Positions 1-57,078 of a stretch of 57,078 nt of DNA are shown piece by piece. The stretch is taken from positions 1-57,078 of the forward strand of contig JAJYYU010000002.1 of assembly GCA_021800515.1 (NCBI GenBank), given 5' to 3'. The notes below the pieces were generated by a model. That model was not told the DNA's origin. It made no database searches and saw only the letters and a list, made by a program, of their open reading frames with translations. Both the position numbers and the translations under genes were made by a program. Source of the stretch: Microcaldota archaeon. GTDB lineage: Archaea; Micrarchaeota; Micrarchaeia; Micrarchaeales; Micrarchaeaceae. Numbering within the stretch: position 1 is the stretch's first letter; every line of letters begins with the position of its first letter.

Positions 1-79
1 TTAAATAGTTCCATCAATAATTCAGCACAAGAAATTAATAACCATTTATCTAATATAATAACGCTGTTAAATCTAATTT

Positions 80-195
80 GGGCTCGTAGCTCAGCTTGGA
101 TAGAGCAATAGCGTCCTAAGCTAAAGGTCGCGGGTTCAAAATAAACTTTTGGATGAAGATAATCTATAAGTAATATGGAAATCCCGCCGAGCCCG
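80..195 (+). tRNA. tRNA-Arg (CCT anticodon) with a T-loop intron
   Basis: The cloverleaf can be folded by hand. The 7-bp acceptor stem GGGCTCG/CGAGCCC spans 80-86 and 188-194, with discriminator G195. The D stem is GCTC/GAGC. The anticodon loop GTCCTAA holds CCT at 115-117, which reads AGG (Arg). The T stem is GCGGG/CCCGC. The T-loop sequence TTCAAA is interrupted by about 41 nt (near 141-181), so the gene is 116 nt and the mature tRNA about 75 nt. The 27-43 pair of the anticodon stem appears to be an A-A mismatch. Archaeal tRNA introns outside the anticodon loop, including T-loop positions near 58-60, are known; the exact junction is ambiguous by one base. No 3' CCA is encoded. Confidence 0.88.
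141..181 (+). other. tRNA-Arg intron in the T-loop
   Basis: About 41 nt separate TTCAAA at the 3' end of exon 1 from TCCCGC of exon 2. Removing them restores a 7-nt T-loop (TTCAAAT) closed by the GCGGG/CCCGC stem. Because A139-A140 and A180-A181 are interchangeable, the intron could be 140-180 or 141-181. Removal would need the archaeal splicing endonuclease. I could not confirm a strict bulge-helix-bulge motif by eye, so the processing signal is probably relaxed. Confidence 0.7.
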
Positions 196-354
196 TGTTT
201 TTAACTTTTATTATAACAAAAAGTTTCAGGCAATGGAATTAACAAGCAGATACGATATAGGTTATTATACAAAATAATAAATAATTTTTTTAGTATAACA
301 TAATATAATATAATAATTGTATACTGTTTAAAATTAAAATTAAGGGAGAATATT

Positions 355-1440
355 ATGCAGAGACATAGCAAAATCAGCAGAGCTAAAGTCAATAAATCCA
401 ATGCAAGCGTTGGTGAAAAAAGCCCTGTATTTCTTGTCAAGGCTACAAAGCGAGGTGGGCTTGATTATCTTCATATCTCTTTGATAATTCTTGTGCTTAT
501 TTTAATAGCCCTTGCATACTCTTTTGCAAAGCTTAAGCCATTGAATTCCTGCTCAAGCCCAAACCAGACAGTGAACTATGGCATACTTAACAATTCCTGT
601 GTAAAGCTGGAAAATAACAACACTCAAGTGCTGCAGGCTGCTGAAAAAGCAATAGCAGGTTATGCATCTATAAATACAACATTTTCTCTTCTACCATATT
701 ATTCCTATATAAATAAGACACAGATTTATTACCTTGAAAATCAAAATAAATATTTTGTGCAGGTTCCGTTCAAAGACCCCCTCAATAATCAGACGCTTAA
801 TTTTTCAATACTTTTTAATGGTAATAATCTCTCGATTATAAACCTTTATACGCAGTCTATAGTAATGCCTCAGAACACATTAAATAAAGTTGTCTCTTTT
901 GGCACAGTAAAGCTTGCAGGTAAGGTTGCATGTGCGCCATCATCATCAAATGCTATCCCTGTATACCTTTTCAATGACCCTTATGCCCCAGGCGCGTTCT
1001 CTTCAATAATCAATGCATCAAAAATGGCAAAAAGATATGCAAATGCAAATATAAGCTATTATTTTATCTTCGGGTCAAGTTCTACAAGGTTGTATAATTC
1101 CTATGGGGTAGAGAAAACACAGCTACTTGGGGATTATCTTGCCTGCGCATCAAAGCAGCATAATTTCTATGGATTTGTACTAAATTTAAGCAAGATTTAC
1201 AACGGAATTCCAATGCAGAACTATACTATGTACCAAACTGCTCTCGGATCAGGCATAAATACAACGCAATTAAATGCATGCATTAGCAACTCTTCATCAA
1301 TTCTAACATCACAGTCAAATCTTGCAAAGTTCTATAATGTCATATCTGTCCCAGAATTTATTGTAGACTGCGAATATACATCACTTCCACAGACTCTCCA
1401 ATATGCAATAAACTACTCAATAGAACAAAATAATAAATAA
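355..1440 (+). CDS. Membrane-anchored extracellular thioredoxin-fold (DsbA-like) protein lacking CXXC
   Basis: The protein has 361 residues with a basic cytoplasmic N-terminus, one hydrophobic segment (about 37-57) and a long sequon-rich extracellular part. From about residue 195 it looks like a thioredoxin/DsbA fold. A beta strand runs into FNDPYAPGAF (about 207-216), where DsbA-like proteins have F-x-D-Y-x-C-P-x-C. A helical region follows, then ISVPEF (about 330-335) at the usual cis-proline loop position. Both catalytic cysteines are absent, so dithiol oxidoreductase activity is unlikely. A chaperone, binding or structural role is inferred. The start is the ATG preceded by GGGAG. It lies downstream of the tRNA and converges on a Cys-rich surface protein gene. 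The fold call rests on motif placement only. Confidence 0.72.
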   Translation: MQRHSKISRAKVNKSNASVGEKSPVFLVKATKRGGLDYLHISLIILVLILIALAYSFAKLKPLNSCSSPNQTVNYGILNNSCVKLENNNTQVLQAAEKAIAGYASINTTFSLLPYYSYINKTQIYYLENQNKYFVQVPFKDPLNNQTLNFSILFNGNNLSIINLYTQSIVMPQNTLNKVVSFGTVKLAGKVACAPSSSNAIPVYLFNDPYAPGAFSSIINASKMAKRYANANISYYFIFGSSSTRLYNSYGVEKTQLLGDYLACASKQHNFYGFVLNLSKIYNGIPMQNYTMYQTALGSGINTTQLNACISNSSSILTSQSNLAKFYNVISVPEFIVDCEYTSLPQTLQYAINYSIEQNNK

Positions 1441-1504
1441 AATCGGCTATCCTCTAGCAAGATGTAATGCATTAACGTATTATTGTTTTATTATAAGTCC
1501 ATTG

Positions 1505-2752
1505 TTATTTTGCTATTGATAAATTAAATGGTGCTTCACAGTCAAATCTAAGGGTACTATTTGTAAGATAACTGCAGTAATATGAATTGTTTATCTGCTC
1601 TGCCATGTTTGATATGCATATATTTTCAATACTCTGATTTCCGCTTTCTAAACAGTAAGATACATTTTTTTCCATTACTGCGTATTGGCTGTAAAGACCT
1701 ATTCTGCAAAGTGCCGTGAGATTTGAGTAAGGAAGATTGTTACACTGATTTAATAGTTCTGTAAAATTAGTGTTCCTGTACCCTCCACTGCTCTGTGTAA
1801 TATTTTCAAATACTGATTTGCACTGCAAGTTAAGATTTCCAGCAAACTTGCAATAGCTTGCATTATGCAAATCAAGTGCAGATTCATAGTAACATAAATT
1901 TTGAGGTGTTATATTATCAGAAATAAATTCTATAAGATTTGATTCTTGGTTTATTGATGGCTGCAGCGAGCTAAATATGCTATTGTTTATTTTGCTCGTA
2001 TTTTTTGTTAATGATATATTTTCAGAAATTTTATTTAAGCTGTTGTATTCTCCGTGGCTTAGTAAAGTAGATGCATTAAGCATATATGACATAACCGTAA
2101 GGTTCTGCGTTGCAGGCAGATAGCTGCAATAACTTGAATTTTTAGAGGAAAACATTGCTCTATAATAAAATAGATCAGTGCATATCATATTTTCAGAGCT
2201 ATTTGTTATATTACTACATTCACTTAAAGATACTGTCTTAAAGTTTTGTGATTTTGCAAAATAAAATATACATGCTGATCTATTGAGCTTAGATATGCTG
2301 TTGCACAATGTACTATTATTAGTTTTTATGCTTACAGCAAGAATACAAGAGTTCTGCGTAGATACATTTTCAAGACCTCTGCAATATGCAGAGTTATTGC
2401 TCTCCTCTGCTATATTTTCAATGCATGCACTTGTATTGCCTGTATAAGTGCACATAGAAATATTTTTTGTGTATGCTGCTAGTGATGCAAAGCATGAAGT
2501 TCTATAACTTTTTAGTATTATACTTTTGCATCTGCTGAACTGCGATGCATTCTGCTTAGACATGCTGTTGAAAATTATCATTAAGGCAATAAAAATAAGG
2601 ATGATTGCAATAAAATATAGTATATTAAAGTTACTTTTTATTTCGTTAATAGCATTGTCTGTATCCTTTCGTGATTCCGCCCTATGTTCCTCTGCTGCTA
2701 TCTGCCCTATGTTTAAGAAATTTAGTATGCTGCGTTTTGATTGCTCTTTCAT
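1505..2752 (-). CDS. Membrane-anchored Cys-rich repeat surface protein, function unknown
   Basis: This is a 415-residue protein. A charged cytoplasmic N-terminus (about 1-42) precedes one transmembrane segment (about 43-62), and the remainder is predicted outside the cell. The outer part carries many cysteines spaced in a loose repeat of about 25-35 residues, roughly N-x-S-x-C followed by a short helix and a second Cys-Ile. It also has very many N-x-S/T sequons, so it is probably heavily N-glycosylated by an AglB such as the one at 10.9-13.5 kb. It starts 7 bases after the stop of the KaiC-like ATPase gene on the same strand, so the two are likely co-transcribed. I do not recognise the family. 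It may be a surface or envelope protein stabilised by disulfides. Confidence 0.75.
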   Translation of the reverse strand: MKEQSKRSILNFLNIGQIAAEEHRAESRKDTDNAINEIKSNFNILYFIAIILIFIALMIIFNSMSKQNASQFSRCKSIILKSYRTSCFASLAAYTKNISMCTYTGNTSACIENIAEESNNSAYCRGLENVSTQNSCILAVSIKTNNSTLCNSISKLNRSACIFYFAKSQNFKTVSLSECSNITNSSENMICTDLFYYRAMFSSKNSSYCSYLPATQNLTVMSYMLNASTLLSHGEYNSLNKISENISLTKNTSKINNSIFSSLQPSINQESNLIEFISDNITPQNLCYYESALDLHNASYCKFAGNLNLQCKSVFENITQSSGGYRNTNFTELLNQCNNLPYSNLTALCRIGLYSQYAVMEKNVSYCLESGNQSIENICISNMAEQINNSYYCSYLTNSTLRFDCEAPFNLSIAK

Positions 2753-2759
2753 GCATTCA

Positions 2760-3494
2760 TTAGTTAATAGAATATACCTTAATGCCCTGGCTTGTTATTT
2801 CATATGGAACTAGTGCATGGCTATGGTCCACGCCTCTCATTTTTACAATTTCTGTAAGAAATGCTCTTCTGTCCTCTTGGCTTGACTGGTAAAGCGTAAG
2901 CAGCCCATCGAACAAGAAGAAATCTGCTTCAAACTTAAGATTCGTCCTTTCGCTAGAGTCAAGTTCATATGTAAGGAATGATGTCACACCAAGTCTGTTA
3001 AAATTTGCAATAAGCGCAAGCACTGATTTTCTATAGTTTACTTTATCTGTCAGGACAAGGCTAAGCATTGACAATGAATCTATAACGACTATCTTTGCAT
3101 TGTTTTTAAGAATCTCATTTTCAATGTCGCTTACAATGGTGCCAAAGGTATATCTTTCATAATCACTTGTACCCATTATCTTTGATGAAGGATCCTGCCC
3201 ATCAATTACAAGGATCTTATCTGCTATTAATTTATCAATGTCAGAGAAATCAGGAAATGCTTTTTTGAAGTTTCTTACAATGTGGCCAGGGTCTTCTTCC
3301 ATTGATATAAATACGCCAGGTATTCCTTTTTTAGCATTATTATATAATATTTCAAGGCAAAGCAGTGTTTTTCCTGCACCAGGTCCACCAGCAATAATTG
3401 TTTGGTTTTTCATTGGCACGCCTCCTTTGAGCATGCTGTCTAATCCTTCAATCCCTGTCTCTATTATACTGTCGTCAGTCAAATAAAACACCAT
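2760..3494 (-). CDS. KaiC-like RecA-superfamily ATPase
   Basis: This is a single-domain KaiC/RadA-type ATPase of 244 residues. Walker A GGPGAGKT is at 36-43, the catalytic acidic pair EED at 66-68, and the Walker B strand IVVIDS at 135-140. The N-terminal I-x-T-G-I-E-G-L-D-x-M-L-x-G-G-V-P stretch is the usual entry to this family. Archaeal single-domain KaiC homologues are typically signalling or regulatory ATPases with poorly defined targets. The downstream gene on the same strand encodes the Cys-rich membrane protein and starts 7 bases later, so the two may form one functional pair. ATP binding is near certain; the biological role is not. Confidence 0.88.
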   Translation of the reverse strand: MVFYLTDDSIIETGIEGLDSMLKGGVPMKNQTIIAGGPGAGKTLLCLEILYNNAKKGIPGVFISMEEDPGHIVRNFKKAFPDFSDIDKLIADKILVIDGQDPSSKIMGTSDYERYTFGTIVSDIENEILKNNAKIVVIDSLSMLSLVLTDKVNYRKSVLALIANFNRLGVTSFLTYELDSSERTNLKFEADFFLFDGLLTLYQSSQEDRRAFLTEIVKMRGVDHSHALVPYEITSQGIKVYSIN

Positions 3495-3573
3495 CGCCTT
3501 AATTTATTATTATGTTGCTAGGTATTTATATAATTTACTATTTTTAATTTGTTATTTGCAAATTAAATTAATT

Positions 3574-3912
3574 TCAAATATTAGTTTTAAAAAACCTTTT
3601 TGGAATCATTCTCGGAATGCCGCCAACTATACTATATTCAGCTTTGCATCTTGTGCAGGATAGGTTTCCTGAAATAATATTTATATAGAGGCAGTCCCTG
3701 CAGATTTCAGCGCCTATATGCTGGCTTTTCATTGTCTTAATGCTCTTATTCTTCAAACCGCAGAAAACACTGCATTCAAAACTTTTTTTATTATGCCTTT
3801 TTTTTACAAATTCATTGTTGTCCGGAAGTCTCTCCTCCTTTTTTGAATCCAGTGCTAAAGGGAAACCTTTACATTCAGGGCATGCAAGTATGTCTATTAA
3901 TTTGTACCTCAT
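3574..3912 (-). CDS. Trm112-like zinc-binding methyltransferase partner
   Basis: A 112-residue protein beginning MRYKLIDILACPECKG, the typical Trm112/UPF0434 opening with the first CxxC. Further cysteines occur at CSVFC, CRDC and CTRC, followed by AEYSIVGGIPRMIP. That last part matches the family's C-terminal Y-P-I-x-x-G-I-P-x-M strand. The protein is longer than the roughly 60-residue bacterial form and has an internal insert, as in archaeal and eukaryotic Trm112. In archaea and eukaryotes Trm112 is a zinc-binding activator that stabilises several class I methyltransferases acting on tRNA, rRNA and release factors. The gene begins 8 bases after the stop of a class I methyltransferase gene on the same strand, which suggests a dedicated partner. 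Confidence 0.8.
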   Translation of the reverse strand: MRYKLIDILACPECKGFPLALDSKKEERLPDNNEFVKKRHNKKSFECSVFCGLKNKSIKTMKSQHIGAEICRDCLYINIISGNLSCTRCKAEYSIVGGIPRMIPKRFFKTNI

Positions 3913-3920
3913 CTAATCCT

Positions 3921-4622
3921 TTATTTAATTTTCTTTCTTGCTATAATCTGATATATTGTGCCAAAAGCTATTTCCTTAAAAATATCTATGTTATAATATT
4001 TTCTAAATATACTGGAAAGTCTTGCATTGTCAGGTATATGCATGTAGATCTTTCTAATTTTTTTGAATTCTACATAATTTTTGCCTGCTGAAAGCCTTGC
4101 AATTAATGGAATCATATGGTCTATATATAATTTACCAAGCTTCATATATAGCTTATTGTTAGACTTTCCTATACTTACTATACCTACATAGGATCTGCTT
4201 ACACGCGCAAATTCAGAAGCAGATTTATTCATGTCTATAGATGCATGGAAAGCGAAACCTGCAATGACCGCGTCAAATATGTTATCTCTGAATGGCATTG
4301 CCTCAAACAGGCCCTGTACTTTATCACAATCTATTACAGAGTTTTCAAGCATTTCAATAGAATAATCCATGAGGATAACATCGCTGCCTATTTCTTTATT
4401 CAATAAGTCTGCCATAAATCCTGGTCCTGCGCCCGCATCAAGTATTCGTGGCAGCTTTATTCTGTCTTTGACAAGATTCTCTGCAATTTTATGGGTTACA
4501 AACTTCCTCCAGGCAGTTACTCTGAAGAATGTCATTAGCTGGTTCGTTTTTTCATAGCTTTTTACCATTTTACGATATGCAGAATATACATGCTTTGCAT
4601 TCCTGCCTAATCCTTCTGTCAT
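3921..4622 (-). CDS. Class I SAM-dependent methyltransferase, probable Trm112 partner
   Basis: A 233-residue Rossmann-fold methyltransferase. Motif I is ILDAGAGPGFMADLL (about 60-74). The acidic residue ending beta-2 lies in VILMDYSIEML, and post-motif strands read FDAVIAGFAFH. The overall look is UbiE/Methyltransf_11-like, with no NPPY-type amide or base motif, so the substrate cannot be read from sequence. The next gene downstream, 8 bases away, is a Trm112-like zinc protein, making a translationally linked pair. The C-terminal 60 residues are basic. A translation-related substrate (tRNA or protein) is inferred from the Trm112 partner only. Confidence 0.8.
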   Translation of the reverse strand: MTEGLGRNAKHVYSAYRKMVKSYEKTNQLMTFFRVTAWRKFVTHKIAENLVKDRIKLPRILDAGAGPGFMADLLNKEIGSDVILMDYSIEMLENSVIDCDKVQGLFEAMPFRDNIFDAVIAGFAFHASIDMNKSASEFARVSRSYVGIVSIGKSNNKLYMKLGKLYIDHMIPLIARLSAGKNYVEFKKIRKIYMHIPDNARLSSIFRKYYNIDIFKEIAFGTIYQIIARKKIK

Positions 4623-4787
4623 ATTTTCATCAAATAAAAGTAATATAAGAGGTATTTACATCATGTTTTTTTATATTTTTGCATTTTTGTATATTTTGTA
4701 TTTAACACGAATATTTATTAAATATAAAAAAGCAAATATAAATCTGAATAAAAAATAAAAATTAAAAAATTTTTAATTGGTGCTATA

Positions 4788-6149
4788 ATGGTAATGGGCT
4801 CTGTACCTGAGGATGTCGATGTTGCAGTAATTGGCGCAGGCGTAGGCGGCTATATTGCAGCAATACGTGCTGCAGAGCTTGGCAAGAGCGTAGCTTTGAT
4901 AGAGAAGCATAAGCTTGGCGGGCACTGTCTGAATTATGCATGTATTCCTTCTAAAACCCTTCTCCATATTTCAGATATATTTTACAATGCAAAGAACTCC
5001 AACAAGTTCGGCATTAATGTAAATAGTGTATCCATTGATGCTAAGCAAATGCTTGATTACAGGCTTAGCGTATCAAACAAGCTTGAGGAGGGCGTAGGCT
5101 TTTTATGTAGGGCGCACGGCATAGACATAATAAAAGGGGAGGCAAGCTTTTTATCATCCCATTCCCTGCAGATAACAGAAGGAGTAATTATAAATTTTAA
5201 AAAAGCAATAATAGCAACAGGTTCTGAGCCAGCAGAGCTTAACGGTTTTAAATTCAATGATATAAATGTCATTGACTATAAGAAGGCATTAATGCTCGAT
5301 AAAATCCCAAAAACAATGGCAGTAATAGGTGCAGGATTTGTAGGTGTTGAGATAGGGACTCTTTATGCAAAGCTTGGCTCAAAAGTTTCAATAATTGCGC
5401 GTAGCGATTTGCTTTCTGGTTTCGACATAGATGCCGTAAAGATAGTAAAGAAAAGAATGGAGTCCTTTGGTATAAATATACTATTAAATTCAAAACCGCT
5501 ATCCTATAACAATGGCATATTAACGCTAGATAATGGCGTGGCAGTAAATGCAGAATTAGTTGTTATAGCTATAGGCCTTAAGCCGTATACAAAAAATTTA
5601 TCACTTGAAAATACAAAAGTTGATATCGATGAAAAAGGATTTATAAAAGTGGACCAAAGGCTCTATACCTCTGATCCAAATATCCTTGCAATAGGGGATG
5701 TAATTGGAATGCCAATGCTTGCGCATAAAGCGATGAGACAGGGGATTGTGGCAGCAGAATCTTCCCAAAAAGACTCTTTTTTTGACAATACTGTAATTCC
5801 TTCTGTTGTGTTTTCAGACCCTGAAATAGCAGTTGCAGGAAACATTTCAGATCCAAGTCTAAAAATTGCCAAATTTCCACTGACTGCACTTGGGAGGGCA
5901 ATTGCATTTAATAGGACAGATGGATTTGTAAAAATTGCATATGATGATGCAAATATAATAAAAGGTATTGAAATTGTTTCAGATGATGCAAATGCACTAA
6001 TTGCTGAGGCTGCGCTTGCCATTGAAATGGGAGCTAATTTAGAGGATATTGCAGATACAATACATCCACATCCTACATTTTCAGAGTCTTTGCAAGAGGC
6101 TGCAGAGCTAGGTTTAGGAAGACCTGTTCATTTTTTCGTTAAAAAATAG
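4788..6149 (+). CDS. lpdA: Dihydrolipoamide dehydrogenase (E3) or close pyridine nucleotide-disulfide oxidoreductase
   Basis: A 453-residue flavoprotein. The FAD-binding GAGVGG motif is at 16-21. The redox-active pair lies in GGHCLNYACIPSK with Cys47 and Cys52 (C-x4-C). A second GxGxxG (VIGAGFVGVEIG) serves NAD(P)H, and a typical FAD strand ends in LAIGDV. The C-terminal dimerisation domain has HPHPTFSE, whose second His is the catalytic base in this family. The length matches E3 enzymes (450-475). No E1 or E2 genes are in the window, so the lipoyl partner complex is not identified; a related disulfide reductase role remains possible. The start ATG follows TTGGTG. The zinc-ribbon gene begins 13 bases downstream, suggesting an operon. 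Confidence 0.9.
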   Translation: MVMGSVPEDVDVAVIGAGVGGYIAAIRAAELGKSVALIEKHKLGGHCLNYACIPSKTLLHISDIFYNAKNSNKFGINVNSVSIDAKQMLDYRLSVSNKLEEGVGFLCRAHGIDIIKGEASFLSSHSLQITEGVIINFKKAIIATGSEPAELNGFKFNDINVIDYKKALMLDKIPKTMAVIGAGFVGVEIGTLYAKLGSKVSIIARSDLLSGFDIDAVKIVKKRMESFGINILLNSKPLSYNNGILTLDNGVAVNAELVVIAIGLKPYTKNLSLENTKVDIDEKGFIKVDQRLYTSDPNILAIGDVIGMPMLAHKAMRQGIVAAESSQKDSFFDNTVIPSVVFSDPEIAVAGNISDPSLKIAKFPLTALGRAIAFNRTDGFVKIAYDDANIIKGIEIVSDDANALIAEAALAIEMGANLEDIADTIHPHPTFSESLQEAAELGLGRPVHFFVKK

Positions 6150-6162
6150 CATACGTGTTTAA

Positions 6163-7011
6163 ATGGCGATTAATCTAAAAAAGATTGATGAACTATTCAG
6201 ATCTGATGCAGTAGAACTTTTTTGCCCTTATTGTGGAACTAAAACATACTGCCTTGTAAACTTAACACTTTGCTCTAATTGTGAAAGCATTATTTCAATG
6301 ACAAGATCTGCAGTGCTTAAAAAAGATAGCTTAACTGTGCAAAGCCTTGAAAAAATAAATGCACTTACTGATCTTGATTATACTTCGGAAGAAAATTTTG
6401 AGAGTGCAATTAGCATTTATGATGAATTAATCTCTTCAAAAGGGGATATAGGATATATTTACGCAAAGTCCTTAATGCTTATAAAATACTCAAATTATAT
6501 TATAAGCAAAATCAACTATGAAGGGCATGGCTTTATGGAAGAAAATTATGTATATTCCCAAAAATCAATGAATCTTGTTTCAAATGCAAGATTATTGTTT
6601 TATAAATTGATATCGTCTGCAGAGTCCAATGTTAAAAACAATATAAATTCATTTAATGATGCTTACTTTATTTTTTTGGCTTATATTAAATTAAAAAAAT
6701 TAAAATCTGCGCAGTATGCATTGAATAGTCTAAAAAAATTCAAAGAAGATGATAACTTAAACATCAGCTATGCAGAGCTTATTTTTTATATAAACATGGC
6801 AGATTTTAGTTCTGCTATACTGCTATCTGAAAAGCTGCTAAATAATGGTGTAATTCATCTAAATATACTATTTTATTACGCATTTGCTATGTTCCACATA
6901 AATAAATTTAAGCAAAGCAATAAAGTCATCGGTATCTTACAAAATTACATTAAAAATGAAAGTATAAATAACTTAAAAGAAGATATTCTAATTAAAAGTA
7001 CTTTATACTGA
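6163..7011 (+). CDS. Zinc-ribbon plus helical-repeat protein, unknown function
   Basis: The N-terminus of this 282-residue protein has FCPYCG and LCSNCE, a plausible zinc ribbon within residues 20-41. The rest is helical with a tetratricopeptide-like rhythm: tyrosine/alanine-rich pairs such as AKSLMLIKYSNY, AYFIFLAYIKLKKLKSA and ILFYYAFAMFHINKFKQS. No membrane segment or catalytic motif is visible. It follows the dihydrolipoamide dehydrogenase gene by 13 bases and is probably co-transcribed with it. The helical part could be a protein-binding scaffold. I do not recognise a family. Confidence 0.7.
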   Translation: MAINLKKIDELFRSDAVELFCPYCGTKTYCLVNLTLCSNCESIISMTRSAVLKKDSLTVQSLEKINALTDLDYTSEENFESAISIYDELISSKGDIGYIYAKSLMLIKYSNYIISKINYEGHGFMEENYVYSQKSMNLVSNARLLFYKLISSAESNVKNNINSFNDAYFIFLAYIKLKKLKSAQYALNSLKKFKEDDNLNISYAELIFYINMADFSSAILLSEKLLNNGVIHLNILFYYAFAMFHINKFKQSNKVIGILQNYIKNESINNLKEDILIKSTLY

Positions 7012-7054
7012 AAAGTAAATTTATATTATAATAAAAAAAATTATATATGATATT

Positions 7055-7642
7055 ATGCAAGTAAAACAGAAACAGAGCTACAAAAATACATTGAAACAAA
7101 TTTATTCATGGAAAATTATTGCTTTAAATATACTTCTTTTTATCGCTTATTATTTGATGTTTAATTATTTCATTAAATATCAAAATCATGGTATAATTTT
7201 AATTTTGAACGTCCCTGTATATCTTATATATATAATGGTTGCAACGACTTCTGTACTTTCTTCAGTAAGTATTTCTTCAATATTGCATACTGTTAAAACA
7301 AAGATATCTTTTGTGGGTACTGGATTTGGAGCGTTTGCAAGTGCTTTCAGTGGAATAATAAGTGGGTGTGGTTGCTCATTTCCATTAATTCTTAGTATTG
7401 TTAGTTTGTTAGGTATAAATTCTTCATATGCATTGATTATAAATTCATTTTTTGGAGACAATGCTAAACTAATAATGGCAGCGATGATTGCATTTAATAT
7501 CATCTTGACTATCTATATAGTTTTAAAATTTAATAATGACATTGCTTGCAAGATTCCTGCAAAAAAGGATCATTCAAAAAATAGGAGTGCAAATAAGTCT
7601 ATAAAGATTAACAAAGTGAGCAAGAAATCCCACATGCTTTAG
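7055..7642 (+). CDS. Polytopic membrane protein, C-terminus altered by a TnpB-element insertion
   Basis: A 195-residue orphan with about five hydrophobic segments (near 20-38, 47-66, 85-108, 112-134 and 138-157). The third contains a small-residue and cysteine-rich loop, SGIISGCGCSFP. The last codons and stop lie inside the left-end hairpin of the TnpB remnant that follows. The basic tail after about residue 160 may therefore be partly transposon-derived, and the native C-terminus may be lost. No family recognised. The GCGC turn between two helices might bind a metal or ligand, but that is speculation. Confidence 0.65.
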   Translation: MQVKQKQSYKNTLKQIYSWKIIALNILLFIAYYLMFNYFIKYQNHGIILILNVPVYLIYIMVATTSVLSSVSISSILHTVKTKISFVGTGFGAFASAFSGIISGCGCSFPLILSIVSLLGINSSYALIINSFFGDNAKLIMAAMIAFNIILTIYIVLKFNNDIACKIPAKKDHSKNRSANKSIKINKVSKKSHML

Positions 7643-8016
7643 CAGTGGGATGAAAGCGAACCGTAAAATAGAAAGGCTGAGAGTGCTGGTATGAAGGTAA
7701 TAAAAGTGGATCCAAGAAACACGTCAAAGAAATGCAGTAATTGCGGAAACATTCAGGATATGCCACTAGGTATCAGAGAATACAACTGCAGCAGATGCGG
7801 CATGCAGATGGACAGGGACATAAACGCATCAATAAATATATTGCATATGGCAACTACCCTCGGACAGAGGGAAAGTCACGCTCAGGAAGAGAGTGTAAGA
7901 CCTCAAAAGGAGGCAGTTCTCGAGGAACTGAGAACCGATAAAATACATCCTTTGCAGGATGCAGTAATCGCATGACGCAAAGGAAGCCCACACCATTTAT
8001 GGGTGGGAGGATATCA
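7628..8016 (+). mobile_element. Decayed IS200/IS605-type (IS1341-like) element: both end hairpins and a tnpB 3' fragment
   Basis: The element starts with an imperfect hairpin, TCCCAC-A-TGC-TTTA-GCA-GTGGGA (7628-7650), followed by TGAAAGCG. It ends with CCCAC-A-CC-ATTTAT-GG-GTGGG (7987-8007) and GAGGATATCAC. Both hairpins have a bulged A in the 5' arm and an AT-rich loop, the style of subterminal palindromes bound by TnpA in this superfamily. Between them is only the C-terminal part of TnpB. No tnpA is present. The layout suggests internal deletion joining the left end to tnpB codons near the zinc finger. Exact ends are not determined because these elements make no target duplication. Confidence 0.75.
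7670..7975 (+). pseudogene. tnpB: tnpB (RNA-guided nuclease) C-terminal fragment
   Basis: An open frame reads RKAESAGMKVIKVDPRNTS, then CSNCG and CSRCG (the TnpB zinc finger), then DRDINASINIL, which holds the last RuvC aspartate. An upstream in-frame TAA just before this and the left-end hairpin show that roughly the first three quarters of TnpB are missing, including the first two RuvC catalytic residues. The fragment can be opened from ATG at 7691 (94 residues) but cannot encode an active nuclease. Its 3' end and the right end would specify the guide-RNA scaffold (omegaRNA) in an intact element. Confidence 0.85.
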
Positions 8017-8073
8017 CGTAATAAACATACAGTTAATCTGAGAAAATAATAAAGTCTGCTAATAAAAGATTAA

Positions 8074-9327
8074 ATGGGAAATAATATAAAAAATAAGGAA
8101 AAAAAAGCACATGGCTATGTAAAAAGAAAATTACTGCATAGAAATATGAGCAAGCATATACATATGTCGCAGTATCTAACAAAAGATAAAGTAACTACAA
8201 AACGACGAAAAAAAAGTATGCCAAAGTATAGTAGTAGGAATGCAAATAAATTATATTCCTTTAGCAATTGGTCACTTTTTGAGGAATTGATTATAACTAA
8301 AATACTTAAAGCAGATGAAGTGGATAAAAATAATATTATGAATCCTGACGAAAGTTTTTTTTTATTAAAAAATATTGCAGTTAATTTTACAGAAACATTA
8401 ACAAAGATAAATTATAAAAATGGTTTTTTTACAGGGAAAGTATTATACTCCCTATTAAACAATGAGCATAATTATGCATTATATCAGGAGTCTATGCCAC
8501 ACCTTACAGAATTCCTTGAGCTTTGCGGATTTAGGCATGTAATGTTCAATGATTTTTCTGGCAAAACAGTAATCAGAATTCCTGCTTATAATGTAAATCA
8601 CATACCTTTAGGATTCAATATCCATTCTTTCGAAGCAGGCTTGATTTCAGGGTTTATAAGTTCTGCAAGGCATAAGCTTACATCTGTGGATGAAATTAAA
8701 TGTAGGAATAATAATGCGGATTTTTGCGAATTTGAGTGCCATGATTTTTCTATCCAACATGATCATATTAATGATATAAGTGCTGCAGTAGACACATTTT
8801 CAAAAAATTTTGCAGAAACATATTCGTCCCCAGCTAAAAATATAAAAGAAAAGAATCAAGTTAAAATTGGCATTGCAGATAAAGATTACTCTATGCTATA
8901 TTATTACCTGTCCTGTCATAATATATTTTTTAATAGCAATTTTAATAGCAGTATGAAGAAGGTTTTATGGTATATAGCATCTGCAATTAGGTATAGTCTA
9001 GATATGCAGCAAATACAGCATGCAACAGCGGCTGTAAAAGCTCCCTCGACATATGTCATAAAGCAGGCAATGAAACTTCTCTTAGTAGATATGGATGTAA
9101 TATCAGAGAAGCCCCTGCACGTTAAGCTTAAATTTAATACTTTTAATTCAAAAACAGAATTTATTAATTTAGCAGTTTTATTTTTTAATAGATTATCATT
9201 AAGTGGTAAAAATATTAAGCATACAGTAGTTATAAAAAGCAAGAATGGTATATATACTGCTGATATATTGCAGCAGATATCAAAAAATGAGATAGCAAAT
9301 AAACCACATCTCAAACCAAACCAATAA
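8074..9327 (+). CDS. V4R-domain protein with a basic N-terminal tail
   Basis: The protein has 417 residues. The first 60 or so are very basic (many K/R, some H), suggesting nucleic-acid or membrane-surface contact. Residues about 90-230 fit a V4R (4-vinyl reductase) fold: a Y/F-rich start, then SFEAGLISGFISSARHKL and the signature E-I-K-C-x8-C-E-F-E-C near the end. The paired cysteines are the usual ligand or metal site of V4R domains. The C-terminal 180 residues are unrecognised. V4R domains occur in archaeal sensor or regulator proteins and bacterial tetrapyrrole-related proteins. It lies between the TnpB remnant and SecY, alone in its transcript. The role is unknown; a small-molecule-sensing regulator is a reasonable guess. 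Confidence 0.7.
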   Translation: MGNNIKNKEKKAHGYVKRKLLHRNMSKHIHMSQYLTKDKVTTKRRKKSMPKYSSRNANKLYSFSNWSLFEELIITKILKADEVDKNNIMNPDESFFLLKNIAVNFTETLTKINYKNGFFTGKVLYSLLNNEHNYALYQESMPHLTEFLELCGFRHVMFNDFSGKTVIRIPAYNVNHIPLGFNIHSFEAGLISGFISSARHKLTSVDEIKCRNNNADFCEFECHDFSIQHDHINDISAAVDTFSKNFAETYSSPAKNIKEKNQVKIGIADKDYSMLYYYLSCHNIFFNSNFNSSMKKVLWYIASAIRYSLDMQQIQHATAAVKAPSTYVIKQAMKLLLVDMDVISEKPLHVKLKFNTFNSKTEFINLAVLFFNRLSLSGKNIKHTVVIKSKNGIYTADILQQISKNEIANKPHLKPNQ

Positions 9328-9422
9328 ATAATTAAGTGTTTAAAAATAATAAAAAGAATTACTTACTTTAAAAGCTGCAACTTCTGTTAAAGCTTGGTTT
9401 ATTTTATTAATCTGTGAAACAT

Positions 9423-10877
9423 ATGGCATTAGAATTTATGGAGCCGATTGCCAAATTCATTCCTTCTATAAAAGGGCCGACATCCCCCCTTTCTTTAAAA
9501 GAAAAGCTATTTTGGACAGGAATCGTGCTTGTAGTTTATTTTATATTATACAATACATACGCATTTGGTATAAATCAGGCAGAAGTTACAAACCCTCTTT
9601 TTGAACTTATAAGTATCATATTTGCTGCAAAAATCGGAAGCCTTATTACTATAGGTATAGGCCCTATAGTGTTGGCAAGTATATTGCTGCAGCTTTTCAA
9701 TGGTGCAGGTCTTATAAAATTTGATCAGAATAATATGGAAGAAAAGGCAAGGTTCCAGAGTATGCAGAAGCTTGCCGCAATTGTTTTAGGTATTGTTGAA
9801 AGTTTTATATTTGTTCTTACTGGCTATGTGCCTGTCTCAAATCATGCAATGATTGGTGCGGTAATATTGCAGCTTGTCATAGGAGCAATAACAATAATAT
9901 ACCTTGATGAAATAATGACAAAATGGGGCATAACTTCAGGTATAAACCTATTTATTGCCTCTGGCGTATCATATGATATAATAGCAGGGACATTAGGCAT
10001 TCTTCTCCCAGGCGCTATTACTGCAATACAGACAGGAGGCGCAACAGCAATATCTGAGGCCGTCTTGGCATTTGCCCCATTACTGTTTTCAATAATTGTA
10101 TTTTTAATAAGTATATATGCATATGAAATAAAAGTGGAGCTTCCACTTGTATTTGAGCAGCTTCGTGGAATTGGAGGCAGGCTGCCAATACCATTTTTAT
10201 ATGTCAGCGTCTTACCAGTAATACTTGCTACATCCCTTGAAATGAGCCTCACTGTATGGTTTAGGATTATTGCAAATGTACATGGTGCTTTTGCTAATTT
10301 TACAAAGTTCATAGCACTTTACCAGCCTGTCAATGGGCAGCTTCAGCTTAATGGAGGGCTTGTTTACCTTATCTCACCTACGTTCCCACTGCCTTATCCT
10401 GCACCTGCAGGCATTGGCGGATATAGGCAGTATTTTACTTATCTGCTTACCCATACAACACAGCTATTCCTTCCATTTGGGGGTGTTTTAGCAGTTCCTG
10501 AATGGATACATATAATTGTATATACTGTTGTGCTGGTCATATTGTGTATAGTTTTTGGTAAATTCTGGATTGAAATGACTGGGCAGAGCCCTAAGCATGT
10601 TGCAGACCAGTTGCAATCTGTTGGTTGGCAAATACCAGGTTTCAGGAGAGATCCACGGATAATTGAAAATGTGCTTAATAAATATATACCAACTGTGACA
10701 GTTCTTGGTAGCATATTTGTAGGCCTCCTTGCTGCCTTTGCAACATTAACTGGTGCACTTGGTACAGGAATGGGGATTTTACTTACAGTAGGGATTCTTT
10801 ACATGCTTTATCAGCAGCTTGAGCAGGAACACCTTTATGAGGCCTACCCTATTTTGAATAAAATTGTCAAAGAGTAA
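9423..10877 (+). CDS. secY: Protein translocase subunit SecY (Sec61 alpha)
   Basis: The protein (484 residues from ATG 9423; an upstream GTG at 9414 would add three) has ten hydrophobic segments and the family's conserved beginning: LSLKEKLFWTGIVLVVYFIL, GSLITIGIGPIVLASILLQL and ARFQSMQKLAAI. The cytoplasmic loop with YEIKVELPLVFEQLRG and the 6/7 and 8/9 loops for ribosome and SRP-receptor contact are present. The C-terminal end, MGILLTVGILYMLYQQLEQE, is typical of archaea. SecY forms the channel for export and membrane insertion and would serve the many secreted and membrane proteins in this window. It is not in a ribosomal-protein operon here, unlike in most archaea; AglB follows 48 bases downstream. 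Confidence 0.96.
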   Translation: MALEFMEPIAKFIPSIKGPTSPLSLKEKLFWTGIVLVVYFILYNTYAFGINQAEVTNPLFELISIIFAAKIGSLITIGIGPIVLASILLQLFNGAGLIKFDQNNMEEKARFQSMQKLAAIVLGIVESFIFVLTGYVPVSNHAMIGAVILQLVIGAITIIYLDEIMTKWGITSGINLFIASGVSYDIIAGTLGILLPGAITAIQTGGATAISEAVLAFAPLLFSIIVFLISIYAYEIKVELPLVFEQLRGIGGRLPIPFLYVSVLPVILATSLEMSLTVWFRIIANVHGAFANFTKFIALYQPVNGQLQLNGGLVYLISPTFPLPYPAPAGIGGYRQYFTYLLTHTTQLFLPFGGVLAVPEWIHIIVYTVVLVILCIVFGKFWIEMTGQSPKHVADQLQSVGWQIPGFRRDPRIIENVLNKYIPTVTVLGSIFVGLLAAFATLTGALGTGMGILLTVGILYMLYQQLEQEHLYEAYPILNKIVKE

Positions 10878-10925
10878 AATATAATATAAAAAATTCTATA
10901 AAAATGAAAACATTAGTGAATTAAA

Positions 10926-13451
10926 ATGTCTCTTCATAGAAATACCTCAATTAATAATAGCGAAATAAAAAAAGAAGAAAAACGCATTGAAACTGAAATT
11001 GAAAAGCAGAAAGAGGAATTAGATAAAGAGTATAAAAATGTTGTTAAAGAAATATTAGAAACAGACATAAAAAATGAAGATAAATTTGAGAGTAATCCAC
11101 AGGATATAGAAGAAAAGTCTGAAATAAGCAAAAATAAAAACTCTGATAATAGGGATATTTTTAGCATTTTAAATAACTTAGAGCATAATAAATATTTTAT
11201 AATCGGGGCAGCGATTTTAATAGTTATACTTGGGATTTATCTTCGAATGGGCATGTTCAAGTATCCTGGTTTTTTTGAGCCAGATGCATTCTTTCATTTT
11301 TCAGTATTACAGCAGACCGTATCAAACCATTTTATAGAGCCTTTGAATTCTAGTTATTCAGGATTTCCTGCATCCCATTATATCGAAGAACCTGACGGAC
11401 TTTATTATGTAACATTAATACCTTACTTTTTTGTAAGATTTTTTGGGATCAGCCTTTATTCTCTCACAAGGATTATACCTGTAATTTTTGGAATTATGGA
11501 TATAATAGGAGCATTTTTCCTTATTAGAGTTCTTTCCAAAAATAACTACCTTTCATTGCTATCAATGTTTTTTGTAGCAGTTTCGAATGGAGATATCGCA
11601 AGAACTGCTGCCCTTGTATATAGAGGCGATGGATTCATAACTATTTTTATGATTGTTTCCCTAATTCTTATGTTAAAGACATTTGAATTAAAAGGAACCA
11701 AAAAATATATCTCAGCAATATCTAGTGGAGTTATCCTTGGGATAGGGATGGCTGTCTGGAACGGATCGCCATTTACAATGCTTGTTTATATTCTTGCCCT
11801 TATTTTCATTTTGGTTTATTCATTTTTAATTGCCAATAAAGATTATCTATTTGATATTATTTTGCTAAGTATTGCATTTTTGATTTCGCATATTATTGAA
11901 AATCTATTTTATGCATTGACAATAATAAGGGTTTCACTTCCCTTTACTGACTTCCATTTCTTTTTCCTATTCCTTCCAGTCTTCTTATTCTCAATTCTTA
12001 CATTTTTCATGATTAAAAAAAATAAGCCTAAACTTTTTGTGCACAATTTAAAAGCGAGAATGTTCTTTGTACTTATTGCGCTTATGCTTACTGCATTTAT
12101 TTTGCTGTTGTTTTTCTATAATTATATGATCTTACTTTCTACAGGATATGGTTCAATATCAAGAAGCAGCTCAGCGCTTGCAGCAACGATAGAAGAGCTC
12201 CAACCACCCACCTATGAGTTCCTCTTTGCAAGTTTCTATTATGCGCTTTATTTAGCACCAATAGGCATTGCAATGTTTATTGGTATTTTTGCATTTGTTA
12301 AAATACACAATTATATGAAATATAAAAAATTGTCACTTACAGAGTTGATTGATAAGAATTATTCTACAACATTGCTTGGATTCCTTGGTCTCCTTGCATA
12401 TTTTACAGTAACTGGTTACCTGCAATCAGTAGCAATAAGGTTTAATTCTCTGGTTTCAATCCCATTTGCAATATTCTCTGCATTTACGATATATATCGCA
12501 AGCATGTTTGTTTATAAAGCATTAGTGAGATTATATAAAACTAATCAAACATTAAAGTATGGGTTATTTTTTGCATATCTTGCAGTATTGTTTGTATTCC
12601 TGTTTTATTTTGCAAAATTTTCCCATTTACAAGCGTATTCATCGCAGCAGGCAGATGATATCAATCCAGCATTTCTGAGTGCTATGAGCTGGATGCAGAA
12701 TAATACCCCTTCTAATGCGACTGTACTTGCATTATGGCCCGATGGGTCTGTCGTTGAAGGCGTAGCGCACAGGAGAAGCCTTATGGATAGCGTAAGCGGA
12801 CAGATTTCTGAGCCTACATTTAAATTTGCAAGCTTCTTATTTAACAGCAGCAATGATTATAATTATTTATATTCTATTAATAGGCCACAATATCTTGTTG
12901 TGAGATATTTTTGGTTTTATGAATTAGGTGGAATCGCCCAAGAAGCCTATCTAAATCTCACTACGAACCAACAGCGTGGAAATTATAGCTATATAATGAT
13001 GACATCATTGAATATCACTCACAATGCCACTGCAATTGATTATCTGTTCAGATCTAATTCTTTTAATGTAAGCTTTATTACAGAACCTAGCCAAAATGGC
13101 ACAAAGTTTTCTGCATATGTGCTTGAGCCTTCTTATCCCCCTCAACCAATTAAAAATATCCTTTTTTATAACGAGACGAGCAAGAATTATTCAATTGCAA
13201 CTTCATCAGCCAATGCTCTTAATTATACTTTACTTATCTATTATTCAGGCCACAACATAGATGGCAGTGCACTTATCGGGCCAAGACTAATGAATTCAAA
13301 CATGCTTAAGTTTTTAGTCCTTTGTAATTATGTGGAATGCCCTTATAATAGTAAAAATGTTACATTAAGCCTTGTTTATGCAAATAATGATACAAGGATC
13401 TATAAGATAAACTATCTTAATGCATTACATACAATAAATTCATCAAGGTAG
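10926..13451 (+). CDS. aglB: Dolichyl-phosphooligosaccharide-protein glycotransferase AglB (Stt3 family), divergent
   Basis: This is an 841-residue integral membrane protein with an N-terminal charged cytosolic extension of about 88 residues (Lys/Glu-rich, coiled-coil-like). About 13 membrane segments and a C-terminal outer domain follow. The first acidic motif is GFFEPDAFF (E118, D120). The second is VYRGDGF. The TIxE motif appears as TIEELQPPT in external loop 5. The usual WWDYG signature is replaced by LWPDGSVVEG (near residue 600), keeping W, D and G only. It transfers lipid-linked glycans to Asn of N-x-S/T, and sequons are abundant in the exported proteins of this window. It sits 48 bases downstream of secY. 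The N-terminal extension is unusual. Confidence 0.9.
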   Translation: MSLHRNTSINNSEIKKEEKRIETEIEKQKEELDKEYKNVVKEILETDIKNEDKFESNPQDIEEKSEISKNKNSDNRDIFSILNNLEHNKYFIIGAAILIVILGIYLRMGMFKYPGFFEPDAFFHFSVLQQTVSNHFIEPLNSSYSGFPASHYIEEPDGLYYVTLIPYFFVRFFGISLYSLTRIIPVIFGIMDIIGAFFLIRVLSKNNYLSLLSMFFVAVSNGDIARTAALVYRGDGFITIFMIVSLILMLKTFELKGTKKYISAISSGVILGIGMAVWNGSPFTMLVYILALIFILVYSFLIANKDYLFDIILLSIAFLISHIIENLFYALTIIRVSLPFTDFHFFFLFLPVFLFSILTFFMIKKNKPKLFVHNLKARMFFVLIALMLTAFILLLFFYNYMILLSTGYGSISRSSSALAATIEELQPPTYEFLFASFYYALYLAPIGIAMFIGIFAFVKIHNYMKYKKLSLTELIDKNYSTTLLGFLGLLAYFTVTGYLQSVAIRFNSLVSIPFAIFSAFTIYIASMFVYKALVRLYKTNQTLKYGLFFAYLAVLFVFLFYFAKFSHLQAYSSQQADDINPAFLSAMSWMQNNTPSNATVLALWPDGSVVEGVAHRRSLMDSVSGQISEPTFKFASFLFNSSNDYNYLYSINRPQYLVVRYFWFYELGGIAQEAYLNLTTNQQRGNYSYIMMTSLNITHNATAIDYLFRSNSFNVSFITEPSQNGTKFSAYVLEPSYPPQPIKNILFYNETSKNYSIATSSANALNYTLLIYYSGHNIDGSALIGPRLMNSNMLKFLVLCNYVECPYNSKNVTLSLVYANNDTRIYKINYLNALHTINSSR

Positions 13452-13690
13452 CCTATTTTTAATAACCTATTTTTTTATTGCGCTCTAATTAGCTTAATAA
13501 ATGCGCTATTTATAGGGCTATTTCTCAAATGTATCTTATTATATATTAAAATATATGGCGTGGAATCTGCAAAAAGATTTAAATATCACAATAACCACTA
13601 TTAATCTAATAAAATTAATTTTAATAAATAGTCTATAAAAATTATAAAAAAGTATTATATGGTAATTCCTTATATATTTGCGGTGATAAA

Positions 13691-14488
13691 ATGAATTTAT
13701 TTAAAAAACAAAATAACACAGTAATTACTAGTCATCCTAATCTACATGAGATAGTAAATAATGCGGCTAAAACTGTAAAAAATTTAAATTGTGATACTAC
13801 TTCATATTTTTATAATGCCAAAGAAATCTTTAAAAATGCTAAGACTGAATTAATTAATCTTTCTAGAAATTCAGATAAATTAATTATAGATCATGCATCT
13901 TTATTTTTTGGTGAACTCAATACGCTAACGAGTTCAGAATTAAATTTCACAAATATGTTAATCAATAATATCTCACTTTTAGAGACTAATGATTCTATTC
14001 ATATAAAAAATATAAATAAGGAATCAGATGATGACTCTTATGAATTACCAGATATTTTGGGAACGTATATAGCAAATATGCATACAGCATCATCAACTTA
14101 TATTGGTCCTGTTATTAATATAGATAAGGCCCAATTGCTGCAAAACTTAAAAGAGGATAAACAGCATCTAGAAAAAGTAAAGCAGTTATTATCTGAACTT
14201 CAAGATATCTATTCAGAATCCTCTGAAAATAAAATAAAAGAAATCAAGTTAAAAAGAGACTGCAATGAGACTTCAAACACTCAAATCGATTATAATACAG
14301 CTATAAATGCTAATGAAGAGTTGCTGAAATTTTATATTAAAAGAAATACTTTACTGAATGCAATAAACAATGATCTTAAAATAGATAACAGAATAAATGA
14401 AGTGATAGATATTAATAATGCTGAAATAGCAACATGCAATACAAAAATAATCCAAGCCAATGCAAATAAGTTTTTAAGAGGATACTAG
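13691..14488 (+). CDS. Helical/coiled-coil cytosolic protein, unknown
   Basis: The protein has 265 residues, rich in Asn, Lys, Glu, Ile and Leu, without signal peptide or membrane segments. Heptad-like stretches occur at about 145-175 (KEDKQHLEKVKQLLSELQ) and about 205-250. The start ATG is preceded by GCGGTGATAAA, a good GGTGAT ribosome site. A TATA-like TTTAAATA lies near 13577. The next gene (14601) encodes another helical protein opening with a similar M-[NS]-[LI]-F tetrapeptide; the two may be functionally linked. No family recognised. Confidence 0.65.
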   Translation: MNLFKKQNNTVITSHPNLHEIVNNAAKTVKNLNCDTTSYFYNAKEIFKNAKTELINLSRNSDKLIIDHASLFFGELNTLTSSELNFTNMLINNISLLETNDSIHIKNINKESDDDSYELPDILGTYIANMHTASSTYIGPVINIDKAQLLQNLKEDKQHLEKVKQLLSELQDIYSESSENKIKEIKLKRDCNETSNTQIDYNTAINANEELLKFYIKRNTLLNAINNDLKIDNRINEVIDINNAEIATCNTKIIQANANKFLRGY

Positions 14489-14600
14489 ATATAAATTAAT
14501 AAAGCTGGATTTAATAGGTATATATTTCAAATTAATTTTTATTGTAATAAGCATACTAAGCATATATAAACTATTTCCGTATAAGATTGGGTAATTTATT

Positions 14601-15125
14601 ATGTCCATATTTGAAAGAGGGAAAAATAGTGAAAAAAATACGCATGAATTATACTCTAATTATCTTGATGAGATAAAAGCAAAACTGCACACTGAAGAAG
14701 AACTATATTCGCGTCTTAAGCCATTATCTGAGATGACACATACAATGCCTATAACTTTAAATACTCAGATAACTGAAGAAATTAAGGAGATCATCAAAAA
14801 TAAAAATATAGGCCACCTAGATAATTATAAATTAATTGTTACAATAGCAGAACAACTTGCAGCGCAGTTCGATTCATCTGAAAAGCAGATTGCTATATCT
14901 AATAAGGCAAAAGATGCTTACTCTGATCTTAAAAAATTATTTTCTACAATAGCAATAAATGCGCTTGAACTAATCTCTGATTATGAAGAAAAAGAGCAGG
15001 AAAATATACCTAGCGCATTGTTAAACTTAAGAAAAGCAAGAGATTTCTCTGATAAATTTGGAACCGCACAAGAGATAGTAAATAAACGGATTCTATTTAA
15101 CTTAAAAAGACTAGAGAGAAGCTAA
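14601..15125 (+). CDS. Small helical cytosolic protein, unknown
   Basis: A 174-residue all-helical protein rich in Glu/Lys with no cysteines. Stretches such as LDEIKAKLHTEEELYSRLK and ALELISDYEEKEQE suggest coiled coils. It follows another helical orphan in the same direction at a distance of 112 bases and precedes the convergent superoxide dismutase gene. It has no signal peptide or catalytic motif. Function unknown; a paralogous relation with the upstream gene is possible but not evident from alignment by eye. Confidence 0.62.
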   Translation: MSIFERGKNSEKNTHELYSNYLDEIKAKLHTEEELYSRLKPLSEMTHTMPITLNTQITEEIKEIIKNKNIGHLDNYKLIVTIAEQLAAQFDSSEKQIAISNKAKDAYSDLKKLFSTIAINALELISDYEEKEQENIPSALLNLRKARDFSDKFGTAQEIVNKRILFNLKRLERS

Positions 15126-15187
15126 AGCGAAGTGCTGCTGTGAGAAAGCTATTGGAAATAAGCTAATAGGCTATTGTTGGTTTATTT

Positions 15188-15808
15188 TTATGTGATGCTC
15201 TTTGAGACTTCTGCAAATTTTTCATATACTTCATTAACTTTATTCCAGTCAATTGCATTTACGAATTCTGTTATATATTTTGCTCTGTCAGGACCAAACT
15301 TATGGTAATATGCATGTTCAAAGACATCAAGAACTATCAGTGGCAGTGATCCGATAACTCCTCCTTGGTTGTGTACATCATATGTAAAATTTCTTAATTT
15401 TTTATCACTAAAAATATCAATCGACAAAACTGCCCATCCTCGTGCGCATTTGCCAGCTGCAATAAAATCGTCCCTCCATTTTTCAAATGATCCAAAATCC
15501 TGATTTATCTTTTTTATTATTGCAAGATTCTCAGCAGGTGCGCTGTTTATCCCTATGCAGTTCCAGTAAAGTTCATGCAAGACTGCTCCATTTGCATTCC
15601 AAGTTTCCTCCAGTTTAAGTTCACGGAAAAGTGAATAATTTGCATTTGACTTTGACTTGTCTACTGTTTGTAATTCTGCTTCAATCTCATTTCGTTTGTT
15701 AACATATCCTGCATAATGTACATCATGATGCCATTTGTAAGTTTCACTATCCATTATATTTTCTAGACCATTAAAATTTATCTTCATTTGTTTTATCTCA
15801 AAAACCAT
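15188..15808 (-). CDS. sodA: Fe/Mn superoxide dismutase
   Basis: The first metal ligand His27 is in YKWHHDVHYAGYVN (numbering from ATG 15808, 206 residues). The second is in VLHELYWNC. The Asp and His pair lies in LDVFEHAYYHKFG, and the family Trp and Gln/Gly sites are in WAVLSIDIF and NQGGVIGSLP. I chose ATG 15808 because AGGTGG sits 5 bases upstream; a GTG at 15817 would overlap that site. The enzyme dismutates superoxide in the cytosol, fitting an aerobic or microaerobic lifestyle. Metal specificity cannot be decided by eye. It is divergent from leuS, with both promoters in the 190-base gap. Confidence 0.95.
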   Translation of the reverse strand: MVFEIKQMKINFNGLENIMDSETYKWHHDVHYAGYVNKRNEIEAELQTVDKSKSNANYSLFRELKLEETWNANGAVLHELYWNCIGINSAPAENLAIIKKINQDFGSFEKWRDDFIAAGKCARGWAVLSIDIFSDKKLRNFTYDVHNQGGVIGSLPLIVLDVFEHAYYHKFGPDRAKYITEFVNAIDWNKVNEVYEKFAEVSKSIT

Positions 15809-15950
15809 TTTTACCACCTATAATTTTAAGTTGATTAATAATTTATTTATACTCTATTTATTATTTGTATTAATGTGGAACTTTGATTTGTATTACCCCT
15901 CCTTTAATTACACTATATAATTTATCAACACATTAACTAAATAATATAAA

Positions 15951-15961
15951 ATTATAAATAG
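15951..15961 (+). promoter_or_regulatory. TATA box for leuS
   Basis: ATTATAAATAG lies about 41 bases upstream of the LeuRS ATG. Transcription starting about 25 bases downstream of it would leave a short leader carrying the TTTAGGTG ribosome site just before the ATG. Confidence 0.5.
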
Positions 15962-16001
15962 ATTCTTAGTAATTAGTTAAATTAACTTTTTAGGTGCTTT
16001 C

Positions 16002-18878
16002 ATGGACTATAAAGAGATAGAAGCAAAGTGGCAGAAACGATGGGCAGAAAGCAAAGTTTTCAATCCCCATATTAATGGTAGTAAAAGCATTCTTATTACT
16101 GCAGCATTTCCATATGTGAACATGCCACAGACACTCGGCCATCTAAGGACATACGGGACTACCGATGTTTACGCAAGATATATGAGGCTTAAGGGCTTTA
16201 ATGTATTGTTTCCAATGGGTTTCCATGTAACAGGGACACCGATAATAGCGATTGCAAAAAGGATTCGGCAAAATGATGCAGATCTAATCGAGACTCTGAA
16301 AATGTTTGATGTACCTAGTGAAGAAATTCCAAGAATGCAGGATCCCTATTATATAGCAGAATATTTTATGAGAGTAACAGAGGAAGGAATGAGAAAGGCA
16401 GGCTATTCCATAGATTGGACGCGTAAATTTAATTCTATAGACCCTTTATTTAGCAAGCTTGTTGAATGGCAATTTTATAAATTGAAAGAACTTGGTTTGC
16501 TGATCCAGGGATCTCACCCTGTCGGATGGTGCCCAAATGAAAATAATGCAGTAGGGCAGCATGATACAATGCATGATGTACAGCCAGAGATAGAAAAAAT
16601 AACAGGTATAAAATTTAAGGTTAGTAATGATGACGCATTCTTTGTATGTGCGACTTTCAGACCAGAGACTATTTATGGGGTTACAAATCTATTTATAAAC
16701 AAAAATGAGGAATATGTGGCGGTTAGCTTTAATAATGAAAGATATTATATGGCAAGAAAAAGCGCAGAAATCCTTTCAAATCAACTTGGTCTATCAATAG
16801 ATAAATCGGTTCCTGCTTCTGAGCTACTTACTAAGAGAGCGATAAACCCTATAAACAATAAGGAGGTACCTATATATAATGGGTTTTTTGTAAAGCCGGA
16901 TATCGGTACTGGTGTTGTAATGTCAGTCCCCTCTCATGCGCCGTTTGATTATGTTGCACTTGAGAGACTAAAAAATGAGGGAATTGCAACAGAAAGCTTT
17001 ATTTATGAAAAACTTATAGGCATAGATCCTGCGCAGCAGGCAAATCTTGGTAGGCTAAGTAGCAAAGTACATGAAACATTGGCAGAAGATGAAATCCCAG
17101 CGCTTAGATATCTAAATATAGTGCTATCAGAAAAAAAATCCACTAATCTTACAGATGAGATTATTGAAGAAGCTACAAAGCTTGCATACAAGGAGGAATC
17201 CCATTTTGGAACAATGCTTGTTGGCAAGTACAAAGGAAAGAAAGAGCCTTTTGCAAGAGATGCAATAAAGCAAGACTTGATTAATACAAATAATGCATTT
17301 GAAATGTTTATTATTGTGAACAACGATGATGTAATCTGTAGATGTGGATCAAAAGTAATACTTAAGTTGATTCAGAACCAGTGGTTTATCAACTATGGGA
17401 ATGAGGAATGGAAAGCAAAAGTAAGAGATAATTTTAGTAATATAAAAATATTCCCTCCTTTAGTAAAGGCATCATTTGAAGCAGCAGTAGAATGGATAAA
17501 CTTAAGGGCAACAGAAAGAGCTCAGGGGCTCGGTACAAGGTTTCCTTTTAGCAAAGAACATATAATAGAATCCCTTTCTGATTCTACAATATATATGGTT
17601 TTTTATACTTTTTCGGATATTTTGCGCAGTGCAGGCGTACAGCCTGACCAGTTAAATCTAGAATTCTTTGATTTTGTATTGCAAGGCAAAGGTACTGCAC
17701 AGTCAGCTTCAACTGCAACAAGTATTAGTGAGGATATTTTAATAAAGTGCCGAGAATCTTTTGAATATTGGTACGGAGGGATGACATCAAGGCATTCTGG
17801 GGGTGACCTTATTCCAAGTCATCTGACAATGTATATATTTAATCATATCGCACTTTTTGATAAGAAATTCTGGGTAAAGCAAATAGTTGTCAATGGACTT
17901 GTATTTTATGAAGGCCAGAAGATGAGCAAAAGCCTTGGGAACATAATTCCCCTTATAAAAGGTATTGAGATGTTTGGCGCAGACCCTATAAGATTTCTTG
18001 AAATAGCAACTGCAAACCTAGATTCTGATAATGACTTTTCGCCAAAAGCAATAGAAGGCATAAAAGCAAAGACGGATTATATAAGCAGCATAATTGAAAA
18101 TATAAACTCATTTGGATCTGGCCAACTTAACCATATAGATTTCTGGCTTTACTCAAAGCTTAACTCAAAGATAAAATTGTCTACAGAATATCTTGATTCT
18201 ATGCTGTTTAGGGATGCTTATAATGAAATCTTCTATGGTATACTTAATGATTTGAGATGGTACTTTGAAAGGGGTGGATCTAATCAGATTGTGCTACAGG
18301 ATGTACTTGAAAGTTTCTTGATAATGCTATCTCCAGTCATGCCCCATGTAGCTGAGGAATTTTGGAGCAGGATGGGTAAAACTGATTTAATTGCAAAGGC
18401 AAAATGGCCAGTATCTGATGATTCTATGATCAATCAAGAGATAGAGTATATTGAAAGTGTACTTGCATCAGCAATCCCAGATATAAGCAAATCAATCGAA
18501 CTTTCTGCAAGAATACCTGCAAACAGCAATAAAAAATTAAAAGGAATAAAAATAATAATAGCAGATGATTGGAAAACAAAATATTTCAATGCTCTTGTTA
18601 ACAATAAAAATATGTCGCAAGTGCTTGCAGGCAATGATGAAGTGCCAAGAGAAAAAGCTGCTAAGTTTCTATCACAGTTTACAAACAAAATAAATGCATT
18701 GAGATTGGTACCTGATATAAAGTCAAAAAGTATATTCGATGTTTTTTCAGAAGCGACAAAATTTCTTTCGTCAAGATTTAATGCAGAAATAGTTATAGAA
18801 TTGGAGTCAGAGTCTAATTCTTCAAGAGCTACGAGAGCCTTTATTGATAAGCCAGGTATAGATGTTTTATGGGAGTAA
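16002..18878 (+). CDS. leuS: Leucyl-tRNA synthetase, archaeal type
   Basis: A class I synthetase of 958 residues, the usual archaeal/eukaryotic LeuRS size. The N-terminal catalytic half carries AAFPYVNMPQTLGHLRT, the HIGH-equivalent HLRT. An inserted CP1 editing domain spans about 170-500. The catalytic core resumes with FEYWYGGMTSRHSGGDL, and GQKMSKSLGN is the KMSKS loop. The anticodon-binding helical domain and a C-terminal tail follow. It charges tRNA-Leu. The start ATG is preceded by AGGTG and a TATA box. The acylphosphatase start codon directly abuts its stop codon, indicating co-translation. Confidence 0.97.
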   Translation: MDYKEIEAKWQKRWAESKVFNPHINGSKSILITAAFPYVNMPQTLGHLRTYGTTDVYARYMRLKGFNVLFPMGFHVTGTPIIAIAKRIRQNDADLIETLKMFDVPSEEIPRMQDPYYIAEYFMRVTEEGMRKAGYSIDWTRKFNSIDPLFSKLVEWQFYKLKELGLLIQGSHPVGWCPNENNAVGQHDTMHDVQPEIEKITGIKFKVSNDDAFFVCATFRPETIYGVTNLFINKNEEYVAVSFNNERYYMARKSAEILSNQLGLSIDKSVPASELLTKRAINPINNKEVPIYNGFFVKPDIGTGVVMSVPSHAPFDYVALERLKNEGIATESFIYEKLIGIDPAQQANLGRLSSKVHETLAEDEIPALRYLNIVLSEKKSTNLTDEIIEEATKLAYKEESHFGTMLVGKYKGKKEPFARDAIKQDLINTNNAFEMFIIVNNDDVICRCGSKVILKLIQNQWFINYGNEEWKAKVRDNFSNIKIFPPLVKASFEAAVEWINLRATERAQGLGTRFPFSKEHIIESLSDSTIYMVFYTFSDILRSAGVQPDQLNLEFFDFVLQGKGTAQSASTATSISEDILIKCRESFEYWYGGMTSRHSGGDLIPSHLTMYIFNHIALFDKKFWVKQIVVNGLVFYEGQKMSKSLGNIIPLIKGIEMFGADPIRFLEIATANLDSDNDFSPKAIEGIKAKTDYISSIIENINSFGSGQLNHIDFWLYSKLNSKIKLSTEYLDSMLFRDAYNEIFYGILNDLRWYFERGGSNQIVLQDVLESFLIMLSPVMPHVAEEFWSRMGKTDLIAKAKWPVSDDSMINQEIEYIESVLASAIPDISKSIELSARIPANSNKKLKGIKIIIADDWKTKYFNALVNNKNMSQVLAGNDEVPREKAAKFLSQFTNKINALRLVPDIKSKSIFDVFSEATKFLSSRFNAEIVIELESESNSSRATRAFIDKPGIDVLWE

Positions 18879-19196
18879 ATGAACAGCAATGATGCTGTTG
18901 CATTCTTTATAGTGCATGGAGTAATACAAGGCGTAGGTTATAGATATTTCGTTGCATCTATAGCAAAGAAATATTCTTTGTCAGGTATGGTAAGAAACGT
19001 ACATGACGGTAGCGTTGAAATTCTTGCAGTTGGAAGCAAAAAAAGTATTGAATCCTTTTCAAAAGAGATAAATATCCAGACAAAGTATGGGATTGCAGTA
19101 TTCAACATTGAGCCACATTATAAAAAATACTGGATCAATAAGAGACTGCATCCATTTATAATTGAAGACTTTAAAAGCTTTACAATTGAAAAATAA
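18879..19196 (+). CDS. Acylphosphatase
   Basis: A 105-residue protein with the acylphosphatase signature HGVIQGVGYRYFV (catalytic Arg in GYR) and the second motif MVRNVHDGSVEI, with the substrate-binding Asn in VRN. Family members are usually about 90 residues; this one has a slightly longer C-terminus. It hydrolyses acyl-phosphate bonds in the cytosol. Its ATG directly follows the leuS stop codon, so translation is probably coupled. Confidence 0.9.
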   Translation: MNSNDAVAFFIVHGVIQGVGYRYFVASIAKKYSLSGMVRNVHDGSVEILAVGSKKSIESFSKEINIQTKYGIAVFNIEPHYKKYWINKRLHPFIIEDFKSFTIEK

Positions 19197-19381
19197 AGTA
19201 GTCTAATACAAATCCAGCGGAATAAATAAAAACTCCAGAACAAGCAGACATAGAAAAAATCTAAAATAAAAAATGAGTAAAGAGAGCATAAAAAAGTGAT
19301 TTAATAAAATTAATATCTGAATTAAATAAAGTATTTCCTTCTTTCATCATTGAATCTTTAGCAGCGCAGGGGCTTAATGAG

Positions 19382-21463
19382 TTGAATCCGCTACAGCAAC
19401 TTGTATTCAAAAATATAATTCCTGAGCAAAATATTCTAGTTTCAGCTCCGACTGCAAGCGGAAAAACCCTTATTGCTGAGATCCTCTGCATCAATACTAT
19501 AATAAACAAGCATAAAAAGGCAGTTTATATAGCACCAATGAAGGCTCTTGTAATGGAAAAATACAATGACTTCAAGATTAACTACCCTTATTTTACTTCT
19601 GCTGTTTCTATAGGGGATTTTGATGCTAATGATTCTTGGCTTTCAGGGTTTGATATGATATTTGTTTCGACAGAAAAATTTGACAGTTTGATACGGCATA
19701 ATGCAGACTGGATTGAAAAAATAGGATGCATTGTATTTGATGAGATACATATGATTGATGATTTATCTCGCGGAGCTACTCTTGAGCTTCTCATAACAAA
19801 GCTTAAATCTAATGAGATACAGATTGTTGGATTGAGTGCAACTATAGGCAATGCAAAGGAACTTGGGGAATGGCTAAATGCAGAAGTAATAGAGAGTGAT
19901 TATAGGCCAACAAAATTGCAAAAAGGCGCACTGCTTGATTCAAAAATATATTTCAGTATTGATTCTGACGGAAAACCAATAGGTGCAAAGCACTCCAATA
20001 GCCTACTTGATCTTATTGATGACCATATGCAGGGAAGCCAGCAAGTATTAATTTTTTATTCAACTAAAAAAAATACTGAAAATGAATCAGCTAAACTTGC
20101 GAAGTTTGTTGGTCAAAGGCTTACGCTGCAGGAGAAAGCAAAACTTAATGAAATTTCTGAAAAAGTACAGAATGTCCTTGAAATCCCTACAGAGCAATGC
20201 TTAAAGTTGTCCCATCTTGTCAGTAATGGTGTTGCATTCCATCACAGCGGACTGTTGCCTCACCAACGGACGCTTGTTGAAAACGCATTCAAAGAAAATT
20301 TAATAAAAGTAATATGTTCAACAACCACTTTAGGTATGGGTGTAAATTTACCTGCCCACACAGTGCTTATTAAGAATATATATAGATTCAATGCATATGC
20401 ATCAGAGATGCTTGAAACCAATGAAGTATTACAGCTTCTTGGCCGAGCGGGCAGACCTAAATATGATACAGAAGGTCTTGGTCTTATTGCCATTAATGCT
20501 AAAAAAGACCTAAAGAAGGTATTTGAAAAATATATAACAGCCTTGCCCAGTGCGATAGATTCTAAGTTAGCAATAGCACCTTTGCTTAGAGCGCATATTC
20601 TTTCATTTATAAGCCAGGGATACCTTAATACACAAACAGAAATAGAGGAATTTATGTCAAAGACTTTTTATGGGTTTCAATACTCTGACAAGAATAAGAT
20701 TAAACAAGTAATATCTTCAATAATAACAGAATTGTATGAATGGGGCTTTATAGAGACTGATGCAGACAGAATCAATACAAGATTCATAGCTACAAGGCTT
20801 GGTAAAAGAGTGAGCGAGCTTTATATAGATCCCCTTTCAGCTAAATGGATTATTGATGCTGTAAAAGATATCGATACCATAAATGTCGGTGAAAGCTCTG
20901 CAGAGATTAATCCTGACCTTATGTTTCTTTACCTCCTCTCAAATACACAGGAATTAAGGCCATACAACAAACCAATCGAAGAAAGTAATTTCTTCTTTCC
21001 AATGTATATGATGATAGGATCTAGTTTTTATGAAAATTATAGGATGGGGGAAATGTCATCTGTTAATGCTTTTACTACTTCTATGATGCTAAATGACTGG
21101 ATAATGGAGGTTAAGGAAAATGAAATAATAGAGAAATATGGTATTACACCAGGATTCCTTTATTCCAAGCTTTCGAATGCAGATTGGATAGCATATGCTA
21201 TAACAGAAATATTTAAAATAATACGCAGGCCACAAAATAAATTATTAGAATTAAGAATCAGGCTTAAATATGGAATAAAACATGAGTTACTGGATCTTGT
21301 AAGACTTCAATATATTGGGCGTGTTAGAGCAAGAATGCTTTACAAAAATGGAATTAAAACAGTTAGTGATTTAAAGGCAGCAGGACAGGATCGCATTCAA
21401 AGTCTGTTAGGTAAGGAAATTGGTGCAGCAGTCATAAAGCAGATTTATACTGAAAATGCTTAA
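19382..21463 (+). CDS. hel308: Hel308-type superfamily 2 DNA helicase, 5' end disrupted by an apparent +1 frameshift
   Basis: This is a Ski2-like helicase. Walker A reads APTASGKT, then VFDEIHM (DExH), SATIG (motif III), the V-x-F-H-x-S-G-L-L motif, TTLGMGVNLPAH (motif V) and LLGRAGRPKYD (motif VI). A C-terminal helix-hairpin-helix follows. It unwinds branched DNA at stalled forks. The only in-frame start near motif Q is a TTG at 19382, yet codons continue open upstream to 19292. They encode a typical N-terminus (SDLIKLISELNKVFPSF) with no start codon. An ATG at 19273 begins MSKESIKK in another frame and would join this frame if the A run at 19290-19295 were one base shorter. The true gene is probably 19273-21463. 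Confidence 0.93.
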   Translation: MNPLQQLVFKNIIPEQNILVSAPTASGKTLIAEILCINTIINKHKKAVYIAPMKALVMEKYNDFKINYPYFTSAVSIGDFDANDSWLSGFDMIFVSTEKFDSLIRHNADWIEKIGCIVFDEIHMIDDLSRGATLELLITKLKSNEIQIVGLSATIGNAKELGEWLNAEVIESDYRPTKLQKGALLDSKIYFSIDSDGKPIGAKHSNSLLDLIDDHMQGSQQVLIFYSTKKNTENESAKLAKFVGQRLTLQEKAKLNEISEKVQNVLEIPTEQCLKLSHLVSNGVAFHHSGLLPHQRTLVENAFKENLIKVICSTTTLGMGVNLPAHTVLIKNIYRFNAYASEMLETNEVLQLLGRAGRPKYDTEGLGLIAINAKKDLKKVFEKYITALPSAIDSKLAIAPLLRAHILSFISQGYLNTQTEIEEFMSKTFYGFQYSDKNKIKQVISSIITELYEWGFIETDADRINTRFIATRLGKRVSELYIDPLSAKWIIDAVKDIDTINVGESSAEINPDLMFLYLLSNTQELRPYNKPIEESNFFFPMYMMIGSSFYENYRMGEMSSVNAFTTSMMLNDWIMEVKENEIIEKYGITPGFLYSKLSNADWIAYAITEIFKIIRRPQNKLLELRIRLKYGIKHELLDLVRLQYIGRVRARMLYKNGIKTVSDLKAAGQDRIQSLLGKEIGAAVIKQIYTENA

Positions 21464-21515
21464 ATTTTGGTTGCAAATTACTTAAATACTTAAAATCAAA
21501 TATTAGAATGAGTAT

Positions 21516-22805
21516 ATGTTATTACTGAATGAACATATTCCTAAGCCTGTTCAAGGCAAAATAAAATTTTTTGCAGACGACTTTATAGTGGAAGAAATAA
21601 CAAATAACAGTACAGTGCTTGAGAAAGATAAGCACTTTGATGAAGTGCCGTTTAGTGGATCAGACAATACTGAAACCAAAAATGCAGAAGATCATAGTTT
21701 CGCACTTTTTATAATGCAGAAAAAAAATTGGAATACAATTCAAGCACTTACTGCAATTGCAAGGAAACTTGGCAGGAGTTTTAAGTCTGCTGGTTTTGCA
21801 GGCACAAAGGATAGGGCATCAATATCCACTCAGTTATGCACAATGTTTGGGGTTGACCCTGATAGTCTTCTTGAACTGCACATAAAAGATATACAAATAA
21901 ATGGAGCATGGCGCACAAATAAAAAAATAGAGCTTGGAGATCTGCTTGGAAATAGGTTTGATATAAAAATTAGGAATGCTGAAATCTCTAGCAGTATAAA
22001 AGAAAGTCTTGAGAATCTTGAAAATGTTTTTCCAAATTATTTTGGAGAGCAGAGATTCGGTAATAGGAATAATAATTACTCTATAGGAATAGACTTATTA
22101 AAAGGGGACTTTGAAGCAGCTGCAATAAAATTCTTGACTGATATACAAAATGAATCAAACCAAGAAGCTGTTGAGGCACGCACACGGCTCTCAAATGAAC
22201 GTGACTTCAGTAAAGCATTGAATTATTTCCCAAAATACCTTAAATATGAAAGGCTTATCCTCCATCACCTTTCAAAACTTCCAACTGATTATGCAGGTGC
22301 CTTAAGGAAGTTGCCAAGGTCTCTTTCCCTTCTATTTATGCACTCTGTTGATGCATTTATATTCAATAAGGAACTTGAGATTTATATTAAGAACAGAGAC
22401 ATGATGAAGGAGATTAAATTTTTCTGCAATGTTGATTCATTCGGATTTCCTAATTTAATAAACTTAACTTCAATCAATAACATTGATAGAAGCAAGATAA
22501 ATAGCAAGGTTTTTGCAGTGGCTAGTCTTGTCGGCTATGACTCTATATTGAATGATATTGAAAAAGAGATTATTAATGCACAAGGGCTTGAGCAGGAGAT
22601 GTTCAAAATGAGAAGGATGCCTGAATTGAATTGTAAGGGATCATATAGAATCCTATTTTCGCCATTTTATGATTTCAATTTTAATGTAGACTACGACACA
22701 GAGAGCAGTAAGGAATTTGCAGAATTCAAATTCTCATTGCCAAAATCAAGCTATGCAACAGTATTTTTAGCAGAGTTTGTAAATTCTAATTATAATAATA
22801 AATAA
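21516..22805 (+). CDS. truD: tRNA pseudouridine(13) synthase TruD
   Basis: A 429-residue protein with the TruD catalytic signature GFAGTKDRASISTQ (Asp nucleophile in TKD). The preceding ALFIMQKKNWNTIQAL and the later NYFGEQRFGNRN are also conserved in TruD; the PNYFGxQRFG motif is diagnostic. A TRUD insertion domain lies between about 170 and 320. It converts U13 of tRNAs to pseudouridine. The gene begins 52 bases after the helicase stop in the same direction, so co-transcription is plausible. The length is normal for archaeal TruD. Confidence 0.95.
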   Translation: MLLLNEHIPKPVQGKIKFFADDFIVEEITNNSTVLEKDKHFDEVPFSGSDNTETKNAEDHSFALFIMQKKNWNTIQALTAIARKLGRSFKSAGFAGTKDRASISTQLCTMFGVDPDSLLELHIKDIQINGAWRTNKKIELGDLLGNRFDIKIRNAEISSSIKESLENLENVFPNYFGEQRFGNRNNNYSIGIDLLKGDFEAAAIKFLTDIQNESNQEAVEARTRLSNERDFSKALNYFPKYLKYERLILHHLSKLPTDYAGALRKLPRSLSLLFMHSVDAFIFNKELEIYIKNRDMMKEIKFFCNVDSFGFPNLINLTSINNIDRSKINSKVFAVASLVGYDSILNDIEKEIINAQGLEQEMFKMRRMPELNCKGSYRILFSPFYDFNFNVDYDTESSKEFAEFKFSLPKSSYATVFLAEFVNSNYNNK

Positions 22806-22902
22806 GAGGCATATTTAGCATAATTTTATTTCTGCTATAGCCTATTTATTTTATTGCAAAATAAAGGTAAACTTAAAATAAACTGCTGAGTTATAATTAT
22901 CT

Positions 22903-23712
22903 ATGCATGAATTAATATTTCTTGGCACGGGGTGCCCAAATGATAGTAGACAAAGAGGGGAAGCATCGATATTTTTTGATGGATTACTCATGGACTGTGG
23001 TGATGGGTGTGCTGATAAGTTAATAAATCTAAATCTAATTGACAATATCCAAGCAATATTAATAACTCATTTACATAGCGATCATATAAAAGATATTGCT
23101 AAGCTGCTTTCTTTTATTGCTCTCAATAGCACTGAATTAAAAACTATAAATTTATTTTCGCCGCCTGGCCTTTCTAAGATTCTTGATAAGTATACAAACA
23201 TGTCTGAGTTATTAAGTTATCTTTCAGAAAAAATAAGTATAGAATTGCATGAAGGGCTTATAGAAAATAAGTGCATCGGTGATAAAATTATTTCAGCATA
23301 TGAGATGAATCATCATGTTGAGGATTATGGTTATCTAATTGAATTTGAGGGTGCTAAATTATTCTATACAGGGGATACACGAAAATGCACAATACAGATC
23401 AAGGCAGATTATGTAATACATGATTCAATGGCTACTGAATCTGAAAAGGGTATTGTGGATGATACAGGCCATAGCACTGCAGGCGATGCAGCATTATTCG
23501 CTAAAGAGGTAGACGCAAAAGTTCTTTTTTTAACTCATATTAATGATGACTGGATTTCTAATAATGATGCACTTATTAATGAAGCAAAAATGCATTTTAA
23601 AGGAAAAATATATATTGCTGAGGATCTTGCAAGGTTTTCACTTAAATCAAAATCAGAACTGCATTCAAGTCTAAGAAATGGCAAAGAAATCATAAAAAAG
23701 GATAAAATATAA
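22903..23712 (+). CDS. Metallo-beta-lactamase fold hydrolase, RNase Z-like
   Basis: The protein has 269 residues. Motif II is ITHLHSDHIKD, preceded by FLGTGCPNDSRQRG at the N-terminus, as in RNase Z enzymes. Later elements are LFYTGDTRKC (metal-bridging Asp in GDT), HDSMATE at the HEAT-like position, DDTGHSTAGDAALFA, and LFLTHIND with the last His. This order matches tRNase Z, which cleaves 3' tRNA trailers. However, no glycine-rich exosite arm is apparent and the protein is short. A related MBL hydrolase is the alternative. SdhA follows 26 bases downstream, so the genes may share a transcript. Confidence 0.78.
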   Translation: MHELIFLGTGCPNDSRQRGEASIFFDGLLMDCGDGCADKLINLNLIDNIQAILITHLHSDHIKDIAKLLSFIALNSTELKTINLFSPPGLSKILDKYTNMSELLSYLSEKISIELHEGLIENKCIGDKIISAYEMNHHVEDYGYLIEFEGAKLFYTGDTRKCTIQIKADYVIHDSMATESEKGIVDDTGHSTAGDAALFAKEVDAKVLFLTHINDDWISNNDALINEAKMHFKGKIYIAEDLARFSLKSKSELHSSLRNGKEIIKKDKI

Positions 23713-23738
23713 TAAGAATATGCAAGATTAATGGTTTA

Positions 23739-25490
23739 ATGGACAATAAAAAATTTAGGGAATTAAAAACAGACATACTTATTATTGGTGCTGGTGGAGC
23801 AGGTTTGCGTGCTGCAATTGAAGCATACGATGCTGGCGCAAAAGTAACTATCGTATCAAAATCTCTTCTTGGCAAAGCCCATACAGTCATGGCCGAAGGT
23901 GGAATTGCAGCCTCAATTGCTGATGTAGATAATGAGGACAACTGGAAAGTACACTTTTCAGATACTTTTGTTGAAGGTGCATATTTAGGGGACTGGAAAA
24001 TGATTGAAATTCTTGTTAAAGAAGCACCTGACAGAGTTTATGAACTTGAACAGTATGGGGCATTATTTGATAGAACCCCCCATGGAAAGATTATGCAAAG
24101 GGCATTTGGTGGGCATACCTATAAACGCCTTTGTCATATAGGAGATAGGACAGGGCTTGAGATCATTAGAGTTCTTGAAGATCAGGTATTACATAGGGGA
24201 ATACAAGTGTTGGATGAAACTATTATAACAAAGCTTGCAGTAAGCAGTGGCAGAATTATTGGCGCAGTAGGGCTTGAATATATGACAGGAGATTTCATTG
24301 CTATCTCATGCAAAGCAGTAATACTCGCAAGTGGTGGCTGTGGCAGGCTTTACAAAACAACATCTAATTCCTTGGAGTCAACAGGAGATGGTCTTGCTCT
24401 TGCATATGATGTCGGCTGCGCCCTTGTCAATATGGAGATGGTACAGTTCCATCCTACTGGTATGGTATATCCTGAAAGCGTTAAAGGCCTTCTTGTAACT
24501 GAGGGTATAAGAGGCGAAGGTGGCATACTTTTGAATAATAAGGGCGAACGATTTATGAAACGATATTCCCCAAAAAGAATGGAGTTAGACGCAAGGGATG
24601 TTGTAGCAAGAGCAATATATAATGAAATCATTAAAGGTAATGGAACTGAACATGGAGGGGTTTATCTTGATATTGCACATAAAGGAGCAGCATTTATAAA
24701 GAAGAAGTTACCTGCAATGTATGATCAGTTCAAAGATTTTGCAGATATAGATATTACAAAACAAAAGATGGAAGTTGCGCCTACTGTTCATTATCATATG
24801 GGAGGAGTAAAAGTAGATGCAGAAACATACGCTACGAACGTAAAAGGGCTTTATGCTGCAGGAGAAATTACTGGTGGCCTTCATGGTGCAAACAGGCTTG
24901 GTGGCAACTCCCTTGCAGATATACTTATTTTTGGTAGGCGGGCAGGAATTTGGAGTGCAAAATATGCACTGCATTTAGAAACAGGAAATAGAGAAATTTT
25001 AAAAGCCCAGTTGCAAAATGAGATTAAGCGCATTAATAGTTATCTTGGAAGTGGTGAAGAAACTTCGCAGTACAACAATGGCAAGTTTAGGATTTATGAG
25101 CTTTCAGATGCTTTAAGGCAGATAATGAATGAGGATGTTGGTATAATAAGGAATGCCAATGGCCTTCATAATGCAATGAAAGTGCTAGAGACTATAAAAA
25201 ATGAAATAAATAATGTAAAAATTTCAGGAACAACTAAATATAATAGAGGCCTTCTTACGATGATAGAGTTGGAAAATCAATTGATTATTGCAGAATGTAT
25301 AATACGTAGCGCTATTGAAAGAAAAGAGAGTAGAGGTGCACATTTCAGAAGCGACTTTCCTAAAAAATATAAAAAATGGCTTAAATGGATAATATGCAGA
25401 AAGAAAAATGGTAGGCTTTCATTATATACCTCACCGTTTAAACAAATTCCAAAACGTTTTTCATTTATACCAAAGGAGAAATATTCATAG
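23739..25490 (+). CDS. sdhA: Succinate dehydrogenase/fumarate reductase flavoprotein subunit
   Basis: This 583-residue subunit has the dinucleotide motif GAGGAG (17-22). Its flavin-linking His is in KAHTVMAEGGIAAS (His48). Active-site motifs QFHPTGM and EGIRGEGG, the catalytic-Arg region RRAGI and the HYHMGG motif are also present, with GGLHGANRLGGNSLAD near the FAD. The C-terminal Y-x-x-L-x-D-A-L-R-Q helical domain and basic tail fit SdhA. It oxidises succinate (or reduces fumarate), passing electrons to SdhB. sdhB and a membrane anchor gene follow directly, so this is an operon. The electron-flow direction cannot be judged from the sequence. Confidence 0.95.
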   Translation: MDNKKFRELKTDILIIGAGGAGLRAAIEAYDAGAKVTIVSKSLLGKAHTVMAEGGIAASIADVDNEDNWKVHFSDTFVEGAYLGDWKMIEILVKEAPDRVYELEQYGALFDRTPHGKIMQRAFGGHTYKRLCHIGDRTGLEIIRVLEDQVLHRGIQVLDETIITKLAVSSGRIIGAVGLEYMTGDFIAISCKAVILASGGCGRLYKTTSNSLESTGDGLALAYDVGCALVNMEMVQFHPTGMVYPESVKGLLVTEGIRGEGGILLNNKGERFMKRYSPKRMELDARDVVARAIYNEIIKGNGTEHGGVYLDIAHKGAAFIKKKLPAMYDQFKDFADIDITKQKMEVAPTVHYHMGGVKVDAETYATNVKGLYAAGEITGGLHGANRLGGNSLADILIFGRRAGIWSAKYALHLETGNREILKAQLQNEIKRINSYLGSGEETSQYNNGKFRIYELSDALRQIMNEDVGIIRNANGLHNAMKVLETIKNEINNVKISGTTKYNRGLLTMIELENQLIIAECIIRSAIERKESRGAHFRSDFPKKYKKWLKWIICRKKNGRLSLYTSPFKQIPKRFSFIPKEKYS

Positions 25491-25527
25491 TATTGGATAA
25501 TGTAAATAATTACAAAACTATAAAATT

Positions 25528-26247
25528 ATGCGAAAAGATTGCATGGACAGAAAAATAAAACTTTTTAGTTCAAAACAGGAAAGATTAGTAGAGTATACTG
25601 TGCCTATAGAGCATGGTATGGTTGTATTGGATGCAGTTATATATGTGCTTGAGCACTTTGATTCAAGTATAAGCGTAAGATGGAATTGCAAAGCAGGTAG
25701 ATGCGGATCTTGTGGTGCAGAAATAAATGGTGTACCTAGTCTCATGTGCAAGACAAGACTTGATTCAATCAATGGGGATATAGAAGTACTGCCTATGAAA
25801 GTATTTCCAAATGTTAAAGATCTTGTTATTGATCCTACTGATACATGGCATATTAAAAAGTCAATACCAAATTTCAAAATCAATGAACAGATTATTTCAA
25901 AATCTAATGATATTACTGCAACAAAAAATATTACTTTATATGAATATGATGTTACACGCGCCCAGGAATTTAAGAGGTGCATAGAATGTTTTTTATGTTT
26001 AGATTCCTGCCATGCAGTTCGTGTTCATAAGTCTGCTTATATAGGACCTATGCATGTGGTAAAGACTGCATCTTTAGATATGAACCCTTTAGATTCTATT
26101 GACAGAAGAGAATTCCTTGATAAAAAAGGCATAAGATTCTGTAATGTTACAAAATGTTGTACAGAAGTATGCCCTGCAAAAATAAAAATAACAGATAATG
26201 CAATAATACCTGAGAAAGAAAGGATTAATGATAAAAAAGTAATATAA
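25528..26247 (+). CDS. sdhB: Succinate dehydrogenase/fumarate reductase iron-sulfur subunit
   Basis: A 239-residue protein. The plant-type [2Fe-2S] site is NCKAGRCGSCGAEING with a later Cys in SLMCKTRL. The C-terminal ferredoxin part has CIECFLCLDSC, followed by His where the family usually has Pro, and CNVTKCCTEVCPAKIKI. Together these supply the [4Fe-4S] and [3Fe-4S]-type ligands. It transfers electrons from SdhA to the membrane anchor. A second ATG at 25543 is an alternative start. It lies between sdhA and the anchor gene in the same direction. The protein is near the normal length. Confidence 0.93.
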   Translation: MRKDCMDRKIKLFSSKQERLVEYTVPIEHGMVVLDAVIYVLEHFDSSISVRWNCKAGRCGSCGAEINGVPSLMCKTRLDSINGDIEVLPMKVFPNVKDLVIDPTDTWHIKKSIPNFKINEQIISKSNDITATKNITLYEYDVTRAQEFKRCIECFLCLDSCHAVRVHKSAYIGPMHVVKTASLDMNPLDSIDRREFLDKKGIRFCNVTKCCTEVCPAKIKITDNAIIPEKERINDKKVI

Positions 26248-26323
26248 TTAATATATGCTGTATATGGGAATCCTAAGAATTCTATTAGACATATAATTAG
26301 ATAGCTGGCCTATTGTGATTAAA

Positions 26324-27022
26324 ATGAAAAAAGTTAGGAATATGCTAAAAGCAGTACTTCCACCAGAATTTAGTGGTATAAGATTTTTTTCATTTTTATT
26401 TTTAATGGCATTGGCATTTGCTGCTCTTTTAATATTTCGTATTCCTGAATACAGAGGTTATATAGATCCATTTTATTCCCCAACAATCCTTATACTGCCT
26501 GCAATCGCACTTTTCAGATTAACCTGCTATGCTTTCAGAAAAAGCTATAACAGGCATATATTTACGCATCCTATGGCATGTATGGTATCCACTAACAATG
26601 ATTTAAACAGAAATTATACAGGAGAATCAAGCTATATGTTTAGAATAGAAAATTTGCATAGGTACTTCATGTATTTTTCAGTGCTGATACTTCCATTTTT
26701 CTATTACGATGCATATATATCTTTTGTCTATACTTCTTCAGTGATTAGGCTTGGCAGTATCCTGCTTTTGGCAGATGCTATTATACTAAGTCTTTATGTT
26801 TTTTCATGCCATTCAGTGCGAAATCTTATTGGAGGCAATAAAGACTGCTTTAATTGTATGAAGTTTTCAATAAGCAGAAAGAAAATTTTTGACCTGCAGT
26901 CTTTTTTGAATGGGCACCATGAATTTTTTGCATGGTTTAGTTTAATATTTATAATTTTTATTGATCTTTTTATAAGAGCTATGATTGCATTCCATTTTGA
27001 TATTATTTTGCTACATCTATGA
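26324..27022 (+). CDS. Membrane anchor of the succinate dehydrogenase-like complex
   Basis: A protein of about 232 residues with roughly five membrane segments. The diagnostic parts are YRKSYNRHIF-like basic/aromatic sequence after the second segment, YTGESSYMFRIENLHRYFMY, and later SCHSVRNLIGGNKDCFNC. These resemble the single large anchor of some actinobacterial-type succinate dehydrogenases, which have TGE-x-R, NLHRYF and CHS-x-R-x-x-x-GG. Several His residues (in LHRYF, CHS and GHHEFF) could ligate haem or take part in quinone chemistry. It sits directly after sdhB. I chose ATG 26324 over GTG 26315 because GTGATT upstream serves as ribosome site. Family assignment is from remembered motifs, so moderate certainty. 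Confidence 0.75.
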   Translation: MKKVRNMLKAVLPPEFSGIRFFSFLFLMALAFAALLIFRIPEYRGYIDPFYSPTILILPAIALFRLTCYAFRKSYNRHIFTHPMACMVSTNNDLNRNYTGESSYMFRIENLHRYFMYFSVLILPFFYYDAYISFVYTSSVIRLGSILLLADAIILSLYVFSCHSVRNLIGGNKDCFNCMKFSISRKKIFDLQSFLNGHHEFFAWFSLIFIIFIDLFIRAMIAFHFDIILLHL

Positions 27023-27072
27023 AAGTATAGATTAAGATATATTATAAATAAGAAATGTATTAATGTGATAGA

Positions 27073-27234
27073 ATGGGAAAACTAAATCCTCGATATAGAT
27101 ACCCGATATTTTTTACAGGCCTGCTGATACTGATTTGCGCAGGTTTTATCTACAAGTTTGGGAATAATATAGTTGCCAGCGCGATTGCCGCAACTGTAGG
27201 GTTTATAATATTTATTTCCTCCCTTGTGCTGTAA
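27073..27234 (+). CDS. Small two-helix membrane protein (53 residues)
   Basis: The open frame runs ATG 27073 to TAA 27234. It encodes a short basic N-terminus (MGKLNPRYRY) and two hydrophobic helices (about 11-28 and 34-52) separated by a short turn with KFGNN. The upstream sequence AATGTGATAGA gives a GTGATA ribosome site. It begins about 50 bases after the anchor gene, so it could be a small accessory subunit of the same complex, or an unrelated small membrane protein. Codon use looks like the neighbours and the reading frame is clean, which supports a real gene. Confidence 0.6.
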   Translation: MGKLNPRYRYPIFFTGLLILICAGFIYKFGNNIVASAIAATVGFIIFISSLVL

Positions 27235-27292
27235 TTTTTTATATCCTATGTATGTAGCAATAAAACATAAAATAGGTTAATAACTTACGCAC

Positions 27293-27595
27293 TTATTTCT
27301 GGTGCTTATTTATAAGCTCAACGACTTGGTAAATTGCTTTTCTAACTTCGCCTATTGTTGCAGCTCCTGTGCAGATAATCTTGCCGTTCTTGAAAAGAAG
27401 AATTGCAGACTTTGGGTTGTATACTTTAAGGATCGCACCAGGGAATTGCTCAGGCTCATAATCAATATCATGGGATACTGCAGCAAGGTTGTATAAATCA
27501 AGTTCCCTACCCATATCAGTACTTGCAACTATATTTACTACTTTATATGTCGGCTTTAATATTTTAATCTTAGAATTTTTTGTCTCCTTGGCCAT
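27293..27595 (-). CDS. Single-repeat TATA-binding-protein-like protein (half TBP)
   Basis: A 100-residue protein containing just one TBP repeat. The strand VVNIVASTDMGRELDL (19-34), YEPEQFPGAI (46-55), NPKSAILLFKNGKIICTGA (60-78) and a final helix make one complete half of the TBP saddle. Normal archaeal TBP is about 180 residues with two such repeats. The DNA-intercalating Phe positions are both kept (Phe51 and Phe68, spaced 17 as in each repeat of yeast TBP). A homodimer could rebuild the saddle. There is no room for a second repeat: a convergent gene ends 58 bases downstream, and the next gene upstream is top6B. It could be the sole TBP or an accessory one; a full-length TBP may exist outside this window. 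Confidence 0.88.
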   Translation of the reverse strand: MAKETKNSKIKILKPTYKVVNIVASTDMGRELDLYNLAAVSHDIDYEPEQFPGAILKVYNPKSAILLFKNGKIICTGAATIGEVRKAIYQVVELINKHQK

Positions 27596-27765
27596 CTAAA
27601 TCACATATTTATTTATCCTATTTTAATTCTTTATATAGTTAAAGAGTAAGATTTTAATAACCTTTTGCTGAATTATTTGCCTTAAATAGGGAGTAGTATT
27701 ATTATAGGATGTAAAGCTGTAGCCTATAATTTTATTTGTTACTTGTTAAACTTTGTGTTTCATCT

Positions 27766-29400
27766 CTATTCATAATTAGACTCTGCGTCACTTTCATCAA
27801 TTTCCTTTTTGTTATCTATATGCGCACTTTCTTCATTTTCTTCTTCTTTGTCTTTTTTTAATATATTTTTGTAATGCTTTTCGATAAGTTTTGTTATATC
27901 TACTGAGATTTTATCAAAATCCTTACCTGTTATTGAGCTAAGGTCACCTGCGAGCTGCTTTGAGTATCTCATTATTGTCTTGTATTTGTTCGCTTCATAG
28001 TTTATCTGCTGTTTTCCTTTTATATATCTCTGTATGCCCCTTGCAGCTTCCATAAGCGCAAGCCTTATCTCCTCAATTATTTCATCATGTTTTGCAATTG
28101 ATTCCTTTCCAACACCTTCATAAGGAATATGCACTGATGATACATTAACAAAAACACTAATTGGTTGGGTATCCATGTCCAAGCTATATCTTTTCCAGTC
28201 TATTGTTTTTGCAGCAACTGTTATTGCGCAGCTGCCAGAGTCAAAAAGAAGGGGTACTCTATTTGCAAACCTTAATATATTTCCGTTTAACTCATTGTCA
28301 TGCTGGATTCCTGAATTTCCTCCAAATGCAATTGCAGCTTCTACAATAAAAGGTATTCCCCCCTTAAATACTACAGGCTTTCTTTCAATCACATTCATAT
28401 ACTCTGGATTGATTATGTTTTCAATGGCTATTTTTATCTGATTCTCCCCTATCGGAATTATAGCACTTGTGTCTGGAAGCATCCATTTGATTTTTTTGAA
28501 ATCAGCGATAAGCCGTTCTGCTTCATCCCATGTAAGCTTCCTAGGGTCTTTGTCAAGATCCACATCATTAATTTCTTTCAGTTTGTCTCTTGTGACTCTT
28601 GAAAATGTTTCTACAAGGAAAGCAGAAACTTTATTTGCTTTTGAGTATGCTGCATATTCAAGCAAATCATTTACAGATAAACCAAGAGGATGAGGTTTTA
28701 CTATCTTTGGCTTTTCAGGTATATTGTTTATTGCTCTTAAAAACACAAATTCTTTATTTTCTGGGTCTATAAACTTTATTTCGAGATGAGGGTTTGAAAG
28801 GGCTGTTCTTCTTAGATATTCATATATACTATGCTCCCCTCCAATATATTTTACTTCTGCAAAATTTGCTTCTATGCGCAGCCCATGAGATTGACTATTG
28901 AAATCTTTAATATCTTCTAAGTTAGTTATAAGAGGCTTGTTATCTTTTGTATCTATAGATATATTGCAGGAATATGCGCTTTTACCTATATTAGATATTA
29001 CAAAAATAGGCTTTCCTGTAGTTACTTGGGAAAATAAAGTGCAGCCGGCAGCCCCTATTCCTTGTTGTCCTCTTTGTTGGACAAACCTATGGAACTTTGT
29101 GCCTGCAAGTATTACTGCTAGAGCCTTACCTACATAAGCTTTTGGGATCCCTGGTCCATTGTCCTGCACTATTACCTTAAATTTTGTATCTTCCTGCTTT
29201 TCAATCTTGACTGTTATATTTGGGAGAATTCCAGCTTCTTCACATGCATCTAGGGAGTTAGTAACGTATTCATGAACTACTGTGACAAGGGATCTTGTAA
29301 CACCAGAATATCCTAACATCTGTTTATTTTTTTTGAAAAATTCTGATATAGAATGCTGCTTGAATTCCCTAAATATTTCATCCGCCTTGCTATCAGACAT
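27766..29400 (-). CDS. top6B: DNA topoisomerase VI subunit B
   Basis: A GHKL ATPase of about 544 residues from ATG 29400. The N-box VVHEYVTNSLDACEEAGILP, G1 box VIVQDNGPGIP and G2 box GQQGIGAAG are all present, as are the transducer-domain lysine in its loop and YSKANKVSAF. The acidic tail after about residue 520 is Glu/Asp/Lys-rich. With subunit A it makes a type IIB topoisomerase that relaxes supercoils and decatenates. In many archaea top6A is adjacent; here it is not in the window. An upstream TTG at 29439 would add 13 residues that do not look like the family, so the ATG is preferred. It is divergent from the winged-helix gene at 29.5 kb. Confidence 0.95.
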   Translation of the reverse strand: MSDSKADEIFREFKQHSISEFFKKNKQMLGYSGVTRSLVTVVHEYVTNSLDACEEAGILPNITVKIEKQEDTKFKVIVQDNGPGIPKAYVGKALAVILAGTKFHRFVQQRGQQGIGAAGCTLFSQVTTGKPIFVISNIGKSAYSCNISIDTKDNKPLITNLEDIKDFNSQSHGLRIEANFAEVKYIGGEHSIYEYLRRTALSNPHLEIKFIDPENKEFVFLRAINNIPEKPKIVKPHPLGLSVNDLLEYAAYSKANKVSAFLVETFSRVTRDKLKEINDVDLDKDPRKLTWDEAERLIADFKKIKWMLPDTSAIIPIGENQIKIAIENIINPEYMNVIERKPVVFKGGIPFIVEAAIAFGGNSGIQHDNELNGNILRFANRVPLLFDSGSCAITVAAKTIDWKRYSLDMDTQPISVFVNVSSVHIPYEGVGKESIAKHDEIIEEIRLALMEAARGIQRYIKGKQQINYEANKYKTIMRYSKQLAGDLSSITGKDFDKISVDITKLIEKHYKNILKKDKEEENEESAHIDNKKEIDESDAESNYE

Positions 29401-29504
29401 AAGAACACAGTTTACAAAGATTGAGAAAGTTTTAAGCAAATTATTAACTTTAAACTTTATATTTATTTGTATTAAATTATTAATAGATTTGCATTCATAA
29501 TTAT

Positions 29505-30332
29505 ATGTTTTCGATAGTGTATTTTATGCCTGAACCACCAAAAATTGCAACAGCAGCAGACAGCGCCCCAAATGCCGTAAACGTGACTACTCAGAAAGCT
29601 GTACAGCAGCAAGTCCAGCAGGAAAATATACCTTATGTCGAGTCTATAAAAATTAATGCAAAGCTTGTGCAAAACCTAGATGCTACATATAATTCAATTT
29701 CCAACATTGCATTGTTTTCTGCCCATCTAAATCCTGATAACATAATAATGTTTAGAGTAGAAAGCAGGGACTTACAGAAAAAGCCATTTCTTTTTACTAT
29801 AATTTATTTTAACAAGGATTCAATAGAAATAAAATATTCGATTGCATTTGATGCAAGCAAGAAGCTTCGCAGACTTTCTATAATGAAGGACTTTCTAGGC
29901 ATATTTTCGACAATAACAGATGCTTACCAGATCGAGATAAAGGAGTTATTCCGTCATCTTGATTCTATGATAGACGATGTTTTGAACTCATTATCTCAAA
30001 ATTATAGTACGTTGTTCAATAATTATGATGCAATGTTCAATGAGTATAATGAACTCAAGAAAATAAATCTTGATCTTGCAGCCTCAAACAAGAGCCTTGC
30101 TGCATCCGGCATGGTTCTTGAACAGAAAAATAAGGAGCTTACTGAAAAGCTAAAAAGCCTTGAAATATATTCTGATGAGTCTCTCATGGTAATGGTTGAA
30201 GAATGGATTGAAGCCCATGGCAACAGCATAGACATAAATGAATTTGCCAAAAGTTACAAACTTCTGCCTCCAAGGGTAGAACAGATATTAAATAAAATGG
30301 TAAGCCTTGGGTATTTAGAGCTAAAAGGATAA
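29505..30332 (+). CDS. Predicted coiled-coil protein with C-terminal winged helix
   Basis: The protein has 275 residues. After a low-complexity Ala/Gln N-terminus (about 10-45) comes a mixed alpha/beta domain (about 48-130). A long coiled coil follows (about 140-222, including LAASGMVLEQKNKELTEKLKSLE). The C-terminal 50 residues (VEEWIEAHGNSIDINEFAKSY and the part ending VSLGYLEL) look like a winged helix. ATG at 29526 (MPEPPK) is an alternative start. The gene is divergent from top6B across a short AT-rich promoter region. It could be a DNA-binding or scaffold protein; no family recognised. Confidence 0.7.
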   Translation: MFSIVYFMPEPPKIATAADSAPNAVNVTTQKAVQQQVQQENIPYVESIKINAKLVQNLDATYNSISNIALFSAHLNPDNIIMFRVESRDLQKKPFLFTIIYFNKDSIEIKYSIAFDASKKLRRLSIMKDFLGIFSTITDAYQIEIKELFRHLDSMIDDVLNSLSQNYSTLFNNYDAMFNEYNELKKINLDLAASNKSLAASGMVLEQKNKELTEKLKSLEIYSDESLMVMVEEWIEAHGNSIDINEFAKSYKLLPPRVEQILNKMVSLGYLELKG

Positions 30333-30345
30333 TAAAAGGGAGCTA

Positions 30346-30489
30346 ATGAATTATAATGTTACTATAAACAAACGGCTGAAGTATATTAAAGTTTATACAA
30401 TAGTCAAAAAAATAGGCCAAAAAGAGAACTTTATGACAGCACTGTTTACACGTCTTTTGGTCAAAAATAAGCAAGAGAAAAAATTCTAA
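30346..30489 (+). CDS. Small basic protein candidate (47 residues)
   Basis: The open frame ATG 30346 to TAA 30489 encodes a Lys-rich peptide (MNYNVTINKRLKYIKVYTIV at the start). A good ribosome site, AAAAGGGAGCTA, lies just before the ATG. It lies between two genes in the same direction, 13 bases after one and 19 before the next, so it fits an operon. No family recognised; it could be fortuitous in AT-rich DNA. Confidence 0.4.
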   Translation: MNYNVTINKRLKYIKVYTIVKKIGQKENFMTALFTRLLVKNKQEKKF

Positions 30490-30508
30490 GGAAAAACCAG
30501 AAGATATA

Positions 30509-33049
30509 ATGGCAAGGATAAACAAGACTGCGAGTTTATTAAAAGAACACAGGATGCTCATTGTGGCACTCCTTGCTGTCGTGGTTATTGTTATTGGTCT
30601 TATTATTTATGTGCATTTACTGTTGCAAAATGCCTCAGCATCTTACCCTATAAAGAATTTAACATTAAAATCAAGCATAAGTTCAAACCTTGTTTCGTCT
30701 TATTTCATATTCTATAACAATACAAATTTATCTACGCAGACTATAAAACAGATTCGTTCAAATTACATATTGAATATGTTTCCGTATTCCCTTATCTCTT
30801 ATAACACCTACAATATCTCAAATTTAACAATAAATGAATCTGTTTTCAAGCAAAAAATTCCATCTCATATCTATATTTGGAATACAAGCGGCCAGTGCTT
30901 CAGGTGTCAAAATATGGATCTTGTTGAATCATTGCTTGTAAAATACCTTGCCCATTACGACATCAATGACTCAATACAAGTTATTTCTTTTGCAAATATA
31001 ACACAAATTCATAATAATTCAATACTGCTTGTTACGACAGGGCTCATGCCCCAGCAGATGTTCCTTCCAGTAAATAATTCCACACAGACAGAAACGATAA
31101 CGTACCTGCTTAGCAAAGGGACAAGTATAATCTATACTGGTCAAAATTTCTCAAGGGCTGTGCAAACCCCTTTTTCAACGCCTATTCCTGCAACTCCTCC
31201 CTATTATTTATATTCAATTCCAAACACTTCTATTTATAACTCAAGCTTTTATTTTACTGCAAAAACCTTCAATCTATATAATGGCACTAATTATGGACCT
31301 GCAGTTTATCTTAATTATCTGAATGGATCATTAGTAATTTTTTCAAATTACCCAGACACATGGAAATCTACAGAGGAATATACTGCAGATATTGCAAAGT
31401 CAATTGCAGAGCTTTTCTGGATTCCAAAATATGCAAGCGGTTCAAGAACTGTAGAACTAAGCAATTTCAAGCATTCTGTAGGCAAAGTAGGAATAGTCCT
31501 AAACTCATTTTCTGTGCCATATTCAGAGTCAAATTATAGCCAGCTTGTGGCAGAGTTCAATACTGGATACCCAAGACTTGTTATCTCAAATTCACGAAAT
31601 TACTCATTCTACCTTAACTTTTCCCATCCTCTTATTCATTACAACTATACAGGAAACAATACAAGATATCGACTTTCATTTAACCTATCTAATTATACTC
31701 ATTTTTCATATATTGAGCCCCGATCTAATTTTTCCTTGTCTGGTAGTCTTGCAATCCCTAGTGTTATCCTGCCAACAATACCTATCTCGGCAAACATTAC
31801 TGCATTTATAACATGTACAAGCAAAAACCAAGTTATAGAGCCATCAATATATTTTTATACAATAAACATGACAGAAATAGGCTCGCCAATATTCCTTGGT
31901 TATCATTATCCTTGCAAAGGCATGCAAAATATGTCAAGCAAGGCATTTTCATTTTTTTACTATCCTACTTTCAATCTTCCAGGAGGAGTTTATCTTGCAA
32001 TGGTCAAGAACTATAATTCTTCAATAATTTCTGGCGGATTATTCAGCATGCCAAATATAACCATAAAATTGATCTCAGAGGATCTCAAAAATAATATTTT
32101 TGTTTTTTATGTAAGATCAGACAATCGTTCCCTTTCAGGGATTCCATATGCATTAAATCTTGAGGGCTTTACAAATCAGACAGGCACTATAACAAATGGT
32201 ACCATTACTTATTCTTTGCCAAAAGGCACTATAATACCTAATACGCAGACATTCAATTTTACATTGTATATGTTAAGTCATAAGTATACCTATATAGCAC
32301 CTGGTAATCCTATAAAGATTGTAGTAAATCAGAAATATATAATATTAGGCGTTGTAGGAGCAATAACTCTTCTCATGCTTATTCTTGTTAAAGCACCAAA
32401 TCGTGATGAATTTTATATAGATATCCCATCTATTCCACCTCAGAAAAAAATACCTGTAGTTATTGATAAAAAAACTATACTGAGTATCTTCACAAAGCTC
32501 AATCTTTATTATCACTGGAAGTTCATGCCTCTTTCAAAAGATGAGATAAGACTAGGCATCTTCAATAACATTAGATTCAATGGGATGCCTGTTAATGTAA
32601 CTTATGAAAACCTTGATAGATTGCTCGGCCAACTTTTGTTCAACAAAGATATTTCAAGTATTGACAATCTTTACGCTCCAGATGATCTTATACAGCAAAG
32701 TGGGCATGATATAGAATACCTTGCGGTCTTCAAAAAAATGAGGGTTTTCTTTGTCTCCCATACATTTTTATTTACTGATATAAATATGAGCGATACGGCT
32801 GATATTGTAGCTACATTCCATAATCAAAAAATAAATATATTCATATACTCCCAGACAAGCAAATTCCAGAAAATACCGATATATGAAAATGCAAAAACTT
32901 ATATCGTATTTTTGAATGCAGATAGGATGGAAAATTTCAGATCTTACTTATATAATTCAGATTCTAACGAGGCAGAACTAATCAAACTTTACATCTCATC
33001 AGGTATCCTGAAGCTTATCAATGCAGACTCCCCAGATATAGTTATATAA
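30509..33049 (+). CDS. Large two-TM surface protein with cytosolic C-terminal domain, unknown
   Basis: This is an 846-residue protein. One hydrophobic segment lies near the N-terminus (about 16-38). An extracellular region of about 570 residues follows, rich in N-x-S/T sequons, with a QCFRCQN CxxC. A second membrane segment (about 609-630, VGAITLLMLILV) leads to a cytosolic domain of about 215 residues with a restriction-endonuclease-like beta pattern near the end (ADIVATFHNQKINIFIYSQ). The topology suggests an anchored envelope protein or receptor with an inward domain. The first repeated blocks resemble archaeal surface beta domains (Ig-like). No family recognised. Confidence 0.78.
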   Translation: MARINKTASLLKEHRMLIVALLAVVVIVIGLIIYVHLLLQNASASYPIKNLTLKSSISSNLVSSYFIFYNNTNLSTQTIKQIRSNYILNMFPYSLISYNTYNISNLTINESVFKQKIPSHIYIWNTSGQCFRCQNMDLVESLLVKYLAHYDINDSIQVISFANITQIHNNSILLVTTGLMPQQMFLPVNNSTQTETITYLLSKGTSIIYTGQNFSRAVQTPFSTPIPATPPYYLYSIPNTSIYNSSFYFTAKTFNLYNGTNYGPAVYLNYLNGSLVIFSNYPDTWKSTEEYTADIAKSIAELFWIPKYASGSRTVELSNFKHSVGKVGIVLNSFSVPYSESNYSQLVAEFNTGYPRLVISNSRNYSFYLNFSHPLIHYNYTGNNTRYRLSFNLSNYTHFSYIEPRSNFSLSGSLAIPSVILPTIPISANITAFITCTSKNQVIEPSIYFYTINMTEIGSPIFLGYHYPCKGMQNMSSKAFSFFYYPTFNLPGGVYLAMVKNYNSSIISGGLFSMPNITIKLISEDLKNNIFVFYVRSDNRSLSGIPYALNLEGFTNQTGTITNGTITYSLPKGTIIPNTQTFNFTLYMLSHKYTYIAPGNPIKIVVNQKYIILGVVGAITLLMLILVKAPNRDEFYIDIPSIPPQKKIPVVIDKKTILSIFTKLNLYYHWKFMPLSKDEIRLGIFNNIRFNGMPVNVTYENLDRLLGQLLFNKDISSIDNLYAPDDLIQQSGHDIEYLAVFKKMRVFFVSHTFLFTDINMSDTADIVATFHNQKINIFIYSQTSKFQKIPIYENAKTYIVFLNADRMENFRSYLYNSDSNEAELIKLYISSGILKLINADSPDIVI

Positions 33050-33194
33050 TTCCATTTGCTATTTTAATAAAATAAATAGTAATCCTTATATACTTTGATA
33101 TTGGGGATGTTGCAAGACCAAAACAATATATAAATATCTCAAAGTACATTAGATATGATATAAAGCTTAAGTTAAGGTATTGATTGATGATATT

Positions 33195-33674
33195 ATGGAT
33201 TCAACAAAATTTAATAAGGTAGGAAAGAAAGTGGCAGCTATTGCAACAATTGGTCTTACTGCAACAACAGGGCTAACATTGACAGGCTGCGCTACAAATT
33301 ATCAGGCTCAGGAGCAGCTTTATAGAATAAACAATCAGATGTATAATTTAAGCAATTTTATGTGGAACCTCCAAGATTTCTTTAATTCACTGAACCAATT
33401 TTCATATTCTTTAAATGCAATGAGCTATGAGAAAAAGCAAAAACTTGAAGTATATGGAAAGGATAATGGAAAGAATACGTTTTTGTTTTCAGTACAAAGA
33501 ATCTCAAAAAATATATATCTTATAAAAGATACTAATAAAAAGACATTTTTGTTTGACAAATCAAATGAAAACCTTGAGAAGTTTCTCGTATTCCATAAGA
33601 TTATTATTCCAAAGCCTGCTACTGTTCTAGAAGCGAATAATACCTCAAAAATGCTTAGAACTGATATTGGCTAA
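33195..33674 (+). CDS. Putative lipoprotein
   Basis: The protein has 159 residues from ATG 33195; a TTG at 33180 would add five. It has a basic n-region (STKFNKVGKK), a hydrophobic stretch of about 18 residues (VAAIATIGLTATTGLTLTG) and a lipobox-like LTGC at the cleavage point. A polar, Gln/Asn/Tyr-rich outer segment and a mixed domain follow. This matches a bacterial-style lipoprotein signal; archaeal lipoproteins exist but are sparse outside haloarchaea. A GATGAT site precedes the ATG. Function unknown. Confidence 0.68.
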   Translation: MDSTKFNKVGKKVAAIATIGLTATTGLTLTGCATNYQAQEQLYRINNQMYNLSNFMWNLQDFFNSLNQFSYSLNAMSYEKKQKLEVYGKDNGKNTFLFSVQRISKNIYLIKDTNKKTFLFDKSNENLEKFLVFHKIIIPKPATVLEANNTSKMLRTDIG

Positions 33675-33723
33675 TATTATATTATACTTAAAAATATTAT
33701 ACTTAAAATTATAAAGTGATGAT

Positions 33724-34080
33724 ATGAAAAAAAATAGATCAAAAAAGACTTTTGATATAAAATATTCATCATTGATAAGCCATTTATTGCGCATAAATGA
33801 TGAAAAAAAACTGAAGAGAGTTGCGATAAGGTCATACAACCAAATAATAAAAAAATACCCTTTTTTTGCGCATGATTTAGCAGAAAGATTTTATCTTGAT
33901 ACAAAAATGGTTAAAAAGGCAGAATCCATGTTTGAAGCCTGCGATGATGAATCCAAGATAAGGCAATACTCGAGGTTCCAGGGATTCTTAAGAATGCATA
34001 GCCATAATGATTATAATGATATCCCTCAAAAAATCAATAGGTGGCTTCAGGACCAAAAACTGAAGTCTTCAAAGGACTAA
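33724..34080 (+). CDS. Small basic helical protein, unknown
   Basis: This 118-residue protein is Lys/Arg-rich and mostly helical (SLISHLLRINDEKKLKRVAI, then a second helix pair ending in FLRMHSHNDYND). No Cys pairs exist that would make it the RNase P Rpp21 subunit. The ribosome site GTGATGAT lies directly upstream of ATG. It could bind RNA given its charge, but this is inference. It sits in a run of small same-strand genes. Confidence 0.6.
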   Translation: MKKNRSKKTFDIKYSSLISHLLRINDEKKLKRVAIRSYNQIIKKYPFFAHDLAERFYLDTKMVKKAESMFEACDDESKIRQYSRFQGFLRMHSHNDYNDIPQKINRWLQDQKLKSSKD

Positions 34081-34146
34081 TAATATATAATTCTCTGGCT
34101 ACTATTAACATCTGGTTTATTAATTTATTTTTTTCATCTGATTTCT

Positions 34147-34392
34147 ATGATTAGTAAAGAAGGAAAAAGAATAAACCTTAAAAAATGGCAGGAAAGAAAG
34201 AAAAAATACAATAAGTTTGAATTAATGTGGAGTTTTGATTCTTTATATGAACCTGATATTTTACTTTATCAAAAAATTTATACTATCCTGCAAAAAATAT
34301 TTCCAAATAAGGTAGAAAGAGAAAAAAGAAAGCAATTAATAGGATATTTACATAATGAAATTTATGAAAAAAAGGCAATGATGAGAAAGTAA
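34147..34392 (+). CDS. Small basic helical protein (81 residues), unknown
   Basis: A short open frame with a very basic N-terminus (KRINLKKWQERKKKYNKF) and a helical remainder ending in basic residues. It is preceded by CTGATTTCT rather than a clear ribosome site. Codon use resembles the neighbours. No domain is recognised. About 180 bases without features follow before the HAD gene. Confidence 0.5.
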   Translation: MISKEGKRINLKKWQERKKKYNKFELMWSFDSLYEPDILLYQKIYTILQKIFPNKVEREKRKQLIGYLHNEIYEKKAMMRK

Positions 34393-34570
34393 AAGAGAAT
34401 GCAGTATCTAGTTTTGCAAATCTAGAGAGGCATATCTGCAATAAAGACATAATATTTCATCAAAATTCGCAATAAGTAATATATTTGATATGTTATCGTA
34501 AGCAAATAAAGTAAAAATAGTAGATAAACAAAAAATATTCTAGGTAATATACAATAAAATAAGTGGATTT

Positions 34571-35191
34571 ATGCATGCAAAAAAATCAAAGAAAAGTTTA
34601 GCGCTTGATGTTGATGGAGTAATAATAGATCTTGTTCCAAAGATCTGTGAAATGAATCCCCAGTCTGGCGTCTGTAAAGAGGATATTACAGAATACGGCT
34701 TGTCTACAGTACCCCAGCTTAGCATCGATGCATTTATGAAGTCATATAAAGATATATGGGATCTGCAAAAATCAAATTGGAATAAAAATATAATTACACC
34801 TCTTGATTCAAATATCCCTGCAATAATATATAGTCTCAGTGCAAATTATGAGATTTATGTAGTGACTGCGTCTATAGATCCTAGTTCAGTATATAAATGG
34901 CTTATTAAAAATAATATCATAATCAGCAGGGATCACTTTATTTCTTGCAAGGCTGAAGAAAAAGTTAATTACAATTTTGATATATACATTGATGATTACC
35001 CTGAAATTGCAAAAAAAGTTGCAGAAACCAATAAAATCGCAATTGTTTATAAGCAGCCATGGAATGCCATCTTTTTAAGGAATAATAGAAATAAAAGCAT
35101 AATACCTGTTGATGATTGGAATGGGATAAATAGAATACTTGAAGACATTGCGCTGAAACAAAGTATGCCAAAATTAAGAAACAAGGAATAA
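34571..35191 (+). CDS. HAD-superfamily phosphatase, 5'(3')-nucleotidase-like
   Basis: The 206-residue protein opens with the HAD nucleophile motif ALDVDGVIIDL (DxDGV). It has a motif II serine or threonine in VVTASID and finishes with IYIDDYPEIAKKVAE, the acidic motif IV. The small helical cap between about 20 and 100 suits the 5'(3')-deoxyribonucleotidase subfamily, so dephosphorylation of a small nucleotide or sugar phosphate is likely. The exact substrate cannot be inferred. It converges on the pilus-like cluster with only 23 bases between stops. Confidence 0.78.
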   Translation: MHAKKSKKSLALDVDGVIIDLVPKICEMNPQSGVCKEDITEYGLSTVPQLSIDAFMKSYKDIWDLQKSNWNKNIITPLDSNIPAIIYSLSANYEIYVVTASIDPSSVYKWLIKNNIIISRDHFISCKAEEKVNYNFDIYIDDYPEIAKKVAETNKIAIVYKQPWNAIFLRNNRNKSIIPVDDWNGINRILEDIALKQSMPKLRNKE

Positions 35192-35214
35192 GATAGCATT
35201 ATTCTATTATCTGC

Positions 35215-36366
35215 CTATATAAAGCTCCTCATTCTACCACCCATTTTTGCTACGCCTCCAAGGAATGTTGCCAATTGGGTTATTGCCGCGTATGCAACAG
35301 CTATAATGAGGACAGGATAAAACAACAACATAAGCCAGAAACCTGCCATTGCATTCTGTGCATCTTTTAATTGCAGAATAAGAGGGCTTGCAGGAGTCAG
35401 TGCATTTGTTATTGATCCTTGGCCTGCTCCAAACTTATTAAGCAATGTAGCTGCAGTATTCATCTCATTCAGCGCATTTGGCGCAGTGAAATAAAAGGCA
35501 ATTGCGAACATAGTTGGCACAATAAGGTAGAAAGTTATTGCAATCGCCATTAACATTCCTCCAAGTGCCCGTGTGGGTATTATTGCCCGGAATATAACGC
35601 CTGGAATTAGGAATACTGGTATTGAGGCAATAGCAAAGAATACAATAAGGTAATATTCTGCCCAGAGGAGCATTATTCCATCAGAAATTATATTCATTAA
35701 AGCCATGCTTGGATCAAGATAAAGAAAAGAAATAGCAAATTTCCCAATTGCTAGGGCAATATTTTCGCCACTGCCTATAGATGCCAAGGTTTTAGCTAGT
35801 ACGCCTTCTAAAACGCTAACAGTTCCGCCTACGGTAAGAGTATATGAAAAATAATACTGAATCTTGAAGTAGATGAAAAAAAGACTAGAATACAGAGATT
35901 GTGCCTGGCTTATTACTTGTGTAATATAATGCAGGGCTGTTGCATAAGGATTTATAGGGCCTACAGTAAGTCCGGGGAGTATCCCAAATACTACGGCACA
36001 TACATATAAGAAAATCGCAACAATAATGCCTGTTGCTGCAGCTTCATATAGTTCAGCTATTCCAAAACTTTTAATTTTGCTGCTTCCTGCCAACGCACCA
36101 CCCATATAAATTACGCCTGCAATTGCAAATGAGATAAGTACGGCAATCCACATTAGTGATGCATATTTTTCGAATACTGCATCAATTTGCGCATTTATAG
36201 GGCAATACCACGGCTCTGTTCCCGCAACAATAGATTGTATTGATGACGGTAGTGTTGAGCAACCAGGCTGAGCTGATGATAAGGGTATAGTAAAAGAGGC
36301 ATGCGCTGCTGCCAATGAAGCTATTGCAATAATAAACATCAAACTGATTTTAAATATTTTTTTCAT
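35215..36366 (-). CDS. Polytopic membrane protein, VirB6/TrbL-like paralogue family (member 6 of 6)
   Basis: The protein has 383 residues: a signal peptide (about 1-24), then about eight membrane segments. It shows the two blocks shared by six proteins of this cluster. Block A is IYMGGALAG followed by KSFGIAELYE (about residues 86-108). Block B is FRAIIPTRALGGMLMAIAI (about 255-275), preceding a LIVP turn. The architecture (signal peptide, external loop, helices, conserved positive/Gly-Gly linker before the last helix pairs) resembles VirB6/TrbL channel proteins of conjugation systems. It is the last gene of the minus-strand run. The relation to VirB6 is inferred from topology and context, not from recognised sequence identity. 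Confidence 0.75.
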   Translation of the reverse strand: MKKIFKISLMFIIAIASLAAAHASFTIPLSSAQPGCSTLPSSIQSIVAGTEPWYCPINAQIDAVFEKYASLMWIAVLISFAIAGVIYMGGALAGSSKIKSFGIAELYEAAATGIIVAIFLYVCAVVFGILPGLTVGPINPYATALHYITQVISQAQSLYSSLFFIYFKIQYYFSYTLTVGGTVSVLEGVLAKTLASIGSGENIALAIGKFAISFLYLDPSMALMNIISDGIMLLWAEYYLIVFFAIASIPVFLIPGVIFRAIIPTRALGGMLMAIAITFYLIVPTMFAIAFYFTAPNALNEMNTAATLLNKFGAGQGSITNALTPASPLILQLKDAQNAMAGFWLMLLFYPVLIIAVAYAAITQLATFLGGVAKMGGRMRSFI

Positions 36367-36411
36367 ATAATCCTTTGCATTATATTCTGATGATACTACA
36401 ATTACTTATTT

Positions 36412-37506
36412 CTATATGACGCCAGCAAGTAAGCTCATGAAATCCATTCTTTCTCCGATTGCGCTTGAAAAATCAATAATAAATGCATCTAATATAATGA
36501 AATTTAAAAATGGAACAAATGTAAGTCCTCCTATTATATAGCCGATGCCCATTGCAAATTGACCACTTATAAATATATTCTGTAACCCTATCAAGTTTGA
36601 ACCTATTGTCAACCAAATTCCGTCCATTGCGGATATTATTTGTAGAATAACTGAAACAGGAGTAACAGTGCCGATCTGGACTGTAAGAAAGCCATAGGTA
36701 AGAGCCGTAAGTAGAGGCAGAATAAGCCCTAATCCAACTCCGAGTGCTATCATTGCTCCACCAAAAGTCCTTGTCACACCGAATATCCTTGATATAAGGC
36801 CTATAGCCATAAATAAAGATAGAAAAAGAAGCGATGAGGATACTATCATCAGTTGCATCTGGTTAAGCACAAGCATGAAGAGTATACTGCTGAAGAAGAT
36901 AGAAATAAATTCTGTATCTGATTTCGGCATAAGGCTTTCCAATCCTGCACTAATCCCAACATTACCTAGCTTTCCTTTTGAAAGAGCACCAAAACCTATA
37001 TTTACTTCTACTCCTGGAGTCAGACTGAGCAGGGTTGAAGACCAGAAAAAGATCTGAAGATATGTTTCGATATCTGAATTAAATGTACTTAAGTCACATG
37101 CTGAAAGCGTAAACAAGTCGCTCACACCTGTACACTGGTTAGGCACAAGATGCATCTGCTGAAAGCTGGGTACTGGATTTGTAAAGAAATATGCGCTAAT
37201 CCAGACAAATATCAGCAATAATATAAACGATAGAATTGCCTCATATATCTGCATTTTTGCCCATGCTTCAACTCGTGTATTAAACATGAACCTACTAAGC
37301 ATATAAATAAATACTGCAACTACCATCACTACGAATACGCCAATAAGCGCAGTACTTTCCCAGTTTACAATGTTTATAGGCTCTGAGGAAGAAGGTGAAA
37401 CTGCGAATGTTATTCCTGTTAAAACCATGGCTAAGATTAAAGCTGAAAAGATAAGAACGCCCTTTCTTATTTTTTGTTTTTTCCTGTTTTGCGCCATGTT
37501 CTTCAT
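36412..37506 (-). CDS. Polytopic membrane protein, VirB6/TrbL-like paralogue family (member 5 of 6)
   Basis: A 364-residue protein. A basic n-region (NRKKQKIRKG) leads a signal-peptide-like helix (about 17-36). Block A reads VFIYMLSRFMF and then EAWAKMQIYEA. Block B reads SRIFGVTRTFGGAMIALGV with a LILP turn following. Around seven membrane helices are visible. A two-Cys external loop (CTGVSDLFTLSAC) may form a disulfide. It begins 45 bases downstream of the previous gene and is followed 45 bases later by the next member, so all are likely in one transcript. Confidence 0.75.
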   Translation of the reverse strand: MKNMAQNRKKQKIRKGVLIFSALILAMVLTGITFAVSPSSSEPINIVNWESTALIGVFVVMVVAVFIYMLSRFMFNTRVEAWAKMQIYEAILSFILLLIFVWISAYFFTNPVPSFQQMHLVPNQCTGVSDLFTLSACDLSTFNSDIETYLQIFFWSSTLLSLTPGVEVNIGFGALSKGKLGNVGISAGLESLMPKSDTEFISIFFSSILFMLVLNQMQLMIVSSSLLFLSLFMAIGLISRIFGVTRTFGGAMIALGVGLGLILPLLTALTYGFLTVQIGTVTPVSVILQIISAMDGIWLTIGSNLIGLQNIFISGQFAMGIGYIIGGLTFVPFLNFIILDAFIIDFSSAIGERMDFMSLLAGVI

Positions 37507-37551
37507 TTTATTATTATTTTATTATTTATTACTATTTTGTTTTTGTCTAGG

Positions 37552-38688
37552 TTATATTACTTTCTTAAGCATGTGCTTTGAACTCAATGATGTGGCTCCA
37601 AGCAGTTTTCCGACTTCTTCCATAAATGTGAAGGAAATTATAAGTGAGAATATTAGGATTATCAGGTTATACAATAAGGGCTCAAGAATGTCTTTTGTGA
37701 GGAATTCAATTGGTGGTACAAGTATACCTCCACTAGTTATTGACACAAAATTAGTTAGGGAATCAGTTACGCTTGTAAATCCACTTGGCTGGAATGCAGA
37801 GGTTATTTGGCTTTGTGCAGTAGCACTTGGATTGTTGCAGAAGTTTGTTGAACTTGATGATGAAGACGCAGAGGAAACAGTAGACGATGATGAGGCACAG
37901 GGTATAGCAAGTGGGCCCATTAATCCAAAGCTAAGCAAAAGAGGAAACATAACAAACATTCCAGCAAACATCCCAAGGAATGCCCCGCCTGCTGCCCGCG
38001 TCCAAGGCAATGCTCTTAATACTATACCTAGATAAAGGAAAATCGGAAAAAAAGCATATATTATTCCAAGTACTAATGATACTCCAAACAGCAGCATAAT
38101 AAGCATCCCACTAATTCCTATCACCATGTTTATTGGTGTAGAAATAATATTAAATCCTGAGAAAGGAGATACTGAAATCCCCATATATATAGGGTAAACA
38201 GATAAGTTTATGCTTGAAATAGTCTTTAAAATCAGCTGAGAAACAGAAAGTTCAAGCATGGGCAGCATAAGACCTAAAGAAGAGGAAGTCATGCTTATGC
38301 AGTCTGTTGTAAATAGATTTGTTACCGGTGACGAGCCCCCTTTTGCAGATCCAAACATGGAAAGGGATTGAATAAAAATAAAAGCAATAATGCCTGTTAT
38401 CAGGATTTCGCCAATTTCTGATTTTGTGAAAACTATTAATTTTTGGATTCCAAATGCACTGCCTATAGCATATGTAATTCCAAGCACAGCTATCATTGTA
38501 GATATTATAAGAATTACTGTATTGAGCAGTGCAGTATTGTTTGTCGGCGAAAAGGTAAACATCAAATTGCTTGGATTTATGACCTGGCTGCAGAACTGCG
38601 TAATTGTTTCGGCATGGGCGCTTGTCAAAAGCAGCGCAAGCACGGCAATGATTGCCAGGAGCTTTTTATTTAGTATCTTTTCAATCAT
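37552..38688 (-). CDS. Polytopic membrane protein, VirB6/TrbL-like paralogue family (member 4 of 6)
   Basis: The protein has about 378 residues from ATG 38688 (a TTG one codon earlier is the other choice). It has a clean signal peptide (LLAIIAVLALLLTSAHA). Block A reads GITYAIGSAFG, then FTKSEIGE. Block B reads LRALPWTRAAGGAFLGMFAG with an MFP turn. A Ser-rich loop of about 18 residues (STVSSASSSSSSTNF) sits outside the membrane. About eight helices are predicted. The protein belongs to the same run of same-strand genes and looks like a distant paralogue of its neighbours. Confidence 0.75.
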   Translation of the reverse strand: MIEKILNKKLLAIIAVLALLLTSAHAETITQFCSQVINPSNLMFTFSPTNNTALLNTVILIISTMIAVLGITYAIGSAFGIQKLIVFTKSEIGEILITGIIAFIFIQSLSMFGSAKGGSSPVTNLFTTDCISMTSSSLGLMLPMLELSVSQLILKTISSINLSVYPIYMGISVSPFSGFNIISTPINMVIGISGMLIMLLFGVSLVLGIIYAFFPIFLYLGIVLRALPWTRAAGGAFLGMFAGMFVMFPLLLSFGLMGPLAIPCASSSSTVSSASSSSSSTNFCNNPSATAQSQITSAFQPSGFTSVTDSLTNFVSITSGGILVPPIEFLTKDILEPLLYNLIILIFSLIISFTFMEEVGKLLGATSLSSKHMLKKVI

Positions 38689-38749
38689 CAAACCATTTAT
38701 TGTTGTTTATTGATTTATTGTTTATTGCATTTAATATTCTATATACTGT

Positions 38750-40312
38750 TTATATTAGTTTAGACAATCCTGCAAGATCAGTATCACCGCCGAATAATCC
38801 TGAAAGCCCTATTATAGAGGATAAAACAATGAAAATATTTATTATCGGAAGGAAAAATGATGTAATGCCTATTATTCCATAGCTCTCCATTAACTTATTG
38901 AAAACGCGCAGAAGGTCATTCGGCTTGCAATTAGGGTCTATCGCGATGCTTGGCGGATTTCCTATGATTCCTTCTACATTTGAGGCTGCAGCCTCAAAGA
39001 GCGATACACCAGGTACAAGCATCTCAATAGTATCAAGGCTTTCCCCAAGGACCAGATTATTATCAGTTGGCCAACACCAGTAATAATATGCAATTTTGTT
39101 TATCTCAGGCTCAACAAAAAAGTTAAGATTATACGGATCCTGTACAGCATTATTAGGGGAATATTGCACATTGGTTGTACCTGAAGGGTAACCAGGGATA
39201 AATGTTATTTCATTTGATGCGATTGTATTGAAACCATAATCATATCCTATGCAGCCCTGCCCACTGCCAGAGCTACACGTGCCTGATGAAGACGATATAA
39301 GCCCACTTATTCCATTGCCAAGACCAAGGTACTCAAGGCTGAATATTGCAGGAAATATAAGTATCATCCCCAATCCTACGGCTATTAACAGGCCTCCTAT
39401 CTTCCTAGTGAATAATGTTGACCTGAGTACAAGCCCGCCAAAGATAAGCCAAGGCCATACATAAAGGGAGATTATGAGAATAAGGAACTGCGCAATAAAA
39501 GAGTTGGCAGACATAGTAAGAAGAGATCCTAGCGTGCCTAGCTCACTGTATATTATGTTGTAACCTGCATATGGCGCAAATGTAATGCGGGTGTAGAATA
39601 TAGGTAAATTAACCCAAGCACCTATTCCTCCTTCCCCTCCGGCAAAGAATGCAGCTGCAGAGCAACCGATGCTTGCTGAGATAACATCAACTTCCATTTC
39701 AATAGAATATGTAAGCCCTGGCTCGCACCATGCAACCGTAGGCTTGAAGTTTGAAAGGAAGCCGACATAAGAGTCAAGAATGAAGAAGCTATTTAAATTA
39801 TGGAAGGTCTGGTTTGTGATATTGGCAAGTATAACACCGGAAGCCACTAAAGGATAGTCAATTTTTCGAGTGGGCGAATCAAGGGATGTCATTGAACAAA
39901 GCCCTGGAAATTGGGGATCTGAGGATTTTAGGAAAGAATATGAACCTGAAAAAATAGAGAGAGAGGAATGGGAATTTAAGTAATTGCACAGCGTATCTAC
40001 TGTGCCTGGGCTCATAGGCGCTGTTGCAGAGGATGCTGTTTTAGAACTATAGAGAAAGTGGGAAGAAGTTAGAGCAGAATCAAATGCTGATGCGAAAACA
40101 AGCAGGGATCCTATTATTATTGCAGCTAGGATTGCAGTCCCCACAGCCTGGTATGCCTCTGATTTTGCACCCTCAACGACCTTTGAATTGTTGAGTGCAT
40201 ATCCGACCATGTACCATACGCCGACAATTGCGAAATCAAGCGCAAGGGCTAATATGACAAGGGGTATAAGGCTTGTCTCTGTTGTTGTAAAGCTTGTCAA
40301 AAACAAAAACAT
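38750..40312 (-). CDS. Polytopic membrane protein, VirB6/TrbL-like paralogue family (member 3 of 6)
   Basis: A 520-residue protein, the largest in the set. It lacks an N-terminal signal peptide and starts directly with a membrane helix. Block A reads GVWYMVGYALN, then KSEAYQAVGT. Block B reads LRSTLFTRKIGGLLIAVGL with a LIFP turn. Two large external loops, one of about 150 residues between helix 2 and the next helices and another Ser/Gly/Cys-rich one after block B, hold several Cys that could pair outside. An AT-rich A/G-only leader precedes it on the minus strand (about 40370-40440). Function inferred from the cluster. Confidence 0.75.
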   Translation of the reverse strand: MFLFLTSFTTTETSLIPLVILALALDFAIVGVWYMVGYALNNSKVVEGAKSEAYQAVGTAILAAIIIGSLLVFASAFDSALTSSHFLYSSKTASSATAPMSPGTVDTLCNYLNSHSSLSIFSGSYSFLKSSDPQFPGLCSMTSLDSPTRKIDYPLVASGVILANITNQTFHNLNSFFILDSYVGFLSNFKPTVAWCEPGLTYSIEMEVDVISASIGCSAAAFFAGGEGGIGAWVNLPIFYTRITFAPYAGYNIIYSELGTLGSLLTMSANSFIAQFLILIISLYVWPWLIFGGLVLRSTLFTRKIGGLLIAVGLGMILIFPAIFSLEYLGLGNGISGLISSSSGTCSSGSGQGCIGYDYGFNTIASNEITFIPGYPSGTTNVQYSPNNAVQDPYNLNFFVEPEINKIAYYYWCWPTDNNLVLGESLDTIEMLVPGVSLFEAAASNVEGIIGNPPSIAIDPNCKPNDLLRVFNKLMESYGIIGITSFFLPIINIFIVLSSIIGLSGLFGGDTDLAGLSKLI

Positions 40313-40449
40313 TCAATCATTTAAACTTATTTTATTTGTATGCAGCAGCGCTTTTTATTTTACAATTTAACTTTTACTTCTTTTATTTTTATTTCTTTTT
40401 CTATCTTTTATTTTTTTAATTAATATTTTTATTGCACTTTATTAAATTA

Positions 40450-41799
40450 TCATGTGAGGTTTGAATTAAGGGCTCTTGCAAGGCCCATTGCAAATCCCAG
40501 GGTTATTGCAAAGTCTATTGCTATCATAAATACAACTGTAAACTCAAACTGGGCAATTTCATTCACCATCGTAAGCAGGTCCTGCATTAAAATATTTGGG
40601 TCTATGCTTGCCCAGATCATATTGCCAGTAAGCGCTGATGTATAGATATTAAATAAAGATGGAACATTTAATCCAAACCATGAAGATGGTGTGGGATTTG
40701 ATGAAAAAAGCCCTGTTTCCTGTACTGAAGAAAGAAGATACGTAGAATGTATATATGTGTAAGAAGGATTGCTTGAGCTGAAAATCCAGTTTATTGCCCA
40801 TGCATTGAACACTATCGTCAATGGAAGAACTAGATAAAATGCTATTGCAATTGCAAGTATACTGTTTGCTGCATTCTTGAGCCCTACGCTTTTGGCAGAA
40901 CCCATGCCTGCGCCGAACCCGGAAAATGCAATAACTCTCATTATAAGTGCAACAGGAAGTACAACAGTAAATGCGATTGCCTGTATTACTGGCAGCAGAA
41001 GCCATAATATGTATAACATTCCTATGCCAGTTATCACAAATGGGGCGAAAAAGGTAAGCAGCATATCACTTATTATCGCGTATGAAGCACCTAAATCATA
41101 ACCTGATGTAAATGATACGCCTATTGAGATGCCGTTTGAAAAGCTAACAAGGCTGCTTAAACCTGTAAGTATCTTCTCAAGTATGCTTGACAAACCAGTA
41201 GCACTTGAAAGAACAGTAAATAGTAATGATCCGATATTCTTGAAAATCATGCTGTCAATGTTAAATGCTATTGCCTCTGTATAAATCTGCTGTAAAAGTT
41301 TTATGCCGACATTATTTGCAAGGTTTCCAACATAATACTCGCTGAACTGGAATGGACTTCCGGATGGCAGAGGACTTGAGCTAGTGCTCAGAGAGCTCGC
41401 AATTGAGCTTGTTATAGAACATGCAGTATTTGTAAATGTGAGCAGTATTACGAGGATTGCAGCACCTATAATTATCTGCATTATCTCAACTTTTGCAGCC
41501 TGAGAAAACTTCTGGCTCTCCTTTGTTGATAGAAATCTTGAAAACATGAACACGATCGCGACAACAAGAAGACTTATAATCAGTACTATCACATTTATTG
41601 AAACCCAATTGTTGTAATCAGTATACCCGCTGCCTCCAAATAGGCTGCAAGAGTTATATGATGGTCCTGTATTAGTGGGAATCGGATTTGAATTTGGAAT
41701 TGCTTGGGAAAATGATACCACTGCAAAAAATGAGACTGCCAGCACTGCGATTAATATTGCATAAATCTTTCTATTGCTGCCTGATTTTATTGAACCCAT
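40450..41799 (-). CDS. Polytopic membrane protein, VirB6/TrbL-like paralogue family (member 2 of 6)
   Basis: The protein has about 449 residues from ATG 41799, preferred to the TTG at 41817. A signal peptide (about 8-30, ending VVSFSQA) is followed by an external loop with one Cys. Block A reads VAIVFMFSRFLS, then FSQAAKVEIMQ. Block B is more divergent (IMRVIAFSGFGAGMGSAK) but is followed by the same hydrophobic LVLP turn. About nine helices and a long Ser-rich outer loop are seen. It is in the middle of the minus-strand run; context suggests a membrane-channel role. Confidence 0.73.
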   Translation of the reverse strand: MGSIKSGSNRKIYAILIAVLAVSFFAVVSFSQAIPNSNPIPTNTGPSYNSCSLFGGSGYTDYNNWVSINVIVLIISLLVVAIVFMFSRFLSTKESQKFSQAAKVEIMQIIIGAAILVILLTFTNTACSITSSIASSLSTSSSPLPSGSPFQFSEYYVGNLANNVGIKLLQQIYTEAIAFNIDSMIFKNIGSLLFTVLSSATGLSSILEKILTGLSSLVSFSNGISIGVSFTSGYDLGASYAIISDMLLTFFAPFVITGIGMLYILWLLLPVIQAIAFTVVLPVALIMRVIAFSGFGAGMGSAKSVGLKNAANSILAIAIAFYLVLPLTIVFNAWAINWIFSSSNPSYTYIHSTYLLSSVQETGLFSSNPTPSSWFGLNVPSLFNIYTSALTGNMIWASIDPNILMQDLLTMVNEIAQFEFTVVFMIAIDFAITLGFAMGLARALNSNLT

Positions 41800-41855
41800 A
41801 ATCTCATTTTCAAACAATTATAAATTAATATTGCATAAACATTAAGATAAAATTT

Positions 41856-43181
41856 TTAAATCAATGATAATTTTCCAATGCCTAATGCCATTTTCCTGCC
41901 TCCGAGCATTGTAGAAATCTGCTGGCCTATGACAATTGTTATTATCAAATCTATTATAAGCAAGATGAATTGGATTATCAATGGAAGAATCCACCCAAGT
42001 ATTGCATTGTATACAGTGAATATCCCTGTCATCGGTCCAAATAGACCTATTACAAGGCCATTTGCAAAATTTACAGTGTCAGGATTGACTAAAGCACATA
42101 ATGGGGTTAAAAAAGTAACCATGCTTTGAAGCAATGTACATTCTAAAGGCCCAGCAGAAATAGCCACTGAAGAAGGCACAGCAGGAGGATTAAGTATGCC
42201 TGTCATAAAGTTCTGTACAGGCAGGTTAACTGCAAGCAGCAATGTAGGAAAAACTAGAGAGATTGCAATTGCAAATGCAATTAGCATGCCGCCAATAGGC
42301 CTTAGGAAAGGCATTGACCTGAATATTATGCCGATTGGTAGAAGCACAGAAAGGCTTGTTACAAGTAGTGGAATCATAACGTCATTAAGGAACTGGAAAA
42401 GCACTAGCAGAGGTACAGTTATAAAATCAAATGCCTGGTTGACAAAAGAGTACGACTGACCAGAGATAAGCACATTTGAAAAGAACACATTTTCCTGTAC
42501 TCCTGTTGCTAGTGCCCCTGCAACAGCTCCTGGAATTGGCAAAATAGGAATTGGGATATTAAGGTATATAACAAAAGATTTTATAAAGTCAAGCCCGACA
42601 GCGACTCCAAGGATTCCATAATATGCTGGATATGCGACAGCATTGAGCTCAGGAGAGATATAATTATTCTGCACGTTTGAGTAAAGCGTGCTTAGGGTTG
42701 AGCTTAAGCCATTGCTGCCTGAAGGCGTGGATGGCAATGCGCCACTTCCAGTGAGTGCATTTGCAACTCCTCCTATTTCGACAAGCAGAGAGTAGATTAT
42801 AACAATAAGCAATACGCTTTTTGCAGTTTCCCAAAGTTCGCCTTTGTACCAGCCCTTGAATTCGTCAATTTTTATTACTTCCCCAATCATATATGAAACA
42901 GCGACCATAAGAAATGAGATGATAAGCGCAAGCACGGCAATTGAAGCAGATTTTTCAATGCAATTGCCTACAGATGTTTTCGTCCCGGTTACGATACAGT
43001 ATGCGTTAGTTAGCTTATTATTTACTGCTGCAGGTGTTGTCGTTGATGACGGTGTACAACTGAAACTGATGGTGCATGAAGGAGTCGAAGCTGCAGGTTT
43101 CGCATTAAGAAAGAAAACCATGCCGAGTACGAATAGCAAAAAAAATAGGATTATTCTCCTGCCAAACTCTGTTCTATTCAT
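41856..43181 (-). CDS. Polytopic membrane protein, VirB6/TrbL-like paralogue family (member 1 of 6)
   Basis: A 441-residue protein with a signal peptide (about 9-30, ending LNAKPAAS). Its outer loop has several Cys, including SCTISFSC, CIV and GNCIE. Block A reads VAVSYMIGEVI followed by FKGWYKGELWET. Block B reads FRSMPFLRPIGGMLIAFAIA, then a LVFP turn. About eight helices are visible. It follows the 248-residue membrane protein and pilin genes in the same direction. The conserved block B linker with Arg and Gly-Gly is the best hallmark of the family. Confidence 0.75.
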   Translation of the reverse strand: MNRTEFGRRIILFFLLFVLGMVFFLNAKPAASTPSCTISFSCTPSSTTTPAAVNNKLTNAYCIVTGTKTSVGNCIEKSASIAVLALIISFLMVAVSYMIGEVIKIDEFKGWYKGELWETAKSVLLIVIIYSLLVEIGGVANALTGSGALPSTPSGSNGLSSTLSTLYSNVQNNYISPELNAVAYPAYYGILGVAVGLDFIKSFVIYLNIPIPILPIPGAVAGALATGVQENVFFSNVLISGQSYSFVNQAFDFITVPLLVLFQFLNDVMIPLLVTSLSVLLPIGIIFRSMPFLRPIGGMLIAFAIAISLVFPTLLLAVNLPVQNFMTGILNPPAVPSSVAISAGPLECTLLQSMVTFLTPLCALVNPDTVNFANGLVIGLFGPMTGIFTVYNAILGWILPLIIQFILLIIDLIITIVIGQQISTMLGGRKMALGIGKLSLI

Positions 43182-43328
43182 ATTTACTTTTTTCGTATAA
43201 ACCTTTAATATCCTTTCTTTTATTTTACATTTTGCCTTAGCTTTATTTAATTATTTTATGGTATAAAAGAAAGACAAAAGTTTAGGATGCAAAAATATAG
43301 CAGTATTTGATATATCCTTGTTAAATTA

Positions 43329-44075
43329 TTATCTCAGCAGTGCAAACCTGTGCATATAAGATTCTGCTTGCAGGATTACAATAAAAGGCAGTATGAAGAT
43401 GGAATTAAATACAAGCATCAAATATATTGAGAAAAATGGGGAGACAGCAAGAGAATTCCCAATCAGAATGAAAATAAAATCAAAGAATGTAATCAATGCC
43501 ACTGCAATTACTATCCAAATCAAGAAATAAATAGGTTTCTTTACAATGAAAGCAATGCTCCTTTTAAATGCAGGAATCAATTTTGCATCATCATTTATTA
43601 TTGAAGATGGTGCATAAAAAAATAGAGGGGTAAGTAGAAGAAAAATAATTGAGGATATAAGACCAGCATTGCTTGCAGTATAAAATGCTAATGCAATAGA
43701 AATAATCAAAATCAATACTGCAAATATTAATAATATAAGGAAAACCTTTGACGTATATTTTTCCAGTCCAAGCAGCACCTCCTGTCGTATCTTGGAATAA
43801 GTTCTCTTGTGTTTTATTATTATATTTATTGATACTATTGCAAAACTTAAGAAAAGCATTGAAAAAAATACAGATAGTATTATAATAAATATATTAAATG
43901 CAGTAAGACTTGCTAGGTTTGTTACTCTTAAAAAAATACCCCCTGCATCATTGAATATCACAAAACTTGCAAAAAATGGGATAAAAAGAGCAATAAAAAA
44001 AGAAAGAGAAGAAAACAAAATAAGAACAATGTGCTTAAAATAGGTTTCTATACTATTTAAGACAACATTGCTCAT
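43329..44075 (-). CDS. Six-helix membrane protein of the pilus-like cluster, unknown
   Basis: The protein has 248 residues with about six helices and no signal peptide. The fold pattern (helix pairs, a basic cytosolic loop KHKRTYSKIRQEVLLGLEKY, then a polar segment IINDDAKLIPAFKRSIAFI) recalls archaeal DUF7847/glycerophosphodiester phosphodiesterase-type membrane domains. It does not carry the block A or B motifs of the six paralogues next to it. It starts 32 bases after the pilin stop and is probably co-expressed. Its function in the cluster is not clear. Confidence 0.72.
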   Translation of the reverse strand: MSNVVLNSIETYFKHIVLILFSSLSFFIALFIPFFASFVIFNDAGGIFLRVTNLASLTAFNIFIIILSVFFSMLFLSFAIVSINIIIKHKRTYSKIRQEVLLGLEKYTSKVFLILLIFAVLILIISIALAFYTASNAGLISSIIFLLLTPLFFYAPSSIINDDAKLIPAFKRSIAFIVKKPIYFLIWIVIAVALITFFDFIFILIGNSLAVSPFFSIYLMLVFNSIFILPFIVILQAESYMHRFALLR

Positions 44076-44107
44076 TGAATCCTTTACTTATTTAATAACT
44101 TAAAAAT

Positions 44108-44551
44108 TTATATAGGCGTTCCATTGCAAGTCTGGGTGGTTTGTATGCCTGAACTTGTATTGCCTACTATCATTTTTATGATATCCGGACCGAGTATTAC
44201 TAATATAATACCGACAACGCCACCAAGCAGCATACCATATGCATAACCTTCAAGCTGACCTTTTAAATTGCCTGGTAGTATACGTGAAGCAGCATATAAT
44301 GATCCTCCTCCGACCATAAGCACTATTGCAAGAACGAATACAACATCCATTATTGTGCTATAAACATTACATAAAACATTGTTAATCGCAGCTGATCCTT
44401 GCGATGATCCGCCAGTTCCAGGTATCGCCGTCGTTATCTGTGCAAACATCAAGCTAGTTAAACTTAAAACTACTGAAGCTATTATAACCAGTAGTTTAAA
44501 ATTCATTTTTTTGCTTATATCCCATAATCTAAAATATAGATTTTGATTCAT
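44108..44551 (-). CDS. VirB2/TrbC-like pilin
   Basis: The protein has 147 residues from ATG 44551. An internal ATG at 44506 gives a cleaner signal peptide, NFKLLVIIASVVLSLTSLMFA. The mature part is short (about 100-110 residues) with two hydrophobic helices: about 64-85 with VFVLAIVLMVGGGSLYAASR, and about 101-120 with MLLGGVVGIILVILGPDII. A polar loop PGNLKGQLEGYA separates them, and a single Cys sits before helix 1. This matches VirB2/TrbC conjugative pilins, including those now recognised in archaeal Ced/Ted DNA-import systems. It is the first gene of an eight-gene minus-strand cluster of membrane proteins and so would be the pilus subunit. The assignment comes from pattern, not a search. 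Confidence 0.78.
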   Translation of the reverse strand: MNQNLYFRLWDISKKMNFKLLVIIASVVLSLTSLMFAQITTAIPGTGGSSQGSAAINNVLCNVYSTIMDVVFVLAIVLMVGGGSLYAASRILPGNLKGQLEGYAYGMLLGGVVGIILVILGPDIIKMIVGNTSSGIQTTQTCNGTPI

Positions 44552-44585
44552 TTTCCCACTTCATATTTAAATAAATATTTACTAA

Positions 44586-44600
44586 AATATAATTTAAAAA
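44586..44600 (-). promoter_or_regulatory. Probable TATA element for the pilus-like operon
   Basis: On the minus strand, TTTTTAAATTATAT lies about 35-50 bases before the pilin ATG, and a second AT-rich box TATTTAAATATG sits at 44558-44570. Either would place transcription start just before the pilin gene and after the eS26 gene, making the pilin the first gene of its own transcript. Confidence 0.35.
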
Positions 44601-44638
44601 CCTTTTTATTTATTCCTAATCCTATTCAGGCAGTAGAT

Positions 44639-44884
44639 CTAATCAAACGCATTTTCGGTTTTTGAGCTTTGTCTCATTGCAATTCTTTTCTTCTTTTCAA
44701 AAATCTTTCTATGTTTTGCACAGCTTATACAATAGTATACCTTCCTCTTTCCAAAATATCTTACATCATTTCCTGTCTTAAGCTCAGTATTGAAACTTAC
44801 TGATTTATCAAAGCTTACTGCTTTGTTTCTTGGGACTTTTCTTCCGCATGAGTCGCATATTACTAGAGTTTCTTTTCCTCTCAT
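44639..44884 (-). CDS. rps26e: Ribosomal protein eS26
   Basis: From ATG 44884 this is an 81-residue protein. LVICDSCGRKVPRNKAVSFD supplies the first zinc pair and YYCISCAKHRKIFEKK the second, the same arrangement as eukaryotic eS26 (C-x2-C-x-R-x-VPKDKA with YCVSCA-x-H). The start ATG is preferred over an upstream TTG (44902) that would add six residues. eS26 binds near the mRNA exit channel of the small subunit. In archaea it has patchy distribution, mainly crenarchaeal in older surveys, so its presence here is a useful phylogenetic marker. It stands alone upstream of the pilin cluster. Confidence 0.88.
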   Translation of the reverse strand: MRGKETLVICDSCGRKVPRNKAVSFDKSVSFNTELKTGNDVRYFGKRKVYYCISCAKHRKIFEKKKRIAMRQSSKTENAFD

Positions 44885-45202
44885 TTCATCCACTTTTTGC
44901 AATTAATAATATTTATTTTTATATTTCTATACTATTTTTAACAAATTATATAAAAAGTTACATTTATTATAAGGGCTACCAATATTTAAAACCTTTTTAA
45001 TATTTAACTACTAGGGCCTTATTGAAAATTCAACTATGTACAAGCCCTGCATTTATAAGCATCTTCATAAACAGTTAGTATAAACATTCTAAGCCCAATT
45101 GGCATATCCCTGTATAATTATAATTATATAATTAAAATATAAATTTATAAAGTAAATAGAGCCTTGGATAATATAATTTTATAGCATTTACCTATTTATA
45201 TA
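44885..45202. other. Intergenic region of about 318 bases, no gene seen
   Basis: AT-rich spacer between the start of the eS26 gene and the stop of the nnr gene, both on the minus strand. It would carry the eS26 promoter and the end of the nnr transcript. The only open frames are under 20 codons. AGGGCC and AGCCCT segments near 45013-45052 could pair weakly, but I see no convincing RNA structure. Confidence 0.5.
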
Positions 45203-46762
45203 TTATCTTATAATTTTATCAAATTTTTTGAGCTCGTTTGGAATTGCATTTATTATATCATCAGGAATAATGTGAAGGCCTTTTGCAGTAAATAAGACCT
45301 CAGAGATCTTTGAATGCACATGAACTCCTGCTACTGCTGATTCAAATGCATTATTGTGCACTGCTGCATAACTGCCTATAATTCCTGATAAAACATCGCC
45401 AGTACCCATAACAGCTAAGGAGGAATTGGTTGCTTTATTTATTTTTAAGAGTCTACCATTACTTATTATTGTCCTGTTTCCTTTTAATACTATATTGCAT
45501 TTATTAGATTTTGCAAATTCTATCACTGTATCTATTTTTTCATAGAATTCAAGCCCCGCAAGGTTCTTTCCGCTTAATTTAAGAAACTCTCCCTCATGTG
45601 GAGTGAGAATTATTTTTTGATTCAGTAGTTTTCGGTTTTCCTTAATAAGTTCTATTGCATTTCCATCAATTATGCAAGTATTGCCTTTCTCTGCCTCATA
45701 TTTCAGAATACGTGCCAGCAACTTTGGTTGAATCTCATTTGCACTGCCAGGGCCTATAACTAGAGAATTATGCCGTATCCCAATAATATTCTTCATTGTA
45801 TTATCAGGGTCATGAAAATCCGCAGAAGTGACTATTATATCAGGTGAAACTTTTTTTACTGCTGTTTCTATAGATTTTGGAACTAATACAGTCACATATC
45901 CTGATCCTGATCGCAGCGCTGCAATCGCATTCTTTGCCGCCAATCCTGCAAGCATAGGAGCCCCATAGTATTTTTCACTGCCACCGATTACAAGTACTGC
46001 ACCATTAGAATACTTGTTTGCATTAATGCTTCGTGCTTCTGTGGCAATTGCAACATCCCCATCTCCTGCTAATAATTCTGCTGAGAGAGGTATTTTATTA
46101 TCTATTATTGTTGAAAAGCTTTTTATGGCCTTAGTATTTGCTATGCCTTGTTTCATCTTATAGAGGCATAAAACACTGCTTGACCTTATATAATCAAGGT
46201 TAGTTGTACCTTTGTCAGGATCTATTCCTGTAGGTGTATCAATGCATAAGGTATCCTTTTTTGCATTATTCACCATGCTTACTGCTGCCAGCATAAATTT
46301 TGAAAGCCTTCCTTTCAAACCATTGCCTATCATGGCGGTAATAATAACATCATTTTTATCCAGCATATTACGAAAATCAGGCATATTTTTTTCAGAGATC
46401 ACTTTTATCTCAATTAACTCGCTTAATACATTATAATTAAATAATGTCACTTGATTCTTTATTTCACTGCCATCATCTAAAAGTATTACTGTTAAATCTG
46501 CATAATTCAGCAAATGCCTTGCAGCACTTAGCCCAACTGCCCCAAGATAACCCTTCCCACAGACAATGCTTATTTTTTTTCCTTTGTATTTTTGCCTTAT
46601 AGCATTTGCAACTGAAAAACCTGAATTTTCAACAAGCATCTTGTTATCGAATCCAAGACCATTTGCATTAAGCAGAATTGCGTTGTATTCCTCAATGCTC
46701 AAAATGTCTTTTGTATATCTTGAAAAATCCTTTAATGTTTTCATAGCATGCCTTATTCCCAT
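45203..46762 (-). CDS. nnr: Bifunctional NAD(P)H-hydrate epimerase / ADP-dependent dehydratase (Nnr)
   Basis: A two-domain protein of 519 residues. The N-terminal YjeF_N epimerase domain (about 20-215) has VENSGFSVANAI, IVCGKGYLGAVGLSAARHL and CIDTPTGIDPDKGT. The C-terminal ribokinase-like dehydratase domain (about 230-519) has VLVIGGSEKYYGAPMLAG, ILTPHEGEFLKLSG and the GTGDVLSGIIG motif. It repairs hydrated NAD(P)H. The fusion is the common bacterial and archaeal arrangement. An internal ATG (46744, MKTLKDFS) is an alternative start. It is divergent from the AbrB/winged-helix gene. Confidence 0.95.
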   Translation of the reverse strand: MGIRHAMKTLKDFSRYTKDILSIEEYNAILLNANGLGFDNKMLVENSGFSVANAIRQKYKGKKISIVCGKGYLGAVGLSAARHLLNYADLTVILLDDGSEIKNQVTLFNYNVLSELIEIKVISEKNMPDFRNMLDKNDVIITAMIGNGLKGRLSKFMLAAVSMVNNAKKDTLCIDTPTGIDPDKGTTNLDYIRSSSVLCLYKMKQGIANTKAIKSFSTIIDNKIPLSAELLAGDGDVAIATEARSINANKYSNGAVLVIGGSEKYYGAPMLAGLAAKNAIAALRSGSGYVTVLVPKSIETAVKKVSPDIIVTSADFHDPDNTMKNIIGIRHNSLVIGPGSANEIQPKLLARILKYEAEKGNTCIIDGNAIELIKENRKLLNQKIILTPHEGEFLKLSGKNLAGLEFYEKIDTVIEFAKSNKCNIVLKGNRTIISNGRLLKINKATNSSLAVMGTGDVLSGIIGSYAAVHNNAFESAVAGVHVHSKISEVLFTAKGLHIIPDDIINAIPNELKKFDKIIR

Positions 46763-46944
46763 TTTATAACAGGTTTTAATATTTTGTGCCTCCTTTAAAT
46801 TATATAAAGCATTGTTTTATTTTATTATATTTTTAATTATCCTATAATTTTAATTATCAGACGCTTAATCATTCTTTATAATTTTAGATAAATAATGAAC
46901 TTAAAAATATAAATGCTTGGTTATAACATGCCAACAGTGGTTTT

Positions 46945-47853
46945 ATGTCAAAAGTTTATAAATTAAATAATAAATTAATTTTATACCTTCCATCTGATTT
47001 TATTGAGGCCATGGACATCAAAAATGGGGATGAGTTAGAATTCTTAAAATACAGTGACAAATCCTTTTTAATTGCAAGAAAAGATGAGGTAACAAGGCTT
47101 TTTATAGCGAACACAGGTCAGAGAAATGAGAAAAGTGAAATGCAGCACCATTCCATTGTATCCTCTCCTGGAATTGAAAATGCTCAAATAGATCCTGCTG
47201 AAATGAATGTGCTTAAAAAGATGAATAATCTTTTATTCAGTAAAAGAACTAAGCAGTCTGTGCAGAAGATTCTAACAGAGCCTGAAAAAGCAGTACTTGA
47301 ATTGCTTATAAAGAAAAAGTTTGTCCTTTTGATAAAAAAGAACAATGAGTGGATTTATAGCATATCAAAATATATTTATCCAAAATTGACCAATAATGAA
47401 AGCAGCACTATTGATGTACACATACAAACAATGCCAAAACAAACTCAGGGCAATGAACAAAAGTATCCGCAGCCAGGATACTCGACTGTGCAGAAAGCAG
47501 GAGTGGATAGAATAAAAGAGCTGCAAAATTCCCTTGAAACAAACGGTTACATTGTCATAAGCAGTGAAAACGATGCTGCAGAAATTTCAAAGATGATGGA
47601 GGAGAGTATTAGAAGAGGAATAATAATTGGAACTAGAGCCTTTAACAAAAAATTTTATATAGCATTAAAGAAATTTGTAGTGAATAATACACCAAAAATA
47701 ATAGGCATTATGGGCAGCAAAAAAATATCAGTTGATGAGATCTCAAAGCAGCTGAATATAAATCAAGAGGGCGTACTTACCATTCTTTACTTGCTTGCAG
47801 AGAACGGAGAAGTCACTGAAGTAAAAGAGAACATTTTCAAAGTAGTGACCTAA
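46945..47853 (+). CDS. AbrB-like N-terminal domain plus winged-helix protein, probable transcription regulator
   Basis: This 302-residue protein starts with a SpoVT/AbrB-like beta strand module (KLNNKLILYLPSDFIEAMDI then NGDELEFL, 7-36). A linker with Gln/Pro-rich stretch follows (about 150-175). The C-terminal ISVDEISKQLNINQEGVLTI looks like a winged helix with a final strand VTEVKENIFKVV. These domains suggest DNA binding. It is divergent from nnr, though no operator can be pointed out. Targets unknown. Confidence 0.72.
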   Translation: MSKVYKLNNKLILYLPSDFIEAMDIKNGDELEFLKYSDKSFLIARKDEVTRLFIANTGQRNEKSEMQHHSIVSSPGIENAQIDPAEMNVLKKMNNLLFSKRTKQSVQKILTEPEKAVLELLIKKKFVLLIKKNNEWIYSISKYIYPKLTNNESSTIDVHIQTMPKQTQGNEQKYPQPGYSTVQKAGVDRIKELQNSLETNGYIVISSENDAAEISKMMEESIRRGIIIGTRAFNKKFYIALKKFVVNNTPKIIGIMGSKKISVDEISKQLNINQEGVLTILYLLAENGEVTEVKENIFKVVT

Positions 47854-48163
47854 TAACAGGTATTGGATAGGGGGTACAAATTTTTGTAACAATTAAAATA
47901 TTTTTCTATTTAATAATAATTATAATTAAAATAAAAAAGGCTACAAATAAGGGATTATTTGATATTTGTTAGATTAAATAAATTAAGCATTTTAGGAAGA
48001 ATTGATTCATATTTAAGTCAGCCTAGCAATAGTATCATTGAGGGCATCAAACGTGCAGCCAGTGGCTTGCACAGGCTACATACGTAAGAATACTACACCA
48101 TGCTAACAAATATACTGTAATTTCCTTGTTCGCCTCTTTTGAAATTTGAACAATGGAGATTTT
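47854..48163 (+). other. Intergenic region with a candidate structured RNA (48020-48080)
   Basis: This 310-base gap contains no open frame longer than about 10 codons. Inside it, AGCCT at 48020-48024 pairs with AGGCT at 48073-48077. An internal hairpin GTGCA-GCC-AGT-GGC-TTGCAC lies at 48053-48072, and ACA follows at 48078-48080. The arrangement could be a small hairpin RNA such as an H/ACA guide, but the 5' side of the internal loop (about 28 nt) is too large for a standard pocket. The region just upstream of dnaG would hold its promoter. Confidence 0.4.
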
Positions 48164-49648
48164 ATGGGGAAAAAATACATAGATATAGTAAAGTATATTG
48201 TAGAAGCGGATTTTGAAATAAATGGGAATGTTGAGAAACCTGACATAATAGGAGCAATATTTGGGCAGACTGAAGGTTTGCTTGGCACTGACCTTGATTT
48301 AAGGGAGCTGCAAAGAAATGGAAAAATAGGCAGAATTGAGATAGAGTTTTCAATACAGACCAATAAGACAGCAGGAAAGCTTTTCCTCCCTTCATCATTA
48401 GGAAGAGTAGAAACATGTATACTTGGAGCTGCAATCGAATCTGTGGATAGAGTAGGGCCATTTGAAACATCATTCAAGATACTTCGCGTAGAGGACACAA
48501 GAAATGAAAAGAGGAAGTACATCATAGAACGCGCAAAGAACCTTATCAAGGTCTTGCTTTCCACAGAGATACCTGACAGCAAGGAAATCAGTGAAATGGT
48601 AGAATCTGATGTCAAGAAGAGTACAATAACAACATATGGTGCGGATAACCTGCCTGCAGGTCCTGACGTTGGCAAAAGCGAGGAGGTTGTGCTTGTCGAA
48701 GGGAGAGCAGATGTAATAAACCTTATAAAAAATGACATCACAAATTGCATTGCTGTTGGGGGCGCATCAAACAAGATATCAGATACTATAACAAAGCTTG
48801 CCGCAGAAAAGGATACAGTGCTTTTCGTAGATGGGGATAGGGGCGGTGAGATGATCATGAAAATACTCATCACAGGAGGTGTTGACATAGATTTTGTGGC
48901 AAGAGCGCCGGACGGCAAGGAGGTTGAGGAGCTTGCAAGGAAGGAAATAATAAAGGCAATGCATCTCAAAGTTCCTATAGACCAGATTATGAATAGACTC
49001 AATAGGGAAAGCAATTCAAAGAAAAATAACAGCACCAATTATGGGCATGCATTCAGCCAGGGTCAAAAAACTAGGTCTGAGCGCTTGCAACAGCAGAATC
49101 AAGGTCTGCAGCAAAGGCAAAGTGAAGACGAAGGACTGAAAAGTGCTACAGAAATCGTAAACAGCCTGAGGGAGACATCTAGCGCAAACGCGCAGCAGCC
49201 CACGGAGTCAACACGGCAACCTCTGAAGATAAGCGTAGTTAGAATAGATGATGAGGATGATTCTGATCTTGATGACGAGATAAAGGACGCCTTCCCAAAG
49301 CCAGAAAATTCAGACCAGGATAAAGAAACCTTATCAAATTTGCATGAGTCTGAAAATGTTGTAAACTCAAACTTCATTGCAGAGCTGGCAGAGCTGAAAA
49401 ACTCCTTGAGAGGAAGACTTTATGACAAAAATAACAATCTGATTTCAGAAGTACCTGTAAGGCAGATGCTGCAGGAAATCCAGAATACAAAAGGTATAAA
49501 TGCGATAGTGTTTGATGGGATTGTTACCCAAAGGCTGATGGATTTGGCAACTAGGTACAATATAAGGCAGGTCTATGGAATAAGAGCGCAGATATCCAAG
49601 AAATATGGAAATCTGCTCCTTTATACTTCAGAAGCAGGTCTAATCTAA
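48164..49648 (+). CDS. dnaG: DnaG-type primase (archaeal), exosome-associated
   Basis: About 494 residues from ATG 48164, whose ribosome site GGAG lies 7-10 bases upstream. An in-frame TTG at 48146 is less likely. The N-terminal archaeal-DnaG domain has DIVKYIVEADFEINGNVEKP and AIFGQTEGLLG. The Toprim domain follows with VVLVEGRADVINL (acidic Glu) and VLFVDGDRGGE (DxD). A Gln/Ser/Glu-rich linker (about 290-400) and a C-terminal domain (about 405-494) complete it. Archaeal DnaG is known as an exosome subunit and primase-like protein. The acidic low-complexity linker is longer than in small versions. It is followed by the ABC exporter pair. Confidence 0.95.
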   Translation: MGKKYIDIVKYIVEADFEINGNVEKPDIIGAIFGQTEGLLGTDLDLRELQRNGKIGRIEIEFSIQTNKTAGKLFLPSSLGRVETCILGAAIESVDRVGPFETSFKILRVEDTRNEKRKYIIERAKNLIKVLLSTEIPDSKEISEMVESDVKKSTITTYGADNLPAGPDVGKSEEVVLVEGRADVINLIKNDITNCIAVGGASNKISDTITKLAAEKDTVLFVDGDRGGEMIMKILITGGVDIDFVARAPDGKEVEELARKEIIKAMHLKVPIDQIMNRLNRESNSKKNNSTNYGHAFSQGQKTRSERLQQQNQGLQQRQSEDEGLKSATEIVNSLRETSSANAQQPTESTRQPLKISVVRIDDEDDSDLDDEIKDAFPKPENSDQDKETLSNLHESENVVNSNFIAELAELKNSLRGRLYDKNNNLISEVPVRQMLQEIQNTKGINAIVFDGIVTQRLMDLATRYNIRQVYGIRAQISKKYGNLLLYTSEAGLI

Positions 49649-49670
49649 AGTTTTCAGCAAAGAGATAAAG

Positions 49671-50594
49671 ATGGCAATGCAGGAATTAATTGAATGCAAA
49701 AATATATCTAAAACATATGGTAAGAAGACCGCTCTAAAAAAAGTGAGCTTCTCATTACCGCTTCATGGTATATTTGCACTCATAGGCAGGAATGGCGCAG
49801 GCAAAACAACTTTGATAAAAATACTATCAACTCTTCTTGAGCCTACATCAGGGACAGCAGAAATAGGAAAAATAAACATTGTCAAAAATCCTACCGAAAT
49901 AAGAAAGGATATAGCAGTATTATCGCAAGAAGCAAAGGCGGTCAATTGGCTTACGCCTAGGCAGCAGATATTCATATACCTCCTTTATAGGGGCATGGGC
50001 ATAAATGAAGCAAAAATAAAAACAGATGAGGTTATAAGGATATTTAAAATAGGAAAAAATGCAGACATAGTCAATTCCCGTCTTTCAGGCGGAATAAAAA
50101 GGAAAGTCCTTATAGCAATGGTAATCTCAACTGGATCTAAAATATTATTTCTCGATGAACCTACAATTGGCTTAGATCCTATTGCAAGAGAAGAATTATG
50201 GTCTATTCTGCGCCGGCTCAAAAAAAATCACTTCATATTCCTCACAACGCATTACCTTAATGAAGCAGAAGCCCTTGCAGACACTATAGGTATATTTGAT
50301 GAAGGCAGGCTTGTGCATATTGGGACCCTTCAAGAGCTGCGTAAAAATATTAATTATCAGTACAGCCTCTATGTGCAGGAATCAAGAATCAATTTAAAGT
50401 CACTTAAGAAATATGGCAAGGTTGTAAAGGGGGTAGACAAGAGACTGCAACTGCTAGTAGATCAAAAAAATGCTGATTTTCTCTCTAAAAGATTTATACA
50501 GCAAAAAATAAGATTTTCAATTAACCCTATCTCGCTTGATGATATATTTTATTATTTTACAAAAAAGCAGATTTTAGAGGAGAACTATGAGTAA
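49671..50594 (+). CDS. ABC transporter ATP-binding protein
   Basis: This 307-residue ATPase has Walker A GRNGAGKTT, Q-loop SQEAKAVNWLT, signature LSGGIKRKV (variant of LSGGQ, as usual for ABC-2/DRA-type exporters), Walker B ILFLDEPTIGLDP and H-loop LTTHYLNEAEALAD. The C-terminal 80 residues fit the extension of antibiotic- or lipid-exporting ATPases. The gene overlaps the permease by 8 bases (50587-50594), which implies tight coupling. Substrate unknown. Confidence 0.92.
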   Translation: MAMQELIECKNISKTYGKKTALKKVSFSLPLHGIFALIGRNGAGKTTLIKILSTLLEPTSGTAEIGKINIVKNPTEIRKDIAVLSQEAKAVNWLTPRQQIFIYLLYRGMGINEAKIKTDEVIRIFKIGKNADIVNSRLSGGIKRKVLIAMVISTGSKILFLDEPTIGLDPIAREELWSILRRLKKNHFIFLTTHYLNEAEALADTIGIFDEGRLVHIGTLQELRKNINYQYSLYVQESRINLKSLKKYGKVVKGVDKRLQLLVDQKNADFLSKRFIQQKIRFSINPISLDDIFYYFTKKQILEENYE

Positions 50595-51327
50595 TATATT
50601 CAGCAAGATTTATGCGTCAGTACTTGTAACTGCAGTATATGCAATGAAGAATTATCCTACAATGGTTATTAGCTCATTACTTACACCATTTTCTCTTTTA
50701 ATCTTTGTCATTTTAATATCAAAAGGCGCATTACTTGATATCGCAATAATAGGCGCTATACTTTCAACGATGATATCAAGTGGGATAGTACTGCAGATTG
50801 ATTTATCCCATTTAAAAAATGATTTCAGAATGCAGGATATGATAGTAAGCTCACCTACAAGCGCATTTATATATATTTTTGGAATGTCTATATCCGAGCT
50901 TGTATACAATCTGCCGACGTTTGCAATTCTTATTACTTTAGCTGTATTTTTTGTGCATGTCCCGATTATATCAGTACTTACCATAATCCTCGTAATGTGT
51001 ATGAGTTTTGCATTTTCCACTTCCCTGGGTTTCCTAATATCTACATTCAGTTCGGATATGATGCAGAGTTGGACTTTTAGCGGCATACTGACAATACTTC
51101 TTACAACAATTTCTCCTATATATTATCCAATAACATATATACCTCTGCCATTTAGATACATTGCATATCTGTCGCCGACAACATATGCTGCTGAGATAGC
51201 GCAAAATGCGCTTGGATCATTAAAACTCCCCGTATCAATGCTTATTATAAACTGGATTGTTCTTATTGCATTATCAGCAATAATATTGACAGTCGCAATA
51301 AAGAAAAATAGATGGAGGGAAAAATAG
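50587..51327 (+). CDS. ABC-2 type transporter permease
   Basis: A 246-residue protein with six hydrophobic segments and the ABC-2 pattern. There is a short cytosolic N-terminus, FRMQDMIVSSPTSAFIYIFGM before the third helix, and the conserved segment TISPIYYPITYIPLPFRYIAYLSP before the fifth. It pairs with the overlapping ATPase gene and would form the membrane half of an exporter. The substrate cannot be told; drug, polysaccharide or protein are the usual options. Confidence 0.9.
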   Translation: MSNIFSKIYASVLVTAVYAMKNYPTMVISSLLTPFSLLIFVILISKGALLDIAIIGAILSTMISSGIVLQIDLSHLKNDFRMQDMIVSSPTSAFIYIFGMSISELVYNLPTFAILITLAVFFVHVPIISVLTIILVMCMSFAFSTSLGFLISTFSSDMMQSWTFSGILTILLTTISPIYYPITYIPLPFRYIAYLSPTTYAAEIAQNALGSLKLPVSMLIINWIVLIALSAIILTVAIKKNRWREK

Positions 51328-51553
51328 CACTGGCATTATTAAATATTTTTATTTTTTTATTTTACATTATTAAATTATTTATCTTACAATTATTTACTAA
51401 GAAGAATTTGTTTCAGAGGAATCTTCTATTTTACAACAATATTTAAAAATATTTGTTTTCATAATTATATTAACTATTCTTGCATAGTTTGCAATCTCTA
51501 TTGGCAATTTTGCAATTTCGCAATGCTGAAGCAGTTGGAATCTATAGTTAGAA

Positions 51554-51563
51554 AGTTTAAAAT
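51554..51563 (+). promoter_or_regulatory. TATA-like box for EF-1alpha
   Basis: AGTTTAAAAT lies about 55-64 bases before the EF-1alpha ATG. Downstream, TTAGGTGA (51606-51613) is a near-perfect ribosome site 4 bases before the ATG. GCAATTT occurs in repeated form just before (51504-51525), purpose unknown. Confidence 0.4.
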
Positions 51564-51617
51564 TCTAAAAATACAAAAACTATTAAATAATAAAAATATT
51601 GAACCTTAGGTGAAAAT

Positions 51618-52889
51618 ATGGCAGATAAACCGCATATGAACTTAATTTTTATAGGACATGTTGACCATGGAAAGTCAACGACAGTTGGAAGGCTCTTATA
51701 TGAGACAGGTGTAATAACAGACAGAGATATAGCCCGTTTCAAGGAACTTACACAGCAACTGAACAGACCGACGTTCGAGTTTGCCTTTGTAATGGATGCA
51801 TTAAAAGAGGAAAGAGAAAGAGGAATAACAATTGACATTGCACACAGAGACTTCCAGACAGGAAAGTATTATTTTACAATAATTGATGCACCTGGGCACA
51901 AGGACTTCGTAAAGAATATGATAACCGGAGCATCACAGGCAGATGCAGCAGTTTTGGTTGTAAGCTCTGTTGATGGCATACAGGCTCAGACAAGAGAGCA
52001 TGCAATACTTGCAAGCGTTCTTGGAATCAAACAGCTGATAGTAGGAGTCAACAAGATGGATGCTGCAAATTTCTCCCAAGAAAAATATGAGGCGGCAAAG
52101 AAGTCTGTTACAGAACTATTGAAGACACTGGGTTTCAAGACAGATGCAGTCCCCTTCATACCTTACTCTGCACTTGAAGGAAGCAATGTTTCAAAAAAGC
52201 CAGAGAAGATGCCTTGGTACAACGGCCCGACCTTGCTCGAGTCACTAGACAACCTTATTGTGCCTGAAAAACCTATAGATAAGCCTCTAAGGCTTCCTAT
52301 ACAGGATGTATTCAGCATTTCAGGATTCGGAACAGTACCTGTAGGCAGAGTTGAGACAGGAGTAATGAAGCCAGGAGACCAGGTAATAATCATGCCAAGT
52401 GGTATAAAAACAGAAATCAAGAGTATTGAAATGCACAAGAAGCAGTTGACAAAAGCAGAGCCTGGCGACAACGTCGGATTCAACATCAAGAACGTAGACA
52501 AGAAAGACATAAAAAGAGGAGATGTCCTTGGTCCTGTAAGCAACCCTCCGTCAGTCGTAAGCGATTTCACTGCACAGGTAATAGTGTTGCACCACCAAAA
52601 TGTAATTGCAAAAGGCTACACGCCTGTTTTCCATATACATACTGCACAGATAGCATGCGTATTTGAGGAAATCCTTGAAAAGAAGGACCCAAAAACAGGT
52701 CAAACCCTTGAGAAGAACCCTGCAACAATAAAGACAGGAGACATTGCAATAATAAAAATAAGGCCGACAAAGCCAATAGTTGCTGAAAAGTTCTCAGAAT
52801 TCCCGCAACTCGGAAGATTTGCAATAAGGGATATGGGAGAAACAATAGGCGCAGGAGTAATCCTTGAGATAACAAAGAAACAGGTCTGA
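51618..52889 (+). CDS. tuf: Translation elongation factor EF-1alpha (aEF1A)
   Basis: A 423-residue GTPase. G1 is GHVDHGKST, then RERGITIDI (switch I), G3 DAPGHKDF, G4 NKMD and the G5 SA region. Domains II ([19 protein letters not shown]) and III ([23 protein letters not shown]) are complete. It delivers aminoacyl-tRNA to the ribosome. The codon choice is slightly more GC-rich than neighbouring orphans, as expected for a highly expressed gene. It has a strong AGGTGA ribosome site. An orphan gene then uS10 follow, an interrupted form of the archaeal EF-1alpha/S10 order. Confidence 0.97.
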
Positions 52890-52960
52890 TAAAATCTGAC
52901 TGTTTCAGTGTCTCTACAGCCTTATTGTAAAATCCAATAATACAACTGTTTGGTGTTTGA

Positions 52961-53437
52961 ATGACCATAGAACGGAAAATAAGTCTTTTCAATGATCATG
53001 AAATCAGTGAGCTGCTGGAATATGTTAAAGGCAAACTCTTAAAGTCTAAGAAAATAAGTGCACAATCTGTGTATCCAGGCTTAGAAAACAAGAAGATTCT
53101 TGAGAATGCATTAAGAAATTATTCAAAAAAAGAGAATATCCAAAAAATAAGCAATAAAGTCAATAGAGAGATGAAAACACTTGTTTATTCATTTCCAGAC
53201 AACAAACAAATTATTTTGCATGCCAAAAAAGATGAACCAATTGAGGAAGAAAACATTAGCACACTAATATATAACTTGAAGAAAAAACTTGTAATTGAAA
53301 AAACAATGCCTGAAACATTGACACATGAAATAACGACTGAATACACTTATCCCAGCAACAAGGAAATTATTAAGACAGTACTTCGAACATACGAAGGAGA
53401 ATTAAATAATGCAGAAATCAGGAAAGAGAAATTTTGA
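52961..53437 (+). CDS. Small basic protein inserted between EF-1alpha and uS10, unknown
   Basis: A 158-residue protein, mostly helical and Lys/Glu/Asn-rich with no cysteines and no signal peptide. Stretches such as ISELLEYVKGKLLKSKKI and IQKISNKVNREMKTLVYSF are seen. It has a GGTG ribosome site. The gene sits 71 bases after EF-1alpha and about 140 before uS10, so it interrupts the order usually found in archaea. No family recognised. It may be a lineage-specific translation-related protein or an unrelated passenger. Confidence 0.68.
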   Translation: MTIERKISLFNDHEISELLEYVKGKLLKSKKISAQSVYPGLENKKILENALRNYSKKENIQKISNKVNREMKTLVYSFPDNKQIILHAKKDEPIEEENISTLIYNLKKKLVIEKTMPETLTHEITTEYTYPSNKEIIKTVLRTYEGELNNAEIRKEKF

Positions 53438-53577
53438 CGGCATAGATATAGGTATACGGTAAAAATAGCAAAGTATTTAAACAAGATAAATAAAATATAA
53501 AAGCTATAAAATGAATCAAAACAAATGATAAATCAGATTTATAAATTTTAGTTTAATTTTAATTTAAGATGATTATA

Positions 53578-53883
53578 ATGCCAACAGCAGCAATAAAACT
53601 TGTAAGCACAAATCCAAATGATATAGATGCAATTTCAAAGAACATTAAGTCAATTGCAGACACTTTGAGCATAAAAGTAAAAGGCCCTGTGCCACTACCT
53701 GTGCATAAGATTGTACAAACTACAAGGAAGACCCCGTGCGCAAACGGAAGCCACACATTTGAGAAGTGGGAGATGAGAGTGCATAAGAGACTCCTCTATG
53801 TAGATAGCAATGAGCAAGTGCTAAGGCAGATCATGAGGATACAAGTGCCAGATACAGTGCAGATTGAGATAAGCTTAAGCTAA
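53578..53883 (+). CDS. rps10: Ribosomal protein uS10
   Basis: From ATG 53578 the protein has 101 residues. Archaeal hallmarks are KLVSTNPNDIDAI, GPVPLPVHK, TTRKTPCANGSHTFEKWEMR and RLLYVDSN, ending with QIMRIQVPDTVQIEISL. An in-frame ATG three codons upstream (53569) is less likely because GATGATTATA directly before 53578 supplies the ribosome site. It is part of the small subunit head. A T-rich terminator lies about 100 bases downstream. Confidence 0.95.
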   Translation: MPTAAIKLVSTNPNDIDAISKNIKSIADTLSIKVKGPVPLPVHKIVQTTRKTPCANGSHTFEKWEMRVHKRLLYVDSNEQVLRQIMRIQVPDTVQIEISLS

Positions 53884-54345
53884 ATAACTAAAAATTTAGG
53901 ATAAGTTTAATGCAATAATATAAGTAAGCTTAGGAGGCTATACAAAACTACGCCACTAAAAATGCAATCACATATCATATTCCATTCTTTTCTTTTTTCC
54001 TTTTTTTATTTTTTTTATTATTTTACTAGCTCTTACTTGATATAATCAAATTTCTTTTTCTAATTCTTTTTTATATTAAATAAAGATAACTAGCCACAAT
54101 GGGTTTTACATATATTATATTACATTTTAAGTATACTTTTTTTATCCCCCAACTTTTATAAGTAAAACTGCAGTACATACTTTCTGAGCAGCACTGAATA
54201 CTTGTAATCTAATAAGCAACTCTTTTGTATATATTTAGAATTAACTTATACAAGGTAGGGACTAATCCCGTATGCCTAATGATTAAGGCAGTCTGAATTA
54301 ATTGCAATTAAGCTTATTAATTTTATCTGCAAATAGTTTATTGTA
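53884..54345. other. Intergenic region between uS10 and RNase P RNA
   Basis: There is no open reading frame of significance over about 460 bases. It holds the T-rich terminator listed separately. A pair of adjacent hairpins lies near 54258-54290: GGGA-CTAA-TCCC (54258-54269) and TGCCT...AGGCA (54273-54290). The rest is AT-rich. The hairpins could belong to an independent small RNA or to the RNase P RNA leader. Confidence 0.5.
53983..54024 (+). terminator. T-rich terminator after uS10
   Basis: A run of T tracts separated by single C or A bases over about 40 bases (TTCTTTTCTTTTTTCC, TTTTTTTATT and TTTTTTTATT). It follows the uS10 stop by about 100 bases, the typical form of archaeal oligo-T termination sites. 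Confidence 0.5.
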
Positions 54346-54580
54346 TTAGGTGGTGGATGGGCAGCTTACCGAAAGGAGGAAGCTCCTCTCATAAGAGCAT
54401 AAATGGCTTAAGGCCAGGATCCGGAATAGAAACGATACCAAAACTCTGCAAAGCAATGACACCACGAGCTGCACTGCAATGGATGAAACGGCCGGGGAAA
54501 ATGCAATGACTATGCAAGGCATATTGCCGCTCAGTCGAATGCTGCTTAAAACAAAAAGAGGGCTATGGTCCACCACTTAA
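54346..54580 (+). ncRNA. rnpB: RNase P RNA (archaeal)
   Basis: About 235 nt with a terminal P1 helix of 12 pairs (TTAGGTGGTGGA at 54346-54357 with TCCACCACTTAA at 54569-54580; one G-T pair). CR-I is GAGGAAGCTCC (near 54377-54387). The later AATAGAAACGATACC and GGATGAAACGGCCGGGGAAAATG match the CR-II/III order of archaeal and bacterial RNAs. The 3' side, GTCGAATGCTGCTTAAAAC then AAAAAGAGGGCTATGGTCC, is CR-IV/V and the 3' half of P4. The RNA is the catalytic part of RNase P. It is shorter than most archaeal examples (roughly 290-350 nt), so the specificity-domain helices must be reduced. Confidence 0.85.
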
Positions 54581-54790
54581 TCGAAAGCAGATTTAAGTAG
54601 CAATGCAAATAGAAGATTTTATAGATAACACAGTTTTTCTAAAATTATATTTTTTAAGCATTATTGCAAAAAAATTTTTAGCAATAATTATAAACTTTTA
54701 GAGATACAACTAAACACTATACTACTAATATAGGCCATTACTTATTACTCAATAACTTTAGGGGATTATAACTTTAGATTTATCAAAAGT

Positions 54791-54800
54791 ATTTATAAAG
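54791..54800 (+). promoter_or_regulatory. TATA box for the RCK gene set, likely leaderless
   Basis: ATTTATAAAG lies 27-36 bases upstream of the ATG at 54827, the distance expected when transcription begins at or right next to the start codon. There is no Shine-Dalgarno-like sequence before the ATG, which fits a leaderless transcript. Confidence 0.5.
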
Positions 54801-54826
54801 TTCACTAACACTTATATTACAAATAA

Positions 54827-55273
54827 ATGATTGCTATGAAAACAAAGTTTTCAGAATTAAAGGATCATGTAATCATCTGCGGATTCGGGATTGTAGGTGA
54901 AAAGATTGCAGATATATTAAATGAATATAAAATACCTTTTATTGTAATTGAAGTTGATGAAAAAAAAATAGAACAGCTTAAAAAATATGATTACAATTTC
55001 ATAGAAGGAAGCGCAATGAAGTCAAAGAACTTGAAGGATGCTAATATAAAAAGCGCAAAGGCAATAGCTGTTGTCATGGATGACGAAGCGAAAAACCTAT
55101 TTACAGTAATAACTGCAAAGGATATTAACAAGGATATATTCATAGCCACACGCACTAATGATATCCTTATAAAGGATAGGATAATTGAGGCTGGAGCAAA
55201 TTATGTTGTAATGCCCCAAAAAATAGCTAGCAAAGAAATTATAGATGAAATAATTAAGAGCGAAAGTAAATAG
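54827..55273 (+). CDS. RCK/TrkA-N regulatory protein (soluble)
   Basis: This 148-residue protein is a single Rossmann-fold RCK domain: HVIICGFGIVGE with an intact GxGxxG (19-24), an acidic end of beta-2 in VIEVDEKK, and the conserved FIEGSAMKSKNLKDANIKSA and AVVMDDEAKNLF segments. RCK domains bind NAD(H) or nucleotides and gate K+ transporters or channels. No TrkA-C domain is present. Two further RCK genes with membrane segments follow 28 bases downstream, so this is an operon. ATG 54839 (MKTKFS) is an alternative start. Confidence 0.88.
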   Translation: MIAMKTKFSELKDHVIICGFGIVGEKIADILNEYKIPFIVIEVDEKKIEQLKKYDYNFIEGSAMKSKNLKDANIKSAKAIAVVMDDEAKNLFTVITAKDINKDIFIATRTNDILIKDRIIEAGANYVVMPQKIASKEIIDEIIKSESK

Positions 55274-55301
55274 CAAATAACTAACCTAACCAGGCGAGAG
55301 A

Positions 55302-56102
55302 TTGGTCAAAGTTGATCTTGTAAGTACTCAGAATGCGTCTATTGAGATGCTACTCCTATTTACATTAATAAGTATTTTTATTTTTCTGTTTTCATTCCAT
55401 GAACTTACAGTTATAGATCACAATGCATATGCATCAGGATATCTTATTCTAACAGCAATGTTTGATGCTGTAGATACTAATGTAGGCGTAATAAATATTA
55501 CAAACCTGCTTAGTTTTAATTTTTTGGTTGTTTTTACAGTACTTATCATGGATGGTATTACAAAAGTGCTATTAATTGGATTCGTTATGGCAAGCTTTAT
55601 AGAGGTATTTACAAGTATAGATATAAAGGCACGGCTTCAAGTGCATGATATCAGAAAACTTAAAAACCATGTTATTATTTGTGGTTATTCTATGTTTAGT
55701 GAGCAGCTTACAACTGAACTTATACAGAAAAAAATAAAGTTTGTGATTATAGATAAAGATCCTATTAAGACAGAAATGTTGAAAGATATGAAATACTTTT
55801 CTGTGACAGGTAATTTCTTGTCTGAGGAGATACTTATAGATGCAGGGATTCTTAATGCAAGGTATATTGTTTTTGGCGTGAAGAGTGACTATTCTAATCT
55901 ACTTGGAGTTATAACGGCAAAAAAATTAAACAAAAATATAAACATAATTTCGAGAGCAATGGATGATTCTGCAATAAGGTATCTAAATGATATAACTCCG
56001 GGCAAGTATTTTATTCCGGAGTATCTTGCAGGCAATGAAATTGGTTATACCTTACTAGAATTAGAACATATAAATGATATAAATAGTACTATAACTAAGT
56101 GA
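55302..56102 (+). CDS. Channel-like membrane protein with RCK domain; degenerate filter and NAD motif
   Basis: The protein has 266 residues from TTG 55302, which has a GGCGAGAG site upstream. Two membrane helices (about 17-34 and 71-100) flank a loop where a two-TM K+ channel has its TVGYG filter, but the sequence is MFDAVDTNVGVINI, so only a relic such as TNVGV remains. After a linker, the RCK domain starts with HVIICGYSMFSEQL, in which GxGxxG becomes GYSMFS. The remaining TrkA-N strands (ISRAMDDSA, YFIPEYLAGNEIG) are kept. It could be an accessory subunit. It overlaps the next gene. Confidence 0.8.
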   Translation: MVKVDLVSTQNASIEMLLLFTLISIFIFLFSFHELTVIDHNAYASGYLILTAMFDAVDTNVGVINITNLLSFNFLVVFTVLIMDGITKVLLIGFVMASFIEVFTSIDIKARLQVHDIRKLKNHVIICGYSMFSEQLTTELIQKKIKFVIIDKDPIKTEMLKDMKYFSVTGNFLSEEILIDAGILNARYIVFGVKSDYSNLLGVITAKKLNKNINIISRAMDDSAIRYLNDITPGKYFIPEYLAGNEIGYTLLELEHINDINSTITK

Positions 56103-56848
56103 AATTAATGGACAATACAAAGTTTGTAAAAATAGATATAATTATTTTTTCAATAATAATTTTATTCTTTGTATCGTTAGCTTTATTACTTTTTGCAGGT
56201 CTTGATCTTTATCGAGCTATTATATGGAATATACTGACATCTCTTGATATAAGCTTTAACTTACCTGCAAGATTCTTTGAAACACCCTATCTTATTATTG
56301 CAACTGCAATTAATATGGTAATATTTGCAGGTTTAACAGTAGTTCTTGCAACCCTATTTTTTAATTTTCTGAAAAATATTGATATTAAAAGATCTTATAT
56401 GCTTTTAAGAATAAAAAAACTTAAGGACCATATTATAGTGGTGCCGTATAATAATGATTCAAAAGTTATTTTAGATGAACTTGATGATGCAAATCTAAAA
56501 TATGTAATAATTGGGGATACACCGAAAGAAATGAAACAATTGTACAAGCAGAAAAGGTTATTTATAGCCGGTGCATTTAACTCTGATGAAGTATTTAATC
56601 TTGCAGGTATCAAAAAAGCGAAATATCTTATAGTTTATAGTTATAAGGACCTTGAAAATATATTAATGATAATAACAGCTAAAACAATAAATCCAAATAT
56701 AAAAATAATCAGCAGGGTTAATGATGAGGATAACATCCCGCAAATAAGCAGAACGAATGTTAATAAAATAATAATCCCAGATATTGCTGCAGGAGAAAAA
56801 ATAGGAGATGAAATCATAAATAAGATTTATAGGATTATAGCAGATTAA
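56099..56848 (+). CDS. Second channel-like membrane protein with RCK domain, more degenerate
   Basis: A protein of 249 residues from GTG 56099, overlapping the previous stop by four bases (ATG 56108 is the alternative). Two helices (about 11-34 and 65-90) surround a pore-like loop NILTSLDISFNLPARF, with no GYG. The RCK part starts with HIIVVPYNNDSK, where the GxGxxG motif is entirely replaced. Yet the later conserved parts (FIAGAFNSDEVFNLAGI, IISRVNDEDN, IIIPDIAAGEKIGDEI) are kept and align well with the upstream gene. It is therefore a paralogue of the upstream gene, probably a pseudo-subunit of a heteromeric channel. Confidence 0.8.
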   Translation: MKLMDNTKFVKIDIIIFSIIILFFVSLALLLFAGLDLYRAIIWNILTSLDISFNLPARFFETPYLIIATAINMVIFAGLTVVLATLFFNFLKNIDIKRSYMLLRIKKLKDHIIVVPYNNDSKVILDELDDANLKYVIIGDTPKEMKQLYKQKRLFIAGAFNSDEVFNLAGIKKAKYLIVYSYKDLENILMIITAKTINPNIKIISRVNDEDNIPQISRTNVNKIIIPDIAAGEKIGDEIINKIYRIIAD

Positions 56849-57058
56849 TACTTAGGACTGCTTATTTCTACCAATAATAAATTTAATATATTATATATCA
56901 GATTTATCTATCTAGTCTAGCTTTATTAATATTTTGTCACAAAGCCGATGACATCGAAAACTTTAAATACTAGAAAATACATTATAATAAGTATTGTAAA
57001 GTCTTTAAATCTGTTGGGAATGCATAACTAATATATGTTGCTAGTTGGGGTAAATAAG

Positions 57059-57078
57059 ATGGAGGAATATGAAACGCA
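57059..57078 (+). CDS. Possible gene start at the window edge (partial)
   Basis: ATG at 57059 opens ATG GAG GAA TAT GAA ACG. An alternative is ATG 57069 (ATG AAA CGC), which has GGAGG 4-8 bases upstream. Boxes with TTTAAA (56962-56967 and 57003-57008) precede them. Only a few codons are present, so the product cannot be identified. Confidence 0.35.

Follow-up and report, generated by a model that had tools for sequence, protein, structure and literature searches.

The window, that is, the whole stretch of 57,078 nt analysed here, probably encodes the pilus and membrane components, about one half, of a translocation machine found across the phylum Micrarchaeota. This machine would descend from type IV secretion systems (T4SS) or conjugation and be closest in plan to Ced/Ted DNA import; its platform would be hetero-oligomeric. 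The literature searched gave no earlier description.

Gene organization and the pilin

Positions 35215-44551 comprise eight uninterrupted ORFs on the minus strand, separated by gaps of about 33-150 nt and encoding, in order, 147, 248, 441, 455, 520, 379, 364 and 383 aa. The eight consecutive same-strand genes of the preliminary description, which had been made from the letters alone, were confirmed together with their coordinates. The same gene order is kept in the relatives' versions of this cluster. The features are as follows.

44108..44551, minus strand: VirB2/TrbC-like pilin of 147 aa (a signal-like helix at the N terminus and two hydrophobic helices; Pfam TrbC and TrwL matches)
43329..44075, minus strand: M248, 6-TM membrane protein (between the pilin and the six-gene array, the same position as in relatives)
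41856..43181, minus strand: B6a, VirB6-like paralogue, position 1 of 6 (leave-one-out profile E 6.7e-34; tree position group)
40450..41817, minus strand: B6b, VirB6-like paralogue, position 2, block B lost (leave-one-out profile E 1.3e-20)
38750..40312, minus strand: B6c, VirB6-like paralogue, position 3 (leave-one-out profile E 5.8e-29; relatives' lengths)
37552..38691, minus strand: B6d, VirB6-like paralogue, position 4 (leave-one-out profile E 5.3e-24)
36412..37506, minus strand: B6e, VirB6-like paralogue, position 5 (leave-one-out profile E 6.2e-25; tree)
35215..36366, minus strand: B6f, VirB6-like paralogue, position 6 (leave-one-out profile E 5.7e-29; tree; AF2 model)
30509..33049, plus strand: P846, two-TM surface protein (operon position in relatives; alignment A7)
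29505..30332, plus strand: P232-like soluble protein (jackhmmer 254 bits to the P232 family; position in relatives)

The first gene matched the Pfam TrbC/VirB2 model below the cut-off (E 2.8e-4), and among 20 members of its family 13 matched TrbC and 12 matched T4SS_pilin. The TrwL pilin was the sole specific match of the family profile in the PDB (E 9e-4), and hhalign aligned the family with R388 TrwL (P=83, E 9e-6). These Pfam, PDB profile and hhalign matches support the earlier reading of gene 1 as a two-helix VirB2/TrbC-like pilin, and the cluster includes the VirB2-type pilin of the type IV secretion/conjugation superfamily. The second gene, M248 (248 aa), belongs to a 6-TM family of its own, distinct from the six paralogues (17 homologues, mean column identity 53%), and has no match in Pfam.

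Homology and evolution of the six membrane proteins

A profile from any five of the position groups recovered the left-out protein of the window (E 1e-20 to 7e-34), and zero matches were obtained from 357 shuffled or reversed sequences used as controls. B6a-B6f are predicted polytopic membrane proteins, homologous beyond chance. The homology of six polytopic paralogues proposed at first was therefore confirmed by the profiles; the two shared sequence blocks, A and B, proved looser than claimed. Strict block B occurs in B6a, B6c, B6e and B6f, B6d has a variant, and B6b lacks it.

In the phylogenetic tree, B6e and B6f are each monophyletic phylum-wide (support 0.992 and 0.998, respectively). Judged from their sequences, all six are positional orthologues of ancient origin. 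Omega values of 0.02-0.07 at the six positions indicate strong purifying selection, and the longest inserts in relatives fall at position 3 (B6c).

Copy number and distribution

Exactly six VirB6-like genes were found in 64/64 of the complete clusters examined, which come from 52 genomes in 18 families; one of these clusters carries a frameshift. Arrays with 3-5 genes (L044, L084, L092, L096, L104, L109 and L120) are truncated at contig edges. An apparent seventh gene in L100 was rejected; there a frameshift splits one gene in two. In another type of locus, separate from these clusters, the VirB6-like gene is always single.

VirB6-like genes are present in 220/245 Micrarchaeota genomes (~90%) and the ATPase in 214/245; by genome, 210 of the 245 have both, 10 only B6, 4 only the ATPase, and 21 neither. 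This co-occurrence is significant without correction for phylogeny (Fisher p 4e-19). A scan of genome contigs with a single fast-evolving protein as the query recovered just two near relatives.

Such a distribution bears on whether the cluster is a mobile conjugative element or the remnant of one. The components are of conjugation type, and the Mia14 genomic islands have been proposed as conjugative (PMC5498576). However, the positional orthologues are vertically consistent across the phylum, about nine-tenths of the genomes carry the cluster, and its neighbours include chromosomal core genes such as those for topoisomerase VI B and EF-1A. Moreover, B6f has no plasmid relative, the ATPase has no relative on viral contigs, and no relaxase of PF03432 was found. 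A mobile origin was accordingly disfavoured and is highly improbable. For the coupling protein VirD4 (PF02534), one sub-threshold match was obtained, to the C28 ATPase.

The ATPase and the second half of the operon

The window itself contains no VirB4/HerA ATPase, as had been noted. The proposal of a DNA-transfer apparatus had been made to depend on an association with such an ATPase in relatives, and this was found, both in the same operon in most same-order relatives and as genome-wide co-occurrence. In most same-order relatives the operon runs on into genes for two proteins that may correspond to VirB3 or the VirB4 N-domain, then for a VirB4/HerA/Ced-type ATPase, several small proteins and a surface protein of 800 residues. 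The genus of the window differs in that the ATPase half has been relocated to another contig, C26; the P232-like and P846 genes stayed beside the window cluster, inverted (29505-33049). In relatives, P846 is the last gene of the operon and P232 the next-to-last. P846 has two TM segments; a large part of it is predicted to lie outside the cell, and its C terminus forms a cytosolic-like domain.

Among the NCBIfam models, CedD and CedB are closest to the ATPase and are the best models for the ATPases of both Micrarchaeota loci, with scores of 65-79 bits that lie below the CedB/CedD equivalog cut-offs of 600-700. The closest PDB entries are VirB4 (4ag5) and HerA, and the profile match to VirB4 has P=97. 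The VirB4-type ATPase of the type IV secretion superfamily is thus present, in this genome on C26.

Two paralogous proteins, each with two TM and a soluble domain, are encoded between the array and the ATPase, and their predicted fold may resemble VirB4. The top three PDB matches of the P282 model (E 0.16) all came from the inner-membrane complex of R388, in chains interpreted as TrwK/VirB4. A VirB4-like outcome of this structure search had been expected beforehand. Sequence comparisons of P282 gave no support, and P282 and P287 matched PDB sequences only as coiled-coil noise. Archaeal type IV pili of the Ups/Aap/archaellum type do not fit: neither a GspE-type ATPase nor a TadC/FlaJ-type platform appeared when the eight genes of the window cluster, together with P282, P287 and the C26 ATPase, were scanned with Pfam.

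Relationship of the six proteins to VirB6

The B6 proteins gave no match to Pfam TrbL anywhere in the genome and no VirB6 link in NCBIfam or among PDB sequences; hhalign comparisons of their profiles with VirB6 of R388 alone, or of seven conjugative plasmids, were negative. The AF2 model of B6f consists of long helices (pTM 0.71), and in its structure search the R388 VirB6 ranked 16th and 43rd, without significance. The VirB6-like identity of the six paralogues is deduced from genomic context and topology. Of the VirB6/TrbL-like plan first suggested, position and topology fit, whereas a sequence link to TrbL or to proteobacterial VirB6 profiles and a significant structural match were not obtained. 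Likewise, the candidate conjugation-like or DNA-transfer apparatus is well supported as a T4SS/Ced-like system with six diverged paralogues, but not in its VirB6 link by sequence.

These negative results, together with the class-level families, in which the six-gene arrays are mostly away from the ATPase locus, might indicate that the six form a transporter or an envelope complex of unrelated origin and are mere neighbours of the pilin and ATPase genes. However, most same-order genomes, as well as f11, have the array in one operon with the pilin, the adaptors and the ATPase. The single-copy homologue of the B6 family is likewise flanked immediately by a VirB2-like pilin on one side and a VirB4-like ATPase on the other, and the phylogeny-uncorrected co-occurrence given above points the same way. 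An unrelated complex is thus improbable.

Comparison with known systems

The crenarchaeal DNA exchange system Ced (CedA, CedA1, CedA2, CedB, CedD and CedE), which imports DNA in response to DNA damage, shares with the Micrarchaeota machine a two-helix pilin, a polytopic channel-type protein and a VirB4/HerA-type ATPase. For CedB/CedD the VirB4 N-domain is reported to be split across separate proteins (PMC11868833). Ced has one or two CedA-type channel proteins (for example, two CedA paralogues in Saccharolobus), whereas Micrarchaeota have six, together with separate two-TM adaptors, the extra genes M248, P99, P155, P232 and P846, and ATPases scoring far under the Ced equivalog cut-offs. The Ted system of Thermoproteales (TedA, TedB and TedC) also has a single locus that encodes a VirB2-like pilin together with proteins resembling VirB6 and VirB4 (PMC9905601); however, it has a single TedA, and its associated HerA, ParA and Rad50 genes were not seen in the Micrarchaeota operon.

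The rvh T4SS of Rickettsiales is similar in an ancestral VirB6 multiplication retained through genome reduction, in host-dependent cells and in some very large inserts (PMC2653234). It differs in having five RvhB6, four of them arrayed together, with detectable VirB6/TrbL domains, whereas the Micrarchaeota six have no TrbL match; rvh also has an outer-membrane core, VirB11, VirD4 and a bacterial diderm envelope. The R388 Trw system resembles the present one in the TrwL profile match of the pilin and, tentatively, in its inner-membrane complex, which tops the structural matches of P282; it differs in having a VirB6 homopentamer, an outer-membrane core, VirB11 and a relaxase (PMC9259494). The T4SS of Patescibacteria is likewise widespread and domesticated in ultra-small host-dependent cells (PMC12102498), but it is bacterial; in the cases with a detected VirB6, the annotation is like that of other monoderm systems, and a six-gene array is not reported.

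Proposed mechanism and biological role

The machine is best read as a translocator that derives from a T4SS, has been domesticated and works across a single membrane, on a hetero-oligomeric platform of six parts. The six paralogues would form one VirB6-like platform or channel, in the simplest case with one copy of each, which would sit on a hexameric ATPase and be coupled to it via the two-TM adaptors. The pilin may polymerise into, or line, a conduit on the platform, and the large surface protein may engage the partner cell. ATP hydrolysis would then drive the substrate through the single membrane. Most likely this would be DNA taken up from neighbouring or host cells. The nearest named ATPase families, CedD and CedB, serve DNA import.

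A stricter form is tentatively conceivable, in which the paralogues make an obligate heterohexameric VirB6-like channel, one copy each, matched to a hexameric VirB4/Ced-type ATPase. This asymmetric conduit for DNA or macromolecules would have been fixed at the phylum root, would be essential for life on hosts, and would have arisen in archaea in convergence with the Rickettsia system of five paralogues. All VirB6 platforms known so far are homopentamers (PMC9259494), which leaves a heterohexamer without a structural precedent.

The same T4SS-derived machine might instead serve symbiosis, as a bridge to a Thermoplasmatales-type host for uptake of host macromolecules or delivery of effectors, and not DNA exchange for repair. 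Nearly all members of this phylum, whose cells depend on hosts and have small genomes, carry it; ARMAN/Micrarchaeota have been observed with pili-like bridges and with filaments at host contacts (PMC5498576, PMC8975820); a patescibacterium needs T4SS genes for epibiotic growth (PMC12102498); and the operon includes the large surface protein P846. However, the ATPases nearest to this one among named families import DNA, filaments seen in co-culture with Micrarchaeum harzensis were ascribed to the host, and the operon showed no recognisable effector gene. Such a role is rather unlikely.

For the preferred translocator, the constant number of six in at least 18 families, kept since their ancestor, suggests a hetero-oligomeric VirB6-type platform, unlike the homopentamer of known T4SSs. 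The six-gene array is an archaeal parallel of the VirB6 multiplication in Rickettsiales. Through this near-universal machine, Micrarchaeota may trade DNA, or material of other kinds, with neighbouring cells or with hosts. These archaea are poorly cultivated and host-associated, and the pilin, the ATPase and the six fixed membrane subunits are concrete targets for finding what bridges ARMAN-type cells to their hosts.

Gene cluster and pilin

Eight membrane-protein genes had been described on the minus strand, from 44551 down to 35215, and all are present as described: a 147-aa pilin, the six-TM protein M248, and six polytopic VirB6-like proteins (B6a to B6f, positions 1-6). A simple hydropathy scan gave the TM counts here and below. 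The window corresponds to contig C38 in a genome of 803 kb and 49 contigs, and a near-identical cluster occurs in a Candidatus Micrarchaeota record of the 'FK' sample series (B6a identity 94%). All eight genes are under strong purifying selection (omega 0.02-0.07, compared with locus L007). A cluster 88% identical to this one was also found in L006 (JAMCYJ010000015.1), a record titled Candidatus Marsarchaeota, which is probably mislabelled or a mixed bin.

The assignment of gene 1 as a VirB2/TrbC-like pilin is backed by several profile matches. The protein matches Pfam TrbC below the cut-off (E 2.8e-4); among gene 1 and 19 homologues, TrbC was matched by 13/20 and T4SS_pilin by 12/20. The top PDB match of the family profile is the TrwL pilus (E 9e-4), and hhalign against the TrwL pilin of the R388 conjugation system gave E 9e-6. 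The Micrarchaeota families were also compared, as a profile matrix, with the VirB2-VirB10 families of seven conjugative plasmids. The pilin pairs only with VirB2 and the ATPases only with VirB4. The remaining families were at noise level in this matrix, except that the 788-aa ATPase of contig C28 gave a weak signal for VirB4 (P 23-27). Pilins at L057 (3425-4181) and L058 (12828-13142) are weakly picked up by the B6 profile (11-22 bits), echoing the published VirB2-VirB6 and CedA1-CedA similarity.

Six conserved paralogues

Although the six polytopic proteins (genes 3-8) share only about 20% identity, they are homologous. A profile built from five position groups finds the left-out one with E values of 1e-20 to 7e-34, and these profiles gave zero matches to 357 shuffled or reversed controls. 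The shared motif blocks A and B of the preliminary description are real; their conservation is not strict, and block B is lost in B6b.

Every open frame in the fetched loci was scored with the B6 profile. Exactly six B6 genes are present in all 64 complete arrays (two sets of 32), which were drawn from 52 genomes of 18 families; one of them (L100) has a frameshift in the third gene. Seven more arrays, cut by contig ends, contain three to five. Large inserts lie mostly at position 3, with up to 1165 aa where the array is intact. A tree of 204 B6 sequences shows position 6 (support 0.998) and position 5 (0.992) each as monophyletic phylum-wide. Each of positions 1-4 is recovered as a clade in the same-order group and again among the other families, without good support for a union of the two halves. 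The array thus already existed before the sampled families diverged.

In many class-level families a genome has two six-gene arrays at separate places, seemingly belonging to two types and usually lying apart from the ATPase locus (L067/L068, L069/L070, L071/L076, L081/L082, L085/L086, L088/L089, L090/L091, L094/L095, L097/L098, L099/L100 and L101/L102).

A second locus type consists of a pilin, one B6 protein, a P267/P287-type adaptor and an ATPase. It recurs across the phylum, being present on contig C28 of this genome and at L061-L063, L073-L075 and L087 elsewhere. Each of these loci has exactly one B6 gene, and in the tree the single-copy proteins group as one clade (support 0.91).

L005 (contig C28), 9212-17361: second complete T4SS-like locus of this genome; pilin (131 aa), one B6, two-TM adaptor, VirB4/CedB-like ATPase (461 aa), two more membrane or soluble proteins, second ATPase (788 aa)

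The archaeal DNA-import systems Ced and Ted have one or two channel proteins according to their papers, as had been stated earlier, whereas each complete array here has six; DPANN archaea are unmentioned in those papers. Five RvhB6 paralogues of ancestral origin are known in Rickettsia (PMC2653234), which gives VirB6 multiplication a precedent in bacteria. In nanohaloarchaea, a VirB4-like ATPase was reported to be linked to giant surface proteins (PMC10266531).

ATPase and operon organization

The association of the cluster with a VirB4/HerA ATPase was found within the same operon in most same-order relatives. In these and in family f11, the genes of P287 and P282 (two-TM adaptor-like proteins) and the ATPase come immediately after the six-gene array, the operon order in relatives being pilin, M248, six B6 genes, P287, P282, ATPase, P99, P155, P232 and the large surface protein P846. 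In the genus of the window, the latter half of the operon has been relocated: P287, P282, ATPase, P99 and P155 now lie on a different contig, and two genes stayed beside the array.

29505-30332, inverted relative to the operon: P232
30509-33049, inverted relative to the operon: P846

The genome G046 of the same genus has the same split and inverted arrangement. A 206-aa soluble protein (34571-35191) between the array and P846 also keeps its place within the genus; it has no Pfam match above cut-off.

On contig C26 of the window's genome, a VirB4/HerA-type ATPase of 502 aa is encoded together with two two-TM proteins of 280 aa. This ATPase resembles VirB4 (4ag5) and HerA proteins; among NCBIfam models it matches CedD (3.4e-21) and CedB (4.9e-18) best, at scores far under the equivalog cut-offs. 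P99 (L001, 688-987, minus strand; L042, 2823-3125) is a stand-alone protein that resembles the helical C-terminal domain of the ATPase encoded next to it. Near the relocated block on contig C26 lies the gene of a protein of 921 aa, in which about eight TM segments precede two AAA modules (L004, 6497-9262).

Across the phylum, B6 proteins were found in 220/245 genomes and the ATPase in 214/245: 210 genomes have both, 10 have B6 without the ATPase, four have the ATPase without B6, and 21 lack the two altogether (Fisher p 4e-19, uncorrected for phylogeny). The listed members of families f10, f13, f15 and part of f17 lack both, which suggests loss of the whole system. Several of these genomes are larger (1.2-1.4 Mb).

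Structural comparison and possible function

The AlphaFold model of P282 (pLDDT 82, pTM 0.68) has R388 inner-membrane-complex chains as its first three PDB matches (prob 0.90-0.96, E 0.16-0.18, TM-score 0.31-0.37), a match recorded as an expectation ahead of the search. To judge by their length and the title of the entry, these chains are TrwK/VirB4. The predicted fold is suggestive of a resemblance to VirB4 and is not proof of it; the match parallels the reported ones of CedB and CedD, each to a portion of the N-terminal domain of VirB4 (PMC11868833).

The B6f model (pLDDT 79.6, pTM 0.71) consists of very long bundled helices and has no significant PDB match. Chains of R388 VirB6 rank 16th and 43rd, also without significance, with rmsd below the other listed matches and TM-scores tied for best. 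Sequence comparison of the six proteins with TrbL/VirB6 was likewise negative; the VirB6 label is thus inferred from context and topology and by analogy with CedA.

The machine is probably a single-membrane, T4SS-derived apparatus, in which a six-part membrane platform would lie over the ATPase and P287/P282 would couple the two. The pilin would be recruited to the platform and built into a conduit or filament, and P846 would project from the cell surface. Six distinct, invariably co-retained subunits suggest a heteromeric ring, possibly with one of each, whereas the VirB6 platform of R388 is a homopentamer, with hexameric VirB3, VirB4 and VirB8 (PMC9259494). A search of open-access full-text literature for type IV secretion, VirB4 or VirB6 in Micrarchaeota or DPANN found no account of this operon.

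No PF03432 relaxase was found, and the sole coupling-protein signal was sub-threshold. A role in host contact is plausible, because of the host-dependent lifestyle and since T4SS genes are essential in Patescibacteria (PMC12102498). For cargo and direction, import of DNA is favoured, as the ATPases nearest in sequence are DNA importers.
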